Shown here: positions 1 to 64,000 of the stretch, in pieces | How the letters are laid out: each line of letters opens with the position of its first letter | How positions within the stretch are numbered: the stretch's first letter is position 1 | Source: an uncultured Eubacteriales bacterium | GTDB lineage: Bacteria > Bacillota > Clostridia > Christensenellales > Aristaeellaceae | NCBI GenBank assembly: GCA_902793325.1 | Contig: CADBCY010000004.1 | Coordinates: forward strand, 54,402 to 118,401 | Direction of reading: 5' to 3' | Length of the DNA: 64,000 bases | The notes under the pieces: model-generated | The model's database searches: none | What the model saw: only the letters and a program-made list of their open reading frames with translations | Told to the model about the DNA's origin: nothing | Program-made: the position numbers and the translations under genes

Positions 1-1
1 G

Positions 2-535
2 GCCGGCTGGGTGGATTCCGACGGCGACGGCATCCGCGAGAAGGACGGGCAGAAGCTGGTCATCCGCTGGCTGACCTATCCCAGCCGCCAGGAGCTGCCG
101 CTGCTGGCGGAGTCCGTGCAGGCGACGCTGAAGGCCGTCGGCATCGAAGTGGACGTCAACTGCACCGCCAGCCGCCGCGAATTCCTGGCGGACATGACGA
201 GCTTCGACATCTACGCCTCCGCGCTGGTGACCGCGCCCTCCGGCGACCCGCAGTACTTCTTCACCACCTCCTGCCTGCCCGGCATGAGCTACAACTTCGG
301 CGCGTATGAGAACGAGCACGTCAACGACCTGATGGCGCAGATGGCCACCGAGTTCGACCCCGCGAAGCGCGGCGAGCTGGCCGTCGAGCTGCAGCAGGCG
401 ATCCTGGACGACAACGCCTACATCTTCTGCTCGTTCCTGCAGATGAACATGATCTCGAAGGCGACGGTCAGCAACTACACCGCCCACGCCTGCGACTACT
501 ACCAGGTGACGGCCGAGCTGGACATCGAAGGATAA
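2..535 (+). CDS. ABC transporter solute-binding protein, family 5 (peptide/nickel type), C-terminal part
   Basis: The frame is open from the window edge, so the N-terminus lies outside; 177 residues remain. The sequence matches the C-terminal lobe of family-5 extracellular binding proteins (OppA/NikA): a lobe beginning with a calcium-loop-like DSDGDGIREKDG segment, then the usual helical end (FDPAKRGELAVELQQAILDD). Such proteins deliver peptides, nickel or metal-chelator complexes to an ABC permease at the cell surface. One base separates its stop from the next ATG, so it is translationally coupled to a methyltransferase gene. The substrate cannot be told from this fragment. Confidence 0.8.
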   Translation, partial: AGWVDSDGDGIREKDGQKLVIRWLTYPSRQELPLLAESVQATLKAVGIEVDVNCTASRREFLADMTSFDIYASALVTAPSGDPQYFFTTSCLPGMSYNFGAYENEHVNDLMAQMATEFDPAKRGELAVELQQAILDDNAYIFCSFLQMNMISKATVSNYTAHACDYYQVTAELDIEG

Positions 536-536
536 C

Positions 537-1253
537 ATGGAAGCCATCAAGCGAGAAATCACCGACTACTGGACGGGGCGGGAGGCGCAGTTCGAGCGGC
601 TGCGGCTGGACGAGCTGAACAGCGACAAGCGCCCGCGCTGGCTGGACGAGCTGCTGTGTCGCCTGCCCCGGGGCAGAAAACTGAACATACTGGACATCGG
701 CACGGGCACGGGCTTCTTCGCCTTCATACTGGCGGCGGAGGGACACTGGGTGACGGGCATCGACCTGACGCCGGAGATGATCAACGGCGCGCGGCGCACC
801 AGCGTGGCGCTGGAGCTGTACCCCAGCTTCAAGGTGATGGACGCCGAGAACCCGACCTTCGCGCCGGGCAGCTTCGACGCCATCGTCACCCGCAACCTGA
901 CCACCTTCCTGCCCAACCTGCCGGAGGCGTACAAAAAGTGGCACGGCCTGCTGCGGGCGGGCGGCGTGCTGGTCAACTTCGACGCGGACTACTACTTCGA
1001 CCGCTCGGAAGCGCCGCTGCCGGAGAACCACGCCCACAAGGAGCTGACGGCGGACCAGAACGCCGCCTACGCCCATATCTCCGACGCGATGCGGGCGATC
1101 CAGAAGCCGCGCCCCGCGTGGGACATGGCGCTGCTGGACGGGGCGGGTTTCCGGGACGTCCGGGTGGACCGGGACGTCTACCGGCGCATCTACCGGGAGA
1201 TCGACCGCTTCTACAACCCCACGCCCATATTCTGCATCACGGCGTGGAAGTGA
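537..1253 (+). CDS. class I SAM-dependent methyltransferase (first of a tandem pair)
   Basis: A 238-residue protein with a Rossmann methyltransferase core: motif I ILDIGTGTGFFAFILA (about residues 51-66), the acidic end of strand 2 in GIDLTPEM, and motif IV/post-I region FDAIVTRNLTTFLPN. It belongs to the Methyltransf_11/25 group, which methylates small molecules using S-adenosylmethionine in the cytoplasm. It begins one base after the binding-protein stop and is followed after 107 bases by a paralogue of the same layout (both open with an EYW/DYW motif near residue 10). Linkage to a family-5 transporter suggests that the substrate is related to what the transporter imports; this is inference. 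Confidence 0.85.
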   Translation: MEAIKREITDYWTGREAQFERLRLDELNSDKRPRWLDELLCRLPRGRKLNILDIGTGTGFFAFILAAEGHWVTGIDLTPEMINGARRTSVALELYPSFKVMDAENPTFAPGSFDAIVTRNLTTFLPNLPEAYKKWHGLLRAGGVLVNFDADYYFDRSEAPLPENHAHKELTADQNAAYAHISDAMRAIQKPRPAWDMALLDGAGFRDVRVDRDVYRRIYREIDRFYNPTPIFCITAWK

Positions 1254-1360
1254 TCCGTAAACAGCGCGTTAATCCCGCCGGAAATATCCCCCGCCGGGGG
1301 TTGCGGCGGCCGGGGAACCCGGGTAAAATATCGGCATAGAACGATCGCAGCGAGGGACAC

Positions 1361-2131
1361 ATGAGCACCGCAATCATCCTCGAAAACAGGGAATACTGGA
1401 CGCACCGCGCGCCGAGCTACTCCGAGGTCAACCAGGAGGAGCTCGCCACGGCGCAGCACGACCGCTGGAAAAGGGCGCTGGTCGAGCGCATCTCCGGGCG
1501 ATTCCCGGGCAGGGCGCCCGGGTCCATCCACGTGCTGGAGGTGGGGACCGGCCCCGGCTTTTTCGCCATACTGCTGGCGGAGGCGGGCTACCGGGTCACG
1601 GCCATCGACCTCACGCCGTCCATGCTGGCCGAGGCGCGCCGCAACGCGGGGCCCCTGGCCGGCCGCATCGCCTTCATGGAGATGAACGCCCAGGAGCTGG
1701 CCTTCGACGACGATTGCTTCGACGTCATACTCTCCCGAAACGTGACCTGGAACCTGCCGAACCCCGACCGGGCCTACGCCGAGTGGGCGCGGGTGCTGAA
1801 GCCGGGCGGGCTGCTTTTGAACTTCGACGCCAACTGGTACCGCTACCTGTTCGACGACGACGCCCGCGCCGCCTACGACCGGGACCGCGCCAACAGCGTC
1901 GAGGCCGGGCTGGACGATCTGAACGTGGGCGAGCACTTCGACCGCATGGAGGACATCGCGCGCCGGGTGCCGCTGTCCCGGGCGGACCGCCCGGCGTGGG
2001 ACGTGCGCACGCTGTCCGGCCTGGGCATGGCGGTGGAAGCCGACCGCCGCATCTGGGAAAAGGTCTGGTCCCGCCAGGAGAAGGTCAACCTCGCCTCCAC
2101 GCCGATGTTCATGGTGTGCGGGTACAAGTAA
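1361..2131 (+). CDS. class I SAM-dependent methyltransferase (second of a tandem pair)
   Basis: A 256-residue paralogue of the upstream methyltransferase. Motif I is VLEVGTGPGFFAILLA (about residues 59-74), followed by AIDLTPSML and FDVILSRNVTWNLPNPDRAY, aligned in the same order as in its neighbour. The start is supported by GCGAGGG eight bases upstream. The 107-base gap contains an AT-rich TAAAAT box that might be a weak -10. A strong hairpin terminator follows at 2151-2187, closing the unit. Substrate unknown; duplicated small-molecule methyltransferases beside a metal/peptide transporter are the only contextual clue. Confidence 0.85.
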   Translation: MSTAIILENREYWTHRAPSYSEVNQEELATAQHDRWKRALVERISGRFPGRAPGSIHVLEVGTGPGFFAILLAEAGYRVTAIDLTPSMLAEARRNAGPLAGRIAFMEMNAQELAFDDDCFDVILSRNVTWNLPNPDRAYAEWARVLKPGGLLLNFDANWYRYLFDDDARAAYDRDRANSVEAGLDDLNVGEHFDRMEDIARRVPLSRADRPAWDVRTLSGLGMAVEADRRIWEKVWSRQEKVNLASTPMFMVCGYK

Positions 2132-2150
2132 CTACGCTGTGTGACCACGG

Positions 2151-2187
2151 AAAACCGGGCCCGCGCAAGTGCGCGGGCCCGGTTTTT
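2151..2187 (+). terminator. Rho-independent terminator after the methyltransferase pair
   Basis: Perfect 14-bp GC-rich stem (2153-2166 with 2171-2184), loop AAGT, then a T run. Confidence 0.9.
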
Positions 2188-2190
2188 ATG

Positions 2191-2275
2191 CGGCAGAGCG
2201 GGGAGAAAGGCCGGCGCAAAGCTTCGAATTTCAATTCGAACCCTTGCGGTTGCAGCCTTTATCGGCGCTCTGCCG
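2191..2275. repeat. palindromic interspersed repeat, copy A
   Basis: The ends CGGCAGAGCG (2191-2200) and CGCTCTGCCG (2266-2275) are perfect inverted copies. Inside, GAGAAAGGCCGGCGCA and a diverged inverse (TTGC..GCCTTTATC) pair partly, and the apex is a separate perfect hairpin TTCGAATT-TC-AATTCGAA (2224-2241). The same left segment of 16 bases and the same right half recur at 46394-46487, and a right-half relative occurs at 20701-20737. It ends one base before the stop codon of the minus-strand gene at 2277. Confidence 0.75.
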
Positions 2276-2276
2276 G

Positions 2277-2957
2277 TCAGCCGGTCACCTTCACGTCGTA
2301 GGTCAGCTTCATCCCGCCGGCGCTCACGGTGATGGTGGCGTCGCCGGGACTGAGCGCGGTCACGGTGCCCGAGGCGTCCACCGAGGCCACGGAGGCGTCG
2401 CTGCTTCGGAAGGTCACGGTGGCCGCGGCGGCGGCGGGCTTCACCTCGGCGGTAATGTGGATCACGTCCCCGACGGCCAGCGGGCCGGAGCGATCCACCC
2501 GGTAGCCCAGCTCCGTGGCGGCGTTGGGGTCCTGCACGACGAGCGTGAGGGGAATCGTCCGCCCGTTCTTGAGCGTGACCTTGATCTTGACCCGCCCTTC
2601 CTTCAGCAGCAGGATGCGCCCGGCGCCGGTGACGGTGGCGACGGACTTCGCGGTGGACTTGCACTTCCTGATCTTTGAGCCGGAGACCTTGATCTGGTAG
2701 TCCGTGCCCAGGTACACGGTCGTCGTCTTTCTCACCGTGTTCGACTTGAGCTTGATGGTCTTTACGGCGGGCGCGGCGGTGTCCGTCGGCGCGCCGAGGG
2801 CGCCCTCCGTCTCGGTGGCGGCGGGCTCGGTGCCCGCGTCGAGCAGGATCTCCCCGCCCTCGGACCCGGGCGTTTCGGGCGAATCGGCGGTATCGGCGAG
2901 GGCCGGAAGCGCCAGCAACAGGGCCAGCGCCAGCAACAGCAGCATGCGGCGTTTCAT
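2277..2957 (-). CDS. secreted protein with bacterial Ig-like (Big_2) domain
   Basis: A 226-residue exported protein. I start it at 2957 because AGGAAGG precedes this ATG and a signal peptide follows (MKRRMLLLLALALLLALPALA). After a low-complexity acidic/Thr stretch come two beta-sandwich units: one around AKSVATVTGAGRILLLKEGRVKIKVTLKNG and a clear Big_2 repeat at the C-terminus (FRSSDASVASVDASGTVTAL). Such domains serve as adhesion or spacer modules on the cell surface. No sorting motif or lipobox is seen, so it is presumably released or loosely held. It has its own promoter at 3048-3076. Confidence 0.8.
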   Translation of the reverse strand: MKRRMLLLLALALLLALPALADTADSPETPGSEGGEILLDAGTEPAATETEGALGAPTDTAAPAVKTIKLKSNTVRKTTTVYLGTDYQIKVSGSKIRKCKSTAKSVATVTGAGRILLLKEGRVKIKVTLKNGRTIPLTLVVQDPNAATELGYRVDRSGPLAVGDVIHITAEVKPAAAAATVTFRSSDASVASVDASGTVTALSPGDATITVSAGGMKLTYDVKVTG

Positions 2958-3047
2958 GGGATTCCTTCCTTTCCTGGGCGGGAGCGGCGGCGCGTCATGG
3001 CCGCCGCGGCCGGGTTCCGGCGCGCAAGCGCGCCGTTCGTCGGGTAC

Positions 3048-3076
3048 AGTATACCACGCTTTGCCCCGCCCGGCAA
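3048..3076 (-). promoter_or_regulatory. sigma-A promoter for the Ig-like protein gene
   Basis: Minus strand TTGCCG, 17-base spacer, TATACT, 91 bases before the ATG. Confidence 0.75.
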
Positions 3077-3150
3077 CCGCAAAATCGCCCGCTGTGCCAT
3101 TCCCGCCGCCTGTTTTGGAATGCATCGGGGATGATTTCCCGCGCCGGCGC

Positions 3151-3179
3151 TGGACAGGCGCGGCGGGATCGCGTATAAT
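3151..3179 (+). promoter_or_regulatory. sigma-A promoter for the aldo/keto reductase gene
   Basis: TGGACA, 17-base spacer, TATAAT, 47 bases before the ATG at 3227; diverges from the promoter at 3048-3076. Confidence 0.75.
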
Positions 3180-3226
3180 GGATCCCATGGAACGCTGTCC
3201 CGCGACCGCGGAAGGAGGATGACCCC

Positions 3227-4348
3227 ATGAAGAAACTCGGCTTCGGCCTGATGCGCATGCCGCTGCTCGACCCCAACGACGACGCCAGCGTGGACATCGA
3301 GCTGGTCAAGCAGATGGTGGACCTGTTCATGAGCAGGGGCTTTACTTACTTCGACACGGCCATCATGTACAACGGCTTCGCCAGCCAGCGCGTGGCGAAG
3401 GCGGCGCTGGTGGACCGCTACCCCCGCGACAGCTTCACCCTGGCCACGAAGCTGCACAGCGGCTTCTTCAACTCGCTGGAGGAGCGCGACAAGGTGTTCG
3501 CCGACCAGCTGGAGCAGACCGGGGCGGGCTACTTCGACTACTACCTGATCCACGGCGTGGAGCCGGGCAACTACCCGAAGTACGAGCAGTACGACTGCTT
3601 CAACTGGGTGCTGGACAAGAAGGCGAAGGGCCTGGTCCGCCACGCGGGCTTCTCCTTCCACGGCGACGCGGCGCTGCTGGACGCCATCCTCACGAAGTAC
3701 CCGGCGCTGGAGTTCGTACAGCTGCAAATCAACTACCTGGACTGGGAGAGCGAGTGGGTGCACTCCCGCGAGGTGTACGAGATGGCCGTGCGCCACGACA
3801 AGCCCGTGGTCGTGATGGAGCCGGTGAAGGGCGGCACGCTCGCAAAGCTCCCGGAGGCGGCGGAGCGCATGCTGAAGCAGGCCGCGCCGGAGATGTCGCC
3901 GGCGTCCTGGGGCATCCGCTTCGCGGCCTCGCTGGAGAACGTGATGGTGGTGCTCTCGGGCATGTCGAACCTCGAACAGATGCGCGACAACCTGAGCTAC
4001 ATGGAAGACTTCCGCCCGCTGACCCCCGACGAGGTGGCGCTGGTCCACCGGGCGGCGGACATCATCAACGGCAGGATCGCAGTGCCCTGCACCGGCTGCT
4101 CCTACTGCACCGAGGGCTGCCCGATGCGCATTCCCATCCCCAGGTACTTCTCGCTGTACAACGAGGACATGCGCGAGGACCTGAAGGAGAAGGGCTGGAC
4201 GGTGAACTACACCTACTACGGGAACCTCGCGGAACAGTTCGGCCGGGCTTCGGACTGCGTGGCCTGCGGCCAGTGCGAGGGCGTGTGCCCGCAGCACCTG
4301 CCCATCATCGAAAAACTGAAGGACGTGGCCGCCCACTTCGAGCGGTGA
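3227..4348 (+). CDS. aldo/keto reductase with C-terminal 2[4Fe-4S] ferredoxin domain
   Basis: A 373-residue cytoplasmic oxidoreductase. The TIM-barrel domain carries the aldo/keto reductase tetrad: Asp43 and Tyr48 in FDTAIMYNG, Lys75 in ATKLHSG and His109 in YYLIHG. The C-terminus adds two cysteine clusters, CTGCSYCTEGCP and CVACGQCEGVCP, expected to bind [4Fe-4S] centres. This architecture is common in anaerobes and probably links NAD(P)H-type chemistry to ferredoxin electrons; the carbonyl substrate is unknown. GGAGG lies just before the ATG. It leads a small plus-strand group with the P-loop protein. A second protein of the same design is encoded at 45033-46214. Confidence 0.9.
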   Translation: MKKLGFGLMRMPLLDPNDDASVDIELVKQMVDLFMSRGFTYFDTAIMYNGFASQRVAKAALVDRYPRDSFTLATKLHSGFFNSLEERDKVFADQLEQTGAGYFDYYLIHGVEPGNYPKYEQYDCFNWVLDKKAKGLVRHAGFSFHGDAALLDAILTKYPALEFVQLQINYLDWESEWVHSREVYEMAVRHDKPVVVMEPVKGGTLAKLPEAAERMLKQAAPEMSPASWGIRFAASLENVMVVLSGMSNLEQMRDNLSYMEDFRPLTPDEVALVHRAADIINGRIAVPCTGCSYCTEGCPMRIPIPRYFSLYNEDMREDLKEKGWTVNYTYYGNLAEQFGRASDCVACGQCEGVCPQHLPIIEKLKDVAAHFER

Positions 4349-4357
4349 CGGTTTGAC

Positions 4358-4861
4358 ATGAAGAATCTCCGGATCGGAAACAGGATCATCATACTGGGCT
4401 GCCCCGGCAGCGGCAAGAGCACGTTCGCGGGAGCGCTGCACGCGCGCACGGGGCTGCCGCTGATCCACCTCGACAACGTCTGGTGGAACCCCGACCGCAC
4501 GCACATTGCGCGCGAGGCGTTCGACCGCAGGCTGGAGGCGCTGATGCAGGCCGATCGCTGGATCCTCGACGGGGACTACCCCAGGACCTACGAGACGCGC
4601 TTCCGCGCGTGCGACGCGATCATCTTCCTCGATTACGGCGAGGGGACCTGCATGGCCGGCATCCGGGCGCGGGCCGGGGAAAAGCGGGCGGACCTCCCCT
4701 GGGTCGAGGACGCGCCCGACTCCGAACTGGCGGCGCGCGTCCGCAGCTATCAAAGCGACAACCGCCCGGCGATCTACGCGCTGATGGCAAAGTACCCCGA
4801 AAAGCAGGCGCTGGTGTTCAGGACGCGCGCCCAGGCCGAGGCGTGGCTCTCGGAGCTGTGA
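4358..4861 (+). CDS. P-loop nucleotide kinase-like protein (adenylate kinase / 'DNA topology modulation' FlaR type)
   Basis: A 167-residue protein with an N-terminal Walker A, GCPGSGKST (residues 14-22), followed by HLDNVWWNP and WILDGDYPRTYETR, the signature spacing of the FlaR/'topology modulation' branch of adenylate-kinase-like P-loop proteins. Family members are poorly characterised; nucleotide or small-molecule phosphorylation is likely. It starts nine bases after the aldo/keto reductase stop, without a clear Shine-Dalgarno, so translation is probably coupled. Confidence 0.8.
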   Translation: MKNLRIGNRIIILGCPGSGKSTFAGALHARTGLPLIHLDNVWWNPDRTHIAREAFDRRLEALMQADRWILDGDYPRTYETRFRACDAIIFLDYGEGTCMAGIRARAGEKRADLPWVEDAPDSELAARVRSYQSDNRPAIYALMAKYPEKQALVFRTRAQAEAWLSEL

Positions 4862-4939
4862 GCGCTTCGAACCGGCGCAGGCGACAAAAGCCGCCCCGCA
4901 GGTCGGGACGGGCGCGGCATATCAGGAGGATTTACGGCA

Positions 4940-5404
4940 TTGATCAGAATACTGTTTGTCTGCCACGGCAACATCTGCCGCTCGCCGATGGCGGAGTTTA
5001 TCCTGAAGGACATGGTGCGGCGCGAGGGGCTGGCGGAGCGGTTTGAGATCGCCTCGGCGGCCACCAGCGCGGAGGAGCTGGGCAACCCGGTGTATCCGCC
5101 GGCGCGCGCGGAGCTGGCGAAGCACGGCATCTCCTGCAAGGGCAAGACGGCGCGGCAGCTGTCCCGCCGGGAGTACGGCGAATGGGACTGGATCATCGGC
5201 ATGGAGGACTACAACCTGCGCAACATGCTGCGCATCCTGGGCGGCGACCCCGACGGCAAGGTGTGCAAGCTGATGCGGTTCGCGGGGTCGGAGGAGGACA
5301 TTGACGACCCCTGGTACACCGGCCGGTTCGGCGAAGTCTACGCGCAGATCGAGCGCGGCTGCCGCGGCCTGATCGACGCGCTGGCCCGGGCGTCGCGCGC
5401 CTGA
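4940..5404 (+). CDS. low-molecular-weight protein-tyrosine phosphatase
   Basis: A 154-residue phosphatase. The N-terminal P-loop CHGNICRS (Cys8 nucleophile, Arg14) matches the CX5R(S/T) motif, and the general-acid loop is DDPWYTG near residue 120. I use the TTG start at 4940 because AGGAGG sits ten bases upstream and the strand-1/P-loop spacing (MIRILFVCHGN) is then canonical. Such enzymes dephosphorylate protein tyrosines, often of exopolysaccharide kinases, or act on arsenate. No partner tyrosine kinase is seen nearby. Confidence 0.9.
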   Translation: MIRILFVCHGNICRSPMAEFILKDMVRREGLAERFEIASAATSAEELGNPVYPPARAELAKHGISCKGKTARQLSRREYGEWDWIIGMEDYNLRNMLRILGGDPDGKVCKLMRFAGSEEDIDDPWYTGRFGEVYAQIERGCRGLIDALARASRA

Positions 5405-5559
5405 GCCCGCACCGAGGCTGCGGCCGGGCGGCGCTTCGATCGCGTAAAACGGATCCTTCCCCGCCCCGGGACGGCGAGCGCATTCCCGCCGACCCCCGGG
5501 CGCGGAGAAGGATCTTTTGTTCGGCGCGCCCACAGGGCGCATCCCCGCGCGGAAAGGAT

Positions 5560-5585
5560 CGCAGGGGCGCATACGCGCCCCTGCG
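5560..5585. terminator. GC-rich hairpin between convergent genes
   Basis: Perfect 11-bp stem (5560-5570 with 5575-5585), loop ATAC. It lies 28 bases past the stop of the minus-strand protease gene; the T tract on the minus side is weak (ATCCTTT). A second, long-loop pairing GATCCTTC/GAAGGATC (about 5450-5515) followed by TTTT may end the plus-strand phosphatase transcript. Confidence 0.5.
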
Positions 5586-5612
5586 AATTGGTTTCGGGTT
5601 TCCCTCGGCTGC

Positions 5613-8432
5613 CTACTTCCCGATCACCGGGGTCCAATAGGCCTGGTTGTAGAGGTCGGTGACGCGGTAGGTCGCCAGGCACTTGCTCGCGTCGGGCAGG
5701 TACACGTCGCCCACCGACAGCTCGCCCTTCACCGTCAGCGCGTCGCCGAAGCGGTAGCTGTCGGTGTAGTTCTGGTCGTAGTCGTACAGATCCGCCAGGA
5801 ACACGATCTCGTCGCCGTCCTGCAGCGCGTCGATGGCCTTCGCCACCGTCTCCGTCTCGTCCTCGGCGTACACCGGGCGCGCGCCCGCCACGCAGCCGGA
5901 CTCGTGCTCCGGGTCGAACACGATCATCAGCTCCACGCGCTCGCCGTTCAGCAGCGCGGGCACGCGGCCGGTGATGCGCCAGTCGTCGTCGCTCGCGTAG
6001 TCGCTCGTCTCGTGATAATAGGGCACGGGCTGGCCGTTGATGGCGAGCCAGGTGCCGCTGGTGTCCGCCACCAGTCGGCCCTTGTCGTCAAAGCTGAACA
6101 GGTTGTCCAGGCCCAGGTCCACGTAGCCGTCGCCGTTGTCGTAGAACAGGTTCAGGTCCACGCCGTGCACCAGCGACCACTGCTCGGGCGTCAGCTCCAG
6201 CGCCCAGTCGTCGCCGTCCTTCCGGAAGACGAGCGCGGCGCTGTCCAGCAGGTTGTCCTGCAGGTACTGCACGGTGTCCGCCTCGGACTGGCTGCGCCCG
6301 GAGAGGAAGTCGATGTTGCCGCTGCCCAGCCCGGACACGCCGGAATAGCCCCCGCCCAGGAACTGGGAGAGCAGGTCGCCCAGCATGTCGCTGTCGCCGT
6401 AGGCGCTGCCCCCGCCGTAGCCGCTGTCGCCGCTCAAACCGAACAGCGACGGGATCGCCGAGTGCGTGCCGCCGGTGACCGCCTGGCCGCCGGCCTCCAT
6501 GCCCGCGAAGTCGCGGATGGCCTGGGCGTAGCTGGCGTCCAGCCCGATGGCGTCGTAGTTGCTCACCGCCTTGTCCACGTTGCTCAGCCGCTGGTAGGGG
6601 AAGTACACGCTGAGGCCGTAGGCGTGGCTGATGTTGTTGATCCTGTTGTACTTGACCGCCTCGACGAGCGCGTCGGACAGCGCCGCGCCCTCGCTGGTGC
6701 CCAGGTTCCGGCACAGGTCCGCCAGGTCTACCTGGTCGATGCGGTTGGAGCGGGCGAACTCGCGGGTGCCGTTGCGGGCGTTGGACACCGTGCGGTACTC
6801 CTTGTTCGAGATCATCCTGGAGATGGACTTCGAGAAGCTCGCGAACTTCCCCGGCACGGTGTTCTGCAGCTCCGCCAGGTCCACCAGGGACAGGGTGGTC
6901 TGCTGCCCGCGGCACTGCTGGTTACAGTGGCTCACGAAGTCGTCGCAGATGGTCTTGCCGATGTCCAGCGTGGCCAGGGAGGTGTTCTTGCCCAGCGCGT
7001 TCAGCCAGTTGGTGTAGTACCAGCCGATGCCCGGCTCCGTCTCCTCGGAGGCGATCAGGTAGTCGGCGTACTTGCCGCACATCAGCGCGTTCTCCAGCGT
7101 GGCCATCAGGCAGGCGTCGTAGCCGATGAAGTCGAACTTCACCCCGCCGTCCCGGAAGGCGGTGTTCAGCCCCGAAAGGCTCATGGAGCCCGCGCCGGCG
7201 TTCTTCTCGTCGTAGCCGTAACCGCTGACGGAGCCGGAGCCGTGGTCCCACAGGATGAGCGCGTAGCGGCTGGCCGGGAAATTCTTCGCGCAGTAGCGGA
7301 TGAACCCGGACAGCGTGGCGGGCTTGGTCATGGCCGCGTTGCCGGCGTTCTGCTCCAGGCAGGTCATGCCGCCCTTGGCCACGCGCCAGATCTGGTTCAC
7401 ATTGCTGGACACCAGCCGGTTCTGCCACTTGCGGCTGCCGCCGGTATACACGATCACCCGCACGTCGTCGCCGTAGGTGGCCGCGGCCATCTCCTGCAGG
7501 TCCTTGGTGGCCATGGCGCTGCGGGACTCCAGGTCCGCGCCGCACATATACACCATCAGGGTGAAGGTGTCGCGGCCGTTGCCCAGGAGCTGGGTGTACT
7601 TGGCGCGGCTGCCCTCGGCGACCCGCCGGTTCAGCCCGCCGCCCGAGGCGCTCGCCGCCGCGACGGGCGCGGACGCGCCGCCGCCGGAGGAAGCGGACGT
7701 GTAGCCCGTCTGCCCGCCGTACCAGCTTCCGCCCAGCAGTTGGCTGAGCATGTCGCCGCTGTAGCCGGAGAAGATGGATTCCAGCCCACCGGAGGATCCG
7801 CCGCCGTGGGACGAGCCGCTCCCGCCGTAGGAGGAACCCGTGCCGCCAGAGCTGCCGCCGCCCAGCAGCGTTTGCAGCAGATCGCCCGTCCCGGAGGAGG
7901 TCGAGGTGCTTTCGTAGCTCTGGGTGGTACCGTAGCTCTGGGTGGTGCCGGTCGAGGGGGCGGTGGATTGGTTCGAGCCGCCGCCGAACAGGCCGCTCAG
8001 CCCGCCGCCGCCGCCCAGCACCACGACCGCCAGGATGATCAGTATGAGGGGGTTAAAGCCCTTCCTGCCCGAACCGCGGCCGGCGTTCCCGCCGCCCTGC
8101 ATCCCCTGGGGCCGCGCCTGCCGGGCGCCCTGGGGGCGGGACGACGCGAAGCCGCCGCCCGCGGGCCGGTTCTGCTGCGGCCGCGCGGTCCCCAGGCCGG
8201 AGCCGTGGGTGTTCATGCTGCCGCCGGCCGTGCCGGGCCGCTGGGCCTTGGGCCGGGCCTGCGGGCCCGCGCCGCGCCCGGGGCCGCCGGTCTGGGCGTC
8301 CTTGCGCGCCTGGTGCCCCTGGCTGTCGCCCACCGGGCCCTCCCCGAGGCCTTCGCCGTGGGTCTTCATGCTGCCCTCGTCGGCCCTGCCGACGATGGTC
8401 TTCTTTCGATTCATGGGACCTCTGCCGTCCAT
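5613..8432 (-). CDS. membrane-anchored clostripain family (C11) cysteine peptidase
   Basis: A 939-residue protein. Residues 1-125 are a Gly/Pro/Arg-rich cytoplasmic tail with two copies of a GSM(K/N)THG(E/S)GLG motif (20-30 and 71-81). A single membrane segment follows (about 127-140, PLILIILAVVVLG), then a Ser/Gly linker. The C11 domain starts near residue 287 (FTLMVYMCGADLE) and has the catalytic His396 in LWDHGSGS and Cys440 in GYDACLMA. The remaining 450 residues include a Gly-rich insert and a beta-rich tail. Clostripain relatives cleave after Arg/Lys. Start at 8432 is chosen for GGAAGGGAG eight bases upstream. It should face outward with a tethered protease domain. Confidence 0.85.
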   Translation of the reverse strand: MDGRGPMNRKKTIVGRADEGSMKTHGEGLGEGPVGDSQGHQARKDAQTGGPGRGAGPQARPKAQRPGTAGGSMNTHGSGLGTARPQQNRPAGGGFASSRPQGARQARPQGMQGGGNAGRGSGRKGFNPLILIILAVVVLGGGGGLSGLFGGGSNQSTAPSTGTTQSYGTTQSYESTSTSSGTGDLLQTLLGGGSSGGTGSSYGGSGSSHGGGSSGGLESIFSGYSGDMLSQLLGGSWYGGQTGYTSASSGGGASAPVAAASASGGGLNRRVAEGSRAKYTQLLGNGRDTFTLMVYMCGADLESRSAMATKDLQEMAAATYGDDVRVIVYTGGSRKWQNRLVSSNVNQIWRVAKGGMTCLEQNAGNAAMTKPATLSGFIRYCAKNFPASRYALILWDHGSGSVSGYGYDEKNAGAGSMSLSGLNTAFRDGGVKFDFIGYDACLMATLENALMCGKYADYLIASEETEPGIGWYYTNWLNALGKNTSLATLDIGKTICDDFVSHCNQQCRGQQTTLSLVDLAELQNTVPGKFASFSKSISRMISNKEYRTVSNARNGTREFARSNRIDQVDLADLCRNLGTSEGAALSDALVEAVKYNRINNISHAYGLSVYFPYQRLSNVDKAVSNYDAIGLDASYAQAIRDFAGMEAGGQAVTGGTHSAIPSLFGLSGDSGYGGGSAYGDSDMLGDLLSQFLGGGYSGVSGLGSGNIDFLSGRSQSEADTVQYLQDNLLDSAALVFRKDGDDWALELTPEQWSLVHGVDLNLFYDNGDGYVDLGLDNLFSFDDKGRLVADTSGTWLAINGQPVPYYHETSDYASDDDWRITGRVPALLNGERVELMIVFDPEHESGCVAGARPVYAEDETETVAKAIDALQDGDEIVFLADLYDYDQNYTDSYRFGDALTVKGELSVGDVYLPDASKCLATYRVTDLYNQAYWTPVIGK

Positions 8433-8549
8433 CGCGCATACTCCCTTCCGATTCGATCCGGCGGCATGCCCGCCGAAGCAACTCCAGGATCGTCGCCGCG
8501 CCGCCCTTCGGGGCCCGGCTGACCGGAAAGCCTCCGGTTTTCCCCCATC

Positions 8550-8578
8550 ATTATAGCACGTTTTCCCGCGGGTGTCAC
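8550..8578 (-). promoter_or_regulatory. sigma-A promoter for the C11 peptidase gene
   Basis: Minus strand GTGACA, 17-base spacer, TATAAT, about 120 bases before the start codon. Confidence 0.7.
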
Positions 8579-8612
8579 GGTTTTTTGGATTCACGCCGCA
8601 CGGCGGGCGGGC

Positions 8613-8650
8613 ATGAAAAGGGACCGGCTCCAAACGGAACCGGCCCGGTC
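8613..8650 (-). terminator. terminator of the DUF4317 gene
   Basis: Minus-strand hairpin GGGCCGGTTCC-GTTT-GGAGCCGGTCCC with one bulge, then TTTT, ten bases after the stop. Confidence 0.75.
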
Positions 8651-8659
8651 GCCCGTCGA

Positions 8660-9820
8660 TCAGAACGGCGCGTCCTCGCTGGTTTCGGCGCTGCGGATGT
8701 TGATGCTGACGCCGTTCACCTCCACGCCCTCCTCGGCGCGGATGAGGATGTATTTGAAGCCGTCGATGATCCGCGTCTCGATGAGGTCGCTGCGCTCGGG
8801 GTTCACCTGCACCACCACGTCCGGCGTGCGCACCTCGAACTTCTTCGGCTGCGCGATGTTGCGCGCGGACAGCGACATGCCCAGCCCGAACTCCTCGTCG
8901 AAGCGCTCCTCGAAGGCCGCCAGCTTCTCCTCCGGCACCCCGGCGGATTGCAGCATGGCGCTGACCTCGCGTCGGGACACCTCCAGCGGCTCCGGGTCTT
9001 TTTCCCGCTCGTGGGTTTCCAGCATGTCGCGCAACTGCTCGTGCACGGTCTGCGCCACGTCGAAGCTGAGCTCCTCCTCCAGCGCGTCCTCCAGCACGCC
9101 CTGGAACACCTCGCGCTGCGCCTCGGCGGGCATGGGCGCGTCGGCGTGGAACACGGCGTCGATGAACTCCCCGTGCACGTCGGCGGCGTCCCTGGTGAAG
9201 TACAGCGCGCCGTAGATGTTCGTCGCCCGGTCGTCGAAGGTCGGGAACATGAAGCCCAGCTCCGGCGGGGCCACCACCCAGTCCTGCTCGCGGGGGTGGA
9301 AGGCGTTGTCCTCCGCGAAGTAGCTCAGCGCGGGCCGGGTCAGCTTCACCGGGCACACGCAGGCCAGGATGTAATTGAACACTTCCTCGCTGATCACGTC
9401 CGCCCGGGACTCGTCCGCGTGCCTGAACGGCACGTCGTAGGCGTCATGCAGCATCAGGATGAGGTAGCTACCCTCGATGAGCAGGTTGTCGATGATCCGG
9501 CCGCAGAGCTGCTCCACGCCCTCGTCCACGGTCAGCGCGGTGTTGCGAAGGCCCATCAGGAGCTGGTGCGCGGGGTCGTCCGTCACCTGGTCGGAGCGGA
9601 ACTGAATATCGATCAGGTTCCGGCCCGGCACGCCCGCCAGCGCGCGCTTGAACAGGGCCAGGTACTTCTCCTGCTCCTCCTGGGGCAGGGCCATCGGGGA
9701 GAGGTTAAAGGCGGACACGATCTCCCGCCGCTCGTTCACATAGCAGCCCCGGATGCGACTGACGGCGTTTTTGTCGGGGCTCAGGCGGCGGCGGATCTCG
9801 GCGATTTCTTTTCTGTTCAT
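8660..9820 (-). CDS. DUF4317 domain protein
   Basis: A 386-residue protein that I recognise as the DUF4317 family by its N-terminus (MNRKEIAEIRRRLSPDK, then ISRIRGCYVNE-like SRIRGCYVNERREI) and full family length. The family is widespread in Firmicutes and has no known biochemical function; no transmembrane segment or nucleotide motif is visible. I start it at 9820, where GAGGT precedes the ATG; longer in-frame codons upstream lack a binding site. A TATAAT box at 9878-9883 (minus) is likely its promoter, and a 9-bp hairpin (9854-9875) falls in the untranslated leader. Confidence 0.85.
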   Translation of the reverse strand: MNRKEIAEIRRRLSPDKNAVSRIRGCYVNERREIVSAFNLSPMALPQEEQEKYLALFKRALAGVPGRNLIDIQFRSDQVTDDPAHQLLMGLRNTALTVDEGVEQLCGRIIDNLLIEGSYLILMLHDAYDVPFRHADESRADVISEEVFNYILACVCPVKLTRPALSYFAEDNAFHPREQDWVVAPPELGFMFPTFDDRATNIYGALYFTRDAADVHGEFIDAVFHADAPMPAEAQREVFQGVLEDALEEELSFDVAQTVHEQLRDMLETHEREKDPEPLEVSRREVSAMLQSAGVPEEKLAAFEERFDEEFGLGMSLSARNIAQPKKFEVRTPDVVVQVNPERSDLIETRIIDGFKYILIRAEEGVEVNGVSINIRSAETSEDAPF

Positions 9821-9960
9821 GGTCGTACCTCGCGGTTCATAGGATAGCAAAATGCCGGCGCAAACGCGCCGACATTCATTATAGCAGACAATCCGGGCGG
9901 ATTTTTGACGCCCGCGTGTATTTTGGGTTGTCCCGCGGAGGGACGGGCGGAGGCCGCCTG

Positions 9961-11937
9961 TCAATATGGATACATTTGGATGTTGGGGTCGAACGTGATC
10001 TGCCCGTCCCAGGGAATTGTGAATACCCGGGTGGCATAGCCGCCCTTGCTGAACACCAGATCGCTTCCCAGCCGGGCGGTTATCGTATACTTCCCGTACC
10101 AGTCGGTCAATGCCGTGAACTCATCGCATTGCACCAGCACGTTCTCGAGGCCCCAATTCAGGTTCGTAATACTGCAAACGATTCCCGAAATGGTAATCGT
10201 GCCTTCCTTCCGAAGCTCCATGTCCTGAACCTGCGTGCCTTCGCCGGCAACGGGGGTAGCCACGATGCCGTCCTTCTTATAACCGTCGCGGGTAAACTCC
10301 AGTGATGTCTGCTCCGGCATCAGGTAGAGCTCGTAATAGCCGTTTGCGTCTGTTTCGATGAACGCATCGCCATAAGCCACCTTGACCTGCCCAATCGGCT
10401 TCCCCGTCCCCTTTTCCTTCACCCAGCCGTACACGTAGGTGTGCAGCTTTTGTTCAGCTCTGTCAATAGCATCCTTTTTATTATCCTCGCCTGCGTTCAG
10501 CAATACCCCCGCAATCATTTTAATGGCCGCAATGACGACTTTGGACGCAACGGCGGCGCCGCCCGTGGGCACAGCCGCGGCAAACAGACCGATGCTGCTG
10601 ATCAACTGAACCACGCTTAAAATACCGTCCGTAATGAACAAACCCCTGAGGATCAGGATGTCCCGGTTCATTGTATTTGCAATGTCCCGAGAACGTGCGC
10701 TGGTGTCATGCTCGTTGGGGTGCTTATGGTCGCTGATTTCATTCAGCCATGTCCAGTCGATGATGATCTGCCGGAGGATCAGGATGTTCGCTGCAATATC
10801 CAGGCCCGCCCAGATCTTGGCGCCGGCGATCCAGGTCGCGCGCTTGGCGCGGATAATGTTCAATTCCCGCTGCCTTTGCGCCTGGAGCTTTTCCGCCAAC
10901 TCCTTGGCTCTTCCGGTAAGATTGGACTCCGTGACATTCAGATTCTGGAATTTCTGCTCGATGCGCGCAAGTTCTCCGTTGAAGAAACTCAGATTATCAT
11001 TGAACAGCAGATCAACGTTGGATACGATATTCTCAACCTGGTCCACCAGTCCGGTGAACCTGGCCAGCGGCCCGTCATCTCTGCCGTTCGCTTCCGCGAT
11101 CGCATCATTTACGTGGGCGCTTGCGCTCGGCGCGGTGCCCGTGTAGTAATAGGTGTCGCCGATCTGATAGATGTACCAGGTCGCGCCGTTGGAGGCGGTC
11201 AGCCTCGTCACGCCGCGGTCGTCCGCGTCGGTGGCGACGATCTCCACGCCCTGCTCCATGGCGTCCATGACGGTCTTGTCCATCACCATGGACAGGCCGT
11301 CCATATCCATGTGGACCCTGCCCCCGCGCTCGGTGACGGTGAGCGCCGGCAACTGGTCCACACAGCCGTTCAACGCGTCGCTGATCTCGGCCTCATGCTG
11401 ATTGAGCGAGGCGAGATCCGCGTTCAGGTCGTCCACGGCGGCGTTGTACTGCTCCACCCGGGCCAGCTCCTGCGGGTCTTCGATGCCCTCGGTGGGCAGC
11501 CTGTCCAGCATCGCCAGCGGCTCGCACTCCGGCCCGCGGAACTTGGCGCTGTAATCCACCAGTTGGGACACCGCCGACTTCCGGTCATGGTTTCCGCTGT
11601 CCTCCCACGCAAGCCCGTGGGCGTCGGCGTATTCCTTGGCGTAGGAATCCTCTGCCGAACAGATGGTGACGCTCGTGCCGGCGAAGGCGTCGTCGGCGAT
11701 GGCGGTCACGGTGGCGGGGATGTAGATTTTCTTCACGCCGCTGCTTGCAAAGGCGCGGGACTCAATGCGTTCCGTGCCCCAGGCGACGCTGACCTCGTCC
11801 AGCGCGGGGTTGTCGCTGAACGATTCCGCCTCGATCGTCGTTAGGCTGCCCGGCAGTTGCAGCGTGTCGGCAAAGGCCCCGCCGTACAGCACCGTCAGCA
11901 GCGCGAGCACCAGGAACATCGATAGCTGCTTTTTCAT
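9961..11937 (-). CDS. large secreted protein: BspA-type leucine-rich segment, helical core, carboxypeptidase-regulatory-like domains
   Basis: A 658-residue exported protein. Start at 11937 is supported by GGGGGAGG and a signal peptide (MKKQLSMFLVLALLTVLYGG, cleaved after AFA). A BspA-like leucine-rich unit follows (LQLPGSLTTIEAESFSDNPAL; VKKIYIPATVTAIADDAFAG), then a long coiled helical region, two hydrophobic stretches (around residues 400-430 and 450-510) and, at the C-terminus, two carboxypeptidase-regulatory-like beta domains (YVYGWVKEKGTGKPIGQVKV; then ISGIVCSITNLNWGLENVLV). The middle hydrophobic parts could span or insert in a membrane. Function unknown. Its GC content looks lower than that of its neighbours. 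Confidence 0.7.
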   Translation of the reverse strand: MKKQLSMFLVLALLTVLYGGAFADTLQLPGSLTTIEAESFSDNPALDEVSVAWGTERIESRAFASSGVKKIYIPATVTAIADDAFAGTSVTICSAEDSYAKEYADAHGLAWEDSGNHDRKSAVSQLVDYSAKFRGPECEPLAMLDRLPTEGIEDPQELARVEQYNAAVDDLNADLASLNQHEAEISDALNGCVDQLPALTVTERGGRVHMDMDGLSMVMDKTVMDAMEQGVEIVATDADDRGVTRLTASNGATWYIYQIGDTYYYTGTAPSASAHVNDAIAEANGRDDGPLARFTGLVDQVENIVSNVDLLFNDNLSFFNGELARIEQKFQNLNVTESNLTGRAKELAEKLQAQRQRELNIIRAKRATWIAGAKIWAGLDIAANILILRQIIIDWTWLNEISDHKHPNEHDTSARSRDIANTMNRDILILRGLFITDGILSVVQLISSIGLFAAAVPTGGAAVASKVVIAAIKMIAGVLLNAGEDNKKDAIDRAEQKLHTYVYGWVKEKGTGKPIGQVKVAYGDAFIETDANGYYELYLMPEQTSLEFTRDGYKKDGIVATPVAGEGTQVQDMELRKEGTITISGIVCSITNLNWGLENVLVQCDEFTALTDWYGKYTITARLGSDLVFSKGGYATRVFTIPWDGQITFDPNIQMYPY

Positions 11938-12004
11938 GAGAAAACCTCCCCCGAAGCATGCTGTTCTTCGCTTCATTATAACATCGCGGAAACGGAATTG
12001 CAAC

Positions 12005-12027
12005 AAAAACCCCTCCCGAAGGAGGGG
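12005..12027 (-). terminator. terminator of azlCD
   Basis: Minus strand CCCCTCC-TTCG-GGAGGGG followed by TTTTT, immediately after azlD. Confidence 0.9.
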
Positions 12028-12034
12028 CATGGTT

Positions 12035-12340
12035 CTAAACGAAGAATTCCGCCACGAACACCACCGCGCAGCACAGCACCGACACCTGGAACAGGCTCCC
12101 GCCGAACCAGGCGGCGACCAGCCCGGCCGCCAGCGCCAGCGCGGCGGAGACGGTGCTCTGGGTGGCGGAGAGTATGGCCGGGAAGGTCATCACCGCCAGG
12201 GTGACGTAGGGCACGTAGTACAGGAAAGACCGGACGGTGACGTTGGTGATCTCCCGGCGGATGAGCGTCAGCGGCAGCACGCGGATCAGGTAGCTGACCA
12301 GCCACATGCCCAGGATGTACAGGTAGACGTTACGCTGCAT
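12035..12340 (-). CDS. azlD: AzlD family branched-chain amino acid exporter subunit
   Basis: A 101-residue, four-helix hydrophobic protein (AzlD family), opening with YLYILGMWLVSYLIRVLPLTLI and continuing with three further membrane segments. AzlD pairs with AzlC to export branched-chain amino acids or analogues such as 4-azaleucine across the cytoplasmic membrane. The start overlaps the end of azlC by 11 bases, indicating translational coupling. Confidence 0.9.
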   Translation of the reverse strand: MQRNVYLYILGMWLVSYLIRVLPLTLIRREITNVTVRSFLYYVPYVTLAVMTFPAILSATQSTVSAALALAAGLVAAWFGGSLFQVSVLCCAVVFVAEFFV

Positions 12341-13049
12341 GGCCGCCCTCCTTCCGCACCGGGAACAGCACCGCCGCGCCCAGCGATATGGCGACGGTGA
12401 GAATGATGATCTTGACGCCGGAGGAGATGCCGTCGAACCACGGCAGGGTGTTGAAGGCGTAGCTCAGCGCGAAGCTGAGCAGCACCAGCGCGGCGATGAT
12501 GCGGTTCCTGCGCGCCGGGGGCACGAACAGCGAGATGAACATGCCGTACAGCCCCACGCTCAGCGCGCTCACCACCCGCACGGGCAGCACGTTGCCCAGC
12601 ACCACGCCCGTGAGCGTGCCCAGCGCCCAGCCGGGAGTGGCCACGGCGGCCATGCCGTAGTTGTAGAAGGGGTTCAGCTTGCCCTGCACCGACACGGACA
12701 CGCCGAAGATCTCGTCGGTGATCCACAGCCCCACCAGCAGCCGGTGGATGAACGGCGTCTTGCTGTCCAGCTTCTGCGAGAGCGACGCGGACATGAGCAG
12801 GTAGCGGGCGTTGGCGATGGCCTCCATCAGCATCACCTCCAGGTACCCGGCTCCGGCGGCGATGAGCGTAAAGCCGATGTACTGCCCCGCCGACGCCATG
12901 ATGAGCGCGCTGGCGAGGGTGGCCTGGGTGGCCGTCATGCCCGCGTTCCGGGCGGAAATGCCCAGCGCGATGGACACCGCGAAGTACCCCAGCATGATGG
13001 GAACGCCGTCCTTCAGCCCCTTCAGGAACCAGTGCCTGCGTCCCTCCAT
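12330..13049 (-). CDS. azlC: AzlC family branched-chain amino acid exporter subunit
   Basis: A 239-residue polytopic membrane protein of the AzlC family, with characteristic GVPIMLGYFAVSIALGISA and WITDEIFGVS segments (the latter is a family hallmark in the middle of the protein). GGGGAGG lies 9 bases before the ATG. It forms the large subunit of the AzlCD exporter and leads the two-gene operon from a promoter at 13088-13115. Confidence 0.9.
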   Translation of the reverse strand: MEGRRHWFLKGLKDGVPIMLGYFAVSIALGISARNAGMTATQATLASALIMASAGQYIGFTLIAAGAGYLEVMLMEAIANARYLLMSASLSQKLDSKTPFIHRLLVGLWITDEIFGVSVSVQGKLNPFYNYGMAAVATPGWALGTLTGVVLGNVLPVRVVSALSVGLYGMFISLFVPPARRNRIIAALVLLSFALSYAFNTLPWFDGISSGVKIIILTVAISLGAAVLFPVRKEGGHAA

Positions 13050-13087
13050 GGACCTCGCCTCCCCAAATGTGAAAGTATACCTTAACT

Positions 13088-13115
13088 ATATTACTCTGAT
13101 TCCCCGGAATGTCAA
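13088..13115 (-). promoter_or_regulatory. sigma-A promoter for azlCD
   Basis: Minus strand TTGACA, 16-base spacer, TAATAT. Confidence 0.6.
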
Positions 13116-13138
13116 ATAAAGGTTGTGGAAAAAAATCC

Positions 13139-13167
13139 TTGCAATTCCCGCGCGGATGTGTTATAAT
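13139..13167 (+). promoter_or_regulatory. sigma-A promoter for tRNA-Ala
   Basis: TTGCAA, 17-base spacer, TATAAT; the tRNA starts 21 bases downstream. Confidence 0.85.
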
Positions 13168-13187
13168 ACCTTTCGTCGTCAGGATAC

Positions 13188-13264
13188 GGGGCATTAGCTC
13201 AGTTGGCTAGAGCGCTACACTGGCAGTGTAGAGGTCACGAGTTCGAGTCTCGTATGCTCCACCA
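13188..13264 (+). tRNA. tRNA-Ala (anticodon GGC)
   Basis: A 77-base cloverleaf with encoded CCA. The anticodon loop CTGGCAG gives GGC (reads GCC/GCU). The acceptor stem GGGGCAT/ATGCTCC contains the G3:U70 wobble that identifies alanine tRNAs. TTCGAGT forms the T loop. Confidence 0.97.
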
Positions 13265-13266
13265 CG

Positions 13267-13297
13267 CCGCTCGATTTATCGGAATCGGGCGGTTTTT
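13267..13297 (+). terminator. terminator after tRNA-Ala
   Basis: Ten-bp stem CCGCTCGATT/AATCGGGCGG (one wobble), then TTTTT, starting three bases after CCA. Confidence 0.9.
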
Positions 13298-13370
13298 CTA
13301 TCAGGCGGCAGCCCGCGCCGGGCGTTGCGTTCCGCGGGCGGGGCGAATCCCATATCCGGAGGTATCTCCC

Positions 13371-15146
13371 ATGAATCAGGACCTTTCCAAAGGACGGCGC
13401 ACGTATGGCTCCGCGCAGTTGATTCACCGCTTCTGGCCCTATCTGAAAAAGTACCGCGGCCTGCTTGCGCTGGACCTGTGCTTCGCGGCGCTGACCACGC
13501 TGTGCGACATCGCCCTTCCGGTGATCATGCGGCGGCTGACCAACTCCGCGCTGGGCATGTCGGCGGCGCTGACGGTGGGGGGCGTGCTGCGCATGGCGGC
13601 GCTGTACGCCGCGCTGCGGCTGGTGGACGCCGGGGCCAGCTTCTACATGCAGTCGCAGGGCCACATCATGGGCGTGTACATCGAGACGGACATGCGCACT
13701 GACGCCTTCGACCACCTGCAGCGGCTCAGCGACACCTACTACGCCAACACCAAGATCGGCCAGATCATGGGCCGCATCACCAACGACCTGTTCGACGTGA
13801 CGGAGTTCGCGCACCACTGCCCGGAGGAGTTCTTCATCGCGGGGCTGAAGATCATCGCCTCCTTCGCGATCCTGTGCGGGGCGTCGCCGCTGCTGACGCT
13901 GCTGGTGTTCGCCTGCCTGCCGGTGATGCTGGTCGTCTGCACGCGCCTCAACCTCTGGCTGCGCGCCGCCCAGAAGTCCCAGCGCTTCCAGATCGGCGAG
14001 CTGAACGCCGCCATCGAGGACAGCCTGCTGGGCCAGCGCGTGGTGAAGGCGTTCACCGGCGAGGCCGAAGAGGCGCGCAAGTTCAACGAGGGCAACCAGG
14101 CGTTCCGGCGCATCAAGACGCGGTGGTACTACGCCATGGCCACCTTCGGCACCGCCACGCGGCTGTTCGACGGGCTGATGTACACGGTGGTCATCGTGGC
14201 GGGCGGGCTGTTTTTGATCCACGGGCGGATCAGCGCGGGCGACCTGGTGGCCTACATGCTGTACGTGTCCACGCTCATCGCCACCATCCGCCGCATCGTT
14301 GAGTTCGCCGAGCAGTTCCAGCGCGGCATGACGGGCATTGAGCGCTTCGTGGAGATCATGGACGCCCCCGTGGACATCCAGGACGCGCCGGACGCCGTGG
14401 CGCTGCGGGTGACCGAGGGAAACATCGACTTCGAGGACGTGTCCTTCGAGTACCCCGACGACCACAACAAGGTCCTCCGCCACCTGAACCTGCACATCCG
14501 CGCCGGGGAGAACGTGGCGCTGGTGGGGCCGTCCGGCGGCGGCAAGACCACCATCTGCAACCTCATCCCCCGCTTCTACGACGTGACCGGCGGCACCATC
14601 CGCATCGACGGGCAGGACATCCGCGGCGTGACGCTGGAGAGCCTGCGCCGCTCGGTGGGCGTGGTACAGCAGGACGTGTACCTGTTCAGCGGCACCGTGC
14701 GGGACAACATCGCCTACGGGCGGCCCGGCGCCACCGACGCCGAGATCGAGAACGCCGCGCGGCTGGCCGGCGCGGACGAATTCATCCGCGCGCTGCCCAG
14801 GGGCTACGACAGCTACATCGGCGAGCGCGGCGTGAAGCTGTCCGGCGGCCAGAAGCAGCGGCTGTCCATCGCGCGCGTGTTCCTGAAGGACCCGAAGCTG
14901 CTGCTGCTGGACGAGGCCACCTCCGCGCTGGACAACGAGAGCGAGGTGCTGGTCAGCCGCAGCCTCGAGCAGTTGGCGAAGGGCCGCACCACGCTGACCA
15001 TCGCCCACCGCCTGACCACCATCCGCAACGCCGACCGCATCCTGGTGCTGGGCCGGAACAGCATCGAGGAGGAGGGCACCCACGAAGCGCTGCTGGCGAA
15101 GCAGGGCCTCTACTACCGGCTGTGGTACGGGCTGACGGAGGCGTGA
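13371..15146 (+). CDS. ABC exporter half-transporter (type IV, MsbA/LmrA-like)
   Basis: A 591-residue half-transporter: an N-terminal six-helix export domain (residues about 20-320), then a nucleotide-binding domain with Walker [10 protein letters not shown] (about 385-393), signature LSGGQKQR (about 490) and Walker [13 protein letters not shown] (about 510). It would work as a homodimer in the cytoplasmic membrane and export drugs, lipids or peptides; the sequence does not define the cargo. The ATG at 13371 has GGAGG eight bases upstream; a longer frame reaching into the tRNA gene is not credible. No partner gene adjoins it. Confidence 0.9.
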
Positions 15147-15248
15147 ATCCTAATTTATAACCATAATTTTTCACCATGCCTTCCCTCGCCCGTCCCCGTC
15201 ATGCTATAATAGGATCGGATTACAAAACAATCACAGGGGGGATACCGG

Positions 15249-16808
15249 GTGAGAGACGCATATGCCATCGAGCTGCGGAACATCACCAAGCGCTTCGGCA
15301 AGGTGGTGGCGAACGACGGGGTGAACCTGTCCGTGCGCCGCGGCGAAATCCTGGCGGTGCTCGGGGAAAACGGCAGCGGCAAGACCACGCTGATGAATGT
15401 GATCTCCGGCATCTACTATCCGGACGAGGGCCAGATATTCGTCCACGGCGAGGAAGTGACCATTCGCTCGCCGAAGGACGCTTTCCCGCTGGGCATCGGC
15501 ATGATCCACCAGCACTTCAAGCTGGTCGACGTGCTGACGGCGGCGGAAAACATCGTGCTGGGGCTCGAGGGGCCCACGAAGCTGGATATCCCCGCCGTGG
15601 CGACGCGTATTAGTGAGCTGGCCGACAAGTACGGCTTTGAGATCGACCCCAACAAGAAGATATACGAGATGTCCGTGTCCGAGAAGCAGACGGTGGAGAT
15701 CATGAAGATGCTCTACCGCGGCGCGAACATACTGATACTGGACGAGCCCACCGCCGTCCTGACACCCCAGGAGACGGACGCGCTGTTCGCGGTGCTGCGC
15801 AACATGCGCGACGCGGGCAACGCCGTCATCATCATCACCCACAAGCTGAACGAGGTGCTGGCGCTGTCCGACCGCGTGAGCGTGCTGCACAAGGGAAAGT
15901 ACGTGGGCACCGTCGAGACGAAGGACGCCACCGTCGAGAGCCTCACGGAGATGATGGTGGGCACGAAGGTGACGCTGGACATCGACCGGCCCGATCCCGT
16001 CGATCCCCAGGTGCGGCTGGTGGTGAAGGAAATCACCTGCGTGAACAAGGAGGGCGTGACCACGCTGGACCACGCCTCGTTTACCGCCTACGGCGGCGAG
16101 ATCCTCGGCATCGCGGGCGTGGCGGGCAGCGGCCAGAAGGAGCTGCTGGAGTCCATCGCGGGCCTGACGCCGAAGGAGTCCGGCGAGATCGACTTCTATC
16201 CGCCGGACCAGCCGATGCAGGAGATCTCAAAGCTGTCCGCGGTGGAGATCAGCCGCCTGGGCATCAAGCTGTCGTTCGTACCGGAGGACCGCCTGGGCAT
16301 GGGCCTGGTGGGGCCGATGGACATGATCGACAACATGATGATCCGCAGCTACAGGAAGGGCGGCTTCTTCTGGGCGGACCGGCGCTCGCCCAGGACGCTT
16401 GCGGAGCATGTCATCGGCACGCTGGAGATCGACACTCCCGGCGTCACCACACCCGTGGGCAAGCTCTCCGGCGGCAATGTGCAGAAGGTACTGGTGGGCC
16501 GCGAGATCGCCTCCGCGCCTACCGTGCTGATGGTGGCCTATCCCGTGCGCGGGCTGGACATCAACTCGGCCTATACCATCTATGCGCTGCTGAACGTGCA
16601 GAAGATGCGCGGCGTGGCCGTGATGTGCGTCGGCGAGGACCTGGACGTGCTGCTGGCGCTGTGCGACCGGATACTGGTGCTCTGTGACGGCAGGGTGGCG
16701 GGCATCGTGGATGCCCGGACCGCCACCAAGGAGCAGATCGGACTGATGATGACCCACACCGGGAAGGGAGGCTACCGCGATGGCGAGGACGAAACGCGGC
16801 CCGCATGA
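15249..16808 (+). CDS. BmpA/RbsA-type nucleoside ABC importer, double ATP-binding protein
   Basis: A 519-residue tandem ATPase of the sugar/nucleoside type. The first half has Walker A GENGSGKTT and Walker B ILILDEPTAVLTPQE, close to YufO-like nucleoside transporters. The second half is degenerate as usual: GVAGSGQKELL in place of Walker A and LSGGNVQKVLVGREIA as signature; the second Walker B reads VLMVAYPVRGLD, lacking the usual acidic residue. GTG start at 15249 after a run of six G. It overlaps the first permease gene by 29 bases. A TATAAT box at 15205-15210 is a likely -10. No binding protein gene is in the operon. Confidence 0.88.
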   Translation: MRDAYAIELRNITKRFGKVVANDGVNLSVRRGEILAVLGENGSGKTTLMNVISGIYYPDEGQIFVHGEEVTIRSPKDAFPLGIGMIHQHFKLVDVLTAAENIVLGLEGPTKLDIPAVATRISELADKYGFEIDPNKKIYEMSVSEKQTVEIMKMLYRGANILILDEPTAVLTPQETDALFAVLRNMRDAGNAVIIITHKLNEVLALSDRVSVLHKGKYVGTVETKDATVESLTEMMVGTKVTLDIDRPDPVDPQVRLVVKEITCVNKEGVTTLDHASFTAYGGEILGIAGVAGSGQKELLESIAGLTPKESGEIDFYPPDQPMQEISKLSAVEISRLGIKLSFVPEDRLGMGLVGPMDMIDNMMIRSYRKGGFFWADRRSPRTLAEHVIGTLEIDTPGVTTPVGKLSGGNVQKVLVGREIASAPTVLMVAYPVRGLDINSAYTIYALLNVQKMRGVAVMCVGEDLDVLLALCDRILVLCDGRVAGIVDARTATKEQIGLMMTHTGKGGYRDGEDETRPA

Positions 16809-17886
16809 GCCGCTGATCCACATTTCCAGGCGGGCGGATTGCAGCCTGCTGCGGGCCATGCTGGTGCGGCTGGCGGCCATCGTGCTGGCGCTGGTGGTGT
16901 GCGGCGTGGTGATCGTGGCGCTGACGGGGCTCAATCCCCTGGAGGTCTACGCCGGGATCATCGACGGCGCGGTGGGCTCGAGCCGCAGGCTCTGGGTGAC
17001 GATCCGCGACGCGCTGGCGCTGCTGCTGGTGGGCGTGGCCGTCGCCCCGGCCTTCAAGATGCGCTTCTGGAACGTGGGCGGCGAGGGCCAGATCCTGGTC
17101 GGCGCCTCGGCCACGGCGGCGGTCATGATCTACATGGGCGACAAGGTGCCCGCGGGCGTGCTGTTCCCGTGCATGATCCTGGCGTCCATGCTGGCGGGCC
17201 TCGTCTGGGGCGCGATCCCGGCGCTGTTCAAGGCCGGCTGGAACACCAACGAGACGCTGTTCACGCTGATGATGAACTACGTGGCCACCCAGTTGGTGTC
17301 GTTCCTGATCGTATTTTGGGAGAATCCGCCGGGCTCCAACAGCGTGGGCCTCATCAACGCCTCCACCAACGCGGGCTGGCTGCCCAAGCTGGGCGGATGG
17401 ACCTACGGCTGGAACCTGGTCATCGTGGTGGCGCTGGCGGCGTTCATGTACGTGTACATGCGCTACTCCAAGCAGGGCTATGAGATCGCCTACGTCGGCC
17501 AGAGCGTGAACACCGCGCGCTACGCCGGCATCAGCGTGAAGAAGGTCATCGTCCGCACCATGTGCATCTCCGGCGCGCTGTGCGGCCTGGCGGGCTTCCT
17601 GCTGGTCAGCGGCGCGGGCCACACCATCTCCACCAGCCTCTCGGGCGGGCGCGGCTTCACGGCCATCGTGGTGGCCTGGCTCTCGAAGCTCAACACCTTC
17701 ACCATGATGGTGGTCTCCTTCCTGCTCACCTTCATGGCCAAGGGCGCCATACAGATCGCCAGCCAGTTCAACCTGAACGAAAACGCCAGCGAGATCATCA
17801 CCGGCATCATACTGTTCTTTGTGCTCGGCTGCGAGTTCTTCATCAACTACAAGGTGGAATTCCGCCGTCACCGGAGGGAGGGCTGA
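16780..17886 (+). CDS. nucleoside-type ABC importer permease 1
   Basis: A 368-residue polytopic permease of the BPD_transp_2 family, nearest in type to YufP. After a hydrophilic N-terminus come about nine hydrophobic segments; KMRFWNVGGEGQILVGA and NETLFTLMMNYVA are typical of the nucleoside/BMP branch. It pairs with the permease at 17890 and the ATPase at 15249, whose 3' end it overlaps by 29 bases. Confidence 0.88.
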   Translation: MARTKRGPHEPLIHISRRADCSLLRAMLVRLAAIVLALVVCGVVIVALTGLNPLEVYAGIIDGAVGSSRRLWVTIRDALALLLVGVAVAPAFKMRFWNVGGEGQILVGASATAAVMIYMGDKVPAGVLFPCMILASMLAGLVWGAIPALFKAGWNTNETLFTLMMNYVATQLVSFLIVFWENPPGSNSVGLINASTNAGWLPKLGGWTYGWNLVIVVALAAFMYVYMRYSKQGYEIAYVGQSVNTARYAGISVKKVIVRTMCISGALCGLAGFLLVSGAGHTISTSLSGGRGFTAIVVAWLSKLNTFTMMVVSFLLTFMAKGAIQIASQFNLNENASEIITGIILFFVLGCEFFINYKVEFRRHRREG

Positions 17887-17889
17887 CCC

Positions 17890-18870
17890 ATGGGCACGAT
17901 CGTTATATTCATCCAGAAGGCCATCGGCCAGGGCATGTGCATCCTGTTCGGCGCGGATGGCGAGATCCTCACGGAGAAATCCGGCAACCTGAACCTGGGC
18001 GTGCCCGGCATGATGTACATGGGCGGCATCGCGGGCCTGGCGGCGGCGTTCCTGTACGAGCGCGCCGTGGGGGCGCCCAGCGCCTTCGTGGGCTTCCTGC
18101 TGTCCTTCCTGGCGGCGGTGCTGGCCGGGGCGCTGGGCGGGCTGATCTACAGCGTGCTGACCACCTCCCTGCGGGCCAACCAGAACGTCTCCGGCCTGGC
18201 GCTGACCACCTTCGGCGTGGGCCTGGGCAACTTCTTCGGCGGGTCGCTGTCCAGCCTGTCCGGCGGCGTGGGCCAGATCTCCGTGGCCACCACCGCCAGC
18301 GCCTACCGCACCAAGCTCCCGCTGCTGTCGGACGTCCCGCTGCTGGGGCCCATACTGTTCAACTACGGCATCCTCACCTACTTCGCCATCGCGCTGTCCA
18401 TCGTGATGGCCTGGTACCTGAACCGGACCCGCCAGGGCCTGTGCCTGCGGGCGGTGGGCGAAAGCCCCGCCACCGCGGACGCGGCGGGCATCAACGTATC
18501 GCTGTACAAGTACCTGGCGACCTGCATCGGCGGGGCGATCGCGGGGCTGGGCGGGCTGTACTTCGTGATGGAGTACTCCGGCGGCACCTGGACCAACAAC
18601 GGCTTCGGCGACCGCGGCTGGCTGGCCATCGCGCTGGTCATCTTCGCCCGCTGGCGGCCGATGAACGCCGTGTGGGGCTCCATACTGTTCGGCGCGCTGT
18701 ACATCCTGTACCTGTACATCCCCGGCCTGGGCCGCAGCTCCCAGGAGATCTTCAAGATGCTGCCCTACATCGTCACCATCGTGGTGCTCATACTCACCTC
18801 GCTGCGCCGCAAGAAGGAGGACCAGCCGCCGGAGAGCCTGGGGCTGCACTACTTCCGCGAGGAGCGTTAG
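17890..18870 (+). CDS. nucleoside-type ABC importer permease 2
   Basis: A 326-residue membrane permease of the same family, nearest in type to YufQ; the motif LTEKSGNLNLGVPGMMYMGG is diagnostic of this subunit, and LRAVGESPATADAAGINV is the cytoplasmic loop contacting the ATPase. It starts three bases after the first permease stop and ends the three-gene importer. The expected lipoprotein receptor (BmpA) is missing from the locus. Confidence 0.88.
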   Translation: MGTIVIFIQKAIGQGMCILFGADGEILTEKSGNLNLGVPGMMYMGGIAGLAAAFLYERAVGAPSAFVGFLLSFLAAVLAGALGGLIYSVLTTSLRANQNVSGLALTTFGVGLGNFFGGSLSSLSGGVGQISVATTASAYRTKLPLLSDVPLLGPILFNYGILTYFAIALSIVMAWYLNRTRQGLCLRAVGESPATADAAGINVSLYKYLATCIGGAIAGLGGLYFVMEYSGGTWTNNGFGDRGWLAIALVIFARWRPMNAVWGSILFGALYILYLYIPGLGRSSQEIFKMLPYIVTIVVLILTSLRRKKEDQPPESLGLHYFREER

Positions 18871-18984
18871 CGCCGGGCGCTCTCCCCGTTTTCCCGACGG
18901 AGCCCAGAATATTTCTCTTTCCCCCTTCCCTTTTGTAAAGAAATGCTGTATAATGGTAACAAATCAAGCAAGGAGGATTTCACC

Positions 18985-19143
18985 ATGGCGAAATATGTTT
19001 GCGACGCTTGCGGCTGGGAGTACGACGAGGACCTGGGCAGCCCCGAGAACGGCATCGCCCCCGGCACCAAGTTTGCCGACCTGCCCGACGATTTCGAGTG
19101 TCCGCTCTGCGGCGTGGGCAAGGACATGTTCTCCGAAGCCTGA
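18985..19143 (+). CDS. rubredoxin
   Basis: A 52-residue rubredoxin. The iron-binding cysteines sit in [10 protein letters not shown] near the N-terminus and CPLCGVGKD near the C-terminus, with the usual acidic surface and [12 protein letters not shown] between them. It carries single electrons to oxygen- or peroxide-detoxifying enzymes or other acceptors. AAGGAGG precedes the ATG and TATAAT lies at 18949-18954. It is a single gene with a 147-base gap before lpdA. Confidence 0.97.
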
Positions 19144-19290
19144 TCTCACGCTACCCGGCGAAGACGACCGACTGAAGGGGCGCAGGTTCGGCGCCCGCCC
19201 TGTGCGCGACGGCACGTCGCGCCCCGGTGGGCGGCGCATTGCGCCCCGTTGTTCTTCCCGCGCACCCCGACCAAACGAGGAGGAAATGCC

Positions 19291-20667
19291 ATGTCTTATG
19301 ACTATCAAGTCGCCGTGCTGGGCGGCGGCCCGGGCGGCTACGAGTGCGCCATCCGCTGCGCCCAGCTGGGGCTGAAAACGGCTCTGATCGAGGCCCGCGA
19401 GCTGGGCGGCACCTGCCTGAACCGCGGCTGCATCCCCACCAAGGCGCTGCTGCACGGCGCGGAGGTGTACGCCGAGGCCAAGGCCGGCAGCGCCTTCGGG
19501 CTGATCCTGGACGGCCTGACGCTGGATTATCCCAAGCTCGCCGCCTACAAGGACGAAAAAGTGAAGCGCCTGGTCAGCGGCATCGAGGCGCTGGAAAAGG
19601 CCAACGGCGTGGACGTGATCCGCGGCTTCGGCGTGCTGGCCGGCCCCCACGCCATGAACGTCGGCGAGCGCAGGATCAGCTATGACAAGCTCATCCTGGC
19701 CATGGGCAGCGCGCCCGCGCGCCCGCCGGTGCCGGGCATGGACACCGCCTACACCAGCGACGAGGTGCTCGCCACCACCATGCTGCCCAGCGGCGCCGTC
19801 ATCATCGGCGGCGGCGTGATCGGCATGGAGTTCGCCACGCTGTTCGCCTCACTGGGCAAAAAGGTGACCATCGTGGAGATGATGCCGGAGATCCTGCCCG
19901 GCTGCATCCCGGAGATCACCTCCAAGCTGAAGGCCGCGCTGAAGAAGAAGGGCGTGGAGTTCATACTGGGCGCGCGGGTCACCGAGGTGGTGAAGGGCCG
20001 CACCGTGCGCTTCGAAAAGGACGGCAAGGCCGACGAGCGCACCTCCGGCACGGTGATCGTGTGCGCCGGGCGCAGGCCCATGACCCGCGACTGCGGGTTG
20101 GAGAGCATCGGCCTCCAGACGGACCGCCGGGGCTTCATCGAGGTGGACGATCACCTGCGCACCGCGGTGGCGGACGTGTACGCCATCGGCGACATCACCG
20201 GCAAGATTCAGCTCGCCCACGTGGCCAGCGCCCAGGGCATGGTGGCCGCGGCCAACTGCGCCGGGAAGGACCAGGCCATGCGCTACGACATCGTGCCCGC
20301 CTGCCTGTACACCTCCCCCGAGGTGGCCTACGTGGGCCTGTCGGAGGAAGCGGCGAAGCAGCAGGGCTATGAAACCGTCACCGGCAGCTTCAACGTGGCC
20401 GCCAACGGCCGCAGCATGGTGATGAACGAATCGACCGGCCTGATCAAGCTGGTGGCGGACAAGGCCACCGGCCGCATCCTGGGCGGGCAGATCATGGCGC
20501 CCCGCGCCACCGACATGATCGCCGAGGTCGCCGCCGTCATGGCCCACGGGGGCACCTTCGAGAGCCTCTCCGACGTCATCCATCCCCACCCCACCGTCTC
20601 CGAAATCATCGCCGAGGCCGCGCACGACTGCGAGGGTCTGAGCGTGAACCAGATGCCGAAGAAGTAG
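19291..20667 (+). CDS. lpdA: dihydrolipoyl dehydrogenase
   Basis: A 458-residue pyridine nucleotide-disulfide oxidoreductase. FAD site GGGPGGYECAIRCAQLG at the N-terminus, redox disulfide GGTCLNRGCIPTK, NAD site VIIGGGVIGMEFATLFASLG, second FAD motif YAIGDITG, and C-terminal active-site pair in HPHPTVSE. It reoxidises dihydrolipoamide bound to E2 or GcvH proteins. No pyruvate dehydrogenase, glycine cleavage or lipoate genes are adjacent, so its partner complex is unknown. AGGAGG seven bases before the ATG. Followed by two hairpins, the second a strong terminator. Confidence 0.93.
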   Translation: MSYDYQVAVLGGGPGGYECAIRCAQLGLKTALIEARELGGTCLNRGCIPTKALLHGAEVYAEAKAGSAFGLILDGLTLDYPKLAAYKDEKVKRLVSGIEALEKANGVDVIRGFGVLAGPHAMNVGERRISYDKLILAMGSAPARPPVPGMDTAYTSDEVLATTMLPSGAVIIGGGVIGMEFATLFASLGKKVTIVEMMPEILPGCIPEITSKLKAALKKKGVEFILGARVTEVVKGRTVRFEKDGKADERTSGTVIVCAGRRPMTRDCGLESIGLQTDRRGFIEVDDHLRTAVADVYAIGDITGKIQLAHVASAQGMVAAANCAGKDQAMRYDIVPACLYTSPEVAYVGLSEEAAKQQGYETVTGSFNVAANGRSMVMNESTGLIKLVADKATGRILGGQIMAPRATDMIAEVAAVMAHGGTFESLSDVIHPHPTVSEIIAEAAHDCEGLSVNQMPKK

Positions 20668-20670
20668 AAA

Positions 20671-20713
20671 GCGGAGATTTCCTCCGCGTCAGCGGTTATC
20701 CGGAAATCTCCGC
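20671..20713 (+). repeat. perfect 12-bp inverted repeat after lpdA, overlapping repeat copy D
   Basis: GCGGAGATTTCC (20671-20682) pairs with GGAAATCTCCGC (20702-20713). The right arm and the following 25 bases (to about 20737) resemble 46451-46487 in the palindromic repeat copy B, with roughly six differences in 37 positions. Confidence 0.6.
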
Positions 20714-20736
20714 GATTGCGGCCTTGATCGACGATG

Positions 20737-20775
20737 AGCGGCTGCCGCCCGAAATTTCGGGCGGCAGCCGCTTTT
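20737..20775 (+). terminator. strong terminator of lpdA
   Basis: A perfect 18-bp palindrome (20737-20754 with 20755-20772) followed by TTT, between convergent genes. Confidence 0.9.
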
Positions 20776-20791
20776 GCGCGCCGTCGGGCGC

Positions 20792-21535
20792 TTACAGGAC
20801 CTTCCGCAGGAAGTCCTGGAGCCTTGGGTGGTTGGGGTGGTTGAAGATCTCGTCGGGGGAGCCCTGCTCCACGATGGTGCCGCCGTCCATGAAGATGACG
20901 CGGTCGCCGACCTCGCGCGCGAAGCCCATCTCGTGGGTGACCACCACCATGGTCATGCCCTGGTGGGCCAGCCGCTTCATGACCTCCAGCACCTCGCCCA
21001 CCATCTCCGGGTCGAGCGCGGAGGTGGGCTCGTCGAACAGCATCACGTCGGGGTCCATGCACAGGGCGCGCACGATGGCCACGCGCTGCTTCTGGCCGCC
21101 GGAGAGCTGGTTGGGATAGGCGCCGGCGCGGTCCGCCAGCCCCACGCGCTCGAGGAGCTCCATGGCCTGCTTCTCGGCGTCCGCCCTGCTCTTCTTGCCC
21201 AGCCGCACCGGGGCGACGGTCATGTTCTTCAGCACAGTCATGTTGGGGAACAGGTTGAAGTGCTGGAACACCATGCCCATCTTCTGGCGGTGCCGGTTGA
21301 TGTTCACCTTCGGGTCGGTGATGTCCGTGCCCTCGAAGGTGATGGTGCCGCCGGTGGGCAGCTCCAGCAGGTTCAGGCACCGCAGGAAGGTGGACTTGCC
21401 GGAGCCGGAGGGCCCGATCACCACCACGACCTCGCCCCGGCGAATCTCGGCGCTCACGCCGTTCAGGGCATTGATGGCGCCGCCGCCGAACTGCTTGGAC
21501 AGGTTGTCCACGCGAATGAGCACATCAGTGGTCAC
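20792..21535 (-). CDS. polar amino acid ABC importer ATP-binding protein
   Basis: A 247-residue GlnQ/HisP-type ATPase: Walker [11 protein letters not shown]-loop [12 protein letters not shown], signature [11 protein letters not shown], Walker [14 protein letters not shown] and switch VVTHEMGFA. It energises uptake of a polar amino acid through the permease encoded just upstream (11-base overlap) and the binding protein at 22348. The whole unit reads binding protein, permease, ATPase on the minus strand. Confidence 0.92.
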
Positions 21536-22253
21536 TGCTCCTCAGCCTCCTTTCCACCTTGCCGACCACCCAGGTCATGAACATGACCAGCGCCAGATAG
21601 ATCAGCGCCACGGCGATCAGCGGCATGAAGGGCGAATAGGTGCGCCCGCGGATGGTGTCGCCCGCCTTGGTCAGGTCCATGACGGCCACGTAGCCCGCCA
21701 CGCTCGTCTCCTTGAGCAACGCGATGAACTCGTTCATCAGCGCGGGCAGCACGTTCTTGGCCACCTGGGGCAGCACCACGTACCACATGGTCTGCAGGTA
21801 GTTGAAGCCCAGGCTGCGCCCGGCCTCGAACTGGCCGTTGTCGATGGACATGATGCCGCCGCGGATGATCTCCGCCACGTAGGCCGCGGAGTTCAGGCCG
21901 AAGGCCAGCCCCGCCACCATCAGCATGTTGCGCGCGGAGGCGAAGATGACGAAGGCGAAGATCATCAGCTGCACCACGACGGGCGTGCCGCGCAGCACGG
22001 TCAGGTAGACCTTGCACGCGCCGTTGACGAAGCCGAGAATCCTGCGGCCCACGCTGGGGCGTGCGTTGTCGACGGTCTTGTCGTAGGTGGAGCGCACCGC
22101 GGCGATGATCATGCCCAGGACCAGGCCGATGGCCAGCGCCATCAGCGTGATCAGTAGCGTGTTGCCCAGGCCGGTCACCAGGAATTTCCAGCGGCTGCCC
22201 TGGATGAAGTTCAGGTCGAACTCCCCTTTGATGTTGTCAAGCCATGCCTGCAA
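21525..22253 (-). CDS. polar amino acid ABC importer permease
   Basis: A 242-residue HisM/GlnP-type permease. The motif [22 protein letters not shown] is the EAA loop that docks the ATPase, and [15 protein letters not shown] is the conserved early loop of this family. About five membrane segments. It probably functions as a homodimer because only one permease gene is present. Confidence 0.92.
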
Positions 22254-22294
22254 GTCGTTTCACCTCGTTGAGTGTTCTGTGGGCGATATACGCA

Positions 22295-22325
22295 GACAGG
22301 GGGAGCACAGGCGGCTCCCCTTGTC
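22295..22325 (-). other. intercistronic hairpin between binding-protein and permease genes
   Basis: Twelve-bp stem (22295-22306 with 22314-22325, one wobble) without a T tract; likely to stabilise the binding-protein message or reduce read-through. Confidence 0.55.
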
Positions 22326-22347
22326 GGTATGGGCTTCGGTGCTTCGC

Positions 22348-23106
22348 TTATTCGGCGGGAATGTACTTCTCGACGATGGCCTGCAGGGTACCGTCGGCCA
22401 TCAGCTCGCCCAGCGCGGCGTTGAACTGTTCGAACACGGGGGAATCCTTGGGGAACGCCATGGCGTAGTCCTCCACGGTGTAGGCGGTGTCCAGCAGCCT
22501 CAGGCCCTCGTTCTTGGCCACAAACGCCTTGGCGGGCTCGTTGTCGATGACCACGCAGTCCACCTGGCCGGCGGTCAGCGCCAGCACGGCGTCGGCGCCG
22601 TTCTTGAAGCGCTTCACCTCGGCGGTGCCGGCGGCTTCGAAGTCGTCGGAGATGTAGATGTCGCCGGTGGTGGATTCCTGCACGCCGATGTTCATGTGGC
22701 CGCCCTTGGCCTCCAGCAGCGCGTTGATGTCCGCGGCCTCGACGTCGGCGGGCACGATGACCGCCTGGATGCCGGTGGCGTAGGTATCGGTGAACTGCAC
22801 GCTCTGCTTGCGCTCCTCGGTCACGGTCATGCCCGCGGCGGAGAAGTCGTACTTGCCGGCCACCAGAGCGGGGATGATGGAGCCGAAGTCGATGTCCACG
22901 ACCTCCAGATCGTAACCGATCTTGTCGCAGATGGCCTTGGCGATCTCGATGTCGATGCCGGTGGGCTCGCCGGTCTCGTCGTCGTAGAACTCATAGGGCG
23001 GGAAGTTGACGTTGGTGGCCAGGGTGAGCTTGCCGCTTTCGGCGAGGGCGGAAATGCCGGCCAGCACGAACAGCATGGCCAGAACCAGTGCGATTGCTTT
23101 CTTCAT
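22348..23106 (-). CDS. polar amino acid ABC importer binding protein
   Basis: A 252-residue SBP_bac_3 protein: signal peptide MKKAIALVLAMLFVLAGISALA, then the family opening LTLATNVNFPPYEFYDDETGEPTG (a GIDIEIA motif follows) and the C-terminal AALGELMADGTLQAIVEKY. There is no lipobox cysteine at the signal cleavage site, which is unusual for a monoderm, where such receptors are normally lipoproteins. GGAGG lies 8 bases before the ATG; the promoter is at 23155-23183 and the leader holds a GGCGGA-GCGA-TCCGCC hairpin. First gene of the importer operon. Confidence 0.92.
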   Translation of the reverse strand: MKKAIALVLAMLFVLAGISALAESGKLTLATNVNFPPYEFYDDETGEPTGIDIEIAKAICDKIGYDLEVVDIDFGSIIPALVAGKYDFSAAGMTVTEERKQSVQFTDTYATGIQAVIVPADVEAADINALLEAKGGHMNIGVQESTTGDIYISDDFEAAGTAEVKRFKNGADAVLALTAGQVDCVVIDNEPAKAFVAKNEGLRLLDTAYTVEDYAMAFPKDSPVFEQFNAALGELMADGTLQAIVEKYIPAE

Positions 23107-23154
23107 GATGTATGCCTCCATTGTGCGGCGGATCGCTCCGCCTGAATTGCTGTG

Positions 23155-23183
23155 ATTATACATCCATATGCGGGAAAAGGCAA
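23155..23183 (-). promoter_or_regulatory. sigma-A promoter for the amino acid importer operon
   Basis: Minus strand TTGCCT, 17-base spacer, TATAAT, 48 bases before the ATG. Confidence 0.85.
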
Positions 23184-23238
23184 TAGATATTCATAATTCT
23201 TAACGCAATATGCACACGATCTGTATATTTATGCTTCC

Positions 23239-24210
23239 CTACTCCCGCGTTTCCTCTTCCCTGGCCGGGGTTTCCTTCCTGCGGTAGAGCTTGCGGTTCA
23301 AAGACCAGATGCGCTCGGTAAAGCCGCCGGGCTGGGCGTTTTGCAGCTCGCGGTACATCTCGAACATGCGGGCGTCCAGCAGATCCAGCACGTGCAGCAC
23401 CTCCGCCTCGGGGAACATGGGCGGCTTGGGGCTGCCGTACTCCGGCAGGTCGTGGTGGGAGAGCACCATGTGCTCCAGCATCATCAGCAGCTCCGAACGC
23501 ACCTTCAGCTCCCGGCCCACGCGGTTCAGCTCCGCCACGCCCTGCACCAGGTGGCCGATGAGCATGCCCTCGGCGGTGTAGTCCGTCACCATGCCGATCT
23601 CGTCGGCGTCCATCTCGGTGGTCTTGCACAGGTCGTGCAGGATCACGCCCGCGGCCAGCAGGTCGGCGTCCAGCATGGGGTACACCTGGCAGATGGCCGC
23701 CGCCGCCCGCAGCATGGTGCTGGTGTGGTGCAGCAGGCCCGACCGCTCGGCGTGGTGCAGCTTGGACGCCGCGGGGTAGTAGCTCAGCTTGTCGCCGCAG
23801 TCGTCCAGCCGCCGCAGCACCAGCGCCTTGAGCTGGCGGTCCTGGAAGGCGTCCACGCGGTTGAGGATCTCGTCCAGCATGTCCCCCGCGGGCTCGGGCG
23901 CGCAGGGGGTGAGCGCGGTCATGTCGTAGTCGTCCGCCTCGGTGGCGGGGCGCATCTTGTCCACGCGGAACTGCGGCCGGCCGTTGTACTCCTGCATCAT
24001 GCCCCGCACGCGGATCACCTGCGCGGGCAGCGGCGGCGCGGTGAGGCCGTCCCACATCTTGGCGTTGACTTCGCCGCTGATGTCGCAGAGCGTCATGTCC
24101 AGGTACTTGCTGCCGTTGGAGCTGGTGCGCTGGATCGCCGAACGCACCAGCAGGAAGCCGTCCAGCATCTGCCCCTTGATCATCGTGCCGAGCTGAGGCT
24201 GTTGTTTCAT
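23239..24210 (-). CDS. yhaM: YhaM-type 3'-5' exoribonuclease (OB fold plus HD domain)
   Basis: A 323-residue protein of YhaM size and architecture: an N-terminal OB-fold (FLLVRSAIQRTSSNGSKYLD; FRVDKMRP) and a C-terminal HD domain with metal ligands in LLHHTSTM, ILHDLCKTTE, GHLV and LSHHD. In Bacillus and staphylococci YhaM trims RNA 3' ends with Mn2+. AAAGGAG lies seven bases before the ATG. Last gene of an apparent minus-strand group with the ACT protein and the metallo-beta-lactamase protein. Confidence 0.85.
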   Translation of the reverse strand: MKQQPQLGTMIKGQMLDGFLLVRSAIQRTSSNGSKYLDMTLCDISGEVNAKMWDGLTAPPLPAQVIRVRGMMQEYNGRPQFRVDKMRPATEADDYDMTALTPCAPEPAGDMLDEILNRVDAFQDRQLKALVLRRLDDCGDKLSYYPAASKLHHAERSGLLHHTSTMLRAAAAICQVYPMLDADLLAAGVILHDLCKTTEMDADEIGMVTDYTAEGMLIGHLVQGVAELNRVGRELKVRSELLMMLEHMVLSHHDLPEYGSPKPPMFPEAEVLHVLDLLDARMFEMYRELQNAQPGGFTERIWSLNRKLYRRKETPAREEETRE

Positions 24211-24265
24211 GGTAAGCGCTCCTTTGGAATCGGGAAAGATGGAGAGGGAAACGGGCCGCCCGGGC

Positions 24266-24703
24266 CTATTCGAGGCCCAGCAGGCGCACGTGCTCCACGC
24301 CCTCGATGGCGTTGAGCTCGTCGATCATCTGGTCCACGCCGCGGTTCAGCTGGCCCAGGTCGATGGACAGCATCAGGCTGGCCTTGCCGTGGATGGGCAG
24401 GCTCTGGGTGATGGTGAGCACGTTGGCGTTGCACGCCGACACCGCGCTGAGCACCCGCGACAGCATGCCCGCCTCGTGGCTCAGCTGCAACATCAGCGAG
24501 GCCTTGCGCCCCACGGTGAGCTGGCTGGGCTCGAGCACCTTGTCCTTGTACTTATAATAAGTACTGCGGGAGATGCCCACCGCCTGCACGGCGTCGATCA
24601 CCTGCGTGTACGCGCCGGACTCCAGCAGCCGCCGGGCCTCCACCACCTTGATGAAGTACTCCGGCAGCGCGGACTTTTCCACAATCAGATATTCGTTCAG
24701 CAT
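24266..24703 (-). CDS. ACT domain protein, PheB/UPF0735 family
   Basis: A 145-residue protein with an N-terminal helical, HTH-like part (AVQAVGISRSTYYKYKDKV) and a C-terminal ACT domain (LMLQLSHEAGMLSRVLSAVS; LMLSIDLGQLNRGVDQMI). This is the PheB/UPF0735 type, often found near homoserine dehydrogenase or aromatic amino acid genes; ligand unknown, probably an amino acid. It starts 21 bases after the metallo-beta-lactamase gene and precedes yhaM by 55 bases. Confidence 0.85.
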   Translation of the reverse strand: MLNEYLIVEKSALPEYFIKVVEARRLLESGAYTQVIDAVQAVGISRSTYYKYKDKVLEPSQLTVGRKASLMLQLSHEAGMLSRVLSAVSACNANVLTITQSLPIHGKASLMLSIDLGQLNRGVDQMIDELNAIEGVEHVRLLGLE

Positions 24704-24724
24704 GGCTTTCTTCCCGCGGGCCGG

Positions 24725-26368
24725 TCACTTCACCCGGACCTCGCACGTGTCGTACTTGCCGCTGGCGGCCTTCGCGCCGATGGTACACTTGCCCTTGCCC
24801 ACGGCGGTGACGGTGCCGAAGGCGTCCACGGTGGCCACGGATTCGTCGCTGCTGGCCCACTGTACGTTCTTGTTGGTGGCGTCGGAGGGATGCAGCCGCG
24901 CCTTCAGCGTCGCCGTGTCGCCCACGCTCAGCTTCAGCCGGTGGTTGTTCAGGCTGATCCGCTCCACCTCTGTCTCGGTGACGGTCACGCTGCACGCGGC
25001 CGACGCGCCGTTCGAGAGCTGCACGCCCACCTTGACCTTGCCGCTGCGCACGGCGATGACCTCGCCCTCGTCGGTGACGAAGGCCACGGACTCGTCGCTG
25101 GACACCCACTGGGCGGTGACGCCCTCGGGGTGCGTGGGGCCGATTTTGTACTTCAGCATGGCGTTGTCGCCCACGGCCATCTTCATCGAGGACTTGTTCA
25201 GGATCACGCCGCAGGAGTACACCTCCACCTCCGTGGTGGCCCGCAGGCCGTTCACGGAGGACACGGTGATGGTGGCGGTTCCCTCCCCCACGGCCTCCAC
25301 GACGCCGTTCGACACCTTCGCCACGCTCTTGTCGGAGCTGGTCCAGCACAGCCAGTCGATGTCGTCGGCGTACTTCGCGGGCTTGATGGTGCCCGACAGG
25401 TTCGCCTTCTGCGTGGGATAGAGCTTCTTGATCGGGTTCAGCGTCAGCTCCGTCAGCGGGTAGCCGCGGGTGACCAGCAGGCTGTGGCCGTCCGAGGACA
25501 GCTTGATGTTGCCGTCGTGCTTGCTGCCGGTGATGTAGACCCTGCTGCCCAGCTTGCGCAGGAAGGACACGTATTCCCGCTCAGGCGGGTTCTCGTCGGC
25601 GGTGCAGAAGACGGTGATCTTCGGGTCGATCTTACGCACCACGTTCTCGTCCTGCGTGCCGTTGTGGTGGGGGTTCTTGAACACGTCCGACTTCAGCTTG
25701 CCGGGGAACTTCCGCATGGCCTTCTCCAACTGGCCGGAGTAGGTATCGCCGGTGAGCAGTATGCTGCGCTCGCCGTACACCAGCTTGAGGATGAGGGAGT
25801 TGTCGTTCTCCGTCTGCGCGCCGGGGGCGCACTTGCGCACCGACACCGGGCCGTAGCAGTACACCGTGGCCCCGCCGATCTGGAAGCTGTCCCCCGCGCG
25901 CACGATGACGTGCTCCGCATTCTCGATGGCGGCCTTCTGGCTCTCGCTGGCGAACTCGAGCAACTGGGTATAGCACCGGGCGTGAGGCATGTAGATCCTG
26001 TCCGCGCCGTACTTCTTGATGATGGGCGGGCCGCCCTCGATGTGGTCGGCGTGGGCGTGGGAGCAGATATAGCTGTCCAGGTGGTCGACGCCCAGGCCGT
26101 CCATGTACTCGATGGCGGGCGCGGCGTTCTTGTGGAAGCCCACGTCGATGAAGCTGTCCACGCCCTCGCACCGGATCAGGATGCCGTCCACGCGCCCCAG
26201 GTCGAAGAAAAAGACCTCCAACCCTTCGCCCGCGGGCAGGGCGTTCGAGTCCTCCTCCGCGAACAGCGCCGTTTCATCGTAGCCGGTGATCGCTTCCTCG
26301 CCCCGGGCCGCGAACACGCCCGACGTCAGCAGCGCCGCCAACAGCAGCCAGATCATTCCCTTGCGCAC
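24725..26368 (-). CDS. secreted ComEC-like metallo-beta-lactamase fold hydrolase with three Ig-like (Big_2) domains
   Basis: A 547-residue exported protein. The GTG at 26368 is chosen because GGAGG is seven bases upstream and MRKGMIWLLLAALLTSGVFA then forms a signal peptide. Next is a beta-lactamase-fold domain like the ComEC/Rec2 C-terminal hydrolase: FFFDLGRVDGILIR, ICSHAHADHIEGG, LLTGDTYSGQLE and PHHNGTQD supply the metal ligands. The C-terminal 230 residues form three Big_2 repeats (WTSSDKSVAKVSNG; WVSSDESVAFVTDEG; WASSDESVATVDAFG). Probably an extracellular nuclease or phosphodiesterase anchored by Ig modules; activity is inference. Confidence 0.82.
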   Translation of the reverse strand: MRKGMIWLLLAALLTSGVFAARGEEAITGYDETALFAEEDSNALPAGEGLEVFFFDLGRVDGILIRCEGVDSFIDVGFHKNAAPAIEYMDGLGVDHLDSYICSHAHADHIEGGPPIIKKYGADRIYMPHARCYTQLLEFASESQKAAIENAEHVIVRAGDSFQIGGATVYCYGPVSVRKCAPGAQTENDNSLILKLVYGERSILLTGDTYSGQLEKAMRKFPGKLKSDVFKNPHHNGTQDENVVRKIDPKITVFCTADENPPEREYVSFLRKLGSRVYITGSKHDGNIKLSSDGHSLLVTRGYPLTELTLNPIKKLYPTQKANLSGTIKPAKYADDIDWLCWTSSDKSVAKVSNGVVEAVGEGTATITVSSVNGLRATTEVEVYSCGVILNKSSMKMAVGDNAMLKYKIGPTHPEGVTAQWVSSDESVAFVTDEGEVIAVRSGKVKVGVQLSNGASAACSVTVTETEVERISLNNHRLKLSVGDTATLKARLHPSDATNKNVQWASSDESVATVDAFGTVTAVGKGKCTIGAKAASGKYDTCEVRVK

Positions 26369-26437
26369 GGACAAACCTCCAGCAGTACCTTCCGGCACGA
26401 CTTCGTTCCGCCGCGCCCCGTCGGCGCGACCGTACCT

Positions 26438-26466
26438 ATTTTAACATACACGCCGCGCCTTTTCAA
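26438..26466 (-). promoter_or_regulatory. sigma-A promoter for the metallo-beta-lactamase/ACT/yhaM group
   Basis: Minus strand TTGAAA, 17-base spacer, TAAAAT, 70 bases before the GTG start. Confidence 0.75.
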
Positions 26467-26521
26467 GCGCGCCCGCCAACTTAACGCGCGGCCTTCCGCC
26501 CCGGCTGCGGAGCCCGGACGG

Positions 26522-26554
26522 CAAAAAGAACCCGTCGACGCGCTCGCCGACGGG
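26522..26554 (-). terminator. terminator of the structured RNA
   Basis: Minus strand CCCGTCG/CGACGGG stem (26548-26554 with 26531-26537), then TTCTTTTT. Confidence 0.8.
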
Positions 26555-26823
26555 ATTTTGTCTGTCATCCTCTATTCAGTTGTTGCCGTTCCCCTTGGGG
26601 AGACCAGCATTTCCCGTTACAATCCAGCTTTGAGAGACCTGTTGAACCGTTTGCCTGATTGTCACCTGACGTTGCAATTGGGTTCCTTTTCAGATTGATT
26701 CCCTATGAAATCGGGAAATGCTGGCCATCATCTGTGTTTCGCTATAGTACAATGGCAACACCTCCCTTTCTGTCTCAAATTGAAGGACCGGTGTCCTTCC
26801 CGGGTTTTTTTCTCCCTCTCTCT
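26522..26823 (-). ncRNA. structured non-coding RNA of unassigned family (6S-like rod shape)
   Basis: This part of the 659-base gap 26369-27027 has no convincing gene on either strand but forms one long rod. GTTGCC (26582-26587) pairs with GGCAAC (26754-26759); inside that a perfect 13-bp helix joins 26604-26616 to 26712-26724; further in, CAATC/GATTG, GAACC/GGTTC and an apical GTCAGGTGAC hairpin are nested. A promoter (TTGACA-17-TATTCT) precedes it and a terminator with TTCTTTTT ends it, both on the minus strand. A large asymmetric bubble with a CCCCAAGGGG hairpin on the 3' side recalls 6S RNA, but I cannot assign a family. A short frame starting TTG at about 26757 (22 codons) could be a leader peptide. 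Confidence 0.55.
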
Positions 26824-26829
26824 GGCATT

Positions 26830-26858
26830 AGAATAGCACATTTCTCCGGTTTTGTCAA
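26830..26858 (-). promoter_or_regulatory. promoter of the structured RNA
   Basis: Minus strand perfect TTGACA, 17-base spacer, TATTCT; start expected near 26823. Confidence 0.8.
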
Positions 26859-26886
26859 CAGAAAAGTTTACGAAACCGTCGGTTAT

Positions 26887-26976
26887 TTTACAAAAGATTT
26901 GTTGGGGCGGTATAATATCCCCTTTGCCCGCCGCGCCGGGCGGGGGCTTGCGCCGGGCGGGCGGGCATGCTATAAT
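26887..26976 (+). promoter_or_regulatory. two tandem sigma-A promoters for the importer at 27028
   Basis: P1: TTTACA (26887), 18-base spacer, TATAAT (26911-26916). P2: TTGCGC (26948), 17-base spacer, TATAAT (26971-26976). A GC-rich inverted repeat (GCCCG..CGGGC) lies between them and could bind a regulator or pause polymerase from P1. Confidence 0.7.
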
Positions 26977-27027
26977 GGGGACGTTCAGTTAGCCTCGACG
27001 AAACCATACGGAAAGAAGGGATTCTCC

Positions 27028-27978
27028 TTGAAGAAACTGTTTGCGCTGTGCCTGATCGTCGCCCTGCTGTGCGCCGCCGCCGTGGCGGAGGAAGCCCCCG
27101 TGCGCGTGGGCACGCTGAAGGGCGCCACCACCATCGGGCTGGTGGAGCTGATGGATCGCGCGGAGAAGGGCGACACCGACGTGCCCTACGCCTTCGAAAT
27201 GGGCACCGCCGACGCCTTCATGGCCCAGGTGGTGAACGGCGAAATCGACATCGTGACCATCCCCGCCAACGCCGCCGCCATCTGGTACAACAAGCTGCAG
27301 GGCGCGGTGCGCGTGATCGACGTGAACACCCTGGGCGTGCTGTACATGGTGGCCGCGCAGGACGGGATCGCCTCCATGGCCGACCTGAAGGGCCGCACCA
27401 TCGCCAGCACCGGCAAGGGCACCACGCCGGAGTGGATCCTGAGGAGCCTGCTGACCGCCAACGGCCTGGGCGATGGCGACGTGAACCTGGAGTACAAGTC
27501 CGAGGCCGCCGAGGTCATGCAGGCGCTGGCGACCGGCGCGGCGGACCTGGGCCTGCTGCCCCAGCCCTTCGTTACCGCCGCCTGCGCCAAGAACGACCAG
27601 CTGCGCGTGGTGCTGGACCTGACGGAGGAGTGGAACAAAGCCTTCCCCAACAGCCGCCTCTGCACCGGCGTGACCGTGGCGCGCACCGCCTTCCTGGAGG
27701 AGCGCCCCGAGGCCGTGGCCGCCTTCCTGGCCGACCACGCCCAAAGCGCCGCCTTCGCCAACGAGCATCCCGCCGAGGCCGCGGAGCTGGTGGTCGCCGC
27801 GGGCATCGTCGAGAACCCCGCGGTGGCGGAGAAGGCCATCCCCAAGTGCAACATCGTGTGCCTCGCCGGCGAGGACATGAAGGCCGCCCTGTCCGGCTAC
27901 CTCGCGGCGCTCTTCACCATCGAGCCCTCCGCCGTCGGCGGCGCGCTGCCGGGAGAGGATTTCTACTTCGGCGCGTAA
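27028..27978 (+). CDS. ABC importer binding protein, SsuA/ThiY (NMT1) type
   Basis: A 316-residue exported binding protein: signal peptide MKKLFALCLIVALLCAAAVA (from a TTG start, GAAGGG seven bases upstream), then VRVGTLKGATTIGLVELMDR and the two-lobed NMT1/SsuA-like fold (LKGRTIASTGKGTTPEWILR, where the ligand-binding loop lies). Substrates of this class include sulfonates, taurine, thiamine precursors and riboflavin; none can be assigned. No lipobox is present. It heads a three-gene importer with the permease at 28099 and the ATPase at 28854. Confidence 0.85.
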   Translation: MKKLFALCLIVALLCAAAVAEEAPVRVGTLKGATTIGLVELMDRAEKGDTDVPYAFEMGTADAFMAQVVNGEIDIVTIPANAAAIWYNKLQGAVRVIDVNTLGVLYMVAAQDGIASMADLKGRTIASTGKGTTPEWILRSLLTANGLGDGDVNLEYKSEAAEVMQALATGAADLGLLPQPFVTAACAKNDQLRVVLDLTEEWNKAFPNSRLCTGVTVARTAFLEERPEAVAAFLADHAQSAAFANEHPAEAAELVVAAGIVENPAVAEKAIPKCNIVCLAGEDMKAALSGYLAALFTIEPSAVGGALPGEDFYFGA

Positions 27979-28098
27979 CGCCCGGCCCCGGCGCGCGCGC
28001 AACGTCGCCTCCGCCGGCGCGACGGCGGGCCGCGCCCGCCGATCCCGGATCCGATGCCCCGCGCGCGGCGCACCGTTCCGCCGATTCCCGAGGTTCCC

Positions 28099-28857
28099 AT
28101 GCGAAACAACCGCTTCTTCCGGCCCCTGCTGATCGCCGCCTTCTGGCTGGCGGTGTGGCAGGGGCTGGCGTGGATGGTGGGCAACGCCATCTTCCTGGCC
28201 GGCCCGGCGGAGACCCTCGCCGCCCTGGCCCGCCTCGTCCCCACGGCGGCGTTCTGGCGCGCCGTGGGCTATAGCTGCGCCCGGGTGTGCGCCGGCTACC
28301 TGCTGGCGCTGGCGGCGGGGCTGCTGCTGGGAACGCTCGGCCACGCGGCGCCCCTCGCGGGCGAGGCCCTCTCCCCGCTGCTGCGGCTGATGCGCTCCAT
28401 CCCGGTGGCCTCCTTCGTCATCCTGGCGCTGCTGTGGGTGGGCGCGCGGCGGCTGACGACGCTGGTGGTGTTCCTCATTACCCTGCCGGTGATCTACGCC
28501 GGGGTGCGCGCGGGCCTGGCGCAGGCCGATCCCGCGCTGCTGGAGGTGGCGCGGGTGTTCCGGGTGGGCCTTGCGCGGCGCGCGCTGCACATCTACCGCC
28601 CGGCTCTGCTGCCCCACCTGGCCGGCGCCGCCGGCGTGGCCGCGGGCCTGGCGTGGAAGTCCGGCGTGGCCGCGGAGGTCATCGGCATCTGCGAGCACTC
28701 CATCGGCGAGCGGCTCTACATGAGCAAGCTGTACCTGGAGACGGACCAGCTCTTCGCCTGGACGGCGGTGATCGTGCTGCTGAGCTGGCTGTCGGAGAAG
28801 CTGCTGGCGCGGCTGCTGGCCCGCTGGACGCCCGGCAGGAAGGGGGATGCGCCGTGA
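28099..28857 (+). CDS. ABC importer permease, SsuC/TauC type
   Basis: A 252-residue permease with about six membrane segments. The EAA loop is EVARVFRVGLARRALHIYRPALLPHL, and MRSIPVASFVILALLWVGAR precedes it, both typical of SsuC/ThiX-like permeases. The start at 28099 has GAGG upstream; a 120-base very GC-rich gap separates it from the binding-protein gene. The stop overlaps the next GTG start. Confidence 0.87.
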   Translation: MRNNRFFRPLLIAAFWLAVWQGLAWMVGNAIFLAGPAETLAALARLVPTAAFWRAVGYSCARVCAGYLLALAAGLLLGTLGHAAPLAGEALSPLLRLMRSIPVASFVILALLWVGARRLTTLVVFLITLPVIYAGVRAGLAQADPALLEVARVFRVGLARRALHIYRPALLPHLAGAAGVAAGLAWKSGVAAEVIGICEHSIGERLYMSKLYLETDQLFAWTAVIVLLSWLSEKLLARLLARWTPGRKGDAP

Positions 28858-29429
28858 ACGCCGTCGAGCTCAGGAACGTCACCAAGGCCTACGGGGACAA
28901 GGTGGTGCTGGATTCCCTCCGCCTGACCCTCGCGCCCGGCGGCCGGTACGCGCTGATGGGGCCCTCGGGCCGCGGCAAGACCACGCTGCTGCGGCTGCTG
29001 GCCGGGCTGGAATCGCCGGACGCCGGGGAGATCCTCGGGCGGGCCGGCCTGCGCGCGAGCATGCAGTTTCAGGAGGATCGGCTGCTGGACTACGCCGGGG
29101 CGCTGGCGAACGTGCGGTTCGTGCTGCCCCGCGGCGCGTCGGACGCCGACGCCCGCGCGCTGCTGGCCGAGCTGCTGCCGGGCGCGAGCCTGGACCGGCC
29201 GGTGGCGGACTTCAGCGGCGGTATGCGCCGCCGGGTCGCCCTGGCCCGGGCCGTGGCCGCGCCGTCGGAGCTGGTGCTGCTGGACGAGCCCTTCACCGGC
29301 CTGGACGCCGACGCAAAGGTCCGCGCCGCCCGCGCCATCGCCCCGCGGCTCCGCGGCCGCACGCTGGTCATGGCCACGCACGACGAGGAGGAAGCGGCGC
29401 TGTGCGGCGCGGAGATCGTGCGCATATAA
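28854..29429 (+). CDS. ABC importer ATP-binding protein, SsuB type, compact
   Basis: A 191-residue ATPase starting at a GTG that overlaps the permease stop (GTGA) with GGAAGGGGG upstream. Walker A GPSGRGKTT, Q-loop MQFQEDRLL, signature FSGGMRRRVALARA, Walker B LVLLDEPFTGLD and switch MATHDEEEA are all present. The usual SsuB-type subunits are about 230-260 residues; here the tail after the H-loop is missing, leaving a minimal catalytic core, which seems intact. Confidence 0.88.
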   Translation: MNAVELRNVTKAYGDKVVLDSLRLTLAPGGRYALMGPSGRGKTTLLRLLAGLESPDAGEILGRAGLRASMQFQEDRLLDYAGALANVRFVLPRGASDADARALLAELLPGASLDRPVADFSGGMRRRVALARAVAAPSELVLLDEPFTGLDADAKVRAARAIAPRLRGRTLVMATHDEEEAALCGAEIVRI

Positions 29430-29561
29430 GGCCCTTCGCCCGCCCCGAACCGCCCGAACCGCTCTGTCCTTCGCGCAAAAGCGCGTCGAATCGGCGGCAT
29501 TTTGCCATTCGCCGACACCGACGCGCCCTTTTTCTTTGCGCAACTTTTCACTTTACACATC

Positions 29562-29590
29562 TTGACAGACCTTTTTAAACCGTTTATACT
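29562..29590 (+). promoter_or_regulatory. sigma-A promoter for rpmH operon
   Basis: Perfect TTGACA, 17-base spacer, TATACT, 70 bases before rpmH. The region 29430-29560 shows no gene and no dnaA or DnaA-box cluster. Confidence 0.85.
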
Positions 29591-29660
29591 GATAAGGCTG
29601 TTATTTGGCATTATTCGCTGGAACCAGCGAATGCGACATTATATTGAAGGAGTGTTCCAC

Positions 29661-29798
29661 ATGTCTGTCCGTACCTATCAGCCCAAGAAGCGTCAAAGAT
29701 CCAAGGTGCACGGCTTCCGCGCCCGCATGAAGACCCGCGCCGGCCGCAACGTTCTGAAGGCCCGCCGCGCCCGCGGCCGCAAGGTGCTGTCCGCCTGA
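29661..29798 (+). CDS. rpmH: 50S ribosomal protein L34
   Basis: A 45-residue, very basic protein with the L34 hallmark [20 protein letters not shown] and [11 protein letters not shown] end. It sits in the large ribosomal subunit. GAAGGAG precedes the ATG. It leads the classical rpmH-rnpA-yidD-yidC-jag block, but dnaA, the usual neighbour upstream, is absent here. Confidence 0.97.
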
Positions 29799-29806
29799 TC
29801 CCTAAC

Positions 29807-30181
29807 ATGGAGGAGGAGCGCGACGAGCGGCGAAGGGATGAATCCTTTCCCCGGAAGTACCGCCTCGGCGGCAACCGGAATTACCGCTATGTGTATCGTC
29901 GGGGCAAGTCCACGCCCTCGCGCAGCCTGGTGCTGATCCACCTGAAGGGACGCGAGCAGCGCTTCGGCTTCTCCGTATCCGGCAAGGTCGGCAACGCCGT
30001 CACGCGCAACCGCATCCGGCGGTACCTGCGCGAGGACATTCGCCGCATGCGCGCGCAACTGAAGAGCGGAAAGTACGTCGTCATCGCCCGTCCGGGCATC
30101 GTCGACCTGTCTCACGAGGCGCTCACGCGGGAGCTGCACCGGGCGCTGGCCCGGGCGAACCTGGTGAAAGAGGAATCGTAA
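29807..30181 (+). CDS. rnpA: ribonuclease P protein component
   Basis: A 124-residue basic protein. YRLGGNRNYRYVYRRGK and the signature FGFSVSGKVGNAVTRNRIRRYLRE identify RnpA, which helps RNase P RNA cleave tRNA leaders. The first 15 residues (acidic, EEERDERRRDE) extend beyond the usual start, so a later initiation is possible, although no internal ATG offers a better site. Nine bases separate it from rpmH. Confidence 0.95.
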   Translation: MEEERDERRRDESFPRKYRLGGNRNYRYVYRRGKSTPSRSLVLIHLKGREQRFGFSVSGKVGNAVTRNRIRRYLREDIRRMRAQLKSGKYVVIARPGIVDLSHEALTRELHRALARANLVKEES

Positions 30182-30442
30182 ATGCGTGGCACAACCTCCG
30201 CGCCGGGGCCGAAGCGCGGCCTGCGCGCCGTACCGAAGCGGGCGCTGTTGTGGCTGATCCGCTTCTACCGCGCCTGCCTGTCGCCCCTGCACCCCGCCTG
30301 CTGCCGGTTCACGCCGACGTGTTCGCAGTACGCGCTGGAGGCGGTGGAGAAGTACGGCGCGCTGAAGGGCGGTTATCTGGCGCTGCGCCGGATACTGCGC
30401 TGTCATCCGCTCCACAAGGGCGGTTACGATCCCGTTCCATAG
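30182..30442 (+). CDS. yidD: membrane protein insertion efficiency factor YidD
   Basis: An 86-residue protein with the conserved YidD core: [36 protein letters not shown] and the HP motif in [14 protein letters not shown]. It assists YidC-dependent membrane insertion at the inner face of the membrane. Its ATG directly follows the rnpA stop. Confidence 0.95.
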
Positions 30443-30472
30443 GCATCACAGGGCGCCGCCGTCGCGGCGAGG

Positions 30473-30518
30473 AAAAGTGCTCCGCAGATCATCCTGCGTA
30501 AGGTGGGCGGAGCATTTT
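30473..30518 (+). terminator. hairpin between yidD and yidC (possible partial terminator)
   Basis: GTGCTCCGC pairs with GCGGAGCAT around a 21-base loop, followed by TTTT. It may lower transcription into yidC. Confidence 0.5.
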
Positions 30519-30576
30519 GGCGTATTAGGCGCCTGCCGCCGCCAGGGGAGAATTCAAGCCAATCGGAGGATTCGCA

Positions 30577-31578
30577 ATGACCGGTTTTTTCATGAACTTC
30601 CTGAACTGGATCTACAGCTGGGTCGGCAACTACGGCTGGTCCATCGTCATCTTCACCCTGATCATCCGCGTGATCCTGCTGCCCCTGGACATCAAGAGCA
30701 AGAAGAGCATGCGCGCGATGAGCAAGATCCAGCCCCAGATGCAGGCGTTGCAGAAGAAGTACGCCGGCGACCAGGAGAAGCTGAACCAGAAGATGATGGA
30801 GCTCTACAAGCGGGAGCACGTGAGCCCCACGGCGGGCTGCCTGCCGATGCTCATCTCCCTGCCCATCCTGTGGATCATGTTCTCCGCCATGCGCACCGTG
30901 GGCGACGAGCACACCGTGAAGATGATCCTGGACATGAAGAACGGCATCCAGCCCACGCTGGACAGCTGGCTGTGGATCAAGAACGTCTTCCAGCCCGACT
31001 CCATCACCACCATCCTGCCCATGGTCGCCAGCAGCGCCGAGACCGCGCTGCGCACCGTGCGCGCCTCCGCCCACTCCGCCATACTGACGCAGGAGAACAT
31101 CGACGCGGCGCGCCAGTTCCTGGCCAGTGCCGAGTACAGCGCCATGGCGGCGCCCTACATGCCCGCCAGCGCCTTCACCCGCACGGCCATCAACCTGCTG
31201 TTCTTCCAGCCGGTGCTGACGTTGCCCACCTCCGTGGCCAACCTGTTCAAGTACTCCAACGGCTTCTTCATCCTGCCGTTGCTGGCGGCGGGCAGCCAGT
31301 TCCTGATGACCAAGCTCATGAACGGCAAGCAGACCCCCGAACAGAAGGCCATGCAGGAATCCCAGAGCGCCAACCAGACCAACCCCATGAACAGCCCCAT
31401 GATGAAGTGGTTCTTCCCGATCTTCTCCCTGTGGATCTGCGCCACTTCCAACGCCGCGTTCTCCATCTACTGGATGGCGGCGAACGTAATCCAGATCGTG
31501 CAGCAGCTCGCCGTGAACGCCTGGTTTGACGCCCAGGACAAGAAGAACGCCGCCGCTGCCGAACCCAACGACAACTGA
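30577..31578 (+). CDS. yidC: membrane insertase YidC (OxaA/SpoIIIJ type)
   Basis: A 333-residue insertase with the family core: a first membrane segment ending in the groove arginine (FTLIIRVILLPLDIKSKKSM), a cytoplasmic coiled hairpin (SKIQPQMQALQKKYAGDQEKLNQKMMELYKREHVSP in position), then TAGCLPMLISLPILW and later membrane helices (TNAAFSIYW-type ATSNAAFSIYWMAAN). A roughly 120-residue extracytoplasmic insertion sits in the middle. No N-terminal lipobox is visible; Gram-positive YidC is often a lipoprotein. Confidence 0.93.
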   Translation: MTGFFMNFLNWIYSWVGNYGWSIVIFTLIIRVILLPLDIKSKKSMRAMSKIQPQMQALQKKYAGDQEKLNQKMMELYKREHVSPTAGCLPMLISLPILWIMFSAMRTVGDEHTVKMILDMKNGIQPTLDSWLWIKNVFQPDSITTILPMVASSAETALRTVRASAHSAILTQENIDAARQFLASAEYSAMAAPYMPASAFTRTAINLLFFQPVLTLPTSVANLFKYSNGFFILPLLAAGSQFLMTKLMNGKQTPEQKAMQESQSANQTNPMNSPMMKWFFPIFSLWICATSNAAFSIYWMAANVIQIVQQLAVNAWFDAQDKKNAAAAEPNDN

Positions 31579-31598
31579 CCGTAAGGAGGCACTACGCC

Positions 31599-32540
31599 TT
31601 GAGATCCATTGAAGCCAGCGGCAAGACCGTAAAGGACGCGGTGGACAACGGCTTGGAAAAGCTGGGCTGCGACCGCGACGATGTTGAGATTCAAGTATTG
31701 CAGATGAACACCACCGGCCTGTTCGGGATGTTCGCCAAGCCCGCCAAGGTGCTGCTGACCGTGAAGGACAAGGATTCCTCCATGGACATCGAAATGCCGA
31801 AGCTGAGCCTGGACGGCGGACGCAAGCCCAAGGCCGAGAAGAAGCCCAAGCCCCAGAAGGCGGAAAAGCCCGCCGAGGCCCCCAGGCCCGAAGAGCCCGC
31901 CGAGGACGCGCCCGAGGAGGACGCCGAGGACGCGCCCAGGCCCGAGAAGAAGAGCCGCAATCGCCGTCGCCGCAGGGGCGGCAACCGCGAGGCCGCGCCC
32001 GCCCGCGAGGAAACCGAGGAGGCCGAAGAGGTCCTCCCGCCCGCGCCGGTGCTGGAGCACGAGCCCTTCGAGGCGACCCCCGAGGACCAGCAGTCCGATA
32101 CCGCCAGGCAGGCCAGCGCCTTCCTGTCCGGGCTGACCGAGCGCATGGGCGTGCCGGTGAGCATCGAGCTGATGGAGAGCGACGAGCAGCTGCGCATGCA
32201 GATGTCGGGCGACAACATGAGCCTGCTGATCGGCCGCCGGGGCGAGACCCTGGACGCCCTGCAGTACCTGACCAGCCTGACCGTGAACCGCAGCCGCGAG
32301 GACTACCTGCGCATCTCCATCGACACCGAGAACTACCGCGCCAAGCGCGAAGAGGCCCTGCGCAAGCTGGCCGTGCGCATGGCGGGCCGGGCCAAGAAGA
32401 GCGGCCGCCGCGTCGCCCTGGAGCCCATGAACCCCTACGAGCGGCGCATCCTGCACTCCGCGCTGCAGAACGACCCCGACGTCACCACCCACAGCGAGGG
32501 CGAGGAGCCCTATCGCCGGGTCATCATCACCCTGAAGTAA
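31599..32540 (+). CDS. jag: RNA-binding protein Jag (Jag-N, KH, R3H)
   Basis: A 313-residue protein starting with TTG (AAGGAGG nine bases upstream). Residues 1-50 are the Jag-N domain (SIEASGKTVKDAVDNGLEKLG); residues about 60-165 are a charged Lys/Glu/Pro linker with an RNRRRRRGG patch; then a KH domain with the GRRGETLDALQYL loop and a C-terminal R3H domain (MNPYERRILHSALQNDPDV). Jag (KhpB/EloR) binds RNA and affects cell elongation. mnmE, which usually follows, is missing. Confidence 0.93.
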   Translation: MRSIEASGKTVKDAVDNGLEKLGCDRDDVEIQVLQMNTTGLFGMFAKPAKVLLTVKDKDSSMDIEMPKLSLDGGRKPKAEKKPKPQKAEKPAEAPRPEEPAEDAPEEDAEDAPRPEKKSRNRRRRRGGNREAAPAREETEEAEEVLPPAPVLEHEPFEATPEDQQSDTARQASAFLSGLTERMGVPVSIELMESDEQLRMQMSGDNMSLLIGRRGETLDALQYLTSLTVNRSREDYLRISIDTENYRAKREEALRKLAVRMAGRAKKSGRRVALEPMNPYERRILHSALQNDPDVTTHSEGEEPYRRVIITLK

Positions 32541-32560
32541 TGCGCCTCTCCCTTCGACCC

Positions 32561-32625
32561 GCGACAACCTGTCGCCCGTTGAGATGAGAACCGTATCGGC
32601 AAATACGCCCCGCTTCTGCGGGGCG
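32561..32625 (+). terminator. two hairpins between jag and tadA
   Basis: GCGACA-ACC-TGTCGC (32561-32575) and CGCCCCGC-TTCT-GCGGGGCG (32606-32625) followed by CTTT. Confidence 0.6.
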
Positions 32626-32649
32626 CTTTGCTGCCCGGAGGTTTTTTCC

Positions 32650-33114
32650 ATGTCCGATATCGAATTCATGCGCGAGGCCCTGGTTGAGGCCGAGCTGGCC
32701 GCCGCGGCGGGAGAGCTGCCGGTGGGCTGCGTGATCGTCCGCGACGGGACCGTGCTCGCCCGCGCGCGGAACGCCTGCGAGGCCCGGCGCGACGCCACCG
32801 CCCACGCCGAGCTGCTGGCCATCCGGGAGGCCTCCCGGGCGCTGGGCGACTGGCGGCTCGGCGACTGTACGCTGTACGTCACCCTGGAGCCCTGCCCCAT
32901 GTGCGCCGGGGCGATCGTGCAGGCGCGGGTGGGGCGGCTGGTGTTCGGTGCGCCGAATCCCGCCCAGGGCTGTGCCGGCAGCCTGTACCGCATCCCCGAG
33001 GATCCCGCCTTCCCCCACTTCTGCCCCTCGGAGGGCGGCGTGCTGGCCGCGGAGTGCCAGGCGCTGCTGGACGCCTTTTTCCTCGCGCGGCGCACGCAAG
33101 ACGATCTTCGATAA
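32650..33114 (+). CDS. tadA: tRNA-specific adenosine deaminase
   Basis: A 154-residue CDA-fold deaminase. Zn ligands and the catalytic Glu are in AHAELLAI (His52, Glu54) and PCPMCAGAI (Cys82, Cys85). It converts A34 to inosine in tRNA-Arg(ACG). The extra residues before MSDIEFMREAL lie upstream of GGAGG and are not used. Two hairpins separate it from jag. Confidence 0.93.
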   Translation: MSDIEFMREALVEAELAAAAGELPVGCVIVRDGTVLARARNACEARRDATAHAELLAIREASRALGDWRLGDCTLYVTLEPCPMCAGAIVQARVGRLVFGAPNPAQGCAGSLYRIPEDPAFPHFCPSEGGVLAAECQALLDAFFLARRTQDDLR

Positions 33115-33156
33115 ATTTTTATCGTTTTACGATAAAATCCACTTGACAAACGATAA
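33109..33156 (+). promoter_or_regulatory. operator-like CGATAA cluster
   Basis: The perfect inverted repeat CGATAAATTTTTATCG (33109-33124) is followed by two more CGATAA copies at 33130 and 33151, flanking and overlapping the -35 of the DUF2975 promoter. Confidence 0.55.
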
Positions 33157-33171
33157 GAGCTGTGCTATACT
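33143..33171 (+). promoter_or_regulatory. sigma-A promoter for the DUF2975/HTH pair
   Basis: Perfect TTGACA, 17-base spacer, TATACT. Confidence 0.85.
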
Positions 33172-33232
33172 CCTGTCATCAGCTGATGCAAGACACTTCA
33201 ACCGAACCAACGCATCAAAGGAGATCATCGCC

Positions 33233-33805
33233 ATGAAAAAGCTCAATCGTGTCATCATCGTCCTGTCCCGGATCGTCGAGGTATTCATGTGGGTCGGCGC
33301 GGGGCTGTCCGTCATCATCACTGGCCTGAGCGCCGCCGGGAAGTTCGACCTGCTCAAATACTTCACCGACGCCGGTTCCGGAAGCCCGTACCTGATCTCC
33401 GGCAGCTTCTGCCTGCTGGGCAGGAACTTTCTCGGCGAGCCCATCCGGGGCGCCTACGTCATCTTCTTCCTGAGCCTGGTCATCACCCTGGCGCTGATGG
33501 CCATGTGCGCCCGCAACGTGCACCTGATCTTCAAGACCAGCGAGGGCCTCACCTCCTTCTCGAAGGGCAAGACCCCCTTCCAGCCGGACAACATCCGCAT
33601 GGTGCGGGAAATCGGCATCTTCCTCATCGCCATCCCGGTGGTGCAGCTGATTATGAGCGTCATTGCGCGCATCGCGCTGGGGCCGGACATGGTGGAGTCC
33701 AGCGTGGGCATGCAGAACATCTTCGTGGGCCTGGTGGTGCTGGCGCTCAGCCGGTACTTCGCCTACGGCATGCAGCTGGAAAACGACGTGGACGGGCTGC
33801 TGTGA
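33233..33805 (+). CDS. DUF2975 membrane protein
   Basis: A 190-residue membrane protein with four hydrophobic segments (around residues 10-30, 72-92, 125-150 and 160-180) and the DUF2975 pattern PFQPDNIRMVREIGIFLIAIP. Function unknown; in many Firmicutes it is encoded with a small YozG-like HTH regulator, as here. AAAGGAG precedes the ATG. Ten bases separate it from the HTH gene. Confidence 0.85.
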   Translation: MKKLNRVIIVLSRIVEVFMWVGAGLSVIITGLSAAGKFDLLKYFTDAGSGSPYLISGSFCLLGRNFLGEPIRGAYVIFFLSLVITLALMAMCARNVHLIFKTSEGLTSFSKGKTPFQPDNIRMVREIGIFLIAIPVVQLIMSVIARIALGPDMVESSVGMQNIFVGLVVLALSRYFAYGMQLENDVDGLL

Positions 33806-33815
33806 GGTGAGCGAA

Positions 33816-34025
33816 ATGGGAAGGATCGAACTGAAGCTGGACGTGGTCATGGCGGATCGCCGCATGTCCCTGAATGAGCTGGCCGAGCGCATCGGCATCA
33901 GCAACGTGAACCTCTCCAAGCTCAAGAACAACAAGGTCACCGCCGTGCGCTTCTCCACCCTCGCCGGCATCTGCGAAGCCCTGCGCTGCACGCCGGGGGA
34001 CATATTGAAGTACGTGGAGGACTGA
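33816..34025 (+). CDS. small Cro/CI-type HTH regulator (YozG-like)
   Basis: A 69-residue protein that is almost only a helix-turn-helix: MSLNELAERIGISNVNLSKLKNNK, then FSTLAGICEALRCTPGDILKYVE. It likely represses its own operon, and the CGATAA inverted repeat at the promoter is the obvious candidate site (inference). A strong bidirectional terminator follows. Confidence 0.88.
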   Translation: MGRIELKLDVVMADRRMSLNELAERIGISNVNLSKLKNNKVTAVRFSTLAGICEALRCTPGDILKYVED

Positions 34026-34032
34026 CGCAATA

Positions 34033-34069
34033 AAAACACCCGGGGAAGGCGCGCTTCCCCGGGTGTTTT
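34033..34069. terminator. bidirectional terminator
   Basis: AAAACACCCGGGGAAG pairs perfectly with CTTCCCCGGGTGTTTT around GCGCG; serves the HTH gene (+) and the surface-protein gene (-). Confidence 0.93.
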
Positions 34070-34072
34070 ATG

Positions 34073-36394
34073 TCATTCTTCGGTCTCCTCCAACGCTTCC
34101 TCCTCGACGACGGCGTCGTCCAGTTCAACCAGCGCCTCGTCCGTCTCGGGCTCGGCCAGGTCGATATCGAGGGCGTCCTCGGCGGTGATCGCCTCCGCTT
34201 CCTCCGCCCTGTTGGGCACGGCGGGCGCGGCGGTGACGGTCACTGTCACGGTCTTGAACAGGCCGTTCTGGGCATACACGTAGATGGTCGTGCTACCCTC
34301 GGCCAGTGCGGTGACGGTGCCGTCCGCGGCCACGCTGACCACGTTCGGGTTCTCCACCTCGTACTTGATCCCGCGGTGCTTGCTGAGCTTCTTTTTCTTC
34401 TCGGCCTTCACCTCGGTGGCCTTCAGCCTGGAAGTCTCGCCCACGCCCAGGGTCAGGCTGGTCGTGTTGATCTTCACGCTCTTTGCGACAGTCTTCTTCG
34501 CGCCCTTGGTGACGGTATGCACGTACACGCTGGCCGCGACGGGCATCTTTGCTTCGCCGAACTCCTTGTAAGCGACGACCATGTACTTATAATACTTGCC
34601 CTTCTTCAGCTTCTTCTGCGTCCACTTGACGGTGCCGTTGCCCTTGATGTCCTTGAGCAGCTTGTTTACCTTGCCGCACCGGTTGCCGTAGATCAGGTAG
34701 CCGTCGGCGCCCTCCACCTGCTTCCAGGCCAGGGTGATGCTCTTCTTGGCGCGCTTGGTGGCTCTCGCTGTCAGCTTGGCGAAGCTGCTGCCCGCGGTGT
34801 CCTCGTCGCTGGTGGGCAGGTTCAGGATGGCCTGTTCGCCCAGCAGGACAGTATCCAGTGGGATGCCCTTCTCCTGGGCGTACTTGAGCATCTGCGCCGC
34901 AGTATTCGCGTCCGTGCTCAGCGCAGCGGCGATGGCGTCAGCCGAGGTCTTTTCCTCGTCGGTCAGGGCTTCGTAGTCGCTGACCGGCTCCGCTGCACGC
35001 TCCTCGTCGTAGGCAATCACATAGTTGGAAAAGTGGTTTACAGTAAAGCGTACACTTCTGCCGTCAAAGCTGCATCTGACCTCGCTCTTGTCCCCGCTGT
35101 CCGCCACGTACCACACGACGACGCCCCTGCTCTTCTGGCCGTCCTTCAGCGCAAAGCCGACCTCAACGATGGCTTTGCCTCCCTGAAAGTCGCTGATGCG
35201 CTTGCCGTTCGCGGTCATGTAGGCGTCCAGCACCTTGCCCACCGTCAGATCCTTGATGGTGGCCTGCTGCTTGGCGTTGAGCTTGCTCTGCGGAATGCCG
35301 TCCAGGTTGAGGTGCAGATCCTTGCCATCCGCCTGGCTGGCTATAGCGGCGACGGCAGTCTCGTCGAAGGTAACGGTACCCGCGGGCAGCTTGACCTCCA
35401 CGCCGTCAGCGTCGTTCTTTTTGTCAGCCACGGCATCCGCAAGCTTGTTCACCATTTCCGTGGGAATCACCACCTCGCTGATATTGTCCCTGAGGCTGCT
35501 CACGTCAATGGTGACGGTGCCGCTGGATTTCTCCTCGCTGAGCACGCTGTCGATATCCGCGCTGGTGATGGTCGCGGTGTCGCCCTGCACAGAGACGGTC
35601 ACATCCGTCCGCGCCTCTTCGCCGGTCACGGGGATGGTGACGGTTTCGGTCGTGGGCGTGGTAGGTGTATAAATGGTCTGCGCGGGCTTGATGACCAGCG
35701 TAATGGTCATGGCGTAGGTGTCCGCCTCGGTGCTGAACTTCGCACTGCTGGCGGGAGAAGCATTCGTGTTCGCCGTCGCCTTGACACGCTGGTAGAACGT
35801 GTACTCCGTTCCGGGCAGAAGTCCGGTGAACTCGGTGCCGCTCTGCCAGTTTGAGCCGTCCTTGCTATACTCGCATCCGCTCACCGCGTTCAGCGTGATG
35901 CTGTTCTTGGTGGCGCTTGCCTTTGTCGGCGCGGCAGGTGCGGAGGGCGTGGACGCAGTAATCGTGAACGTCCAGCCGTCGCCGTAAAGTACAGCTGTGC
36001 TGGCGGCATACTGGTCGCCCTCGGCAACCGTTGCGCCGACATAGTAGGTTCCGACGTTCTTAGTTTCCGTCACTTCAGTACTGCGGCTGGCGTTGCTGTA
36101 ATACTTCACCGTGATCGTGCCCAGACCCGTCACGCCGGATGCTGCGGCAACGGTCGCCGCCTTGTCGCTGCCACTGTATGTAAGATCAGACGGCGCGGTA
36201 TAGGTCAGGTTAGCCGCTGCCGGGGTTTTCTTCGGGATGACCAGCGTAACCGTCATTGTCCCGGTCTTTTCAGCGGTTCCATCGCCGCTGATCGTGGTCG
36301 TGGTGGTGTTCCCCTCCGCATAAGCCGGAAAACAAAACATTCCGAGCAACAGGCAGAGGGTCAGGAACCACGATAAGAATCGTTTTTGTCTCAT
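34073..36394 (-). CDS. large multidomain surface protein (MBG/fibronectin-like/Big_2 modules)
   Basis: A 773-residue exported protein. Start at 36394 (AGAGG upstream) gives the signal peptide MRQKRFLSWFLTLCLLLGMF, cleaved after AYA. Domains in order: MBG-like beta units (DLTYSGSDKAATV; YYVGATVAEGDQY), a short fibronectin-like SKDGSNWQSGTEFTGLLPGT unit, a central all-beta/helix region, a second FN3-like unit (ITLAWKQVEGADGYLIYG), a Big_2 domain (YEVENPNVVSVAADGTVTAL) and a very acidic 50-residue tail. No LPXTG motif is seen. It ends an apparent three-gene surface locus with 36416 and 36985. Confidence 0.82.
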   Translation of the reverse strand: MRQKRFLSWFLTLCLLLGMFCFPAYAEGNTTTTTISGDGTAEKTGTMTVTLVIPKKTPAAANLTYTAPSDLTYSGSDKAATVAAASGVTGLGTITVKYYSNASRSTEVTETKNVGTYYVGATVAEGDQYAASTAVLYGDGWTFTITASTPSAPAAPTKASATKNSITLNAVSGCEYSKDGSNWQSGTEFTGLLPGTEYTFYQRVKATANTNASPASSAKFSTEADTYAMTITLVIKPAQTIYTPTTPTTETVTIPVTGEEARTDVTVSVQGDTATITSADIDSVLSEEKSSGTVTIDVSSLRDNISEVVIPTEMVNKLADAVADKKNDADGVEVKLPAGTVTFDETAVAAIASQADGKDLHLNLDGIPQSKLNAKQQATIKDLTVGKVLDAYMTANGKRISDFQGGKAIVEVGFALKDGQKSRGVVVWYVADSGDKSEVRCSFDGRSVRFTVNHFSNYVIAYDEERAAEPVSDYEALTDEEKTSADAIAAALSTDANTAAQMLKYAQEKGIPLDTVLLGEQAILNLPTSDEDTAGSSFAKLTARATKRAKKSITLAWKQVEGADGYLIYGNRCGKVNKLLKDIKGNGTVKWTQKKLKKGKYYKYMVVAYKEFGEAKMPVAASVYVHTVTKGAKKTVAKSVKINTTSLTLGVGETSRLKATEVKAEKKKKLSKHRGIKYEVENPNVVSVAADGTVTALAEGSTTIYVYAQNGLFKTVTVTVTAAPAVPNRAEEAEAITAEDALDIDLAEPETDEALVELDDAVVEEEALEETEE

Positions 36395-36415
36395 ATACAC
36401 ACCTCTTATTGTTGG

Positions 36416-36844
36416 TTACTTCACTTCAATCGTCAGTTGTATTTCCGCTCCGTTGAGCGGTTGGTTGTCCTCAATGGTATAGCAGTCGTAATGGAGCGTC
36501 GCGGGGTACTCGCCCGCGTCCAGCGCCCTTGTGAGCGTGATGCGGGTGAACGCCTCGCCGGGGGAGATCGCCTTGCCCGTCCAGAGGGTTTCGCCGCCCT
36601 CCAGCGTCAGGGTGAGGACGAAGGTACAGGCGTTCTCCGGCGGGTTTTTGAGGTTCACTGCCTGCGCGGTCTTGCCCGCCGCAAAGCTCAGCTTCTCATA
36701 GCCCGGAATGGCAATGTTTGCGCCGCCGCCGGGATTCGCCTCTGCGAACCGCTCCACCCTGTCGCCGCCCGCGCCGCAGGCGGTCAGCAGGAGTACAAGG
36801 GCAAGGGCGAGAAAGGCCGCAAGGATATTCGGTTTTCGGTTCAT
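36416..36844 (-). CDS. small putative lipoprotein of the surface locus
   Basis: A 142-residue protein with a proper lipobox, LLLTAC followed by GAGG, after the hydrophobic stretch NILAAFLALALVLLL, so it should be anchored to the outer face of the membrane. The rest is beta-rich (VERFAEANPGGGANIAIPGY; FTRITLTRALDAGEYPATLH) and resembles a small pilin- or coat-like sandwich. Twenty-one bases separate it from the 773-residue surface protein. It shows that the lipoprotein route works in this organism. Confidence 0.75.
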   Translation of the reverse strand: MNRKPNILAAFLALALVLLLTACGAGGDRVERFAEANPGGGANIAIPGYEKLSFAAGKTAQAVNLKNPPENACTFVLTLTLEGGETLWTGKAISPGEAFTRITLTRALDAGEYPATLHYDCYTIEDNQPLNGAEIQLTIEVK

Positions 36845-36984
36845 AGGCTCACGACCTTTCACTGCTTATTGAACTTCGTATGTCTTTGTGTTATCTACGA
36901 GATCAGTGACAGGAACCATGGAGCCGTTTTTGTAATAGATAAACCCATCCCTGTCGAAAGCCGCTCTGCCACTGTAAACTTTTA

Positions 36985-37788
36985 TCAAATCATATCTGTC
37001 GACCAAAGCCTGCCATGTTTCTCCGGCGTAGTATTCGCAGGTGAGTCTATCACGGTGTACGGACCTACGAGTTCGTTAATATGAAGTACTTCTGGTACGG
37101 TGATTGAAACAGCTTCACTCGCCAGCTTCTCATCGGTCTCCTTGACACGGATCTGTACGGTTCCTGCTGCGAGAGAAGCGATGGAGCCGGCAGAAGTCAC
37201 ATCAGTCCAGGTCGTGCCGTTGTCGGCGGAGTATTCCATAGAGGTCGTAATATTAGCGTTTGAGAGCGTGCTCTTGCCGTTTGAGGGGCTGAACGTGCAA
37301 TCTGCCTGCGCAATGCTGGGTGTTTCAGCGGCAGATTTGGCGACCTCCACCTTTGCTGTAAAGGTCACGGTGTCGGTGTAGGTGCCTGCGGGCTTGGAAC
37401 TGTAATCCTCCACGATGATGCCCATATCTTTCTTTGTTGCTGTGCTGCTCAAACTATCAAAAGTCCACGAGGTGGTAGCCTCCGTGTCCGTGGACGCGGT
37501 TGCCAGCTTGTAGCCGACGGTTTCGCTGCCGTCCTGCTGCTTGAGCGCCCAGCTGTTCGCGCTTGTCGCGGTCACGGTCAGCTTCTTGCCGCTGGCAAGC
37601 GTACCCGTGGCACTGATGCCGTCCGTGGCGTTCCAGCCGCTATTCTTTACCGTCAGCGTGGACGGGATGGTGAGGGTGTAGGTGGTGGTGTCGCCGTCTG
37701 CCAGCGCGGTCATTCTCATGCCAGACATCAAGCCAAGAGCCATCGTGGTAGCCAGGGCCAGCGAAAGTAATCTCTCCTTGATCTCCAT
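36985..37788 (-). CDS. secreted beta-sandwich surface protein, apparently frameshifted near its C-terminus
   Basis: The open frame encodes 267 residues: signal peptide (LLSLALATTMALGLMSGMRM, cleaved after ALA), a domain starting YTLTIPSTLTVKNSGWNATD and ending AGTYTDTVTFTAKVE, and a second repeat-like unit (SMEYSADNGTTWTDV). It stops at 36985 after an odd tail (TPEKHGRLWSTDMI). In another frame the minus strand reads on from about 37040 to a stop at 36866 with a sensible domain end: TCEYYAGETWQALVDRYD, then FDRDGFIYYKNGSMVPVTDL. That suggests a one-base frameshift, with a true product of about 305 residues. GGAGG lies ten bases before the ATG. Confidence 0.7.
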   Translation of the reverse strand: MEIKERLLSLALATTMALGLMSGMRMTALADGDTTTYTLTIPSTLTVKNSGWNATDGISATGTLASGKKLTVTATSANSWALKQQDGSETVGYKLATASTDTEATTSWTFDSLSSTATKKDMGIIVEDYSSKPAGTYTDTVTFTAKVEVAKSAAETPSIAQADCTFSPSNGKSTLSNANITTSMEYSADNGTTWTDVTSAGSIASLAAGTVQIRVKETDEKLASEAVSITVPEVLHINELVGPYTVIDSPANTTPEKHGRLWSTDMI

Positions 37789-37827
37789 AAAATGTGTACC
37801 TCCATTTTGTATTTTTGAATATAAAGA

Positions 37828-37875
37828 AACCGCCGAACCTGACAGGGTATAGTAACCCCGTCAAATCCGACGGTT
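37828..37875 (-). promoter_or_regulatory. two-tier leader hairpin, possible attenuator
   Basis: On the minus strand AACCGTCG pairs with CGGCGGTT outside GACGGGG/CCCTGTC, followed by TTTCTTTAT, 40 bases before the start codon of the surface protein. Confidence 0.5.
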
Positions 37876-37940
37876 ATCCATCATGAATACGGTATTCAAT
37901 TTCAAACGCCTCGCAAGACGCAAAAAGGGCGCAGTTAGCC

Positions 37941-38015
37941 TCTGCTCTGCTCTGCTCTGCTCTGCTCTGCTCTGCTCTGCTCTGCTCTGCTCTGCTCTGC
38001 TCTGCTCTGCTCTGC
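37941..38015. repeat. pentanucleotide microsatellite (TCTGC)15
   Basis: Fifteen perfect contiguous TCTGC units (GCAGA on the minus strand), followed by TCTAA. It lies 153 bases upstream of the minus-strand surface gene and 306 bases upstream of argG. Confidence 0.98.
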
Positions 38016-38022
38016 TCTAAGG

Positions 38023-38051
38023 AGCGTAGTTCTATTCCGCATGGCTGTCAA
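38023..38051 (-). promoter_or_regulatory. possible promoter reading into the microsatellite
   Basis: Minus strand perfect TTGACA, 17-base spacer, poor -10 TACGCT. The predicted start is at about 38016, the first base before the repeat. Confidence 0.4.
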
Positions 38052-38149
38052 GCCCTTTCCGCGCCCTGTCTTTCCATTTTTTTCATTTTATCATAGATCC
38101 GCGCCCATTGCAACGGTTTTCTGCAATTGTCTTCCATTCGCCATCTTGC

Positions 38150-38185
38150 TGCATATATACATATTTATGCATAATCTTTGCATAA
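38150..38185. promoter_or_regulatory. TGCATA-rich palindromes upstream of argG
   Basis: TTATGCA (38165-38171) and TTGCATAA (38178-38185) form an inverted pair, preceded by TGCATATATACA. Could be an ArgR-type operator (inference); similar motifs occur at 51835-51918. Confidence 0.35.
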
Positions 38186-38224
38186 GAATTAACCAAAACA
38201 ACCCCAAATCCCCGGTTTTTGCCG

Positions 38225-38252
38225 TTGACATTCCGCATATTTGATGTATAAT
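38225..38252 (+). promoter_or_regulatory. sigma-A promoter for argG
   Basis: Perfect TTGACA, 16-base spacer, TATAAT, 69 bases before the ATG. Confidence 0.85.
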
Positions 38253-38321
38253 ATACACAGTCAATGAACGACGGGATGCCGTCATCCAGTGAAAATACCG
38301 CGAATGGGAGCGTAAGCAAAA

Positions 38322-39563
<1,242 letters not shown>

Positions 39564-39587
39564 TCGCCGCCGAAAAACCCACGATCG

Positions 39588-39617
39588 ACCGGCCTGCCCC
39601 TTGCGGGCAGGCCGGTT
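39588..39617 (+). terminator. terminator after argG
   Basis: Twelve-bp stem (39588-39599 with 39605-39616). The T tract is short (TTG). Its right arm overlaps the next promoter. Confidence 0.6.
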
Positions 39618-39629
39618 GCCGTGTATAAT
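39601..39629 (+). promoter_or_regulatory. sigma-A promoter for the gene at 39753
   Basis: TTGCGG, 17-base spacer, TATAAT. Confidence 0.65.
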
Positions 39630-39752
39630 AGTGGGGTAGCCGGGCTTTGCGCCCGGAACGCTTCCCGCCGCCCGTGGCATCGCGCGGGAACGCAGCCCGC
39701 GACGGCGCACGCGCCGCGTTGCGGGCAAATCCAAACGAGCGGAGGTTTGACG

Positions 39753-40346
39753 ATGAATCAGGACAGGAGCGACGGGCAGGTCAAGGCCTTTAAATTCGCG
39801 GTCTACGCCTTCATCTTCTGCATCGTGTTCGCCGCGGCCGTCGGCTTCTTCGCCGGCCTGCCCAGGCGGCTGAACGAGCAGGCGGCGCAGAAGCTCTATC
39901 GTAACACCGAACTCACGCAGTCGAGCGAAGCGCCCGTCATCAAGCGACCCTACACCGTCTACGGCCGGAAGAGCACGAACACCTGGAAATACAAGGGCGG
40001 CATCAGCGGCACCAAGCTGATCACCGACGCGGGCATCACCGAAAGCGTGAAAAAGGCCCGCACCTGCGTGCTCGTCTGGGCGGACACGTCGCAGATGAAG
40101 AAGTCCGAAAAATACGTCTGGGGAAACGGACAGAGGAAGGATCGCGACGCCTACTTCTGCCCCGTGTACATGACGGTCATCGACCGGGAGGACGGCGTGC
40201 GCTACGACGACATCAAGCTGGGCACGGTGCCGCTCCAGTACCAATACTCGAGCAAGATCGCCGGCACGCTGTACAGCAGCGGCAGCGGCTTTTCCTCATT
40301 CTCCCTGGACGTCTGGCTGGACGGCCACTGGGAAAAGACGCCATAG
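39753..40346 (+). CDS. membrane-anchored protein of unknown function between argG and argH
   Basis: A 197-residue protein with one N-terminal membrane segment (FAVYAFIFCIVFAAAVGFFAG, about residues 14-34) and a predicted extracytoplasmic beta-rich domain (KRPYTVYGRKSTNTWKYKGG; FCPVYMTVIDREDGVRYDD; FSLDVWLDGHWEK). GGAGG precedes the ATG. I recognise no family. It is in the same direction as the arginine genes and ends 49 bases before argH, so argH may be read from its promoter. Confidence 0.7.
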   Translation: MNQDRSDGQVKAFKFAVYAFIFCIVFAAAVGFFAGLPRRLNEQAAQKLYRNTELTQSSEAPVIKRPYTVYGRKSTNTWKYKGGISGTKLITDAGITESVKKARTCVLVWADTSQMKKSEKYVWGNGQRKDRDAYFCPVYMTVIDREDGVRYDDIKLGTVPLQYQYSSKIAGTLYSSGSGFSSFSLDVWLDGHWEKTP

Positions 40347-40395
40347 GGGCCGCGCCCCGGACCCATCATCTCCGTCGAAAGAAGGAGCGTTATCT

Positions 40396-41772
40396 ATGAA
40401 GCTTTGGGCAGGCCGCACGGGCGGCGACGTGGACGAGCGCCTGAGCGCCATCAACAACTCCATCGGCTTTGACAGCCGCATGGTCCGGCAGGACATCACC
40501 GGCAGCATCGCCCACGCCACCATGCTGGGCAAGCAGGGCATCATCCCGCCCGCCGACGCGGTGAAGATCGTGGAGGGACTGAAGGACATCCTGTCGGACC
40601 TGGAGACGGGCCGGCTGGAGATCGACATGAGCTGCGAGGACATCCACACCTTCGTGGAGGCGGAGCTTACCCGCCGCCTGGGCGACGCGGGCAAGAAGCT
40701 GCACACCGCCCGCAGCCGCAACGACCAGGTGGCGCTGGACATCCGCATGTACCTGGCGGACTGGATCGACCGGCTGACGGCGCTGGCGAAGGACCTGACC
40801 GGCGCGTTCTGCGAGGTGGCCGAGAAGCACCTGGAGACCGTCATGCCCGGCTATACCCACCTGCAGCGCGCGCAGCCGGTCACGCTGGGGCACTACCTGA
40901 TGGCCTACGCCCAGATGCTGCTCCGGGACATGGACCGTCTGCGGGACTGCAAGCGGCGCATGCTGGTGCTGCCGCTGGGCTCGGGCGCGCTGGCGGGCAC
41001 CACCTATCCCCTCGACCGCGACTACGTGGCCGGGCTGCTGGGCTTTCACGGCGTCAGCCGCAACAGCCTGGACGGCGTGTCCGACCGCGATTTCGCGCTG
41101 GAGCTGCTGGCGGACCTGTCGATTATGATGATGCACCTCTCCCGCTTCAGCGAGGAGATCTGCCTGTGGTGCAGCTGGGAGTTCCGCTTCGTCACGCTGG
41201 CGGACGAGTTCTCCACCGGCTCGAGCATCATGCCGCAGAAGAAGAACCCGGACATCACCGAGCTGGTGCGGGGCAAGACGGGCCGCGTGTACGGCGACCT
41301 CATGACCCTGCTCACCGCCATGAAGGCCCTGCCGCTGGCCTACAACAAGGACATGCAGGAGGACAAGGAGGCGCTGTTCGACGCGCTGGACACCGCGGAG
41401 CTGAGCCTGTCCGTGCTCGCGCCGATGCTGCGCACGGCGGCCTTCCACCCCGCGACCATGAAGCAGGCCGCCGCCGCGGGCTTCATCAACGCCACCGACT
41501 GCGCCGACTACATGGTGCGCAAGGGTATCCCCTTCCGCGACGCCTACGGCGTGGTGGGCCGCCTGGTGCGCCATTGCATCGACGTCGGCACCACGCTGGA
41601 GGAGCTCTCGCTGGACGAGTTCCGGGAATACAGCCCCGTGTTCGACGCCGACGTCTACGAGGCCATCAACCTGCTCACCTGCGTGCGCCAGCGCCGCGTC
41701 CCCGGCGGCCCCGCCCCAGAGATGGTGCGCAAGGCCATCGACGAGACGCGCGCCGAGCTCCAGGCGTACTGA
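40396..41772 (+). CDS. argH: argininosuccinate lyase
   Basis: A 458-residue fumarase-superfamily enzyme that splits argininosuccinate into arginine and fumarate. Signature loop GSSIMPQKKNPD with the mobile catalytic serine; HTARSRNDQVALD and MPGYTHLQRAQPV are the other conserved regions. GGAGC precedes the ATG. No terminator is evident before the next promoter. Confidence 0.97.
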   Translation: MKLWAGRTGGDVDERLSAINNSIGFDSRMVRQDITGSIAHATMLGKQGIIPPADAVKIVEGLKDILSDLETGRLEIDMSCEDIHTFVEAELTRRLGDAGKKLHTARSRNDQVALDIRMYLADWIDRLTALAKDLTGAFCEVAEKHLETVMPGYTHLQRAQPVTLGHYLMAYAQMLLRDMDRLRDCKRRMLVLPLGSGALAGTTYPLDRDYVAGLLGFHGVSRNSLDGVSDRDFALELLADLSIMMMHLSRFSEEICLWCSWEFRFVTLADEFSTGSSIMPQKKNPDITELVRGKTGRVYGDLMTLLTAMKALPLAYNKDMQEDKEALFDALDTAELSLSVLAPMLRTAAFHPATMKQAAAAGFINATDCADYMVRKGIPFRDAYGVVGRLVRHCIDVGTTLEELSLDEFREYSPVFDADVYEAINLLTCVRQRRVPGGPAPEMVRKAIDETRAELQAY

Positions 41773-41804
41773 TCCCCGCGGCGCGATAAATCCGCGTTCG
41801 CCCC

Positions 41805-41833
41805 TTGCATTCTTCCCGCCGGGATACTATAAT
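41805..41833 (+). promoter_or_regulatory. sigma-A promoter for the small protein gene
   Basis: TTGCAT, 17-base spacer, TATAAT, 53 bases before the ATG. Confidence 0.85.
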
Positions 41834-41886
41834 AGAGCATGATGGTACTACGGTGCAGCAATCGAGCGCAGAAAGGGGATTCAATC

Positions 41887-42126
41887 ATGGATATTCAGAA
41901 GATCATCGCCGACGTGGTCGCCAAGCTGAAGCTCGACCCCGCCACCCTCGCGAAGTTCGCCGCCGACCCGGTCAAGACCCTGGAGAAGACCTTCAACATC
42001 GACCTGCCCGACGAGCAGATCAACCAGGTCATCGAGGGCATCAAGAGCCAGATCGACCTGAGCAAGATCGACATCGGCGACGCCGCCGGCCTCCTGGGCA
42101 AGCTGAAGGGCCTGTTCGGAAAGTAA
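41887..42126 (+). CDS. small conserved-looking helical protein
   Basis: A 79-residue protein with its own promoter, a good AAAGGGG site and a strong terminator, so it is certainly expressed as a unit. It is amphipathic-helical: IQKIIADVVAKLKLDPATLA, then ADPVKTLEKTFNIDLPDEQI and a short Gly/Lys C-terminus (LLGKLKGLFGK). The DP...L...GIDLP-like pattern recalls Nif11/nitrile-hydratase-type leader peptides of modified natural products, but no modification enzyme is near, so this is only a resemblance. I recall similar unannotated small proteins in Clostridia. Confidence 0.75.
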   Translation: MDIQKIIADVVAKLKLDPATLAKFAADPVKTLEKTFNIDLPDEQINQVIEGIKSQIDLSKIDIGDAAGLLGKLKGLFGK

Positions 42127-42138
42127 GCCCCCGTCAAT

Positions 42139-42195
42139 AAAGAGGCTGTGAAAGAAGCGCCATCCGCGGGATGCGCTTCCTTCACAGCCTCTTTT
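42139..42195 (+). terminator. terminator of the small protein gene
   Basis: AAAGAGGCTGTGAA and TTCACAGCCTCTTT pair, with an inner AAGCGC/GCGCTT stem; T run at the end. Confidence 0.9.
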
Positions 42196-42223
42196 GCGTC
42201 CGTACTATTCCGCCGCGCCGGTG

Positions 42224-42397
42224 ATACTAAGCTCAATCTAAAAGTGATCATATGCGGAGCAGATTTTTCGTTCTGCCAAAGCCGAACGGAGGGAGGCGAT
42301 GCAGCGCATCGTTGACCGCAGTGAGGCAAAGGCAGGGCGGAAAAGATGGGCGGAAAAGATGCCCGCAGATGGTTGCAATTTAGATTGAGGTTAGTAT
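42224..42397. mobile_element. MITE-like element with 19-bp terminal inverted repeats (repeat copy C)
   Basis: The ends ATACTAAGCTCAATCTAAA (42224-42242) and its inverse (42379-42397) match at 18 of 19 positions. The 174-base element has no coding capacity. Internally it carries a GCGATGCAGCGCATCG palindrome and a GGCGGAAAAGATG tandem duplication. The terminal sequence recurs once more inside repeat copy B (46429-46448). The right end forms the last codons and stop of the hydrolase gene. Confidence 0.7.
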
Positions 42398-43390
42398 AAG
42401 GAAAGCCAGCGCCTCGTGCCACCAGGGGAACAGCACCTCGTCGGCAGAGCGGTAGATCTCGTGCTTGCTGCCCGGGACGAGCGTCACGCCGGCGCCGCGC
42501 CTGAGCCGCGCGGCCAACTGCTTCTGCGGCCCGGACATCACCTGGTCGTCGCTCTCGGCGGCGTAGATCTTCACCGGAATCGCGATCCGCTCCGCCGCGC
42601 CGGGGGCCAGGATCTTCCCCGTCACGCCGATGGCCTCCAGCGTCCAGCTATAGGTGGGGCCGTTGTTGCTGAACTCGGGGCGGTCGCGGCGCAACGTCTC
42701 GTACCAGTCGAAGCGCTCCCGGCCGGCGGCGCAGGATGTCGCAAAGTCGTCCGGGTAGACGTAGGGCCTGGAGATGAACATGCGCTTGCGCCCCCGCCCC
42801 AGCAGCTTTGGCACGCCGCAGATCACCCGGCCGATCGGCGCGGGGATGCCGCGGAGATTCGGCGCGATCATCGGCGCGCACAGCACCGCCGCGCCGTCGA
42901 ACACCTCGGGGTACGTCTCCAGGAACAGCGCGGTCACCGCGCCGCCCATGGAGTGGGCGAACACCGACCAGGGCCGGGGCATGCCGGCGAGCACCTGATC
43001 GACGACGGCCTTCATGTCCGCCACGTACTCGCCGAAGCGATCCACGTGGGTCAGCGAAGGGCCGTCCAGGCCCTCGGCGCGCCAGGAGCGCCCGTGCCCG
43101 CGCTGGTCGAAGGCCACCACGCTCGCGCCCCGGGACAGCAGGGAATGGGTCAGCTCGTCGAACTTCTCCCCGTTCTCCGTGAAGCCGTGCACGATCATCA
43201 CCGTGCCGACGGGGTTTTCCGCATCGAAGCGGCTGGCGAAGATGGGCCTGTCCCCCGCCCCCCGCACGACGGTATCCGTTCGGACGGATTGCAGATACGG
43301 CAGCACGACGCCGTTCATGGTGTCCGCGTAGTCCTTCGACAGCGCCAGCCCGTCGGGATTGAAGCGGGTGGGATCGAGGGTGATGGGCAT
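42380..43390 (-). CDS. alpha/beta hydrolase, lysophospholipase/monoacylglycerol lipase type
   Basis: A 336-residue serine hydrolase: oxyanion segment VMIVHGFTENGEKFD, FDQRGHGRSW, nucleophile elbow FAHSMGGAV, acid in AAESDDQVM and catalytic His in PGSKHEIYRS. It probably cleaves lipid esters in the cytoplasm. GGAGG precedes the ATG. Its final codons (LTSI, stop TAA) are supplied by the terminal inverted repeat of the MITE-like element, so the natural C-terminus was probably changed. It lies 103 bases downstream of the GPH transporter gene on the same strand. Confidence 0.88.
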   Translation of the reverse strand: MPITLDPTRFNPDGLALSKDYADTMNGVVLPYLQSVRTDTVVRGAGDRPIFASRFDAENPVGTVMIVHGFTENGEKFDELTHSLLSRGASVVAFDQRGHGRSWRAEGLDGPSLTHVDRFGEYVADMKAVVDQVLAGMPRPWSVFAHSMGGAVTALFLETYPEVFDGAAVLCAPMIAPNLRGIPAPIGRVICGVPKLLGRGRKRMFISRPYVYPDDFATSCAAGRERFDWYETLRRDRPEFSNNGPTYSWTLEAIGVTGKILAPGAAERIAIPVKIYAAESDDQVMSGPQKQLAARLRRGAGVTLVPGSKHEIYRSADEVLFPWWHEALAFLILTSI

Positions 43391-43493
43391 AGTGGAGCCT
43401 CCTTTGACCGATATCGTGGATTGGGGCGGCGAGCGGCAGAGCGCGACCGGCGGGCGGTTGGGGAGGGCGCGGCGGCGCTCCCCCGTCCCATGC

Positions 43494-44852
43494 TTACTTG
43501 ATGCCCAGCTTCCGGTAGACGCTCTTCTCGTTGTACAGCATGAACAGCACCCCGCCCAGCACGCACACGGCGGCGGCGGCGATGGCGGTGATGCGGTAGC
43601 CCAGGCCGGTCTCGTAGCCGATGGTGGCGAAGGCCGTCACCAGCAGCATGGCGATGGACTGGCCCAGCTTGAAGGCAAAGGTGCGGGCGGCGTAGAACAT
43701 GCCGCTGCGGTTCTCGCCGGTCTCCAGGGCGTCCACCTCGGCGATGTCCGCCACCACCGCCTGCGGCAGTATGCCGAAGATGGCCATGGCCGGGGCGGCG
43801 ATCACGCACAGTATGTAGCCCTGCACCGCCGGGGGAATGGGCAGGTTCTGCCCGAACGCCGCGGAGTAGACGAAGCTCACCGTGAACACGCAGAACGCGA
43901 ACAGGATCAGCCGGCGCTTGCCGAACTTCGGCGTCAGCTTGTTGATGGGCACGTAGAACAGCACGCTCAGCGCCGTCATCAGCACGAAGTACACGGTCGA
44001 CATGCTCTCCTCCAGCTTCAGCAGCATCGTAACGAAGAAGGGCAGCGCCGTCTGGAACATGGTGATGCCCAGGAAATAGGCCACGTCGCTGGCGACGAAC
44101 ACCCGGAAGTCCCTGTTGCGGAAGGTGGCCGCCAGGCTCTTCACCGCCCCGGCGTCGCTGGGCACGGCGGTGACGTAGTCCTTCTCGCGGATGGTGAACA
44201 CCGGCACGAACATGCACACCATGCCGATGGCGGCGATGATGGTGAAGGTAATCCGGATGGCCATGACGCGCTCCATGTAGTTCTGCAGAAAGCCCCAGAT
44301 CACCGGCGCCACGTAGGCCACGGCCATGCCCGCGATGTAGGTGAACGAGATGGCGGTGGAGATGTTCATGCGCGTCTTCTGGTCCGAGCCAAGCTCCGGG
44401 ATCAGCGCGTTGTACGGCGTGCAGTACATGGTCATGAACAGGTAGAACAGCATCAGCATCAGGAACAGGAACAGCGCGTTGACCCAGCTCAAGCCGTTCA
44501 CCGGCGACCAGAAGGTGAGCACGCAGGCCAGCGCGAACGGGATCGCCGCCGCGCGCATGAAGGGGATGCGCCGCCCGTCCTTCGCCTTGCAGCGGTCGGA
44601 GGCGGAGGCGATCATGGGGTCGGTGACGGCGTCGAAGACGCGGCCCAGCGCCGTGATGGCGCCCAGCACCGTCAGCACGCCCAGCACCACGCGGCCCTGG
44701 GGAACGAAGATCGTCTGGCCCGCCGCCACGGTCTCGGCGTCGGGCTGGTAGAAGGGCACCAGCCAACTGGAGATCAGCGCAGCCAGCACCGACCAGCCGA
44801 ACTGGCCCACGGCAAAGCACCACACCTTGCCCGTCGAGAGCTTCTTTTTCAT
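43494..44852 (-). CDS. GPH-family (MelB-like) sugar:cation symporter
   Basis: A 452-residue, twelve-helix transporter. VFDAVTDPMIASASDRCKAKDGRRIPFM is the family signature loop after helix 2, with further GPH-like MYCTPYNALIPEL. These symporters take up glycosides, pentosides or hexuronides with Na+ or H+. No glycosidase is adjacent; the neighbouring hydrolase is lipase-like. GAAGGAGAGG precedes the ATG and a promoter is at 44922-44950. Confidence 0.9.
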   Translation of the reverse strand: MKKKLSTGKVWCFAVGQFGWSVLAALISSWLVPFYQPDAETVAAGQTIFVPQGRVVLGVLTVLGAITALGRVFDAVTDPMIASASDRCKAKDGRRIPFMRAAAIPFALACVLTFWSPVNGLSWVNALFLFLMLMLFYLFMTMYCTPYNALIPELGSDQKTRMNISTAISFTYIAGMAVAYVAPVIWGFLQNYMERVMAIRITFTIIAAIGMVCMFVPVFTIREKDYVTAVPSDAGAVKSLAATFRNRDFRVFVASDVAYFLGITMFQTALPFFVTMLLKLEESMSTVYFVLMTALSVLFYVPINKLTPKFGKRRLILFAFCVFTVSFVYSAAFGQNLPIPPAVQGYILCVIAAPAMAIFGILPQAVVADIAEVDALETGENRSGMFYAARTFAFKLGQSIAMLLVTAFATIGYETGLGYRITAIAAAAVCVLGGVLFMLYNEKSVYRKLGIK

Positions 44853-44880
44853 CGTATTCCTCTCCTTCTTCCCCGGGATG

Positions 44881-44919
44881 GCGCCGCGGCGCGGGATGTC
44901 CCGCCGGCGCGCTTTTTTT
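44881..44919. other. GC-rich leader hairpin of the GPH gene, T7 on the plus side
   Basis: An imperfect long stem (44881-44896 with 44899-44912), then TTTTTTT on the plus strand. It lies in the leader of the minus-strand transporter gene; on the plus strand it could stop antisense transcripts. Confidence 0.45.
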
Positions 44920-44921
44920 CC

Positions 44922-44950
44922 ATTCTACCATAGAACGCCGCTCTGGGCAA
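44922..44950 (-). promoter_or_regulatory. sigma-A promoter for the GPH transporter gene
   Basis: Minus strand TTGCCC, 17-base spacer, TAGAAT. Confidence 0.7.
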
Positions 44951-44974
44951 GACAAAGCTCCCCCGCGGGAGCAC

Positions 44975-45003
44975 TTGCATTTTCCCCGGCGCTTTACTAT
45001 AAT
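44975..45003 (+). promoter_or_regulatory. sigma-A promoter for the second aldo/keto reductase
   Basis: TTGCAT, 17-base spacer, TATAAT; 29 bases before the chosen ATG. Confidence 0.8.
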
Positions 45004-45032
45004 AATGTCATCATCGGATGGGAGGCATGGCC

Positions 45033-46214
45033 ATGCAGTACAGGACCAATCCCCGTAACGGCGAGGCGCTCTCGGCGCTGGGCTTCGGGTGCATGCGCTT
45101 TACCCGCAAGGGCGGCGGCATCGACCAGGAAAAGGCCAACCGCGAGCTGATGCTGGCGCTGGAGCAGGGCGTCAACTACTTTGACACCGCCTACGTCTAC
45201 CCCGGCAGCGAGGTCTGCCTGGGCAACTTTCTCGAAACCTACCGCTGCCGCGACCGGCTGAACATCGCCACCAAGCTGCCGCAGTACCGGCTGCACAAGC
45301 CGGGCGACGCGGAGCGCTACTTCGCGGAGGAGCTGGAGCGCCTGCACACCGACCACATCGACTACTACCTGATGCACATGCTCAACGACGCCCGAAGCTG
45401 GGCGCGGCTGTGCGAGCTGGGCGTGGACGCCTGGCTGCGGGAGAAGCTGAAGTCGGGCGCCATCCGCAACGCGGGCTTCTCCTTCCACGGCAGCGCGGAG
45501 CAGTTCAAGGCGCTGGTGGACGCCTGGGACTGGGACTTCTGCCAGATCCAGTTCAACTACATGGACGAGCACAGCCAGGCGGGGCTGGAGGGCCTGCGCT
45601 ACGCGGCGTCGAAGGGGCTGCCGGTCATCATCATGGAGCCGCTGCGCGGCGGGCGGCTGGTGAACGGCCTGCCCACGGCGGCCAGGAAGCGGTTCGAGCA
45701 GGCGGAGCCGAAGCGCAGCCCGGCGGACTGGGGCCTGCGGTGGATCTGGAACCACCCGGAGGTCACCGTGGTGCTGTCGGGCATGAACGACGTCAGCCAG
45801 GTGGAGGAGAACTGCCGCATCGCCTCCGAGGCGCTGCCGAACCGGCTCACCGACGGGGAGCTGGCCCTGTACGAGGCCGTGCTGGCGGACATCCGCGCGG
45901 GCACGAAGGTGGGCTGCACCGGCTGCAACTACTGCCAGCCCTGCCCGCAGGGCGTGGCCATCCCCACCTGCTTTGCGGCCTACAACGACACCTACGCGGA
46001 CAGCTACTTCACGGGCCTGCGCGAGTACTTCATGTGCACCACGCTGCGCAAAGCGCCCAGCAACGCGGGCCTATGCATCAAGTGCGGCAAGTGCGAGCAG
46101 CACTGTCCGCAGCACATCGAGATCCGCAAGGAGCTGGACAACGTAAAGCGGCGCCTGGAAACGCCCATCTACAAGATCGGCGCCTGGGGCGCAAAACTTA
46201 TCATGAAGTACTGA
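45033..46214 (+). CDS. aldo/keto reductase with C-terminal 2[4Fe-4S] ferredoxin domain (second copy type)
   Basis: A 393-residue protein of the same architecture as the one at 3227. Tetrad residues are in FDTAYVYPG, ATKLPQY and DYYLMHM (His of the active site); the iron-sulfur part has CTGCNYCQPCPQG and CIKCGKCEQHCPQH. The two proteins differ clearly, so this is not a recent duplication. Start 45033 is chosen over 45018 and 45027 because GGGAGG sits seven bases upstream of it. Single gene, ended by a hairpin at 46328-46356. Confidence 0.9.
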   Translation: MQYRTNPRNGEALSALGFGCMRFTRKGGGIDQEKANRELMLALEQGVNYFDTAYVYPGSEVCLGNFLETYRCRDRLNIATKLPQYRLHKPGDAERYFAEELERLHTDHIDYYLMHMLNDARSWARLCELGVDAWLREKLKSGAIRNAGFSFHGSAEQFKALVDAWDWDFCQIQFNYMDEHSQAGLEGLRYAASKGLPVIIMEPLRGGRLVNGLPTAARKRFEQAEPKRSPADWGLRWIWNHPEVTVVLSGMNDVSQVEENCRIASEALPNRLTDGELALYEAVLADIRAGTKVGCTGCNYCQPCPQGVAIPTCFAAYNDTYADSYFTGLREYFMCTTLRKAPSNAGLCIKCGKCEQHCPQHIEIRKELDNVKRRLETPIYKIGAWGAKLIMKY

Positions 46215-46256
46215 CCGGTAGTACCGGCAGACATATGCTGCCGCCTACGGACGGCC

Positions 46257-46289
46257 GGCCCTTGCCCCGGAGTATTTGGGGCAAGGGCC
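46257..46289 (+). terminator. hairpin downstream of the aldo/keto reductase gene
   Basis: Perfect 12-bp stem GGCCCTTGCCCC/GGGGCAAGGGCC, no T run. Confidence 0.55.
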
Positions 46290-46327
46290 TATGCTCGCGG
46301 TCCGGCAGGGCGAACATCGAAACCATC

Positions 46328-46366
46328 CGCCCGCCCCGTCGATTATGGGGCGGGCGTCTGTGTTTT
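46328..46366 (+). terminator. terminator downstream of the aldo/keto reductase gene
   Basis: Ten-bp stem CGCCCGCCCC/GGGGCGGGCG, then TCTGTGTTTTT. Confidence 0.75.
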
Positions 46367-46393
46367 TGGGGGGCGTGTCATCAGGGTTTACGA

Positions 46394-46487
46394 CAGAGTG
46401 GTGAGAAAGGCCGGCGCAGATATTTGCATTTTAGATTGAGAATAGTATCAGGGAATCTCCGCGGTTGCGGCCTTTATCGACGCTCTG
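46394..46487. repeat. palindromic interspersed repeat, copy B (chimeric with the MITE-like core)
   Basis: Ends CAGAG..CTCTG inverted; left half GAGAAAGGCCGGCGCA is identical to copy A (2191-2275); right half (46455-46487) matches copies A and D. The centre TTTTAGATTGAGAATAGTAT (46429-46448) matches the terminal repeat of the element at 42224-42397. Confidence 0.7.
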
Positions 46488-46515
46488 AAGGCCCGGCGCA
46501 TGTGCGCCGGGCCTT
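46488..46515. terminator. hairpin between repeat copy B and the binding-protein gene
   Basis: Perfect 13-bp stem AAGGCCCGGCGCA/TGCGCCGGGCCTT; likely 3' end of the minus-strand importer operon despite a weak T tract. Confidence 0.6.
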
Positions 46516-46534
46516 CTTGGGTTTGGTTCGGGAA

Positions 46535-47548
46535 TTACAGGATGCCCACCCAGGCGTCCACGGTGTCCTTGGTGAAGCTGTTCAGCTTGTTCAGGAACAG
46601 GATGGTGCCGCCGTCGTCAGACTCGGTGACTTCCAGCTCGCCCAGCTCGGGCACTTCCAGCTTCTCGCCCACGGCGCCGGTGAAGTCGCCCTTCACCATC
46701 GCGACCGCCGCGTAGGAGGAAGCGTAGCCCAGCTCGATCGGGTTCCACAGGAAGGTCTCGTCCGCGATGCCCGCGTCGATGAACTCCTTCATGTCGGTGG
46801 CCAGGGTCAGGCCGGTGACCTTCACGTCGCGGCCGGCGTCCTGGATGCACTTGGACACGGCGGGGCCGCCCACGGTGGTGGGGGTGATGATGCCCTTCAG
46901 GTCGGGATACTTGTCCAGCAGGGCCTGGGTCTCGTTGAAGGACTTGGTGTACTCGTCGTCGCCGTACACCACGTCAACCAGCTCGATGTTGGCGTACTTG
47001 GGATCGCCGGACTCCAGGGCCTCCTTGATGAAGGAGATCCACAGGTTCTGGTTGGGCGCGGTGGCCATGGCGGACACGATGGCGATCTGGCCTTCGCCGC
47101 CGATGCTGTTCACGATGGAATCCAGCTGGGTCACGCCGATCACCTTCGCGGAAGCGGGCTCGACGTCCAGGTCGCGGCCTTCGGGATCCACCTTGGCGTC
47201 CCAGGAGATGACCTTGATGCCGGCGTCGCGGGCCTCGTTGCAGACGTCCACCAGCGCGGCGGGGTCGTTCGCGGAGATGCACAGCACGTCCACGCCCTGG
47301 GCGATGTAGTTCTCGATAATGCGGATCTGGCCGTCGGAGGAGCCGTCGTCGGGACCGTCGTGCATGAACTCGAAGCCGAGCTCGTCAGCGGCCTTCTGGA
47401 AGCCTTCGACACCGGCCTGGAAGTAGGCGTTGCCGGACTGCTTGTAGACGACGCCGATGGTGATACCTTCGCCCGCCTTCTCAGCGAACGCGGCGCTGAC
47501 GCTGAGCACCAGCATCATTGCCAGAACGAGAGCCAATACTTTCTTCAT
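46535..47548 (-). CDS. sugar ABC importer binding protein, RhaS/LsrB type
   Basis: A 337-residue periplasmic-binding-type receptor: signal peptide MKKVLALVLAMMLVLSVSAA, cleaved after AFA, then ITIGVVYKQSGNAYFQAGVEG and IAQGVDVLCISANDPAALV, which are close to rhamnose (RhaS) and autoinducer-2 (LsrB) receptors. No lipobox. GGAGG lies eight bases before the ATG. Last gene of an ATPase-permease-permease-receptor operon. No rhamnose or AI-2 metabolic gene is adjacent, so the sugar is not certain. Confidence 0.88.
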   Translation of the reverse strand: MKKVLALVLAMMLVLSVSAAFAEKAGEGITIGVVYKQSGNAYFQAGVEGFQKAADELGFEFMHDGPDDGSSDGQIRIIENYIAQGVDVLCISANDPAALVDVCNEARDAGIKVISWDAKVDPEGRDLDVEPASAKVIGVTQLDSIVNSIGGEGQIAIVSAMATAPNQNLWISFIKEALESGDPKYANIELVDVVYGDDEYTKSFNETQALLDKYPDLKGIITPTTVGGPAVSKCIQDAGRDVKVTGLTLATDMKEFIDAGIADETFLWNPIELGYASSYAAVAMVKGDFTGAVGEKLEVPELGELEVTESDDGGTILFLNKLNSFTKDTVDAWVGIL

Positions 47549-47597
47549 AGGGAAATACCTCCTTGTTTATTTACTCCGGGATCTTGCCCGGCAGTAA

Positions 47598-48686
47598 TCA
47601 GTGACCGGCCGCGGCGTTGGCCGCCGCGGTTTCCGCGCGGCGCCTGGCGACCTTGCGGGCGTTCTGGATGTCCTCGATGATGTTGGGCACCAGCACCGAC
47701 AGGATCAGGATGACGCCCACGGACATGTTGACCGCGGAATCCGGGAAGCCGTACAGCGTGCCCAGGCCGAACTTCACCACGCCGAACACCACCAGCGAGA
47801 TGGTCGCGCCGACGACGCTGCCCTTGCCGCCGTTGGTGGAGAAGCCGCCCAGCACCGCCGCGGCGATGGCGTACATGTGGTAGCCGTCCATGATGTCCGC
47901 CTTGACGGAGGAGGACGAGTTGCCCACGAAGAAGATGCCGGTGACGGCGCTCATGAAGCCCGCGATGACGAAGCACCAGAACTTGATGGTATCCACCCGC
48001 ACGCCGGAGTAGTAGGTCGCGGCGGCGTTGGTGCCGATGGCGAAGATCTTGCGGCCGTTGCCGGTGCGGTGCAGCCAGAAGTAGAACACCACCGCCAGCA
48101 CGAAGTAGATCGGGATGGAGATGGGGACTTGCAGCCCGCCCACCTTCAAGAGCTGGTTCAGGTTGCTCAGCGACTTGAACGTGGGGTCCTTGAACGTCAG
48201 CGTCTCGCCGCCGATCAGCAGGTAGCTGAACCCGCGGAAGAAGAGCTGCGTCGCCAGCGTGATGATCATGGGGAACAGTTCCTTGAACCGGGTGACCAGG
48301 AAGCCGTTCAGCGCGCCGCACAGCGCGCCCACCAGCAGGCAGGCCAGCAGGGCCGTCGCCAGCGCCGCGGGGCTGCCGTTCTCCGCGCCGCCCGCCAGCC
48401 GGTTGTAGGTCACGCCCAGCGTGACCACCGACAGCGTGCCGATGGCGCCCACGGAGATGTCGATATCGCCCATCGCCAGGATCAGCATCATGCCCAGCGT
48501 CATGAAGCTGTAGAGGAAGTAGGGGCGCATGCTGCGCAGTACGTTGGCGAAGTAGAAGATCTCCTTCTTCTGCGCCCCGGAGGCGATGCGGGAGGCGTCG
48601 GTGATCTTGAACGCCAGGCACATCGCCGCCAGCAGGAGGACCAGGAAGAATTCCCAGCTCTTCAGAAATGACTTCATCTTCTGCAT
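47598..48686 (-). CDS. sugar ABC importer permease 2 (RhaQ/LsrD type)
   Basis: A 362-residue membrane permease of the BPD_transp_2 family (MGDIDISVGAIGTLSVV; GNGRKIFAIGTNAAATYYSGVR). AGGAGG precedes the ATG, which shares one base with the stop of permease 1 (TGATG). The C-terminus ends in a charged, Ala-rich tail. Works as a heterodimer with permease 1. Confidence 0.9.
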   Translation of the reverse strand: MQKMKSFLKSWEFFLVLLLAAMCLAFKITDASRIASGAQKKEIFYFANVLRSMRPYFLYSFMTLGMMLILAMGDIDISVGAIGTLSVVTLGVTYNRLAGGAENGSPAALATALLACLLVGALCGALNGFLVTRFKELFPMIITLATQLFFRGFSYLLIGGETLTFKDPTFKSLSNLNQLLKVGGLQVPISIPIYFVLAVVFYFWLHRTGNGRKIFAIGTNAAATYYSGVRVDTIKFWCFVIAGFMSAVTGIFFVGNSSSSVKADIMDGYHMYAIAAAVLGGFSTNGGKGSVVGATISLVVFGVVKFGLGTLYGFPDSAVNMSVGVILILSVLVPNIIEDIQNARKVARRRAETAAANAAAGH

Positions 48687-49699
48687 CAGATATTCCTCCT
48701 TGCCAGGTCCTGCTTCTCGGCGATGCGCTGCAGGATGACGTTCAGCAGGATGGCCACCAGCAGCAGTATGCCCTTGATGAACTCGGTAATCATGGAGTTG
48801 CCGATACCCATTTGCGGGATGGCGGAATCGATGAACGCGATCATCAGCGCGCCGATGACCACGCCGGAGATCTTGCCGTAGCCGCCGGTGACGGCCACGC
48901 CGCCCAGCACGCAGGCCGCGATGGTGAACATCTCGTCGCCCAGGGCCGAGCCCTTCTCGATGGCCGCGTAGAAGGCCAGCCACATGATGCCGGCCAGGCC
49001 CGCGGTCGCGCCGCAGATGGTGTGGGCCAGCAGGCGGATGCGGTTGATGTGCACGCCGCGCATCTGCGCCGCCTCGGCATTGGAGCCGACGGCGTACAGG
49101 TTGCGGCCCGTGCGGGTGTATTTCAGGAACACGCCGGTCGCCACCACCACCAGCACCGCCAGCCAGACCAGGAACGGCAGGCCCAGGAAGGAGTGGTTGA
49201 TGAGGCTGTCCTTGAAGCCCTGCGTCAACTGGGTGGGGTTGATCTTGTTCATGCCCAGCAGCCAGTCCATCGGGATGAGCGCGCGCACGATGTAGCTCGT
49301 CGACAGCGTGACGATCAGCGAGATGACCCGGCCATAGCTCATCAGCACGCCGTTGATCAGGCCCACGACCGCGCCGATGGCGATGCCCAGCAGGAACATG
49401 ACGAAGGTGGACTGGATCGCCCCGGTGCTCATCAGCTTGCCCGCCACCGCGCCGGCGAAGGCCAGGATCGCGGTGATGGAGATGTCGATGGAGCCGATCA
49501 GCAGCACGCACAGCATGCCGCAGCACATGACCATGTTGATGGAGCCGTTCTTCAATACGTTCAGCCAGCTCTTGCCCAGGTACCCGGGCACCCGGATGCT
49601 CACCAGGATCAGCAGCAGCGCCAGCACCGCCAGCAGGGGAATTTCACGATGCTCGATCAGAATCGAGTAAATCGGCTTTCGCTCTTTCTTCGTCTGCAT
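48686..49699 (-). CDS. sugar ABC importer permease 1 (RhaP/LsrC type)
   Basis: A 337-residue permease with GSIDISITAILAFAGAVAGK and GRNLYAVGSNAEAAQMRGVH, the conserved loops of ribose/rhamnose-type permeases, and about nine membrane segments. GGGGGGCGG lies ten bases before the ATG. It follows the ATPase gene by 18 bases. Confidence 0.9.
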   Translation of the reverse strand: MQTKKERKPIYSILIEHREIPLLAVLALLLILVSIRVPGYLGKSWLNVLKNGSINMVMCCGMLCVLLIGSIDISITAILAFAGAVAGKLMSTGAIQSTFVMFLLGIAIGAVVGLINGVLMSYGRVISLIVTLSTSYIVRALIPMDWLLGMNKINPTQLTQGFKDSLINHSFLGLPFLVWLAVLVVVATGVFLKYTRTGRNLYAVGSNAEAAQMRGVHINRIRLLAHTICGATAGLAGIMWLAFYAAIEKGSALGDEMFTIAACVLGGVAVTGGYGKISGVVIGALMIAFIDSAIPQMGIGNSMITEFIKGILLLVAILLNVILQRIAEKQDLARRNI

Positions 49700-49717
49700 A
49701 TTCTATCCGCCCCCCAC

Positions 49718-51217
49718 TCACTTCTTCTGCGGCATGGCCGCGGCGAGGATGGTATCCTGGTCGAGGCCCTTGGTCTCGGTGAATTCCTTCGTGACCTTGC
49801 CCTCGCTCATCACGTAGATGCGGTCGGACATGTTGATGACCTCCGGCAGCTCCGAGGAGATCATCAGGATGCCCAGGCCCTGGCCGGCGAGATCGGACAT
49901 GATCTCATAGATGGCGGCCTTGCTGCCCACGTCCACGCCCTTGGTGGGCTCGTCGAGTATGATGAGCTTCGGCTCCGCCGCCAACTGCTTGGCCACGACC
50001 ACCTTCTGCTGGTTGCCGCCGGACAGCGCGCCCGTGTGGGTGTCGGTGTCGGGGGCCTTGATGGCCAGCAGCTTTTTCATCTTATTGGAGAGTTCGTACT
50101 CCTTGCCCCGCTGGATGAAGATGCCCTTCTGGCAGTCCTTCAGCACGGACAGGGAGATGTTGTGGTTGATGGACCACTGCAGCAGCAGGCCCTCCTTCTG
50201 CCGGTTCTCCGGCAGCATGCCCAGGCCGCGGGCCATCATCTGGGTGGGCGTCTGGTCGTGGACCTCCTCGCCCCGGAAGTAGATCTTGCCGGAATCGGGT
50301 TTGGTCACGCCGAACACCGACTCCATGACCTCCGTGCGGCCCGCACCGACCAGGCCCGTCACGCCCACGATCTCGCCCGCGCGCACGGTCATGTTGATGT
50401 CCCGGTAGAAGCCGGTGCGGGACAGGTGCTCCAGCTTCAGGAGCTCCTCGCCCACCTGCGTCTCCTTCTTGGGGAACAGCTGGGTGATCTCGCGGCCCAC
50501 CATGTGGTGCACCAGCATCGGCTGGTCCACCTCGTCCAGGTTCCAGGTGCCGATGTACTGCGCGTCGCGGAACACGGTCACGCGGTCGGCCAGGCCGAAG
50601 ATGTCCTCGAAGCGGTGGGAAATCAGTATGATGCCGACGCCCTGGTCGCGCAGGCGGCGGGCGATGGCGTACAGATCCTCCGCCTCGCGCTGGGAGAGGG
50701 ACGCCGTCGGCTCGTCCATAATGAGGATCTTGGCGTCCATCGAGAGCGCCTTGGCGATCTCGACCAGCTGCTGCTGGCCGACCGTCAGCGAGCCGACCGA
50801 CGCCGTGGGGCTCAGGTTCGCCTCGATGGAGTCCAGCAGCTTCTTCGCCTCGCGGTTCATCCTCGGCCAGTCGATGAACGGGCCGATCTTGAACTCATGG
50901 CCGATGAAGATGTTCTCCGCCACGCTGAGGTCGGGATAGGACGCCGCGTGCTGGTAGATGGCCGCGATGCCCCGCTCCTGGGCGGTGATGGGATCGGTCA
51001 TGACCACCGTTTCGCCGTTCAGTATGATCTCGCCGCCGTCGGGCTGGTGCACGCCGGTCAGCGTCTTGATAAAGGTCGACTTTCCGGCGCCGTTCTCGCC
51101 CACCAGCGCGTGGATTTCGCCCGCCTTCAGGTTGAAGTGGACGTTGTCCAGCGCCTTGACGCCGGGGAAGATCTTGGTGATCCCCTTCATTTCCAGAATA
51201 TATTCTGAGCCAGGCAT
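49718..51217 (-). CDS. sugar ABC importer, double ATP-binding protein (RhaT/RbsA type)
   Basis: A 499-residue tandem ATPase. First half: Walker A GENGAGKST, signature LTVGQQQLVEIAKAL, Walker B ILIMDEPTASLSQRE. Second half: GLVGAGRTEVMESVFG, signature LSGGNQQKVVVAKQL, Walker B LIILDEPTKGVDVGSK. Start at 51217 because CGGAGG precedes it. It leads the four-gene sugar importer operon from a promoter at 51270-51299. Confidence 0.92.
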   Translation of the reverse strand: MPGSEYILEMKGITKIFPGVKALDNVHFNLKAGEIHALVGENGAGKSTFIKTLTGVHQPDGGEIILNGETVVMTDPITAQERGIAAIYQHAASYPDLSVAENIFIGHEFKIGPFIDWPRMNREAKKLLDSIEANLSPTASVGSLTVGQQQLVEIAKALSMDAKILIMDEPTASLSQREAEDLYAIARRLRDQGVGIILISHRFEDIFGLADRVTVFRDAQYIGTWNLDEVDQPMLVHHMVGREITQLFPKKETQVGEELLKLEHLSRTGFYRDINMTVRAGEIVGVTGLVGAGRTEVMESVFGVTKPDSGKIYFRGEEVHDQTPTQMMARGLGMLPENRQKEGLLLQWSINHNISLSVLKDCQKGIFIQRGKEYELSNKMKKLLAIKAPDTDTHTGALSGGNQQKVVVAKQLAAEPKLIILDEPTKGVDVGSKAAIYEIMSDLAGQGLGILMISSELPEVINMSDRIYVMSEGKVTKEFTETKGLDQDTILAAAMPQKK

Positions 51218-51269
51218 TTTTCCGCCTCCGTTCTCCCATTGCCATGCTGACGATTTTGTTCTAATTAAC

Positions 51270-51299
51270 ATTATAAACTTCTTCTCGCCGGATTGTCAA
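51270..51299 (-). promoter_or_regulatory. sigma-A promoter for the sugar importer operon
   Basis: Minus strand perfect TTGACA, 18-base spacer, TATAAT. Confidence 0.85.
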
Positions 51300-51439
51300 G
51301 GTTATTCTCCTTTTTTCTGTACCATAAAGACAGGCCGCGGTCGCCCCGCTTCACGTTCGCCCGGCGCACCCGCGCGCCGCCGCGGCGCACGGGTCCGAAA
51401 ACTTTACAGCCCATCCTCCCCAAGGGCTTCCAAATGCCC

Positions 51440-51468
51440 TTGACAAACGGCAGAAAAGGTAGTATAAT
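51440..51468 (+). promoter_or_regulatory. sigma-A promoter for tRNA-Pro
   Basis: Perfect TTGACA, 17-base spacer, TATAAT. Confidence 0.85.
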
Positions 51469-51521
51469 CATTGATGTTGTCGAAGCGAGCCGGGCGTCGT
51501 TGCCCGCCGCAGATGCGATTT

Positions 51522-51598
51522 CTGGGTGTAGCGCAGTTTGGTAGCGTGCTTGAATGGGGTTCAAGAGGCCGAGAGTTCAAATCTCTCCACCCAGACCA
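51522..51598 (+). tRNA. tRNA-Pro (anticodon GGG)
   Basis: A 77-base cloverleaf with encoded CCA. Acceptor stem CTGGGTG/CACCCAG is perfect; the anticodon loop ATGGGGT between CTTGA and TCAAG gives GGG (reads CCC/CCU). T loop TTCAAAT. Confidence 0.96.
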
Positions 51599-51629
51599 AA
51601 GGAGCCGGGAAGCTGTTCCCGGCTCCTTT
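51598..51629 (+). terminator. terminator after tRNA-Pro
   Basis: Fourteen-bp stem AAAGGAGCCGGGAA/TTCCCGGCTCCTTT, loop GCTG, directly after CCA. Confidence 0.9.
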
Positions 51630-51973
51630 CCATATCTGCAATCCTTCGCCCGTCCCTATGCATTTCCTTCGCCGCGGCCCGTCCTGCCCGCCCGCCCCAA
51701 GATGTTGTGCCGGGCGCCGCTCCCGGGCTACAACATCTTCCTTCGCCCCGTCCAATTGTGACGGCATTTTCGACAGATTGTGTGCGAATTGCGCCGAATT
51801 GGTTCGAATCTTCACTTTGCGGATGAATGTTCCCTGCATATATGCATTTGTTTTCACAAATGGCGGCAGGAATTTGCGGGAAAAATGTCGTATATTCAAT
51901 TGCATATGCAATGCATATACAGTTCATTTCAAGCATATATCATTCACAGGCCATCCATGGGAGGGAAGAACCG
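51630..51973 (+). promoter_or_regulatory. AT-rich intergenic region with TGCATA palindromes
   Basis: No gene is supported. TGCATATATGCA (51835-51846) and TTGCATATGCAA (51900-51911) are perfect palindromes, followed by TGCATAT (51912-51918). Base composition is much richer in AT than in the flanks. Probably the control region of the gene at 51974; no clear -35/-10 pair can be chosen. Confidence 0.45.
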
Positions 51974-52489
51974 ATGAAGCAGAAGCTCGCGGCGCTGCGC
52001 GATTACGTGCTGGTGGAAAAGCACCGGCGCGCACTGGAATGCGCCGCCCTGGGGGTGATCGTCGCCCTGATCGTCGCGCTGTGCATAACGTCCAATGCAA
52101 GGGCGAATATGCATCGTGAATATGCAGCCGTGCGCGACCGGGCGGGCGCCAACCTGTACTCCAATCTGAACCTGATGACGCAGACCTTCGATATGGTGGA
52201 CGTGTCCACCGCGGACGTGCAGAACGCCATACTTCCCCAGATGAAGGAGCTGTTCCACGCCGCGGTGGCGCTGAACCAGCTGCTCAGCCAGGCGTATTCC
52301 TCCCGCTACGCGCTGCTGTCGGACGCCGACATCGCCAGCGTGGAGAGCGCCTTCGACGCCTATGACGAAGCCTACCGCACCGAAAGCAGCACCGACCTGG
52401 CCCGGAGCAACATGCAGGCCTGCATGAGCCGCGTGCGCGAGCTGCTCTCCACGCGCTACGTCAGCGGCGTGCTGAAGCCGACGCGGTAG
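51974..52489 (+). CDS. single-span membrane protein of unknown function
   Basis: A 171-residue protein: short cytoplasmic N-terminus (KQKLAALRDYVLVEKHRRAL), one membrane segment (about 24-42, AALGVIVALIVALCI), and a helical outer part (NLYSNLNLMTQTFDMVD; NQLLSQAYSSRYALLSDADI). The coiled helical part after one N-terminal span is loosely LemA-like, but the LemA core motifs are not convincing. GGGAGGG precedes the ATG. Confidence 0.7.
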   Translation: MKQKLAALRDYVLVEKHRRALECAALGVIVALIVALCITSNARANMHREYAAVRDRAGANLYSNLNLMTQTFDMVDVSTADVQNAILPQMKELFHAAVALNQLLSQAYSSRYALLSDADIASVESAFDAYDEAYRTESSTDLARSNMQACMSRVRELLSTRYVSGVLKPTR

Positions 52490-52586
52490 AATTTGGCGGC
52501 AAGGCAGGCAGGAATCGAGGGCGCGGCGCAGAATCCATACATATTGAACCTGCACGACCCTCGATGTTTTCCAAAGGAGCCGTCCC

Positions 52587-53378
52587 TTGTATCAGTTCTT
52601 CTCCCGCCCCGACCCGTACCTCGCCCGCTGCGGCGATCTGCGGTGCCGGGTGATGGAAACCCGCATCCCCGGAGCGCCCGCCTTCCTGCGCGGGCTCCGG
52701 GCGGTTTTTGTCGCGGACCTGCACGCGCTGCCCCGGACCACGGCGGCGGACCTGGGCAGGCTGCGCGACCGCATCCGCGGCCTGTCGCCGGACCTCATGC
52801 TGCTGGGCGGGGACTACGCCGACCGCGCGGAGGACTGCGAGCGCGCCTTCCGGGCCCTCGCGCCGCTGGACGCCCCGCTGGGCTGCTTCGGCGTGCCGGG
52901 CAACAACGACCGCGAGGCCTGGCCCGACCTGGACGGCCTGCGGCGGGTCATGGCGGACGCCGGGGCGCGGCTGCTGGTGAACGAGGCCGTCGCGCTGGCC
53001 CTCCCGGGCGGCGCGCTGTGGATCGGCGGGCTGGACGAGTACAGGCACGGCGCGCCGCGATCCGACCGCCTGCTGCCCGCGGAGGCTGCGCCGGACCGCT
53101 ACCGGATCCTGCTCTCCCACTACGCGAAGCCCGTCTCGCCGATGCCGGAGCTGATGCTCTGCGGCCATACCCACGGCGGGCAGTTCAACCTCCTGGGCCT
53201 CACGCCCTACTCCATCGGCTTCGAGCGCCTGCTGCGGCGCGGCGCGCCCTCCCGGTTCGTCGAGGGGCTGCACGACGTCGGCGGCGGCCGCATGCTGGTC
53301 ACGAAGGGCGTCGGCGCCAGCCGCATCCAACTGCGCGTGGGCGTGTATCCCGAGCTCCACCTGCTTGTTTTCGACTGA
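52587..53378 (+). CDS. calcineurin-like metallophosphoesterase (YkuE-like)
   Basis: A 263-residue phosphoesterase with all five motif blocks: FVADLHAL, GGDYADR, GNNDREAW, LLSHYAKP and CGHTHGGQF. It binds two metal ions and hydrolyses phosphoesters, possibly lipid or nucleotide. The TTG at 52587 is chosen because AAAGGAG is seven bases upstream. Start region lacks a clear signal peptide, unlike many YkuE proteins. Confidence 0.9.
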   Translation: MYQFFSRPDPYLARCGDLRCRVMETRIPGAPAFLRGLRAVFVADLHALPRTTAADLGRLRDRIRGLSPDLMLLGGDYADRAEDCERAFRALAPLDAPLGCFGVPGNNDREAWPDLDGLRRVMADAGARLLVNEAVALALPGGALWIGGLDEYRHGAPRSDRLLPAEAAPDRYRILLSHYAKPVSPMPELMLCGHTHGGQFNLLGLTPYSIGFERLLRRGAPSRFVEGLHDVGGGRMLVTKGVGASRIQLRVGVYPELHLLVFD

Positions 53379-53430
53379 ACCGCCGCCCTTGTGCAGGTTC
53401 AATAAAAATCGGGAAATTCGCAAAAGCCCA

Positions 53431-53459
53431 TTGACTTTCCCCCGCGGCCCCGGTATAAT
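53431..53459 (+). promoter_or_regulatory. promoter of the 6S-like RNA
   Basis: TTGACT, 17-base GC-rich spacer, TATAAT; start expected near 53466. Confidence 0.85.
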
Positions 53460-53465
53460 GAAATT

Positions 53466-53706
53466 GTCCGGGGCGGTCGGCCCCGGGACGACATCGTCGG
53501 ATTTATCCTGGAATGTGCGTTAGCCAAAGCTTTTACCCACAGATTCATAAAAGGATTCCGGGTCGGTTTGCAGATGCCAAGCCTCCGTTCGCAGTGGAAG
53601 GCAGCAAGCAGCCGCAGGTCTCCGCCCTGCCTGAGCGGCGGGTGAAAAAGTAGCGGCAGACGGCATTTTGGGATATTTTGGAGCTCTCACGGGCTCCTCT
53701 TTTTTT
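53466..53706 (+). ncRNA. ssrS: likely 6S RNA
   Basis: No frame in 53379-54070 looks like a protein. A promoter and a terminator (GGAGC..GCTCC then T7 at 53700-53706) bound a rod-shaped RNA. Closing stem: 53504-53517 (TATCCTGGAATGTG) with 53662-53675 (GGCATTTTGGGATA), continuous when wobbles are allowed. After a bubble, TTTTACCC (53531-53538) pairs with GGGTGAAAA (53640-53648). The closing-stem/bubble junction (GAATGTGCGTTAGCC and GCGGCAGACGGCATT) resembles the conserved part of 6S RNAs as I remember them. 6S RNA holds sigma-70-type polymerase in stationary phase. A leader of about 38 bases with two small hairpins precedes the rod and might be processed off. Confidence 0.6.
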
Positions 53707-53709
53707 GTG

Positions 53710-54002
53710 TCGGCATGGGCAGGCCTTACGGCCTGCCCATGCTACGCGACCCGGTCTCCTGCGCTTCGCTTCGGAACCGGGATTCGCTAGTCGGCCCGTT
53801 GGGCCTCCCTCCTTGTCGGCAGTGTCAGGCCTGACGGCCTGCCCATGCTACGCGACCCGGTCTCCTGCGCTTCGCTTCGGAACCGGGATTCGCTCGTCGG
53901 CCCGTTGGGCCTCCCTCCTTGTCGGCATGGGCAGGCCTGACGGCCTGCCCATGCTACGCGACCCGGTCTCCTGCGCTTCGCTCCGGAACCGGGATTCGCC
54001 AG
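53710..54002. repeat. 106-bp tandem repeat, about 2.8 copies
   Basis: Units start at 53710, 53816 and 53922 and are nearly identical; the last is cut after about 81 bases. Each holds three short palindromes: GGCAGGCC..GGCCTGCC, CCGGT..ACCGG and GGCCC-GTT-GGGCC. No spacers lie between units. It begins directly after the RNA terminator and ends 68 bases before the spoIVFA-like gene. Confidence 0.9.
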
Positions 54003-54070
54003 TTCACCCGTATCGCGCGCTTCTTCCCGCCCTCCCGCACGCATAAGCTATTGCGACGGGAGGGATTTCC

Positions 54071-54733
54071 ATGGCCGAAAACATCCGCATCTTCACCCGC
54101 GTCCAGCCGGAACCCGCGAGCGCGGCGGAGGCGTCCGTTCCCGGGGCGCGGCGCATCCGCCGAAGGCTCAGCCGGGGCGACCGGCTGCTGCGCAACACCG
54201 CGGTGGCGTGCGCGCTGCTGCTGGGCATACTGGCCCTGGGGAACCTGGACCTCCCCTGGGCGAGGAAGGCCAGCGAGGGCATCGAGCAGGCGCTGACCAT
54301 GCGCATCAACCTGGACGAATCCATCGGCGAGCTCACGTTCGTGCGGCAGATCATGCCCGAGTCCGCGCTGGTGTTCCTGAACGTGTCCGGCGCGCCGGAG
54401 CTGACCCGCCCCGCGTCGGGCGAGGTCATCCATCCCTGGAGCAACGCCCAGCCGTGGCTGATGTTCCGCTGCGACGCCGACGAACCCGTCCTCGCCCCCG
54501 CCGACGGCACCGTGACCGCCGTCAGCCCGCTGTCGGACGGCAGGATGGGGCTGCTCATCGACCACGGCGAGGGGCTGGAGACGGTGCTGGCGAACCTGTC
54601 CCGCGCGGAGGTGCGCGCGGGCGACGCCGTGCAGCGCGGGCAGGCGCTGGGCGCCTGCCCGGACAGCCTGTACCTGGAATACCGCGCCAACGGCGAGCCG
54701 ATCGACCCGTCGGAAAAGCTGGGGCTGTCGTGA
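54071..54733 (+). CDS. spoIVFA: SpoIVFA-like membrane protein with degenerate LytM (M23) domain
   Basis: A 220-residue protein: basic cytoplasmic N-terminus, one membrane span (about 40-56, VACALLLGILALGNLDL), and an M23-type beta domain (GEVIHPWSNAQPWLMFRC; VLAPADGTVTAV; LLIDHGEGLETVLANL) lacking a full set of zinc ligands. This, and overlap with the next gene (GTGA), match SpoIVFA, which holds the pro-sigma-K protease SpoIVFB in check in the outer forespore membrane. GGAGGG precedes the ATG. Confidence 0.7.
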   Translation: MAENIRIFTRVQPEPASAAEASVPGARRIRRRLSRGDRLLRNTAVACALLLGILALGNLDLPWARKASEGIEQALTMRINLDESIGELTFVRQIMPESALVFLNVSGAPELTRPASGEVIHPWSNAQPWLMFRCDADEPVLAPADGTVTAVSPLSDGRMGLLIDHGEGLETVLANLSRAEVRAGDAVQRGQALGACPDSLYLEYRANGEPIDPSEKLGLS

Positions 54734-55656
54734 ACCGGCTTCCCGGCGGGATCGAGCTCCGGCTCGGCGGGACCGCGCTGCGCCTCCACCCGCTGACGCT
54801 GCTGCTGCCGCCGCTGGCCGCGCGGCTGGGCCTGCCGGGCGAGGTGAAGGCGCTGCTGGCGGGCCTTGCGCTCCACGAGGCGTCCCACCTGCTGGCGGCG
54901 AAGCTGCTGGGCGTGCGGGTGAACGCGCTGACGCTGCTGCCCTTCGGCGGCGTGCTGGACGTGGGCAATCCCTACGCGCTGGCCCCGGGGCGGCTGTTCG
55001 CGCTGGCGCTGGCGGGGCCGCTGGGGAACCTCGCCGCGATCCTCGTCGCCGCGGGGCTGGCCCAGGCGGGGCGGCTGTCCCCGGCGGGCTTCCGGGCGGC
55101 GCTGAACGGGAACCTGCCGCTGATGCTGTTCAACCTGCTGCCCGCCCTGCCCCTGGACGGCGGGCGGATGCTCTTTGCGCTGCTGTCCCCGCGGCTGGGC
55201 CGGGCGCGCGCCGCCCGGCTGGGCGCGGCGGCGGGGTACGCCGCGGCGGGGCTGCTCTCGCTGCTGGCGCTGCTGGGCTGGCAACAGACGGGCCGGCTGA
55301 ACCTCTCGCCCGTGTTCGCCGCGGTATTCCTGGCGGCGTCCGCGCCGGGGGAGCGCCGCGCGCTCGCCGATACCCGCGCGCAGGCGCTGCTGAACGCCCT
55401 GCGCCCCGCCGGCGCGCCGGTGCCCGCCCGGCTGGTGGCCGTGGGCGGGGACTGCACGGTGCGGGAGGCCCTGCGCGCCGCGGCCCCCGACGCCGCCACG
55501 ATCTATGCGGTGTACGACGGTCTCGCGCTCGCCGCCCTCGCCGACGACCGGCGGTTACTCTCCGCGGCGGCGGAGGGGCGCGGCGAGGAAGGCCTGGCGG
55601 GCGTGCTGCTGCGCCGCGCGGGCGGAATGCAGAATCCAGTTGACGCCCAATGTTAA
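54730..55656 (+). CDS. spoIVFB: SpoIVFB-like site-2 intramembrane metalloprotease
   Basis: A 308-residue polytopic protein. The zinc motif is LHEASHLLAAKLLG (HExxH in a membrane helix) and the third ligand is in LPALPLDGGRML, matching the M50B family. The C-terminus resembles a CBS-like regulatory domain (VGGDCTVREALRAAAPDAAT). In sporulating Firmicutes this enzyme cleaves pro-sigma-K. GTG start overlapping the previous stop. Strong evidence for sporulation ancestry, though no sigma-K gene is in the window. Confidence 0.82.
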   Translation: MNRLPGGIELRLGGTALRLHPLTLLLPPLAARLGLPGEVKALLAGLALHEASHLLAAKLLGVRVNALTLLPFGGVLDVGNPYALAPGRLFALALAGPLGNLAAILVAAGLAQAGRLSPAGFRAALNGNLPLMLFNLLPALPLDGGRMLFALLSPRLGRARAARLGAAAGYAAAGLLSLLALLGWQQTGRLNLSPVFAAVFLAASAPGERRALADTRAQALLNALRPAGAPVPARLVAVGGDCTVREALRAAAPDAATIYAVYDGLALAALADDRRLLSAAAEGRGEEGLAGVLLRRAGGMQNPVDAQC

Positions 55657-55669
55657 TTTGTGGTATTCT
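55640..55669 (+). promoter_or_regulatory. sigma-A promoter for nadD-yqeK
   Basis: TTGACG, 18-base spacer, TATTCT, overlapping the end of the protease gene. Confidence 0.65.
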
Positions 55670-55732
55670 ATAAGGGAAGGAGAAGCCGCAGCGGCGGGCT
55701 TCGCCCACCATTCAGTCGGAGGCGGCACGGCT

Positions 55733-56893
55733 ATGAAAATCGGCATCCTCGGGGGCGCGCTGGATCCCGTGCACAACGGGCACATCACCGTCGCCCAGGG
55801 GGTCATGAACCAGCTCGAGCTGGACGGCATCATGCTGCTGCCCTCCGGCGAGCCGCCCCACAAGCCGCACGTCTCCTCGGGGCAGGACCGGCTGCGCATG
55901 GCGAAGCTGGCCGCCAAGGGCCGTCGCGGGTTCTTCGCCAGCGACGAGGAGATCCGCCGGGAGGGCCCCACCTACACCGTGGACACCCTCACCCGCCTGA
56001 CCATGGAGCACCCCGGCACGGAATGGGTGTACATCATCGGCGCGGACGCGCTGAACGCCCTGGATTCCTGGCGGGAATTCCGCCACGTCGCGCGGTTGTG
56101 CCGCTTCGCGGCGGTGGGCCGGCCCGGCTTCGACACCGCGCTGGCGGGCATGAAGGTGGCGTCGCTGCGGGGCTGCTACGGCGCGCAGATCGAGCTGATG
56201 TCCGCGGACGGGCTGGACGTGTCCTCCACGGAGATCCGCCGCCTGGTGGCGGAGGACCGGCCCATCGGCGCGCTGGTGCCGCGGGCGGTGGAGAAGTACA
56301 TCCGCGACCGGGGCCTGTACCTGTGCGACTACACCGAGCCGGAGCTGCTGCAAAAGCTCCAGGCCACGCTGACGCCCCACCGCTACCTGCACACGCTGGG
56401 CGTGGCGTCCACGGCGCAGCGCCTCGCGCCGCGCTTCAACGTGGACCCCTACCGGGCGCGGCTGGCGGGCCTGCTGCACGACTGCGCCAAGTCGCTGCCG
56501 CTGGACGAGATGCGCGCGCTGGTGATCCGCTACATCCCGGATTCGGACGAGGAGGAGCTGGGCACGCGCGCGGTGCTGCACGCCCCGGCGGGCATGATCC
56601 TGGCGGAGCGGGACTACGGCGTGCGCGACCGCAGCATCCTCAGCGCCATCCGCAAGCACACCCTGGGCGACGGCAGCATGTCCCCCATGGATGCGCTGAT
56701 CTACGTCTCCGACTTCATCGAGCCGGGCCGGGGCAGCTTCCCCGGCATGGACAAGGCCCGCAAGGCCGCGGAGAAGGACATCTACCGCGCCATGTGCATC
56801 TGCGCGGAGCTCACCGAGGCGCACCTGCGCAGCCAGGGCGCCCACGCCCACCCCAGGACGCTGGCGCTGCTGGACGAGTACGCCTACAGTTGA
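55733..56893 (+). CDS. nadD: nicotinate-nucleotide adenylyltransferase fused to YqeK HD phosphohydrolase
   Basis: A 386-residue fusion. Residues 1-198 are NadD: GGALDPVHNGHITVA with the HxGH nucleotide motif, YIIGADAL, and the ATP-site VSSTEIRRLV. Residues about 205-386 are YqeK: HRYLHTLGVASTAQRLA, LLHDCAKSLP and HAPAGMILA provide HD-domain metal ligands. NadD makes deamido-NAD; YqeK hydrolyses Ap4A. In Bacillus these are two adjacent genes. GGAGG is upstream of the ATG, and rsfS follows as usual. Confidence 0.95.
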   Translation: MKIGILGGALDPVHNGHITVAQGVMNQLELDGIMLLPSGEPPHKPHVSSGQDRLRMAKLAAKGRRGFFASDEEIRREGPTYTVDTLTRLTMEHPGTEWVYIIGADALNALDSWREFRHVARLCRFAAVGRPGFDTALAGMKVASLRGCYGAQIELMSADGLDVSSTEIRRLVAEDRPIGALVPRAVEKYIRDRGLYLCDYTEPELLQKLQATLTPHRYLHTLGVASTAQRLAPRFNVDPYRARLAGLLHDCAKSLPLDEMRALVIRYIPDSDEEELGTRAVLHAPAGMILAERDYGVRDRSILSAIRKHTLGDGSMSPMDALIYVSDFIEPGRGSFPGMDKARKAAEKDIYRAMCICAELTEAHLRSQGAHAHPRTLALLDEYAYS

Positions 56894-57023
56894 TCCGGGC
56901 GCGGGCCGCAGCCCCGGCGCTTCATTTTCAGTTCATGCTCGCCGGGTATACTCTCGCCGGGCAACCCGCGCGACATCCGCCGATAAATCCAAACCCCATC
57001 GAAATACAAGGGAGGTAACCGAT

Positions 57024-57377
57024 ATGATCGAAGCCAAGGCACTGGCCAAGAAGATCGCCGAAATCCTGGACGACAAGGGCGCGACCGACATCCAGATCCT
57101 GGAGGTGGGCCACATGACCTCCATCACGGACTTTTTCGTGGTGGCCAGCGGCCGCAACGTGCAGTTCGTGCACACGCTGGCCGACGACCTGGAGGACAAG
57201 CTGGCCGAGGAAAACATACTCCCCCGCCGCAAGGAGGGCAAGAACGGCGCGCGCTGGATCGTGCTGGACTACGCCGAGGTCATCGTTCACCTGTTCCACC
57301 CCGACGAGCGCGCCCACTACAACATCGAGCGCCTCTGGCAGGACGGCACGAACGACGAGCGCTTCGAAGGGGAATAA
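57024..57377 (+). CDS. rsfS: ribosomal silencing factor RsfS
   Basis: A 117-residue RsfS/YbeB protein: AKKIAEILDDKGATDIQILEV, then TSITDFFVVASGRN and RWIVLDYAEVIVHLFHPDERA. It binds L14 and blocks subunit joining in starved cells. AGGGAGG lies upstream of the ATG. Conserved neighbour of nadD-yqeK. Confidence 0.96.
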   Translation: MIEAKALAKKIAEILDDKGATDIQILEVGHMTSITDFFVVASGRNVQFVHTLADDLEDKLAEENILPRRKEGKNGARWIVLDYAEVIVHLFHPDERAHYNIERLWQDGTNDERFEGE

Positions 57378-57448
57378 AACCGCCGCGCCCTTGACGGCTC
57401 GCCGCGCCGTCCCGCGCGCCGTTTCCCCGTCCCTTTACAAAAAATAAC

Positions 57449-57477
57449 TTGCAGCCTTCCCGCGAAACGGGTATAAT
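57449..57477 (+). promoter_or_regulatory. sigma-A promoter for the T-box operon
   Basis: TTGCAG, 17-base spacer, TATAAT. Confidence 0.85.
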
Positions 57478-57483
57478 CTGTCT

Positions 57484-57756
57484 AAACGCTGGGAAGGAAG
57501 CAAGTACTTCGCGCATGCGCACTTCAGAGAGCCGCCGGGTGGTGCAAGGCGGCGTGGGCGCGCGGGGGAATACGTTCCGGAGCGGCGCACCGAACGCGGG
57601 GTCCCCCGCCAGTAGGCTGCGACGGGCGCGCCCGTTACGGCGCGGGAATGCGCATGCATTCCGTGAGGGCGTCCGTCGCGAGGCGGCGTCAAACTGAGGT
57701 GGTACCACGGGTCATTCGCCCGTCCTCTGCAATACTATGCGGGGGACGGGCTTTTC
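57484..57756 (+). promoter_or_regulatory. T-box riboswitch, specifier UAC (tyrosine)
   Basis: Elements in order: AGTA, AGAGAG (57526-57531), distal loop GGTGCAAG (57541-57548), specifier loop GAATACGTTCCGGAG with UAC at 57571-57573, T-box AACTGAGGTGGTACCACGG (57692-57710) with UGGU (57700-57703), and the terminator GCCCGTCCTC..GGGGGACGGGC then TTTT (57718-57755). Alignment to the glyQS pattern GAAAGGCAUUCUUGAG puts UAC in the specifier site; U in UGGU fits the A discriminator of tRNA-Tyr. Uncharged tRNA-Tyr should prevent termination, so downstream genes turn on when tyrosine is scarce. Confidence 0.88.
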
Positions 57757-57785
57757 GTTCCCCATCCGCGAGGGAGGAAAAACAC

Positions 57786-59420
57786 ATGCCTATTACCGAG
57801 ATCCTGAAACAGAACGCCCGGAAATACGGGCCGGAGGTCGCCCTGGTGGAGATCAACCCCGAGATCCGGGAGGATCGCCGCGTGACCTGGAAGGAGTACG
57901 AGCTGATCGAGCGCGGCGCTTCCGAGGAGTTCCGCCGCGAGATCACCTGGTCCGTGTTCGACGAAAAGGCCAACCGCTGCGCCAACCTGCTGACCAGCCG
58001 CGGCATCAAAAAGGGCGACAAGGTGGCCATCCTGCTGATGAACTGCCTGGAATGGCTGCCCATCTACTTCGGCATCCTCAAGACCGGCGCGCTGGTGGTG
58101 CCGATGAACTACCGCTATTCCGCCGATGAGATCCAGTACTGCGCGGACCTGGCGGACGTGGACGCCATGTTCTTCGGGCCGGAGTTCATCGGCCGCGTGG
58201 AGGAGAGCATCGACAAGCTGCCCCGGGTGAAGCTGCTGTTCTACGTGGGCGACAACTGCCCCACCTTTGCCGAGAACTTCCTGCACCTGTCCGCCAACCA
58301 GCCCAGCTCCTTCAAGGACGTGGAGCTGACCGACCAGGACGACGCGGCCATCTACTTCTCCTCCGGCACCACGGGCTTCCCCAAGGCGATCCTGCACAAC
58401 CACGAGAGCCTGATGCACGCCTGCCGCGTGGAGCAGAAGCACCACGGCCAGACCCACAAGGACGTGTTCCTGTGCATCCCGCCGCTGTACCACACCGGCG
58501 CGAAGATGCACTGGTTCGGATCGTTCCTGGTGGGCGGCAAGGGCGTGCTGCTCAAGGGCGTCAAGCCGCTGACCATCATCAAGACCGCCGCCGAGGAGAA
58601 GTGCTCCATCGTGTGGCTGCTGGTGCCGTGGGCGCAGGACATCCTCGACGCCATCGACCGGGGCGAGATCAACCTGGACGACTACGACCTGTCCGCCTGG
58701 CGGCTGATGCACATCGGCGCGCAGCCCGTGCCGCGCAGCCTCATCAAGCGCTGGAAGGCCAAGTTCCCGAACCACCAGTACGACACCAACTACGGCCTGT
58801 CCGAGTCCATCGGCCCCGGCTGCGTGCACCTGGGCGTGGAGAACATCGACAAGGTCGGCGCCATCGGCATCCCCGGCTACGGCTGGCAGGCCCGCATCAT
58901 CGACGAGCAGGGCAACGACGTGCCCCAGGGCCAGGTCGGCGAGCTGGCCGTGAAGGGCCCCGGCGTCATGACCTGCTACTACAAGGACCCCAAGGCCACC
59001 GCCGAGGTGCTCCACGGCGACTGGCTGTGGACCGGCGACATGGCCATGCGCGACGAGGACGGCTTCATCTACCTCGTGGACCGCAAGAAGGACGTCATCA
59101 TCACCGGCGGCGAGAACCTGTACCCGGTGCAGATCGAGGACTTCCTGCGCGCCCATCCCGACATCAAGGACGTGGCCGTCATCGGCATCCCCCATCCCCG
59201 CCTGGGCGAAATCGCCGCGGCGATCATCGAGCTCAAGCCCGGCGCCACCACCACCGAAGAGGACATCAACGCCTTCTGCCAGGGCATGCCGCGCTACAAG
59301 CGCCCCCGCAAGATCATCTTCGCGGACGTGCCGCGCAACCCCACCGGCAAGATCGAAAAGCCCCTGCTGCGCAAGCGCTACAGCGCCGAAAAGCTCGTCG
59401 CCGAGCAGACGCAGCGGTAA
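57786..59420 (+). CDS. class I adenylate-forming acyl/aryl-CoA ligase under T-box control
   Basis: A 544-residue ANL-superfamily ligase. P-loop YFSSGTTGFPK (A3), substrate-side YGLSESIGPGC (A5), A7-like WLWTGDMAMRDEDGFIYLVDRKKD and A8/A10 lysine NPTGKIEKPLLR. It activates a carboxylate to acyl-AMP and then the CoA thioester in the cytoplasm. The family (fatty-acid, benzoate or arylacetate) cannot be fixed from motifs. First gene after the T-box; GGGAGG before the ATG. It is followed by a PaaK-like ligase, suggesting related substrates. Confidence 0.88.
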   Translation: MPITEILKQNARKYGPEVALVEINPEIREDRRVTWKEYELIERGASEEFRREITWSVFDEKANRCANLLTSRGIKKGDKVAILLMNCLEWLPIYFGILKTGALVVPMNYRYSADEIQYCADLADVDAMFFGPEFIGRVEESIDKLPRVKLLFYVGDNCPTFAENFLHLSANQPSSFKDVELTDQDDAAIYFSSGTTGFPKAILHNHESLMHACRVEQKHHGQTHKDVFLCIPPLYHTGAKMHWFGSFLVGGKGVLLKGVKPLTIIKTAAEEKCSIVWLLVPWAQDILDAIDRGEINLDDYDLSAWRLMHIGAQPVPRSLIKRWKAKFPNHQYDTNYGLSESIGPGCVHLGVENIDKVGAIGIPGYGWQARIIDEQGNDVPQGQVGELAVKGPGVMTCYYKDPKATAEVLHGDWLWTGDMAMRDEDGFIYLVDRKKDVIITGGENLYPVQIEDFLRAHPDIKDVAVIGIPHPRLGEIAAAIIELKPGATTTEEDINAFCQGMPRYKRPRKIIFADVPRNPTGKIEKPLLRKRYSAEKLVAEQTQR

Positions 59421-59508
59421 TGCGCGGGCGCCGAAGCGCCCCGCTCCGACCGTGCCCCCGGAAGAAGAGGCTTCCCGCTCAGCCATTCATTGAGGAGGAA
59501 TACCACCC

Positions 59509-60828
59509 ATGCCAACCAGAGAACACCTGATTTACAACCCAGCGCGGGAGTGCATGAGCCGGGACGAGCTGCGCGCCTGGCAGGGCGCGCGCCTGGCGGA
59601 AACCGTGAAGCGCGAGTACGAGAACGTGCCCATGTACCGCGCCCGCATGGATGACAAGGGCGTGAAGCCCGAGGACATCCGAAGCGTGGAGGACCTGAAG
59701 TACCTGCCCTTCATGGAGAAGACCGACCTGCGGGACTACTACCCCTTCGACCTGCTGGCCAGCCCCCGGTCCGAGATCGTGCGCATCCACGGCTCCTCGG
59801 GCACCACGGGCAAGCCCATCGTGTCCGGCTACACCGCCAACGACGTGGAGGTCTGGAGCGAGATGATGGCCCGCACCCTCACCGCCGCCGGCTGCACGAA
59901 GGAGGACATCGTGCACGTGTCCTACGGCCTGGGGCTGTTCACCGGCGGCTTCGGCGCGTACCAGGGCGCGAACAGGATCGGCGCCATGGTGGTGCCCATG
60001 TCCAGCGGCAACACCCAGCGCCAGATCATGATGATGAAGGACCTGGGCTCGACCATACTGTGCTGCACGCCCTCCTACGCCACCTACCTGGGCGAGACCA
60101 TCCGCGAGATGGGCCTGGTGCCCGGCCGCGATCTCAAGCTGAAGGCCGGCTGCTTCGGCGCCGAGCCCTGGACGGAGGAGATGCGGCTTCGCATCGAGGA
60201 ACTGCTGGGCGTGGACGCCTGCGACATCTACGGCCTGACGGAAATCGCCGGCCCCGGCGTGGCGTTCGAGTGCCTGGAGAAGCACGGCATGCACATCAAC
60301 GAGGACCACGTGATCGCCGAGATCATCAACCCCGCCACCGGCGAGCAGTTGCCCTACGGCGAATCCGGCGAGCTGGTGTTCACCACCATCACCAAGACCG
60401 GCATGCCCATGATGCGCTACCGCACCCACGACATCTGCACCCTGACCGACGAACAGTGCGCCTGCGGCCGCACGCTGGCGCGCATGGGCCGCATCACCGG
60501 CCGCACCGACGACATGCTGGTCATCCGCGGCGTGAACGTGTTCCCCAGCCAGATCGAAACGGTGCTGGTGAGCACCCACGGCGTGGCGCCGCACTACATG
60601 CTCATCGTGGATCGCGTGAACTCCTCCGATACGCTGGAGGTCCAGGTGGAGCTGACCGAGGACATGTTCGGCGACACCATCGGCCACATGGAGGCCGTGC
60701 GCAAGCACATCACCAACCAGATCAAGTCCGTGGTGGGCATCGCCACCAAGGTCAGCCTGGTGCCCCCCAAGTCCATCCCCCGCAGCGAAGGCAAGGCCAA
60801 GCGCGTGATCGACAAGAGGAAGCTCTGA
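59509..60828 (+). CDS. paaK: phenylacetate--CoA ligase family protein
   Basis: A 439-residue PaaK-type ANL enzyme, shorter than common ligases as usual for the family. HGSSGTTGKPIVSGYT is the nucleotide loop, YGLTEIAGPGVA the substrate loop, and MRYRTHDICTL plus CACGRTLARMGRITGRTDDM the PaaK-specific C-terminal part. It converts phenylacetate or related arylacetates (for example 4-hydroxyphenyl- or indoleacetate) to CoA thioesters. GGAGG precedes the ATG. Second gene of the T-box operon, followed by an ACT protein, a frequent partner of this ligase type. Confidence 0.9.
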   Translation: MPTREHLIYNPARECMSRDELRAWQGARLAETVKREYENVPMYRARMDDKGVKPEDIRSVEDLKYLPFMEKTDLRDYYPFDLLASPRSEIVRIHGSSGTTGKPIVSGYTANDVEVWSEMMARTLTAAGCTKEDIVHVSYGLGLFTGGFGAYQGANRIGAMVVPMSSGNTQRQIMMMKDLGSTILCCTPSYATYLGETIREMGLVPGRDLKLKAGCFGAEPWTEEMRLRIEELLGVDACDIYGLTEIAGPGVAFECLEKHGMHINEDHVIAEIINPATGEQLPYGESGELVFTTITKTGMPMMRYRTHDICTLTDEQCACGRTLARMGRITGRTDDMLVIRGVNVFPSQIETVLVSTHGVAPHYMLIVDRVNSSDTLEVQVELTEDMFGDTIGHMEAVRKHITNQIKSVVGIATKVSLVPPKSIPRSEGKAKRVIDKRKL

Positions 60829-60864
60829 GCCCCCGCTCCGAGTCATTCATTAAGGAGGCATACC

Positions 60865-61305
60865 ATGTTCATCAAGCAGATCTCCGTATTCCTGGAAAAC
60901 AAGGTCGGCGTGCTCCGGGAGGTCTCCGAACTGCTGGGCCGGGCGAACATCGACATGATGGCCCTGGCCGTGGCGGACACCCAGAGCTTCGGCATCGTGC
61001 GCATCATCGTGAAGGATCACGAAATCGACCCCGCGCTGGACATCCTGCGCGCCAACGGCTACATCGCCAAGGTCAACAACGTCATCTGCGCCGAGGTGCA
61101 GGACAAGCCCATGGGCCTGGCCAGCCTGCTGGCCATCATCGAGGAGGCCGGGCTGTCCGTGGAGTACATGTACTCCTTCCTCCGCGGCTCCACCGGGGGC
61201 CGCGCCCGCATGATCCTCCGCCTCTCCGACGGGCAGAAGGGCCTGAAGGTGTTCGACCTCCACGGCATCCGCGTGCTGGAGCAGGCCGAGATCGACGCGC
61301 TGTAG
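60865..61305 (+). CDS. tandem ACT-domain amino-acid-binding protein
   Basis: A 146-residue protein made of two ACT domains (IKQISVFLENKVGVLREVSE; PMGLASLLAIIEEAGLSVEY). Such stand-alone proteins often sit beside PaaK-type ligases and indolepyruvate:ferredoxin oxidoreductase genes, and probably sense an aromatic or branched-chain amino acid. AAGGAGG precedes the ATG. Last gene of the T-box operon. Confidence 0.9.
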   Translation: MFIKQISVFLENKVGVLREVSELLGRANIDMMALAVADTQSFGIVRIIVKDHEIDPALDILRANGYIAKVNNVICAEVQDKPMGLASLLAIIEEAGLSVEYMYSFLRGSTGGRARMILRLSDGQKGLKVFDLHGIRVLEQAEIDAL

Positions 61306-61316
61306 GCCGGCAAAAG

Positions 61317-61354
61317 ATCGCCCCCGCATCCTCTCCTCTGGATGCGGGGGCGAT
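61317..61354. terminator. terminator between convergent T-box operon and URO-D gene
   Basis: Perfect 15-bp stem (61317-61331 with 61340-61354), loop of eight, then ATTTCT on the plus strand. Confidence 0.88.
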
Positions 61355-61381
61355 ATTTCTCTCGGGATACGGGCGCTTCGG

Positions 61382-62434
61382 TCAGAACATAATGCTGATC
61401 GGCAGGCGGTTGGCCTCGATGTCCTCCTGCCTGTGGCCGAAGGTCTTGCAGTTGTACTGGTCGATGGCGTCCCAGAGCGCCTTGTAGGTGCCCTCGTACA
61501 GCGAGCCCGGACCGCCCTGGGTGATGCAGGGGATGAAGTACTTGCCGTCGGCGGCGGCGCCGCAGGTGTTGATGGCGTTCAGCGCGGCCTTCTCGCAGTC
61601 GGCGTAGGTCCAGCCGTCGAAGTCCACCTGCTTGTTGTCGATCTCGCCCATGAAGGTCATCTTGCCGCCGTACTGTTTGATCAGCGCCGGCACGTCGTTG
61701 GAGTGCATGCAGCCCTGCCACACGTCGATGCCCATTTCGATCATGATCGGCAGCAGGTTCGCGCAGTAGCTGTCGGAGTGGTGGATGATCAGATCCACGC
61801 CGTGGCTCTTGTAGTAGCCGTAGATCTCCTTGTAGGGCTCCAGGAAGAAGTCCTCGAACACGCTCGGGCGCAGGAAGGAATTGCGCTCGCTGCCGAAGTC
61901 GTCGTGGTGGAAGATGGCGTCGGGGTGCAGGTTGGCGCAGATGCCCTCGGCCAGCTCCAGCTCCCAGTCGGTCAGGTAGCGGATCAGGTCGTGCATCTCG
62001 TCGGGGTACTCCATGTAGTTCATCAGCGCCTCTTCCATCGAGCACAGGTGGTGCGTCTGCTCAAACAGGCCGGGCGCGACGAAGGTGGCCTTGAACGCCT
62101 TGGTGCCGTCCACGGCGGCGTACATGCCCTTGCACACGTCCCACAGCTCGTCGGGGAACTTGAGCGACGGCGCCTTGACGTACTTGCGCCACTCCTCGAT
62201 GTCCTTGACGACGATCTTGTCCGGGGTGTGCACCGGGAACGCGCCGGGCACGTTGCCGGGGAACGAATTCGTGACGCCCCAGGCGTTGACCACGTTCATA
62301 TCGCCCTTCTTCAGCAGGGGCGAGGACAGCAGGAACGGGTGGAACAGCAGGGCGATGGCCTCGTACTGGTTGACGAAGCGGTCGGGCTTGCCGCCGCGAA
62401 TGACTTCCCACATATTCTGTTTTGCCGTAAGCAT
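61382..62434 (-). CDS. uroporphyrinogen decarboxylase-family (URO-D/MtaA-like) methyltransferase
   Basis: A 350-residue URO-D-fold protein. It is of the MtaA/MtbA-like class, which moves methyl groups between corrinoid proteins and thiols, rather than HemE: it lacks the HemE N-terminus and has possible zinc ligands in IIHHSDSYCANLLP and WQGCMHSND. Location next to a methyltetrahydrofolate:corrinoid methyltransferase and a corrinoid protein supports a demethylation role. GAGAGAA precedes the ATG; the promoter is at 62596-62624. Confidence 0.8.
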   Translation of the reverse strand: MLTAKQNMWEVIRGGKPDRFVNQYEAIALLFHPFLLSSPLLKKGDMNVVNAWGVTNSFPGNVPGAFPVHTPDKIVVKDIEEWRKYVKAPSLKFPDELWDVCKGMYAAVDGTKAFKATFVAPGLFEQTHHLCSMEEALMNYMEYPDEMHDLIRYLTDWELELAEGICANLHPDAIFHHDDFGSERNSFLRPSVFEDFFLEPYKEIYGYYKSHGVDLIIHHSDSYCANLLPIMIEMGIDVWQGCMHSNDVPALIKQYGGKMTFMGEIDNKQVDFDGWTYADCEKAALNAINTCGAAADGKYFIPCITQGGPGSLYEGTYKALWDAIDQYNCKTFGHRQEDIEANRLPISIMF

Positions 62435-62896
62435 GACATTCTCTCCTTTCAGGCCGTCGGTTTTGCGTAAACAAAACCCACGCGCGGACGGCGTACCAGA
62501 ACCGGCCCTCGCGGTAAACGCTTGCTCATCGCATGGACGCGCCCTGCCCGGGAGCCCACCGGCACGTGCGCCCCGGTCGCGCTGTCCTTAATAACATCAT
62601 AACAGATATTGCCCGGCTTTTCAACAGGAAATTCCCGCGCGGCCGGACATGCCGCCCCGCGCCCCCTTTTGCGCCCCAACATATTAAATTCATACAGTTT
62701 TATCTTAAATATATACATGGCAAACAATAGGGCCATTTGTTATTATAAAGGTTAGAATTATGCAATATGCTAGGTGGATTGTCTCTCGTAACCACGGGAA
62801 TGATTTCCGCGACGCGCGGAGGTTATACAGGGGCGGCAGCCGCGCCATGCGCTGCCGTTTCGGCGAACTCAACAAATCGAACAGGGGGAAACATTA
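62435..62896. promoter_or_regulatory. divergent control region between corrinoid methyltransferase genes
   Basis: The minus half holds the URO-D promoter. The stretch 62680-62770 is very AT-rich and includes TTGTTATTATAAAGG, where the plus-strand promoter probably lies, though no clean -35/-10 pair is visible. I found no cobalamin-riboswitch box. Confidence 0.5.
62596..62624 (-). promoter_or_regulatory. sigma-A promoter for the URO-D gene
   Basis: Minus strand TTGAAA, 17-base spacer, TATGAT. Confidence 0.75.
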
Positions 62897-63703
62897 ATGA
62901 TTATCATCGGCGAGAAGATCAACGGTTCCATCCCCGCCGTGGCGGACGCCATCGCGCGCCGCGACAGCGAATTCATCAAGGAGCGCGCCCGCATTCAGGA
63001 CGAGGCCGGCGCCACCTTCATCGACTGCTGCGCCTCCGTGCCGGAAGCGGAAGAGGTCGAGACGCTCAAGTGGATGATCGACTGCATCCAGGAGGTTTCC
63101 GACCTGCCCATTTCCGTGGACAGCCCCAGCGCCCGCGTGCTGGCGGAAGCCTACAAGTTCTGCAAGCGGCCCGGCCTGTTCAACTCCGTCTCCGGCGAGG
63201 GCGACAAAATCGACATCATCTTCCCGATCATGAAGGAGAATCCCGGCTGGGAGTGCATCGCGCTGTGCTCGGACGACACCGGCATCCCGAAGAACGCCGC
63301 CGACCGCCTGAAGGTGTTCGACAAGATCATGGCCAAGGCCAAGGAGTACGGCATCGCCCCGCGGCGCCTGCACATCGACCCGCTGGTGGAGATGCTCTGC
63401 ACCTCCGAAAACGGCATCGAGACCAACGAGGAGGTCATCTCCACCATCCGCGAGCGGTATGACGACATCCACATCACCGCCGCCATTTCCAACATCTCCT
63501 TCAACCTGCCCGTGCGCAAGATGGTGAACCTGGGCTTCACGGTGCTGGCCATGAAGGCCGGCCTCGACAGCGCCATCCTCGACCCCACCAACCGCGACAT
63601 GATGGGCGTGATCTTCGCCACCGAGGCGCTGCTGGGCGAGGACGACTACTGCATGGAGTACATCACCGCTTACCGCGAGGGCCTGTTCGGACCGAAGAAG
63701 TAA
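62897..63703 (+). CDS. methyltetrahydrofolate:corrinoid protein methyltransferase (MtvA/AcsE-like)
   Basis: A 268-residue pterin-binding TIM-barrel protein. It opens with IIIGEKINGSIPAVADAI and has ATFIDCCASVPEAEE, LPISVDSPSARVL and ITAAISNISFNLP, the folate-site blocks of MeTr-type enzymes. It transfers the methyl group between the corrinoid protein and tetrahydrofolate, feeding one-carbon units to folate metabolism. AGGGGG precedes the ATG. The corrinoid protein follows 199 bases downstream. Confidence 0.9.
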   Translation: MIIIGEKINGSIPAVADAIARRDSEFIKERARIQDEAGATFIDCCASVPEAEEVETLKWMIDCIQEVSDLPISVDSPSARVLAEAYKFCKRPGLFNSVSGEGDKIDIIFPIMKENPGWECIALCSDDTGIPKNAADRLKVFDKIMAKAKEYGIAPRRLHIDPLVEMLCTSENGIETNEEVISTIRERYDDIHITAAISNISFNLPVRKMVNLGFTVLAMKAGLDSAILDPTNRDMMGVIFATEALLGEDDYCMEYITAYREGLFGPKK

Positions 63704-63721
63704 GCGATCATGGGGTTTTCG

Positions 63722-63750
63722 CCGGAGAGGATTTACCGCCCTCTCCGGCT
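63722..63750 (+). other. hairpin between the methyltransferase and corrinoid-protein genes
   Basis: Ten-bp stem GCCGGAGAGG/CCTCTCCGGC without a T run; probably a processing or stabilising element within the operon. Confidence 0.5.
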
Positions 63751-63902
63751 GTACCGCATCCGGGGGTACCAGCCCGGGGCGCGGCGATAGAACCTGCGAA
63801 GCCTGAAGCCGGCACGCTTCGGGCGGCGCGAAGACCACCGCGGCGGGGACACGGCACTGTCCGCAGCCGCAGAATCACAATTTGACAAGGGGGATTCACA
63901 CA

Positions 63903-64000
63903 ATGGCAACTTTACAGGACGTAGCGGACATTGTCATCGCGGGCAAGGCGAAAAAGACGCCGGGGCTGGTGCAGGAAGCGCTGGACTCGGGGCTGGCCGC
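63903..64000 (+). CDS. corrinoid protein, N-terminal fragment (MtaC/MtbC-like)
   Basis: The frame starts at 63903 (AAGGGGG upstream) and runs off the window. Its first 32 residues (MATLQDVADIVIAGKAKK, then TPGLVQEALDSGLA) match the four-helix cap domain of corrinoid proteins such as MtaC/MtbC, whose B12-binding domain would lie beyond the edge. It should carry the methyl-cobamide between the substrate methyltransferase and the enzymes encoded at 61382 and 62897. Confidence 0.85.
   Translation, partial: MATLQDVADIVIAGKAKKTPGLVQEALDSGLA

Follow-up and report, generated by a model that had tools for sequence, protein, structure and literature searches.

The 64,000-nucleotide stretch of DNA analysed here (the window), from an uncultured Eubacteriales bacterium, carries a tyrosine T-box leader in front of genes for an ANL family ligase, a PaaK-like ligase and an ACT protein. 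Seen together with the rest of the genome and with related genomes, it very likely belongs to a system in which tyrosine starvation turns on these three genes, an SSS sodium symporter and an aminotransferase, and in which tyrosine is rebuilt from 4-hydroxyphenylacetate by way of the oxidoreductase IorAB. The sequences suggest that the ligases of the window build amino acids and do not break them down.

The leader matches the full RF00230 model at window positions 57482-57730 on the forward strand (cmscan, 99.5 bits against a gathering threshold of 93, E 9.9e-21), which bears out the T-box landmarks reported in an earlier sequence-only reading of this DNA. Directly before it lies a promoter-like TTGCAG-17-TATAAT (57449-57477, +), read by eye and not counted in a consensus promoter scan. 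The antiterminator helix obtained by folding (57696-57727, +) overlaps an intrinsic terminator of 14 pairs followed by TTTT (57718-57751, +), which is kept in relatives; as the two share bases, they are mutually exclusive. The terminator hairpin has a folding energy of -29 kcal/mol, equalled by none of 200 shuffles. The antiterminator fold is no more stable than shuffles (42/200 equally good), and Stem I takes the expected fold, yet 39 of 200 shuffles were equally good. Both are backed by the covariance model and by covariation rather than by fold energy. Double changes occur in 29 of 57 pairs and the structure is kept in 21 leaders (query included), so it is not due to chance. The antiterminator bulge holds UGGU (57700-57703, +), which would pair with the ACCA end of tRNA-Tyr. 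The fit to a discriminator A foreseen in the sequence-only reading was recovered in the tRNA-Tyr(GUA) of this genome (A73-CCA). The model score, the match between specifier and host tRNA, the UGGN-discriminator pairing and the exclusive terminator and antiterminator all place the leader in the RF00230 family. Judged by its sequence, it is a canonical T-box with a strong terminator, at which tRNA-dependent read-through would be expected.

The 3' side of the specifier loop reads GAA-UAC-G (57568-57574) and is closed by GGAA/UUCC, with the covariance alignment and an independent fold in agreement. The codon at 57571-57573 (+) is thus assigned as UAC (Tyr), and the leuS T-box of the same genome, used as an internal control, confirms the assignment. 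This gene, identified as leuS by profile, is preceded by GAA-CUC-G-UUCC, in which the loop geometry is identical and CUC specifies Leu. Covariance alignment had been put forward at the outset as the test of the UAC call, and it returned that codon. A threonine specifier, obtained when the standard 8-base register GAA-U-ACG-U is read as ACG, finds support in a loop that lacks one base of the Rfam consensus, which puts the codon one base nearer to GAA, but it is scarcely credible. The short loop is shared by leuS and by two Trp T-boxes of the same genome (GAA-UGG-G), whose codons fit their genes, 12 of 14 SSS leaders keep UAC in the longer loop GAA-U-UAC, and UAC never varies among 28 ANL leaders, whereas the base after it does (A, G or C). 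The register was rejected on the strength of the leuS and Trp T-boxes and of the longer-loop SSS leaders.

The first gene behind the leader (57786-59420, +) encodes an acyl/aryl-CoA ligase of 544 aa with the AMP-binding and C-terminal domains of the ANL family (PF00501, 239.3 bits; PF13193, 55.6 bits), which we propose to be a 4-hydroxyphenylacetate-CoA ligase. Against all 25 NCBIfam families listed it stays under the cut-off. Its nearest solved structures by sequence are FadD13, FadD5 and feruloyl- and 4-coumarate-CoA ligases; these do not tell the substrate. The second gene (59509-60828, +) encodes an arylacetate-CoA ligase of 439 aa that resembles PDB 2y27 (E 2.4e-129) and is the sole full-length TIGR02155 match in the genome. 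Since its score of 555.9 bits misses the equivalog cut-off of 646.3, it is named PaaK-like, not PaaK. The third (60865-61305, +) encodes a pair of ACT domains in 146 aa (PF19571, ACT_8), a proposed feedback sensor, and its relatives lie beside paaK or iorB at 54 of 60 PaaK loci and 22 of 29 IorA loci. With these PF00501/PF13193, TIGR02155 and PF19571 similarities, the gene set given in the sequence-only reading (ANL ligase, PaaK-type ligase, tandem ACT) stands.

Three of the 19 T-boxes in this genome were read as UAC, namely the window leader and those of the SSS symporter (L005) and of an aminotransferase (L009). An IOR enzyme, whose absence had been named beforehand as counting against the pathway, is encoded elsewhere in the genome, outside the window operon. 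There is one such IorA (TIGR03336, 682.8 bits, cut-off 650.9), and IorB is likewise above its family cut-off (NF005325, 277.7 against 230 bits). A TyrA gene is present too, within a group of genes read as a shikimate cluster. Therefore, the arylacetate route is dispensable for tyrosine and would be a second, salvage route. Neither PaaA nor PaaC was found in the genome, which speaks against aerobic phenylacetate degradation.

The same control recurs in relatives, most of which are metagenome bins. The window's clade comprises 18 genomes here. Of these, 17 have the aminotransferase, with a UAC T-box at 17/17 loci, 16 have SSS, with a UAC T-box at 14/16, and 17 have IorA. No T-box was seen at the 18 iorAB loci of this clade, and a check for leaders rich in Phe, Tyr or Trp before them gave at most 4 such residues in 16. 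Across 29 IorA neighbourhoods of the order, the upstream gene is ANL in 14, PaaK takes that slot in 11, and neither is there in 4. The ANL relatives at those 14 loci, 66-69% identical, precede iorA or SSS-iorA, and SSS lies within the IorA gene run at 4 of the 29; at one other locus (L207) it follows ANL. The T-box search in related genomes called for by the sequence-only reading succeeded in four relatives, where a Tyr T-box heads ANL-SSS-iorA-iorB (L182, L186 and L190) or, without SSS, ANL-iorA-iorB (L188). At two loci a single Tyr T-box heads the whole run ANL-SSS-iorA-iorB-paaK-ACT, and at one further locus the run stops after iorB. The specifier follows the head gene, being UAC in 28/28 ANL-headed T-boxes and UUC in 3/3 headed by paaK. 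An intact T-box is missing from 6 of 24 ANL-paaK loci: two keep the leader start and the antiterminator/terminator without Stem I (L069, L077), two keep the terminator alone (L056, L059), and two have no visible trace of a T-box (L070, L078). The SSS locus L252 likewise has no Stem I. These gaps may be either real deletions or assembly faults. T-boxes are also absent from 10 of the 14 IorA loci of the order that ANL heads, and a set of 20 other genomes has 18 ANL loci, 13 of them without one.

Stand-alone paaK genes are Phe-regulated at 15 of 34 loci. Besides the UUC T-boxes, a Phe-rich leader peptide precedes 12 other paaK genes, one of them weak, together with a competing terminator and antiterminator. 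At least five Phe in 16 residues were counted at 11 of these 12 loci, which had been picked by eye before counting, versus 2 of 348 control regions; 0-3 of 1000 shuffles scored as high or higher for eleven of the leaders and 42 of 1000 for L076. The terminator has 100% of cells paired and three pairs with double changes (2/500 shuffles as high). The antiterminator, whose helix was drawn from L052, has 94.4% paired and also three double-change pairs (78/500 shuffles as high), with a covariation score reached by 6 of 500 shuffles. The two helices share columns 263-270. The Phe-rich short frame and the exclusive terminator and antiterminator place these leaders among the Phe attenuators. In four genomes a Phe device on paaK occurs together with a Tyr T-box on ANL. 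A Calditrichaeota locus (L102) has 5 Phe in 16 residues before paaK in a frame unlike the others and was left out of the count. PaaK was searched for residues that could explain Tyr versus Phe control, each having to be shared by at least 90% of the 27 sequences of the Tyr group and absent from all 15 of the Phe group. Just position 311 qualified, hence no pocket argument is made.

When tyrosine runs short, uncharged tRNA-Tyr would read UAC in the leader and dock its ACCA end on UGGU. The antiterminator would thereby be stabilised and RNA polymerase would enter ANL-paaK-ACT, while the other two Tyr T-boxes of the genome would simultaneously turn on the symporter and the aminotransferase. SSS would bring in 4-hydroxyphenylacetate, ANL would form its CoA thioester as PaaK would that of phenylacetate, IorAB would convert the thioester with CO2 and reduced ferredoxin to 4-hydroxyphenylpyruvate, and the aminotransferase would complete tyrosine. 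Sensing of the product may fall to the ACT protein.

T-boxes and Phe leader peptides are two unrelated devices, and under both the genes would be induced when Tyr or Phe is short; the ligase-IorAB pathway therefore most likely runs towards biosynthesis. The direction claimed in the sequence-only reading is largely supported in this way by the presence of IorAB, by the Tyr T-boxes on SSS and aminotransferase and by the ANL-iorAB operons of relatives. The opposite course, oxidative breakdown of Tyr or Phe to arylacetate in the manner of Stickland fermentation with the T-box an accident of gene order, would agree with the many homologous operons without a T-box and with gut anaerobes reported (PMC13290082, PMC13285125) to make arylacetate from aromatic amino acids via such oxidoreductases. 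However, shortage induction has the wrong sign for degradation, and this sign is carried by the T-boxes on ANL, SSS and aminotransferase (UAC) and on paaK (UUC), as well as by the leader peptides on paaK. AMP-forming ligases, moreover, favour thioester formation according to PMC13285125. We consider degradation very improbable.

In another reading, SSS would simply import Tyr, the aminotransferase would serve ordinary tyrosine synthesis from the shikimate route, and ANL-paaK alone would act on aryl acids, perhaps on a different one such as a cinnamate or phenylpropionate. Amino acid transporters are often under T-boxes (PMC2494555). SSS matches the PutP and PanF families, under their cut-offs, and ANL has similarity to both 4-coumarate ligases and FadD13. 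However, four operons have SSS between ANL and iorA, and in L207 it comes after ANL. By the chemistry of its family, IorAB would need arylacetyl-CoA and not cinnamoyl-CoA. This arrangement is unlikely, if less so than degradation, and we retain rebuilding of tyrosine from 4-hydroxyphenylacetate.

Within that pathway the two ligases may be divided. From the regulatory sequences, ANL looks like the Tyr-branch (4-hydroxyphenylacetate) ligase and PaaK like the Phe-branch ligase; ANL is preferred for the former because of the Phe regulation of stand-alone paaK. The Tyr link first drawn for both arylacetate ligases thus appears to hold for ANL rather than for PaaK. We somewhat favour a two-branch recycling of arylacetates in gut and rumen Clostridia, in which Tyr T-boxes would govern SSS, ANL and aminotransferase, Phe devices would govern PaaK, and IorAB would be common to both. 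Our confidence in a strict form of this division was slightly lowered by Phe-rich short frames upstream of ANL at two of 18 ANL loci, both without a T-box (L215, 6/16; L221, 7/16, ambiguous), which speak against ANL being purely Tyr-linked. At L214, L215 and L219 a T-rich stretch codes for Phe in two or more frames, and no single short frame is conserved.

Phenylalanine leader-peptide attenuators of the pheA/pheST type are known, and the paaK leaders of relatives share their Phe-rich short frame and exclusive antiterminator and terminator, but they stand before paaK and are confined to relatives, the window having none. Methanogens and rumen bacteria are described as carboxylating arylacetates reductively via IOR (PMC13285125, PMC7356843), with Tersteegen (1997) among the cited works. 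The set of arylacetate-CoA ligase and IorAB is the same here, joined by an ANL ligase, an SSS symporter and RNA control specific to the amino acid. Tyr T-boxes are reported on tyrS and on operons for tyrosine biosynthesis of the B. cereus group (PMC2494555). The window leader is like known Tyr T-boxes in its Stem I with AGUA/GAA specifier loop, AGAGA, GGUG, UGGU bulge and terminator/antiterminator, but the targets here are aryl-CoA ligases, an SSS symporter and IorAB operons. Oxidative tyrosine fermentation by HpdDEFG-HpdJ-HpdK, as outlined in PMC13285125, also interconverts 4-hydroxyphenylpyruvate and 4-hydroxyphenylacetate, but gains ATP through a phosphate transferase and a kinase, in contrast to the AMP-forming ligases, IOR type enzyme and starvation control seen here. 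A term search of the main text of T-box papers gave no mention of phenylacet- or CoA ligase, and the literature covered, which was partial, had nothing on control of paaK, IOR or 4-hydroxyphenylacetate genes by T-boxes or attenuators, so an earlier mention is possible. The switch is of a known kind, and its use on arylacetate genes is apparently new within that literature.

For IOR and aryl-CoA ligases in gut anaerobes, both directions have been put forward. A 2026 paper (PMC13285125) suggests on energetic grounds that a Bacteroides ligase adjoining IOR is biosynthetic; it also cites the B. thetaiotaomicron IOR as degradative, and another study as linking the same enzyme to phenylacetate production. 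Two unrelated RNA sensors with a starvation sign point to the intended direction in this lineage, as far as sequence can, and predict substrates for an SSS transporter and for a family of ANL ligases that has no name. If the two-branch reading is true, the substrate of each ligase and each transporter can be read from the specifier codon, ANL would be a new family of 4-hydroxyphenylacetate-CoA ligases and SSS a 4-hydroxyphenylacetate importer, and the system would live on the waste of Stickland fermenters. Other microbes of gut and rumen give off 4-hydroxyphenylacetate as waste. The RNA sensors imply that rumen and gut bacteria recapture arylacetates that would otherwise reach the host.

The leader in front of the genes for the aryl/acyl-CoA ligase ANL, the PaaK-like arylacetate-CoA ligase and the ACT domain pair protein had been credited with T-box landmarks on inspection, and covariance analysis confirmed a complete T-box at 57482-57730 (+ strand; cmscan, 99.5 bits, gathering score 93). 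A 14-pair terminator, located by hairpin search and folding, lies at 57718-57751 (+), and ANL starts 34 bases past it at 57786 (+). In an alignment of 21 leaders, 29 of the 57 pairs show double changes with the structure kept; these leaders were collected by motif, the query among them, and are evidence for the structure, not an independent discovery test. When the terminator was folded alone, none of 200 shuffles was as good, and neither Stem I (39/200 as good) nor the antiterminator (42/200) was by itself stabler than shuffles.

The specifier loop, GAA-UAC-G-UUCC, equals in geometry that of the leuS T-box, GAA-CUC-G-UUCC. The bulge rule (PMC7778990), by which the codon sits 2-4 bases from the bulge end, likewise yields UAC. 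The tyrosine specificity assigned by the sequence-only reading is therefore upheld, as is its match of UGGU to discriminator A: among 27 tRNA genes on ten stretches of the genome, tRNA-Tyr has the anticodon GUA and ends in ACCA, which pairs with the UGGU of the leader. Reading specifiers one by one in the 19 T-boxes of the genome, we found that the codon fits the gene in 10 of the 11 preceding aminoacyl-tRNA synthetase or asparagine synthetase genes, the gene names being taken mostly from N-termini, with leuS verified by profile. Phe, Leu, Asp, Val, Cys, Met, Ile, Pro and Asn fit in the register of the model and Ser (serS) by the bulge rule only; the T-box of alaS has no readable specifier.

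Two more loci of the genome, a sodium symporter (SSS; L005, loop GAA-U-UAC-A) and an aminotransferase (L009, loop GAA-UAC-C), have a UAC T-box upstream. The indolepyruvate:ferredoxin oxidoreductase invoked earlier is also encoded, with both iorA and iorB located apart from the window operon, on contig C8, and free of a T-box. The genome has one full-length PaaK-like gene. Since TyrA is found on contig C20 among genes read as DAHP synthase, AroB, AroC and PheA, classical tyrosine synthesis is also possible.

This arrangement recurs in related genomes. Among 60 PaaK loci, whose titles are mostly those of rumen and gut metagenome bins, ANL precedes paaK in 26; ANL is cut in L062 and L071, and 18 of the remaining 24 have an intact Tyr T-box in a motif search that required GAA, not the codon. 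In the 18 genomes behind these loci, the aminotransferase is present in 17 (UAC T-box at 17/17 loci), the symporter in 16 (14/16, the exceptions being L248, which lacks upstream sequence, and L252, which lacks Stem I), and IorA in 17, with no T-box at its loci. In L224, L225 and L246, Stem I was found and the antiterminator was missed by the motif. A single specificity is thus common to three unlinked operons. T-box remnants with antiterminator and terminator but no Stem I were seen upstream of ANL in L069 and L077 and of the symporter in L252. As a control, a strict motif was run over the 360 predicted gene starts of the 60 loci; it matched at 10, all of them ANL, and missed the eight other ANL leaders and the three paaK ones, a result that argues for specificity rather than sensitivity. 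The model R1, trained on the ANL-paaK leaders, re-finds these by construction; its new matches are L086 and three on the opposite strand (L051, L063, L082).

Within the order, IorA was found in 136 of the 248 genomes. We took the best 30 loci, one of them our own, and extended the other 29: ANL lies upstream of iorA in 14, its slot is taken by a PaaK relative in 11, and neither is present there in four. The complete six-gene operon (T-box, ANL, SSS, iorA, iorB, paaK, ACT) occurs in two loci only, L182 and L186, the latter with SSS matched as two pieces. L188 has the same order without SSS, and L190 runs from T-box through ANL and SSS to iorA and iorB, with no paaK or ACT seen thereafter. All four T-boxes specify UAC. 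The training set of R1 consisted mainly of UAC leaders, and the model may be biased towards that codon. As the other 25 of these 29 loci gave no T-box match below E 0.05, T-box control varies by lineage.

In 34 of the 60 PaaK loci, paaK stands without ANL, and in 12 of these a short Phe-rich frame ends 87-125 bases upstream of paaK (for example RFFEGLFFWFFGFIF in L052). At least five Phe in 16 residues were found in 11 of the 12 frames (L076 is weak, with four) versus 2 of 348 control upstream regions, none of which reached six. The hairpin that follows has 100% of cells paired and the competing antiterminator helix 94.4%, each with three double-change pairs; for the antiterminator, that count was matched by 78 of 500 shuffles and the covariation score by 6 of 500. 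Three further loci, L082, L085 and L086, have a UUC T-box on paaK, the last two in the order paaK-iorA-iorB-ACT, and L086 has AAG where other leaders have the conserved GAA. The L085 loop is also compatible with UCU (Ser), a reading opposed by its UGGU, given that the discriminator of tRNA-Ser is G. The remaining 19 loci have no recognised device or are cut.

How the two ligases may divide their substrates can be approached through these devices. T-boxes at the head of ANL specify UAC in 28 of 28 cases and those at the head of paaK UUC in three of three, counts that come from related, not independent, sequences. In 20 genomes chosen from the 34 paaK-without-ANL loci, ANL is found elsewhere in 17, with a UAC T-box at 5 of 18 such loci. 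In four genomes, paaK is under a Phe device and ANL under a Tyr T-box (L044/L209, L046/L208, L082/L207, L086/L211; the L211 T-box motif is imperfect and sits about 270 bases ahead of ANL). The PaaK sequence is hardly altered between regulation types. ANL is most likely the 4-hydroxyphenylacetate ligase and PaaK the phenylacetate ligase, and in the clade of the window a single Tyr T-box has brought the two together. Phe-rich frames upstream of ANL in L215 and L221 speak against a strict split, and because of these and the rarity of the six-gene operon we now hold it only slightly more probable than not, less so than before, that Tyr devices serve an ANL branch and Phe devices a PaaK branch; confidence in the biosynthetic explanation as a whole also fell slightly but stays high. 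T-rich or Phe-rich stretches, with no Tyr T-box, lie upstream of ANL in L214, L215, L219 and L221; the one in L221 may encode a Phe leader peptide.

Other T-boxes of the genome were also recorded. On contig C2 (L014; L028 1426-3690; L042 6485-8839), a gene for an HTH-cupin-ANL fusion has an Ile T-box (AUC) upstream; the best match of the fusion, below cut-off, is the acyl-CoA synthetase MbcS family, and a VorB-type gene lies nearby. L082 (2752-2866, -) has a T-box, probably AUC, before a similar fusion gene. This looks like a branched-chain analogue leading from 2-methylbutyrate to isoleucine. On C3 (L002; L021 1076-5681), an Ile T-box is followed by genes for a TRAP transporter (DctP over cut-off) and for a protein read as IlvD-like, possibly for uptake of a branched-chain precursor. 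On C46 (L001, L020), a T-box reading CUC (Leu) by the bulge rule precedes a LeuA-like gene (HMGL-like and LeuA dimer domains), with a long oxidoreductase containing a POR domain further downstream; L051 (3066-3178, -) has a similar T-box ahead of a similar reading frame. A TrpB-like gene (PRK12391 over cut-off) on C24 (L013, L027 9385-10869) lies downstream of a Trp T-box (UGG, UGGC). The window itself contains a 6S RNA (53502-53678, +; RF00013, 53 bits) and, next to the operon, a weakly matched methylcobalamin methyltransferase-like gene (61382-62434, -) and a methyltetrahydrofolate:corrinoid methyltransferase (62897-63703, +; PRK07535 over cut-off).

T-boxes and leader-peptide attenuators switch genes on under shortage of an amino acid. 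Neither the sensor, a standard T-box, nor the chemistry is new in itself; what looks new is their combination, together with the symporter and the assignment of the ANL ligase, and our literature search, with incomplete coverage of T-box surveys, found no earlier report of the combination. PMC13285125 uses the energetics of AMP-forming ligases to propose a biosynthetic direction in Bacteroides, and it cites methanogens; PMC7356843 cites formation of phenylalanine from phenylacetate in the rumen, and PMC13290082 deals with the oxidative direction for acetogens. The term 'T-box' is absent from the main text of PMC13285125 and PMC13290082. Because T-boxes and leader-peptide attenuators both occur on the same pathway, we argue for a biosynthetic direction, in which 4-hydroxyphenylacetate would be rebuilt into tyrosine by ligase, IorAB and aminotransferase when tyrosine is scarce.
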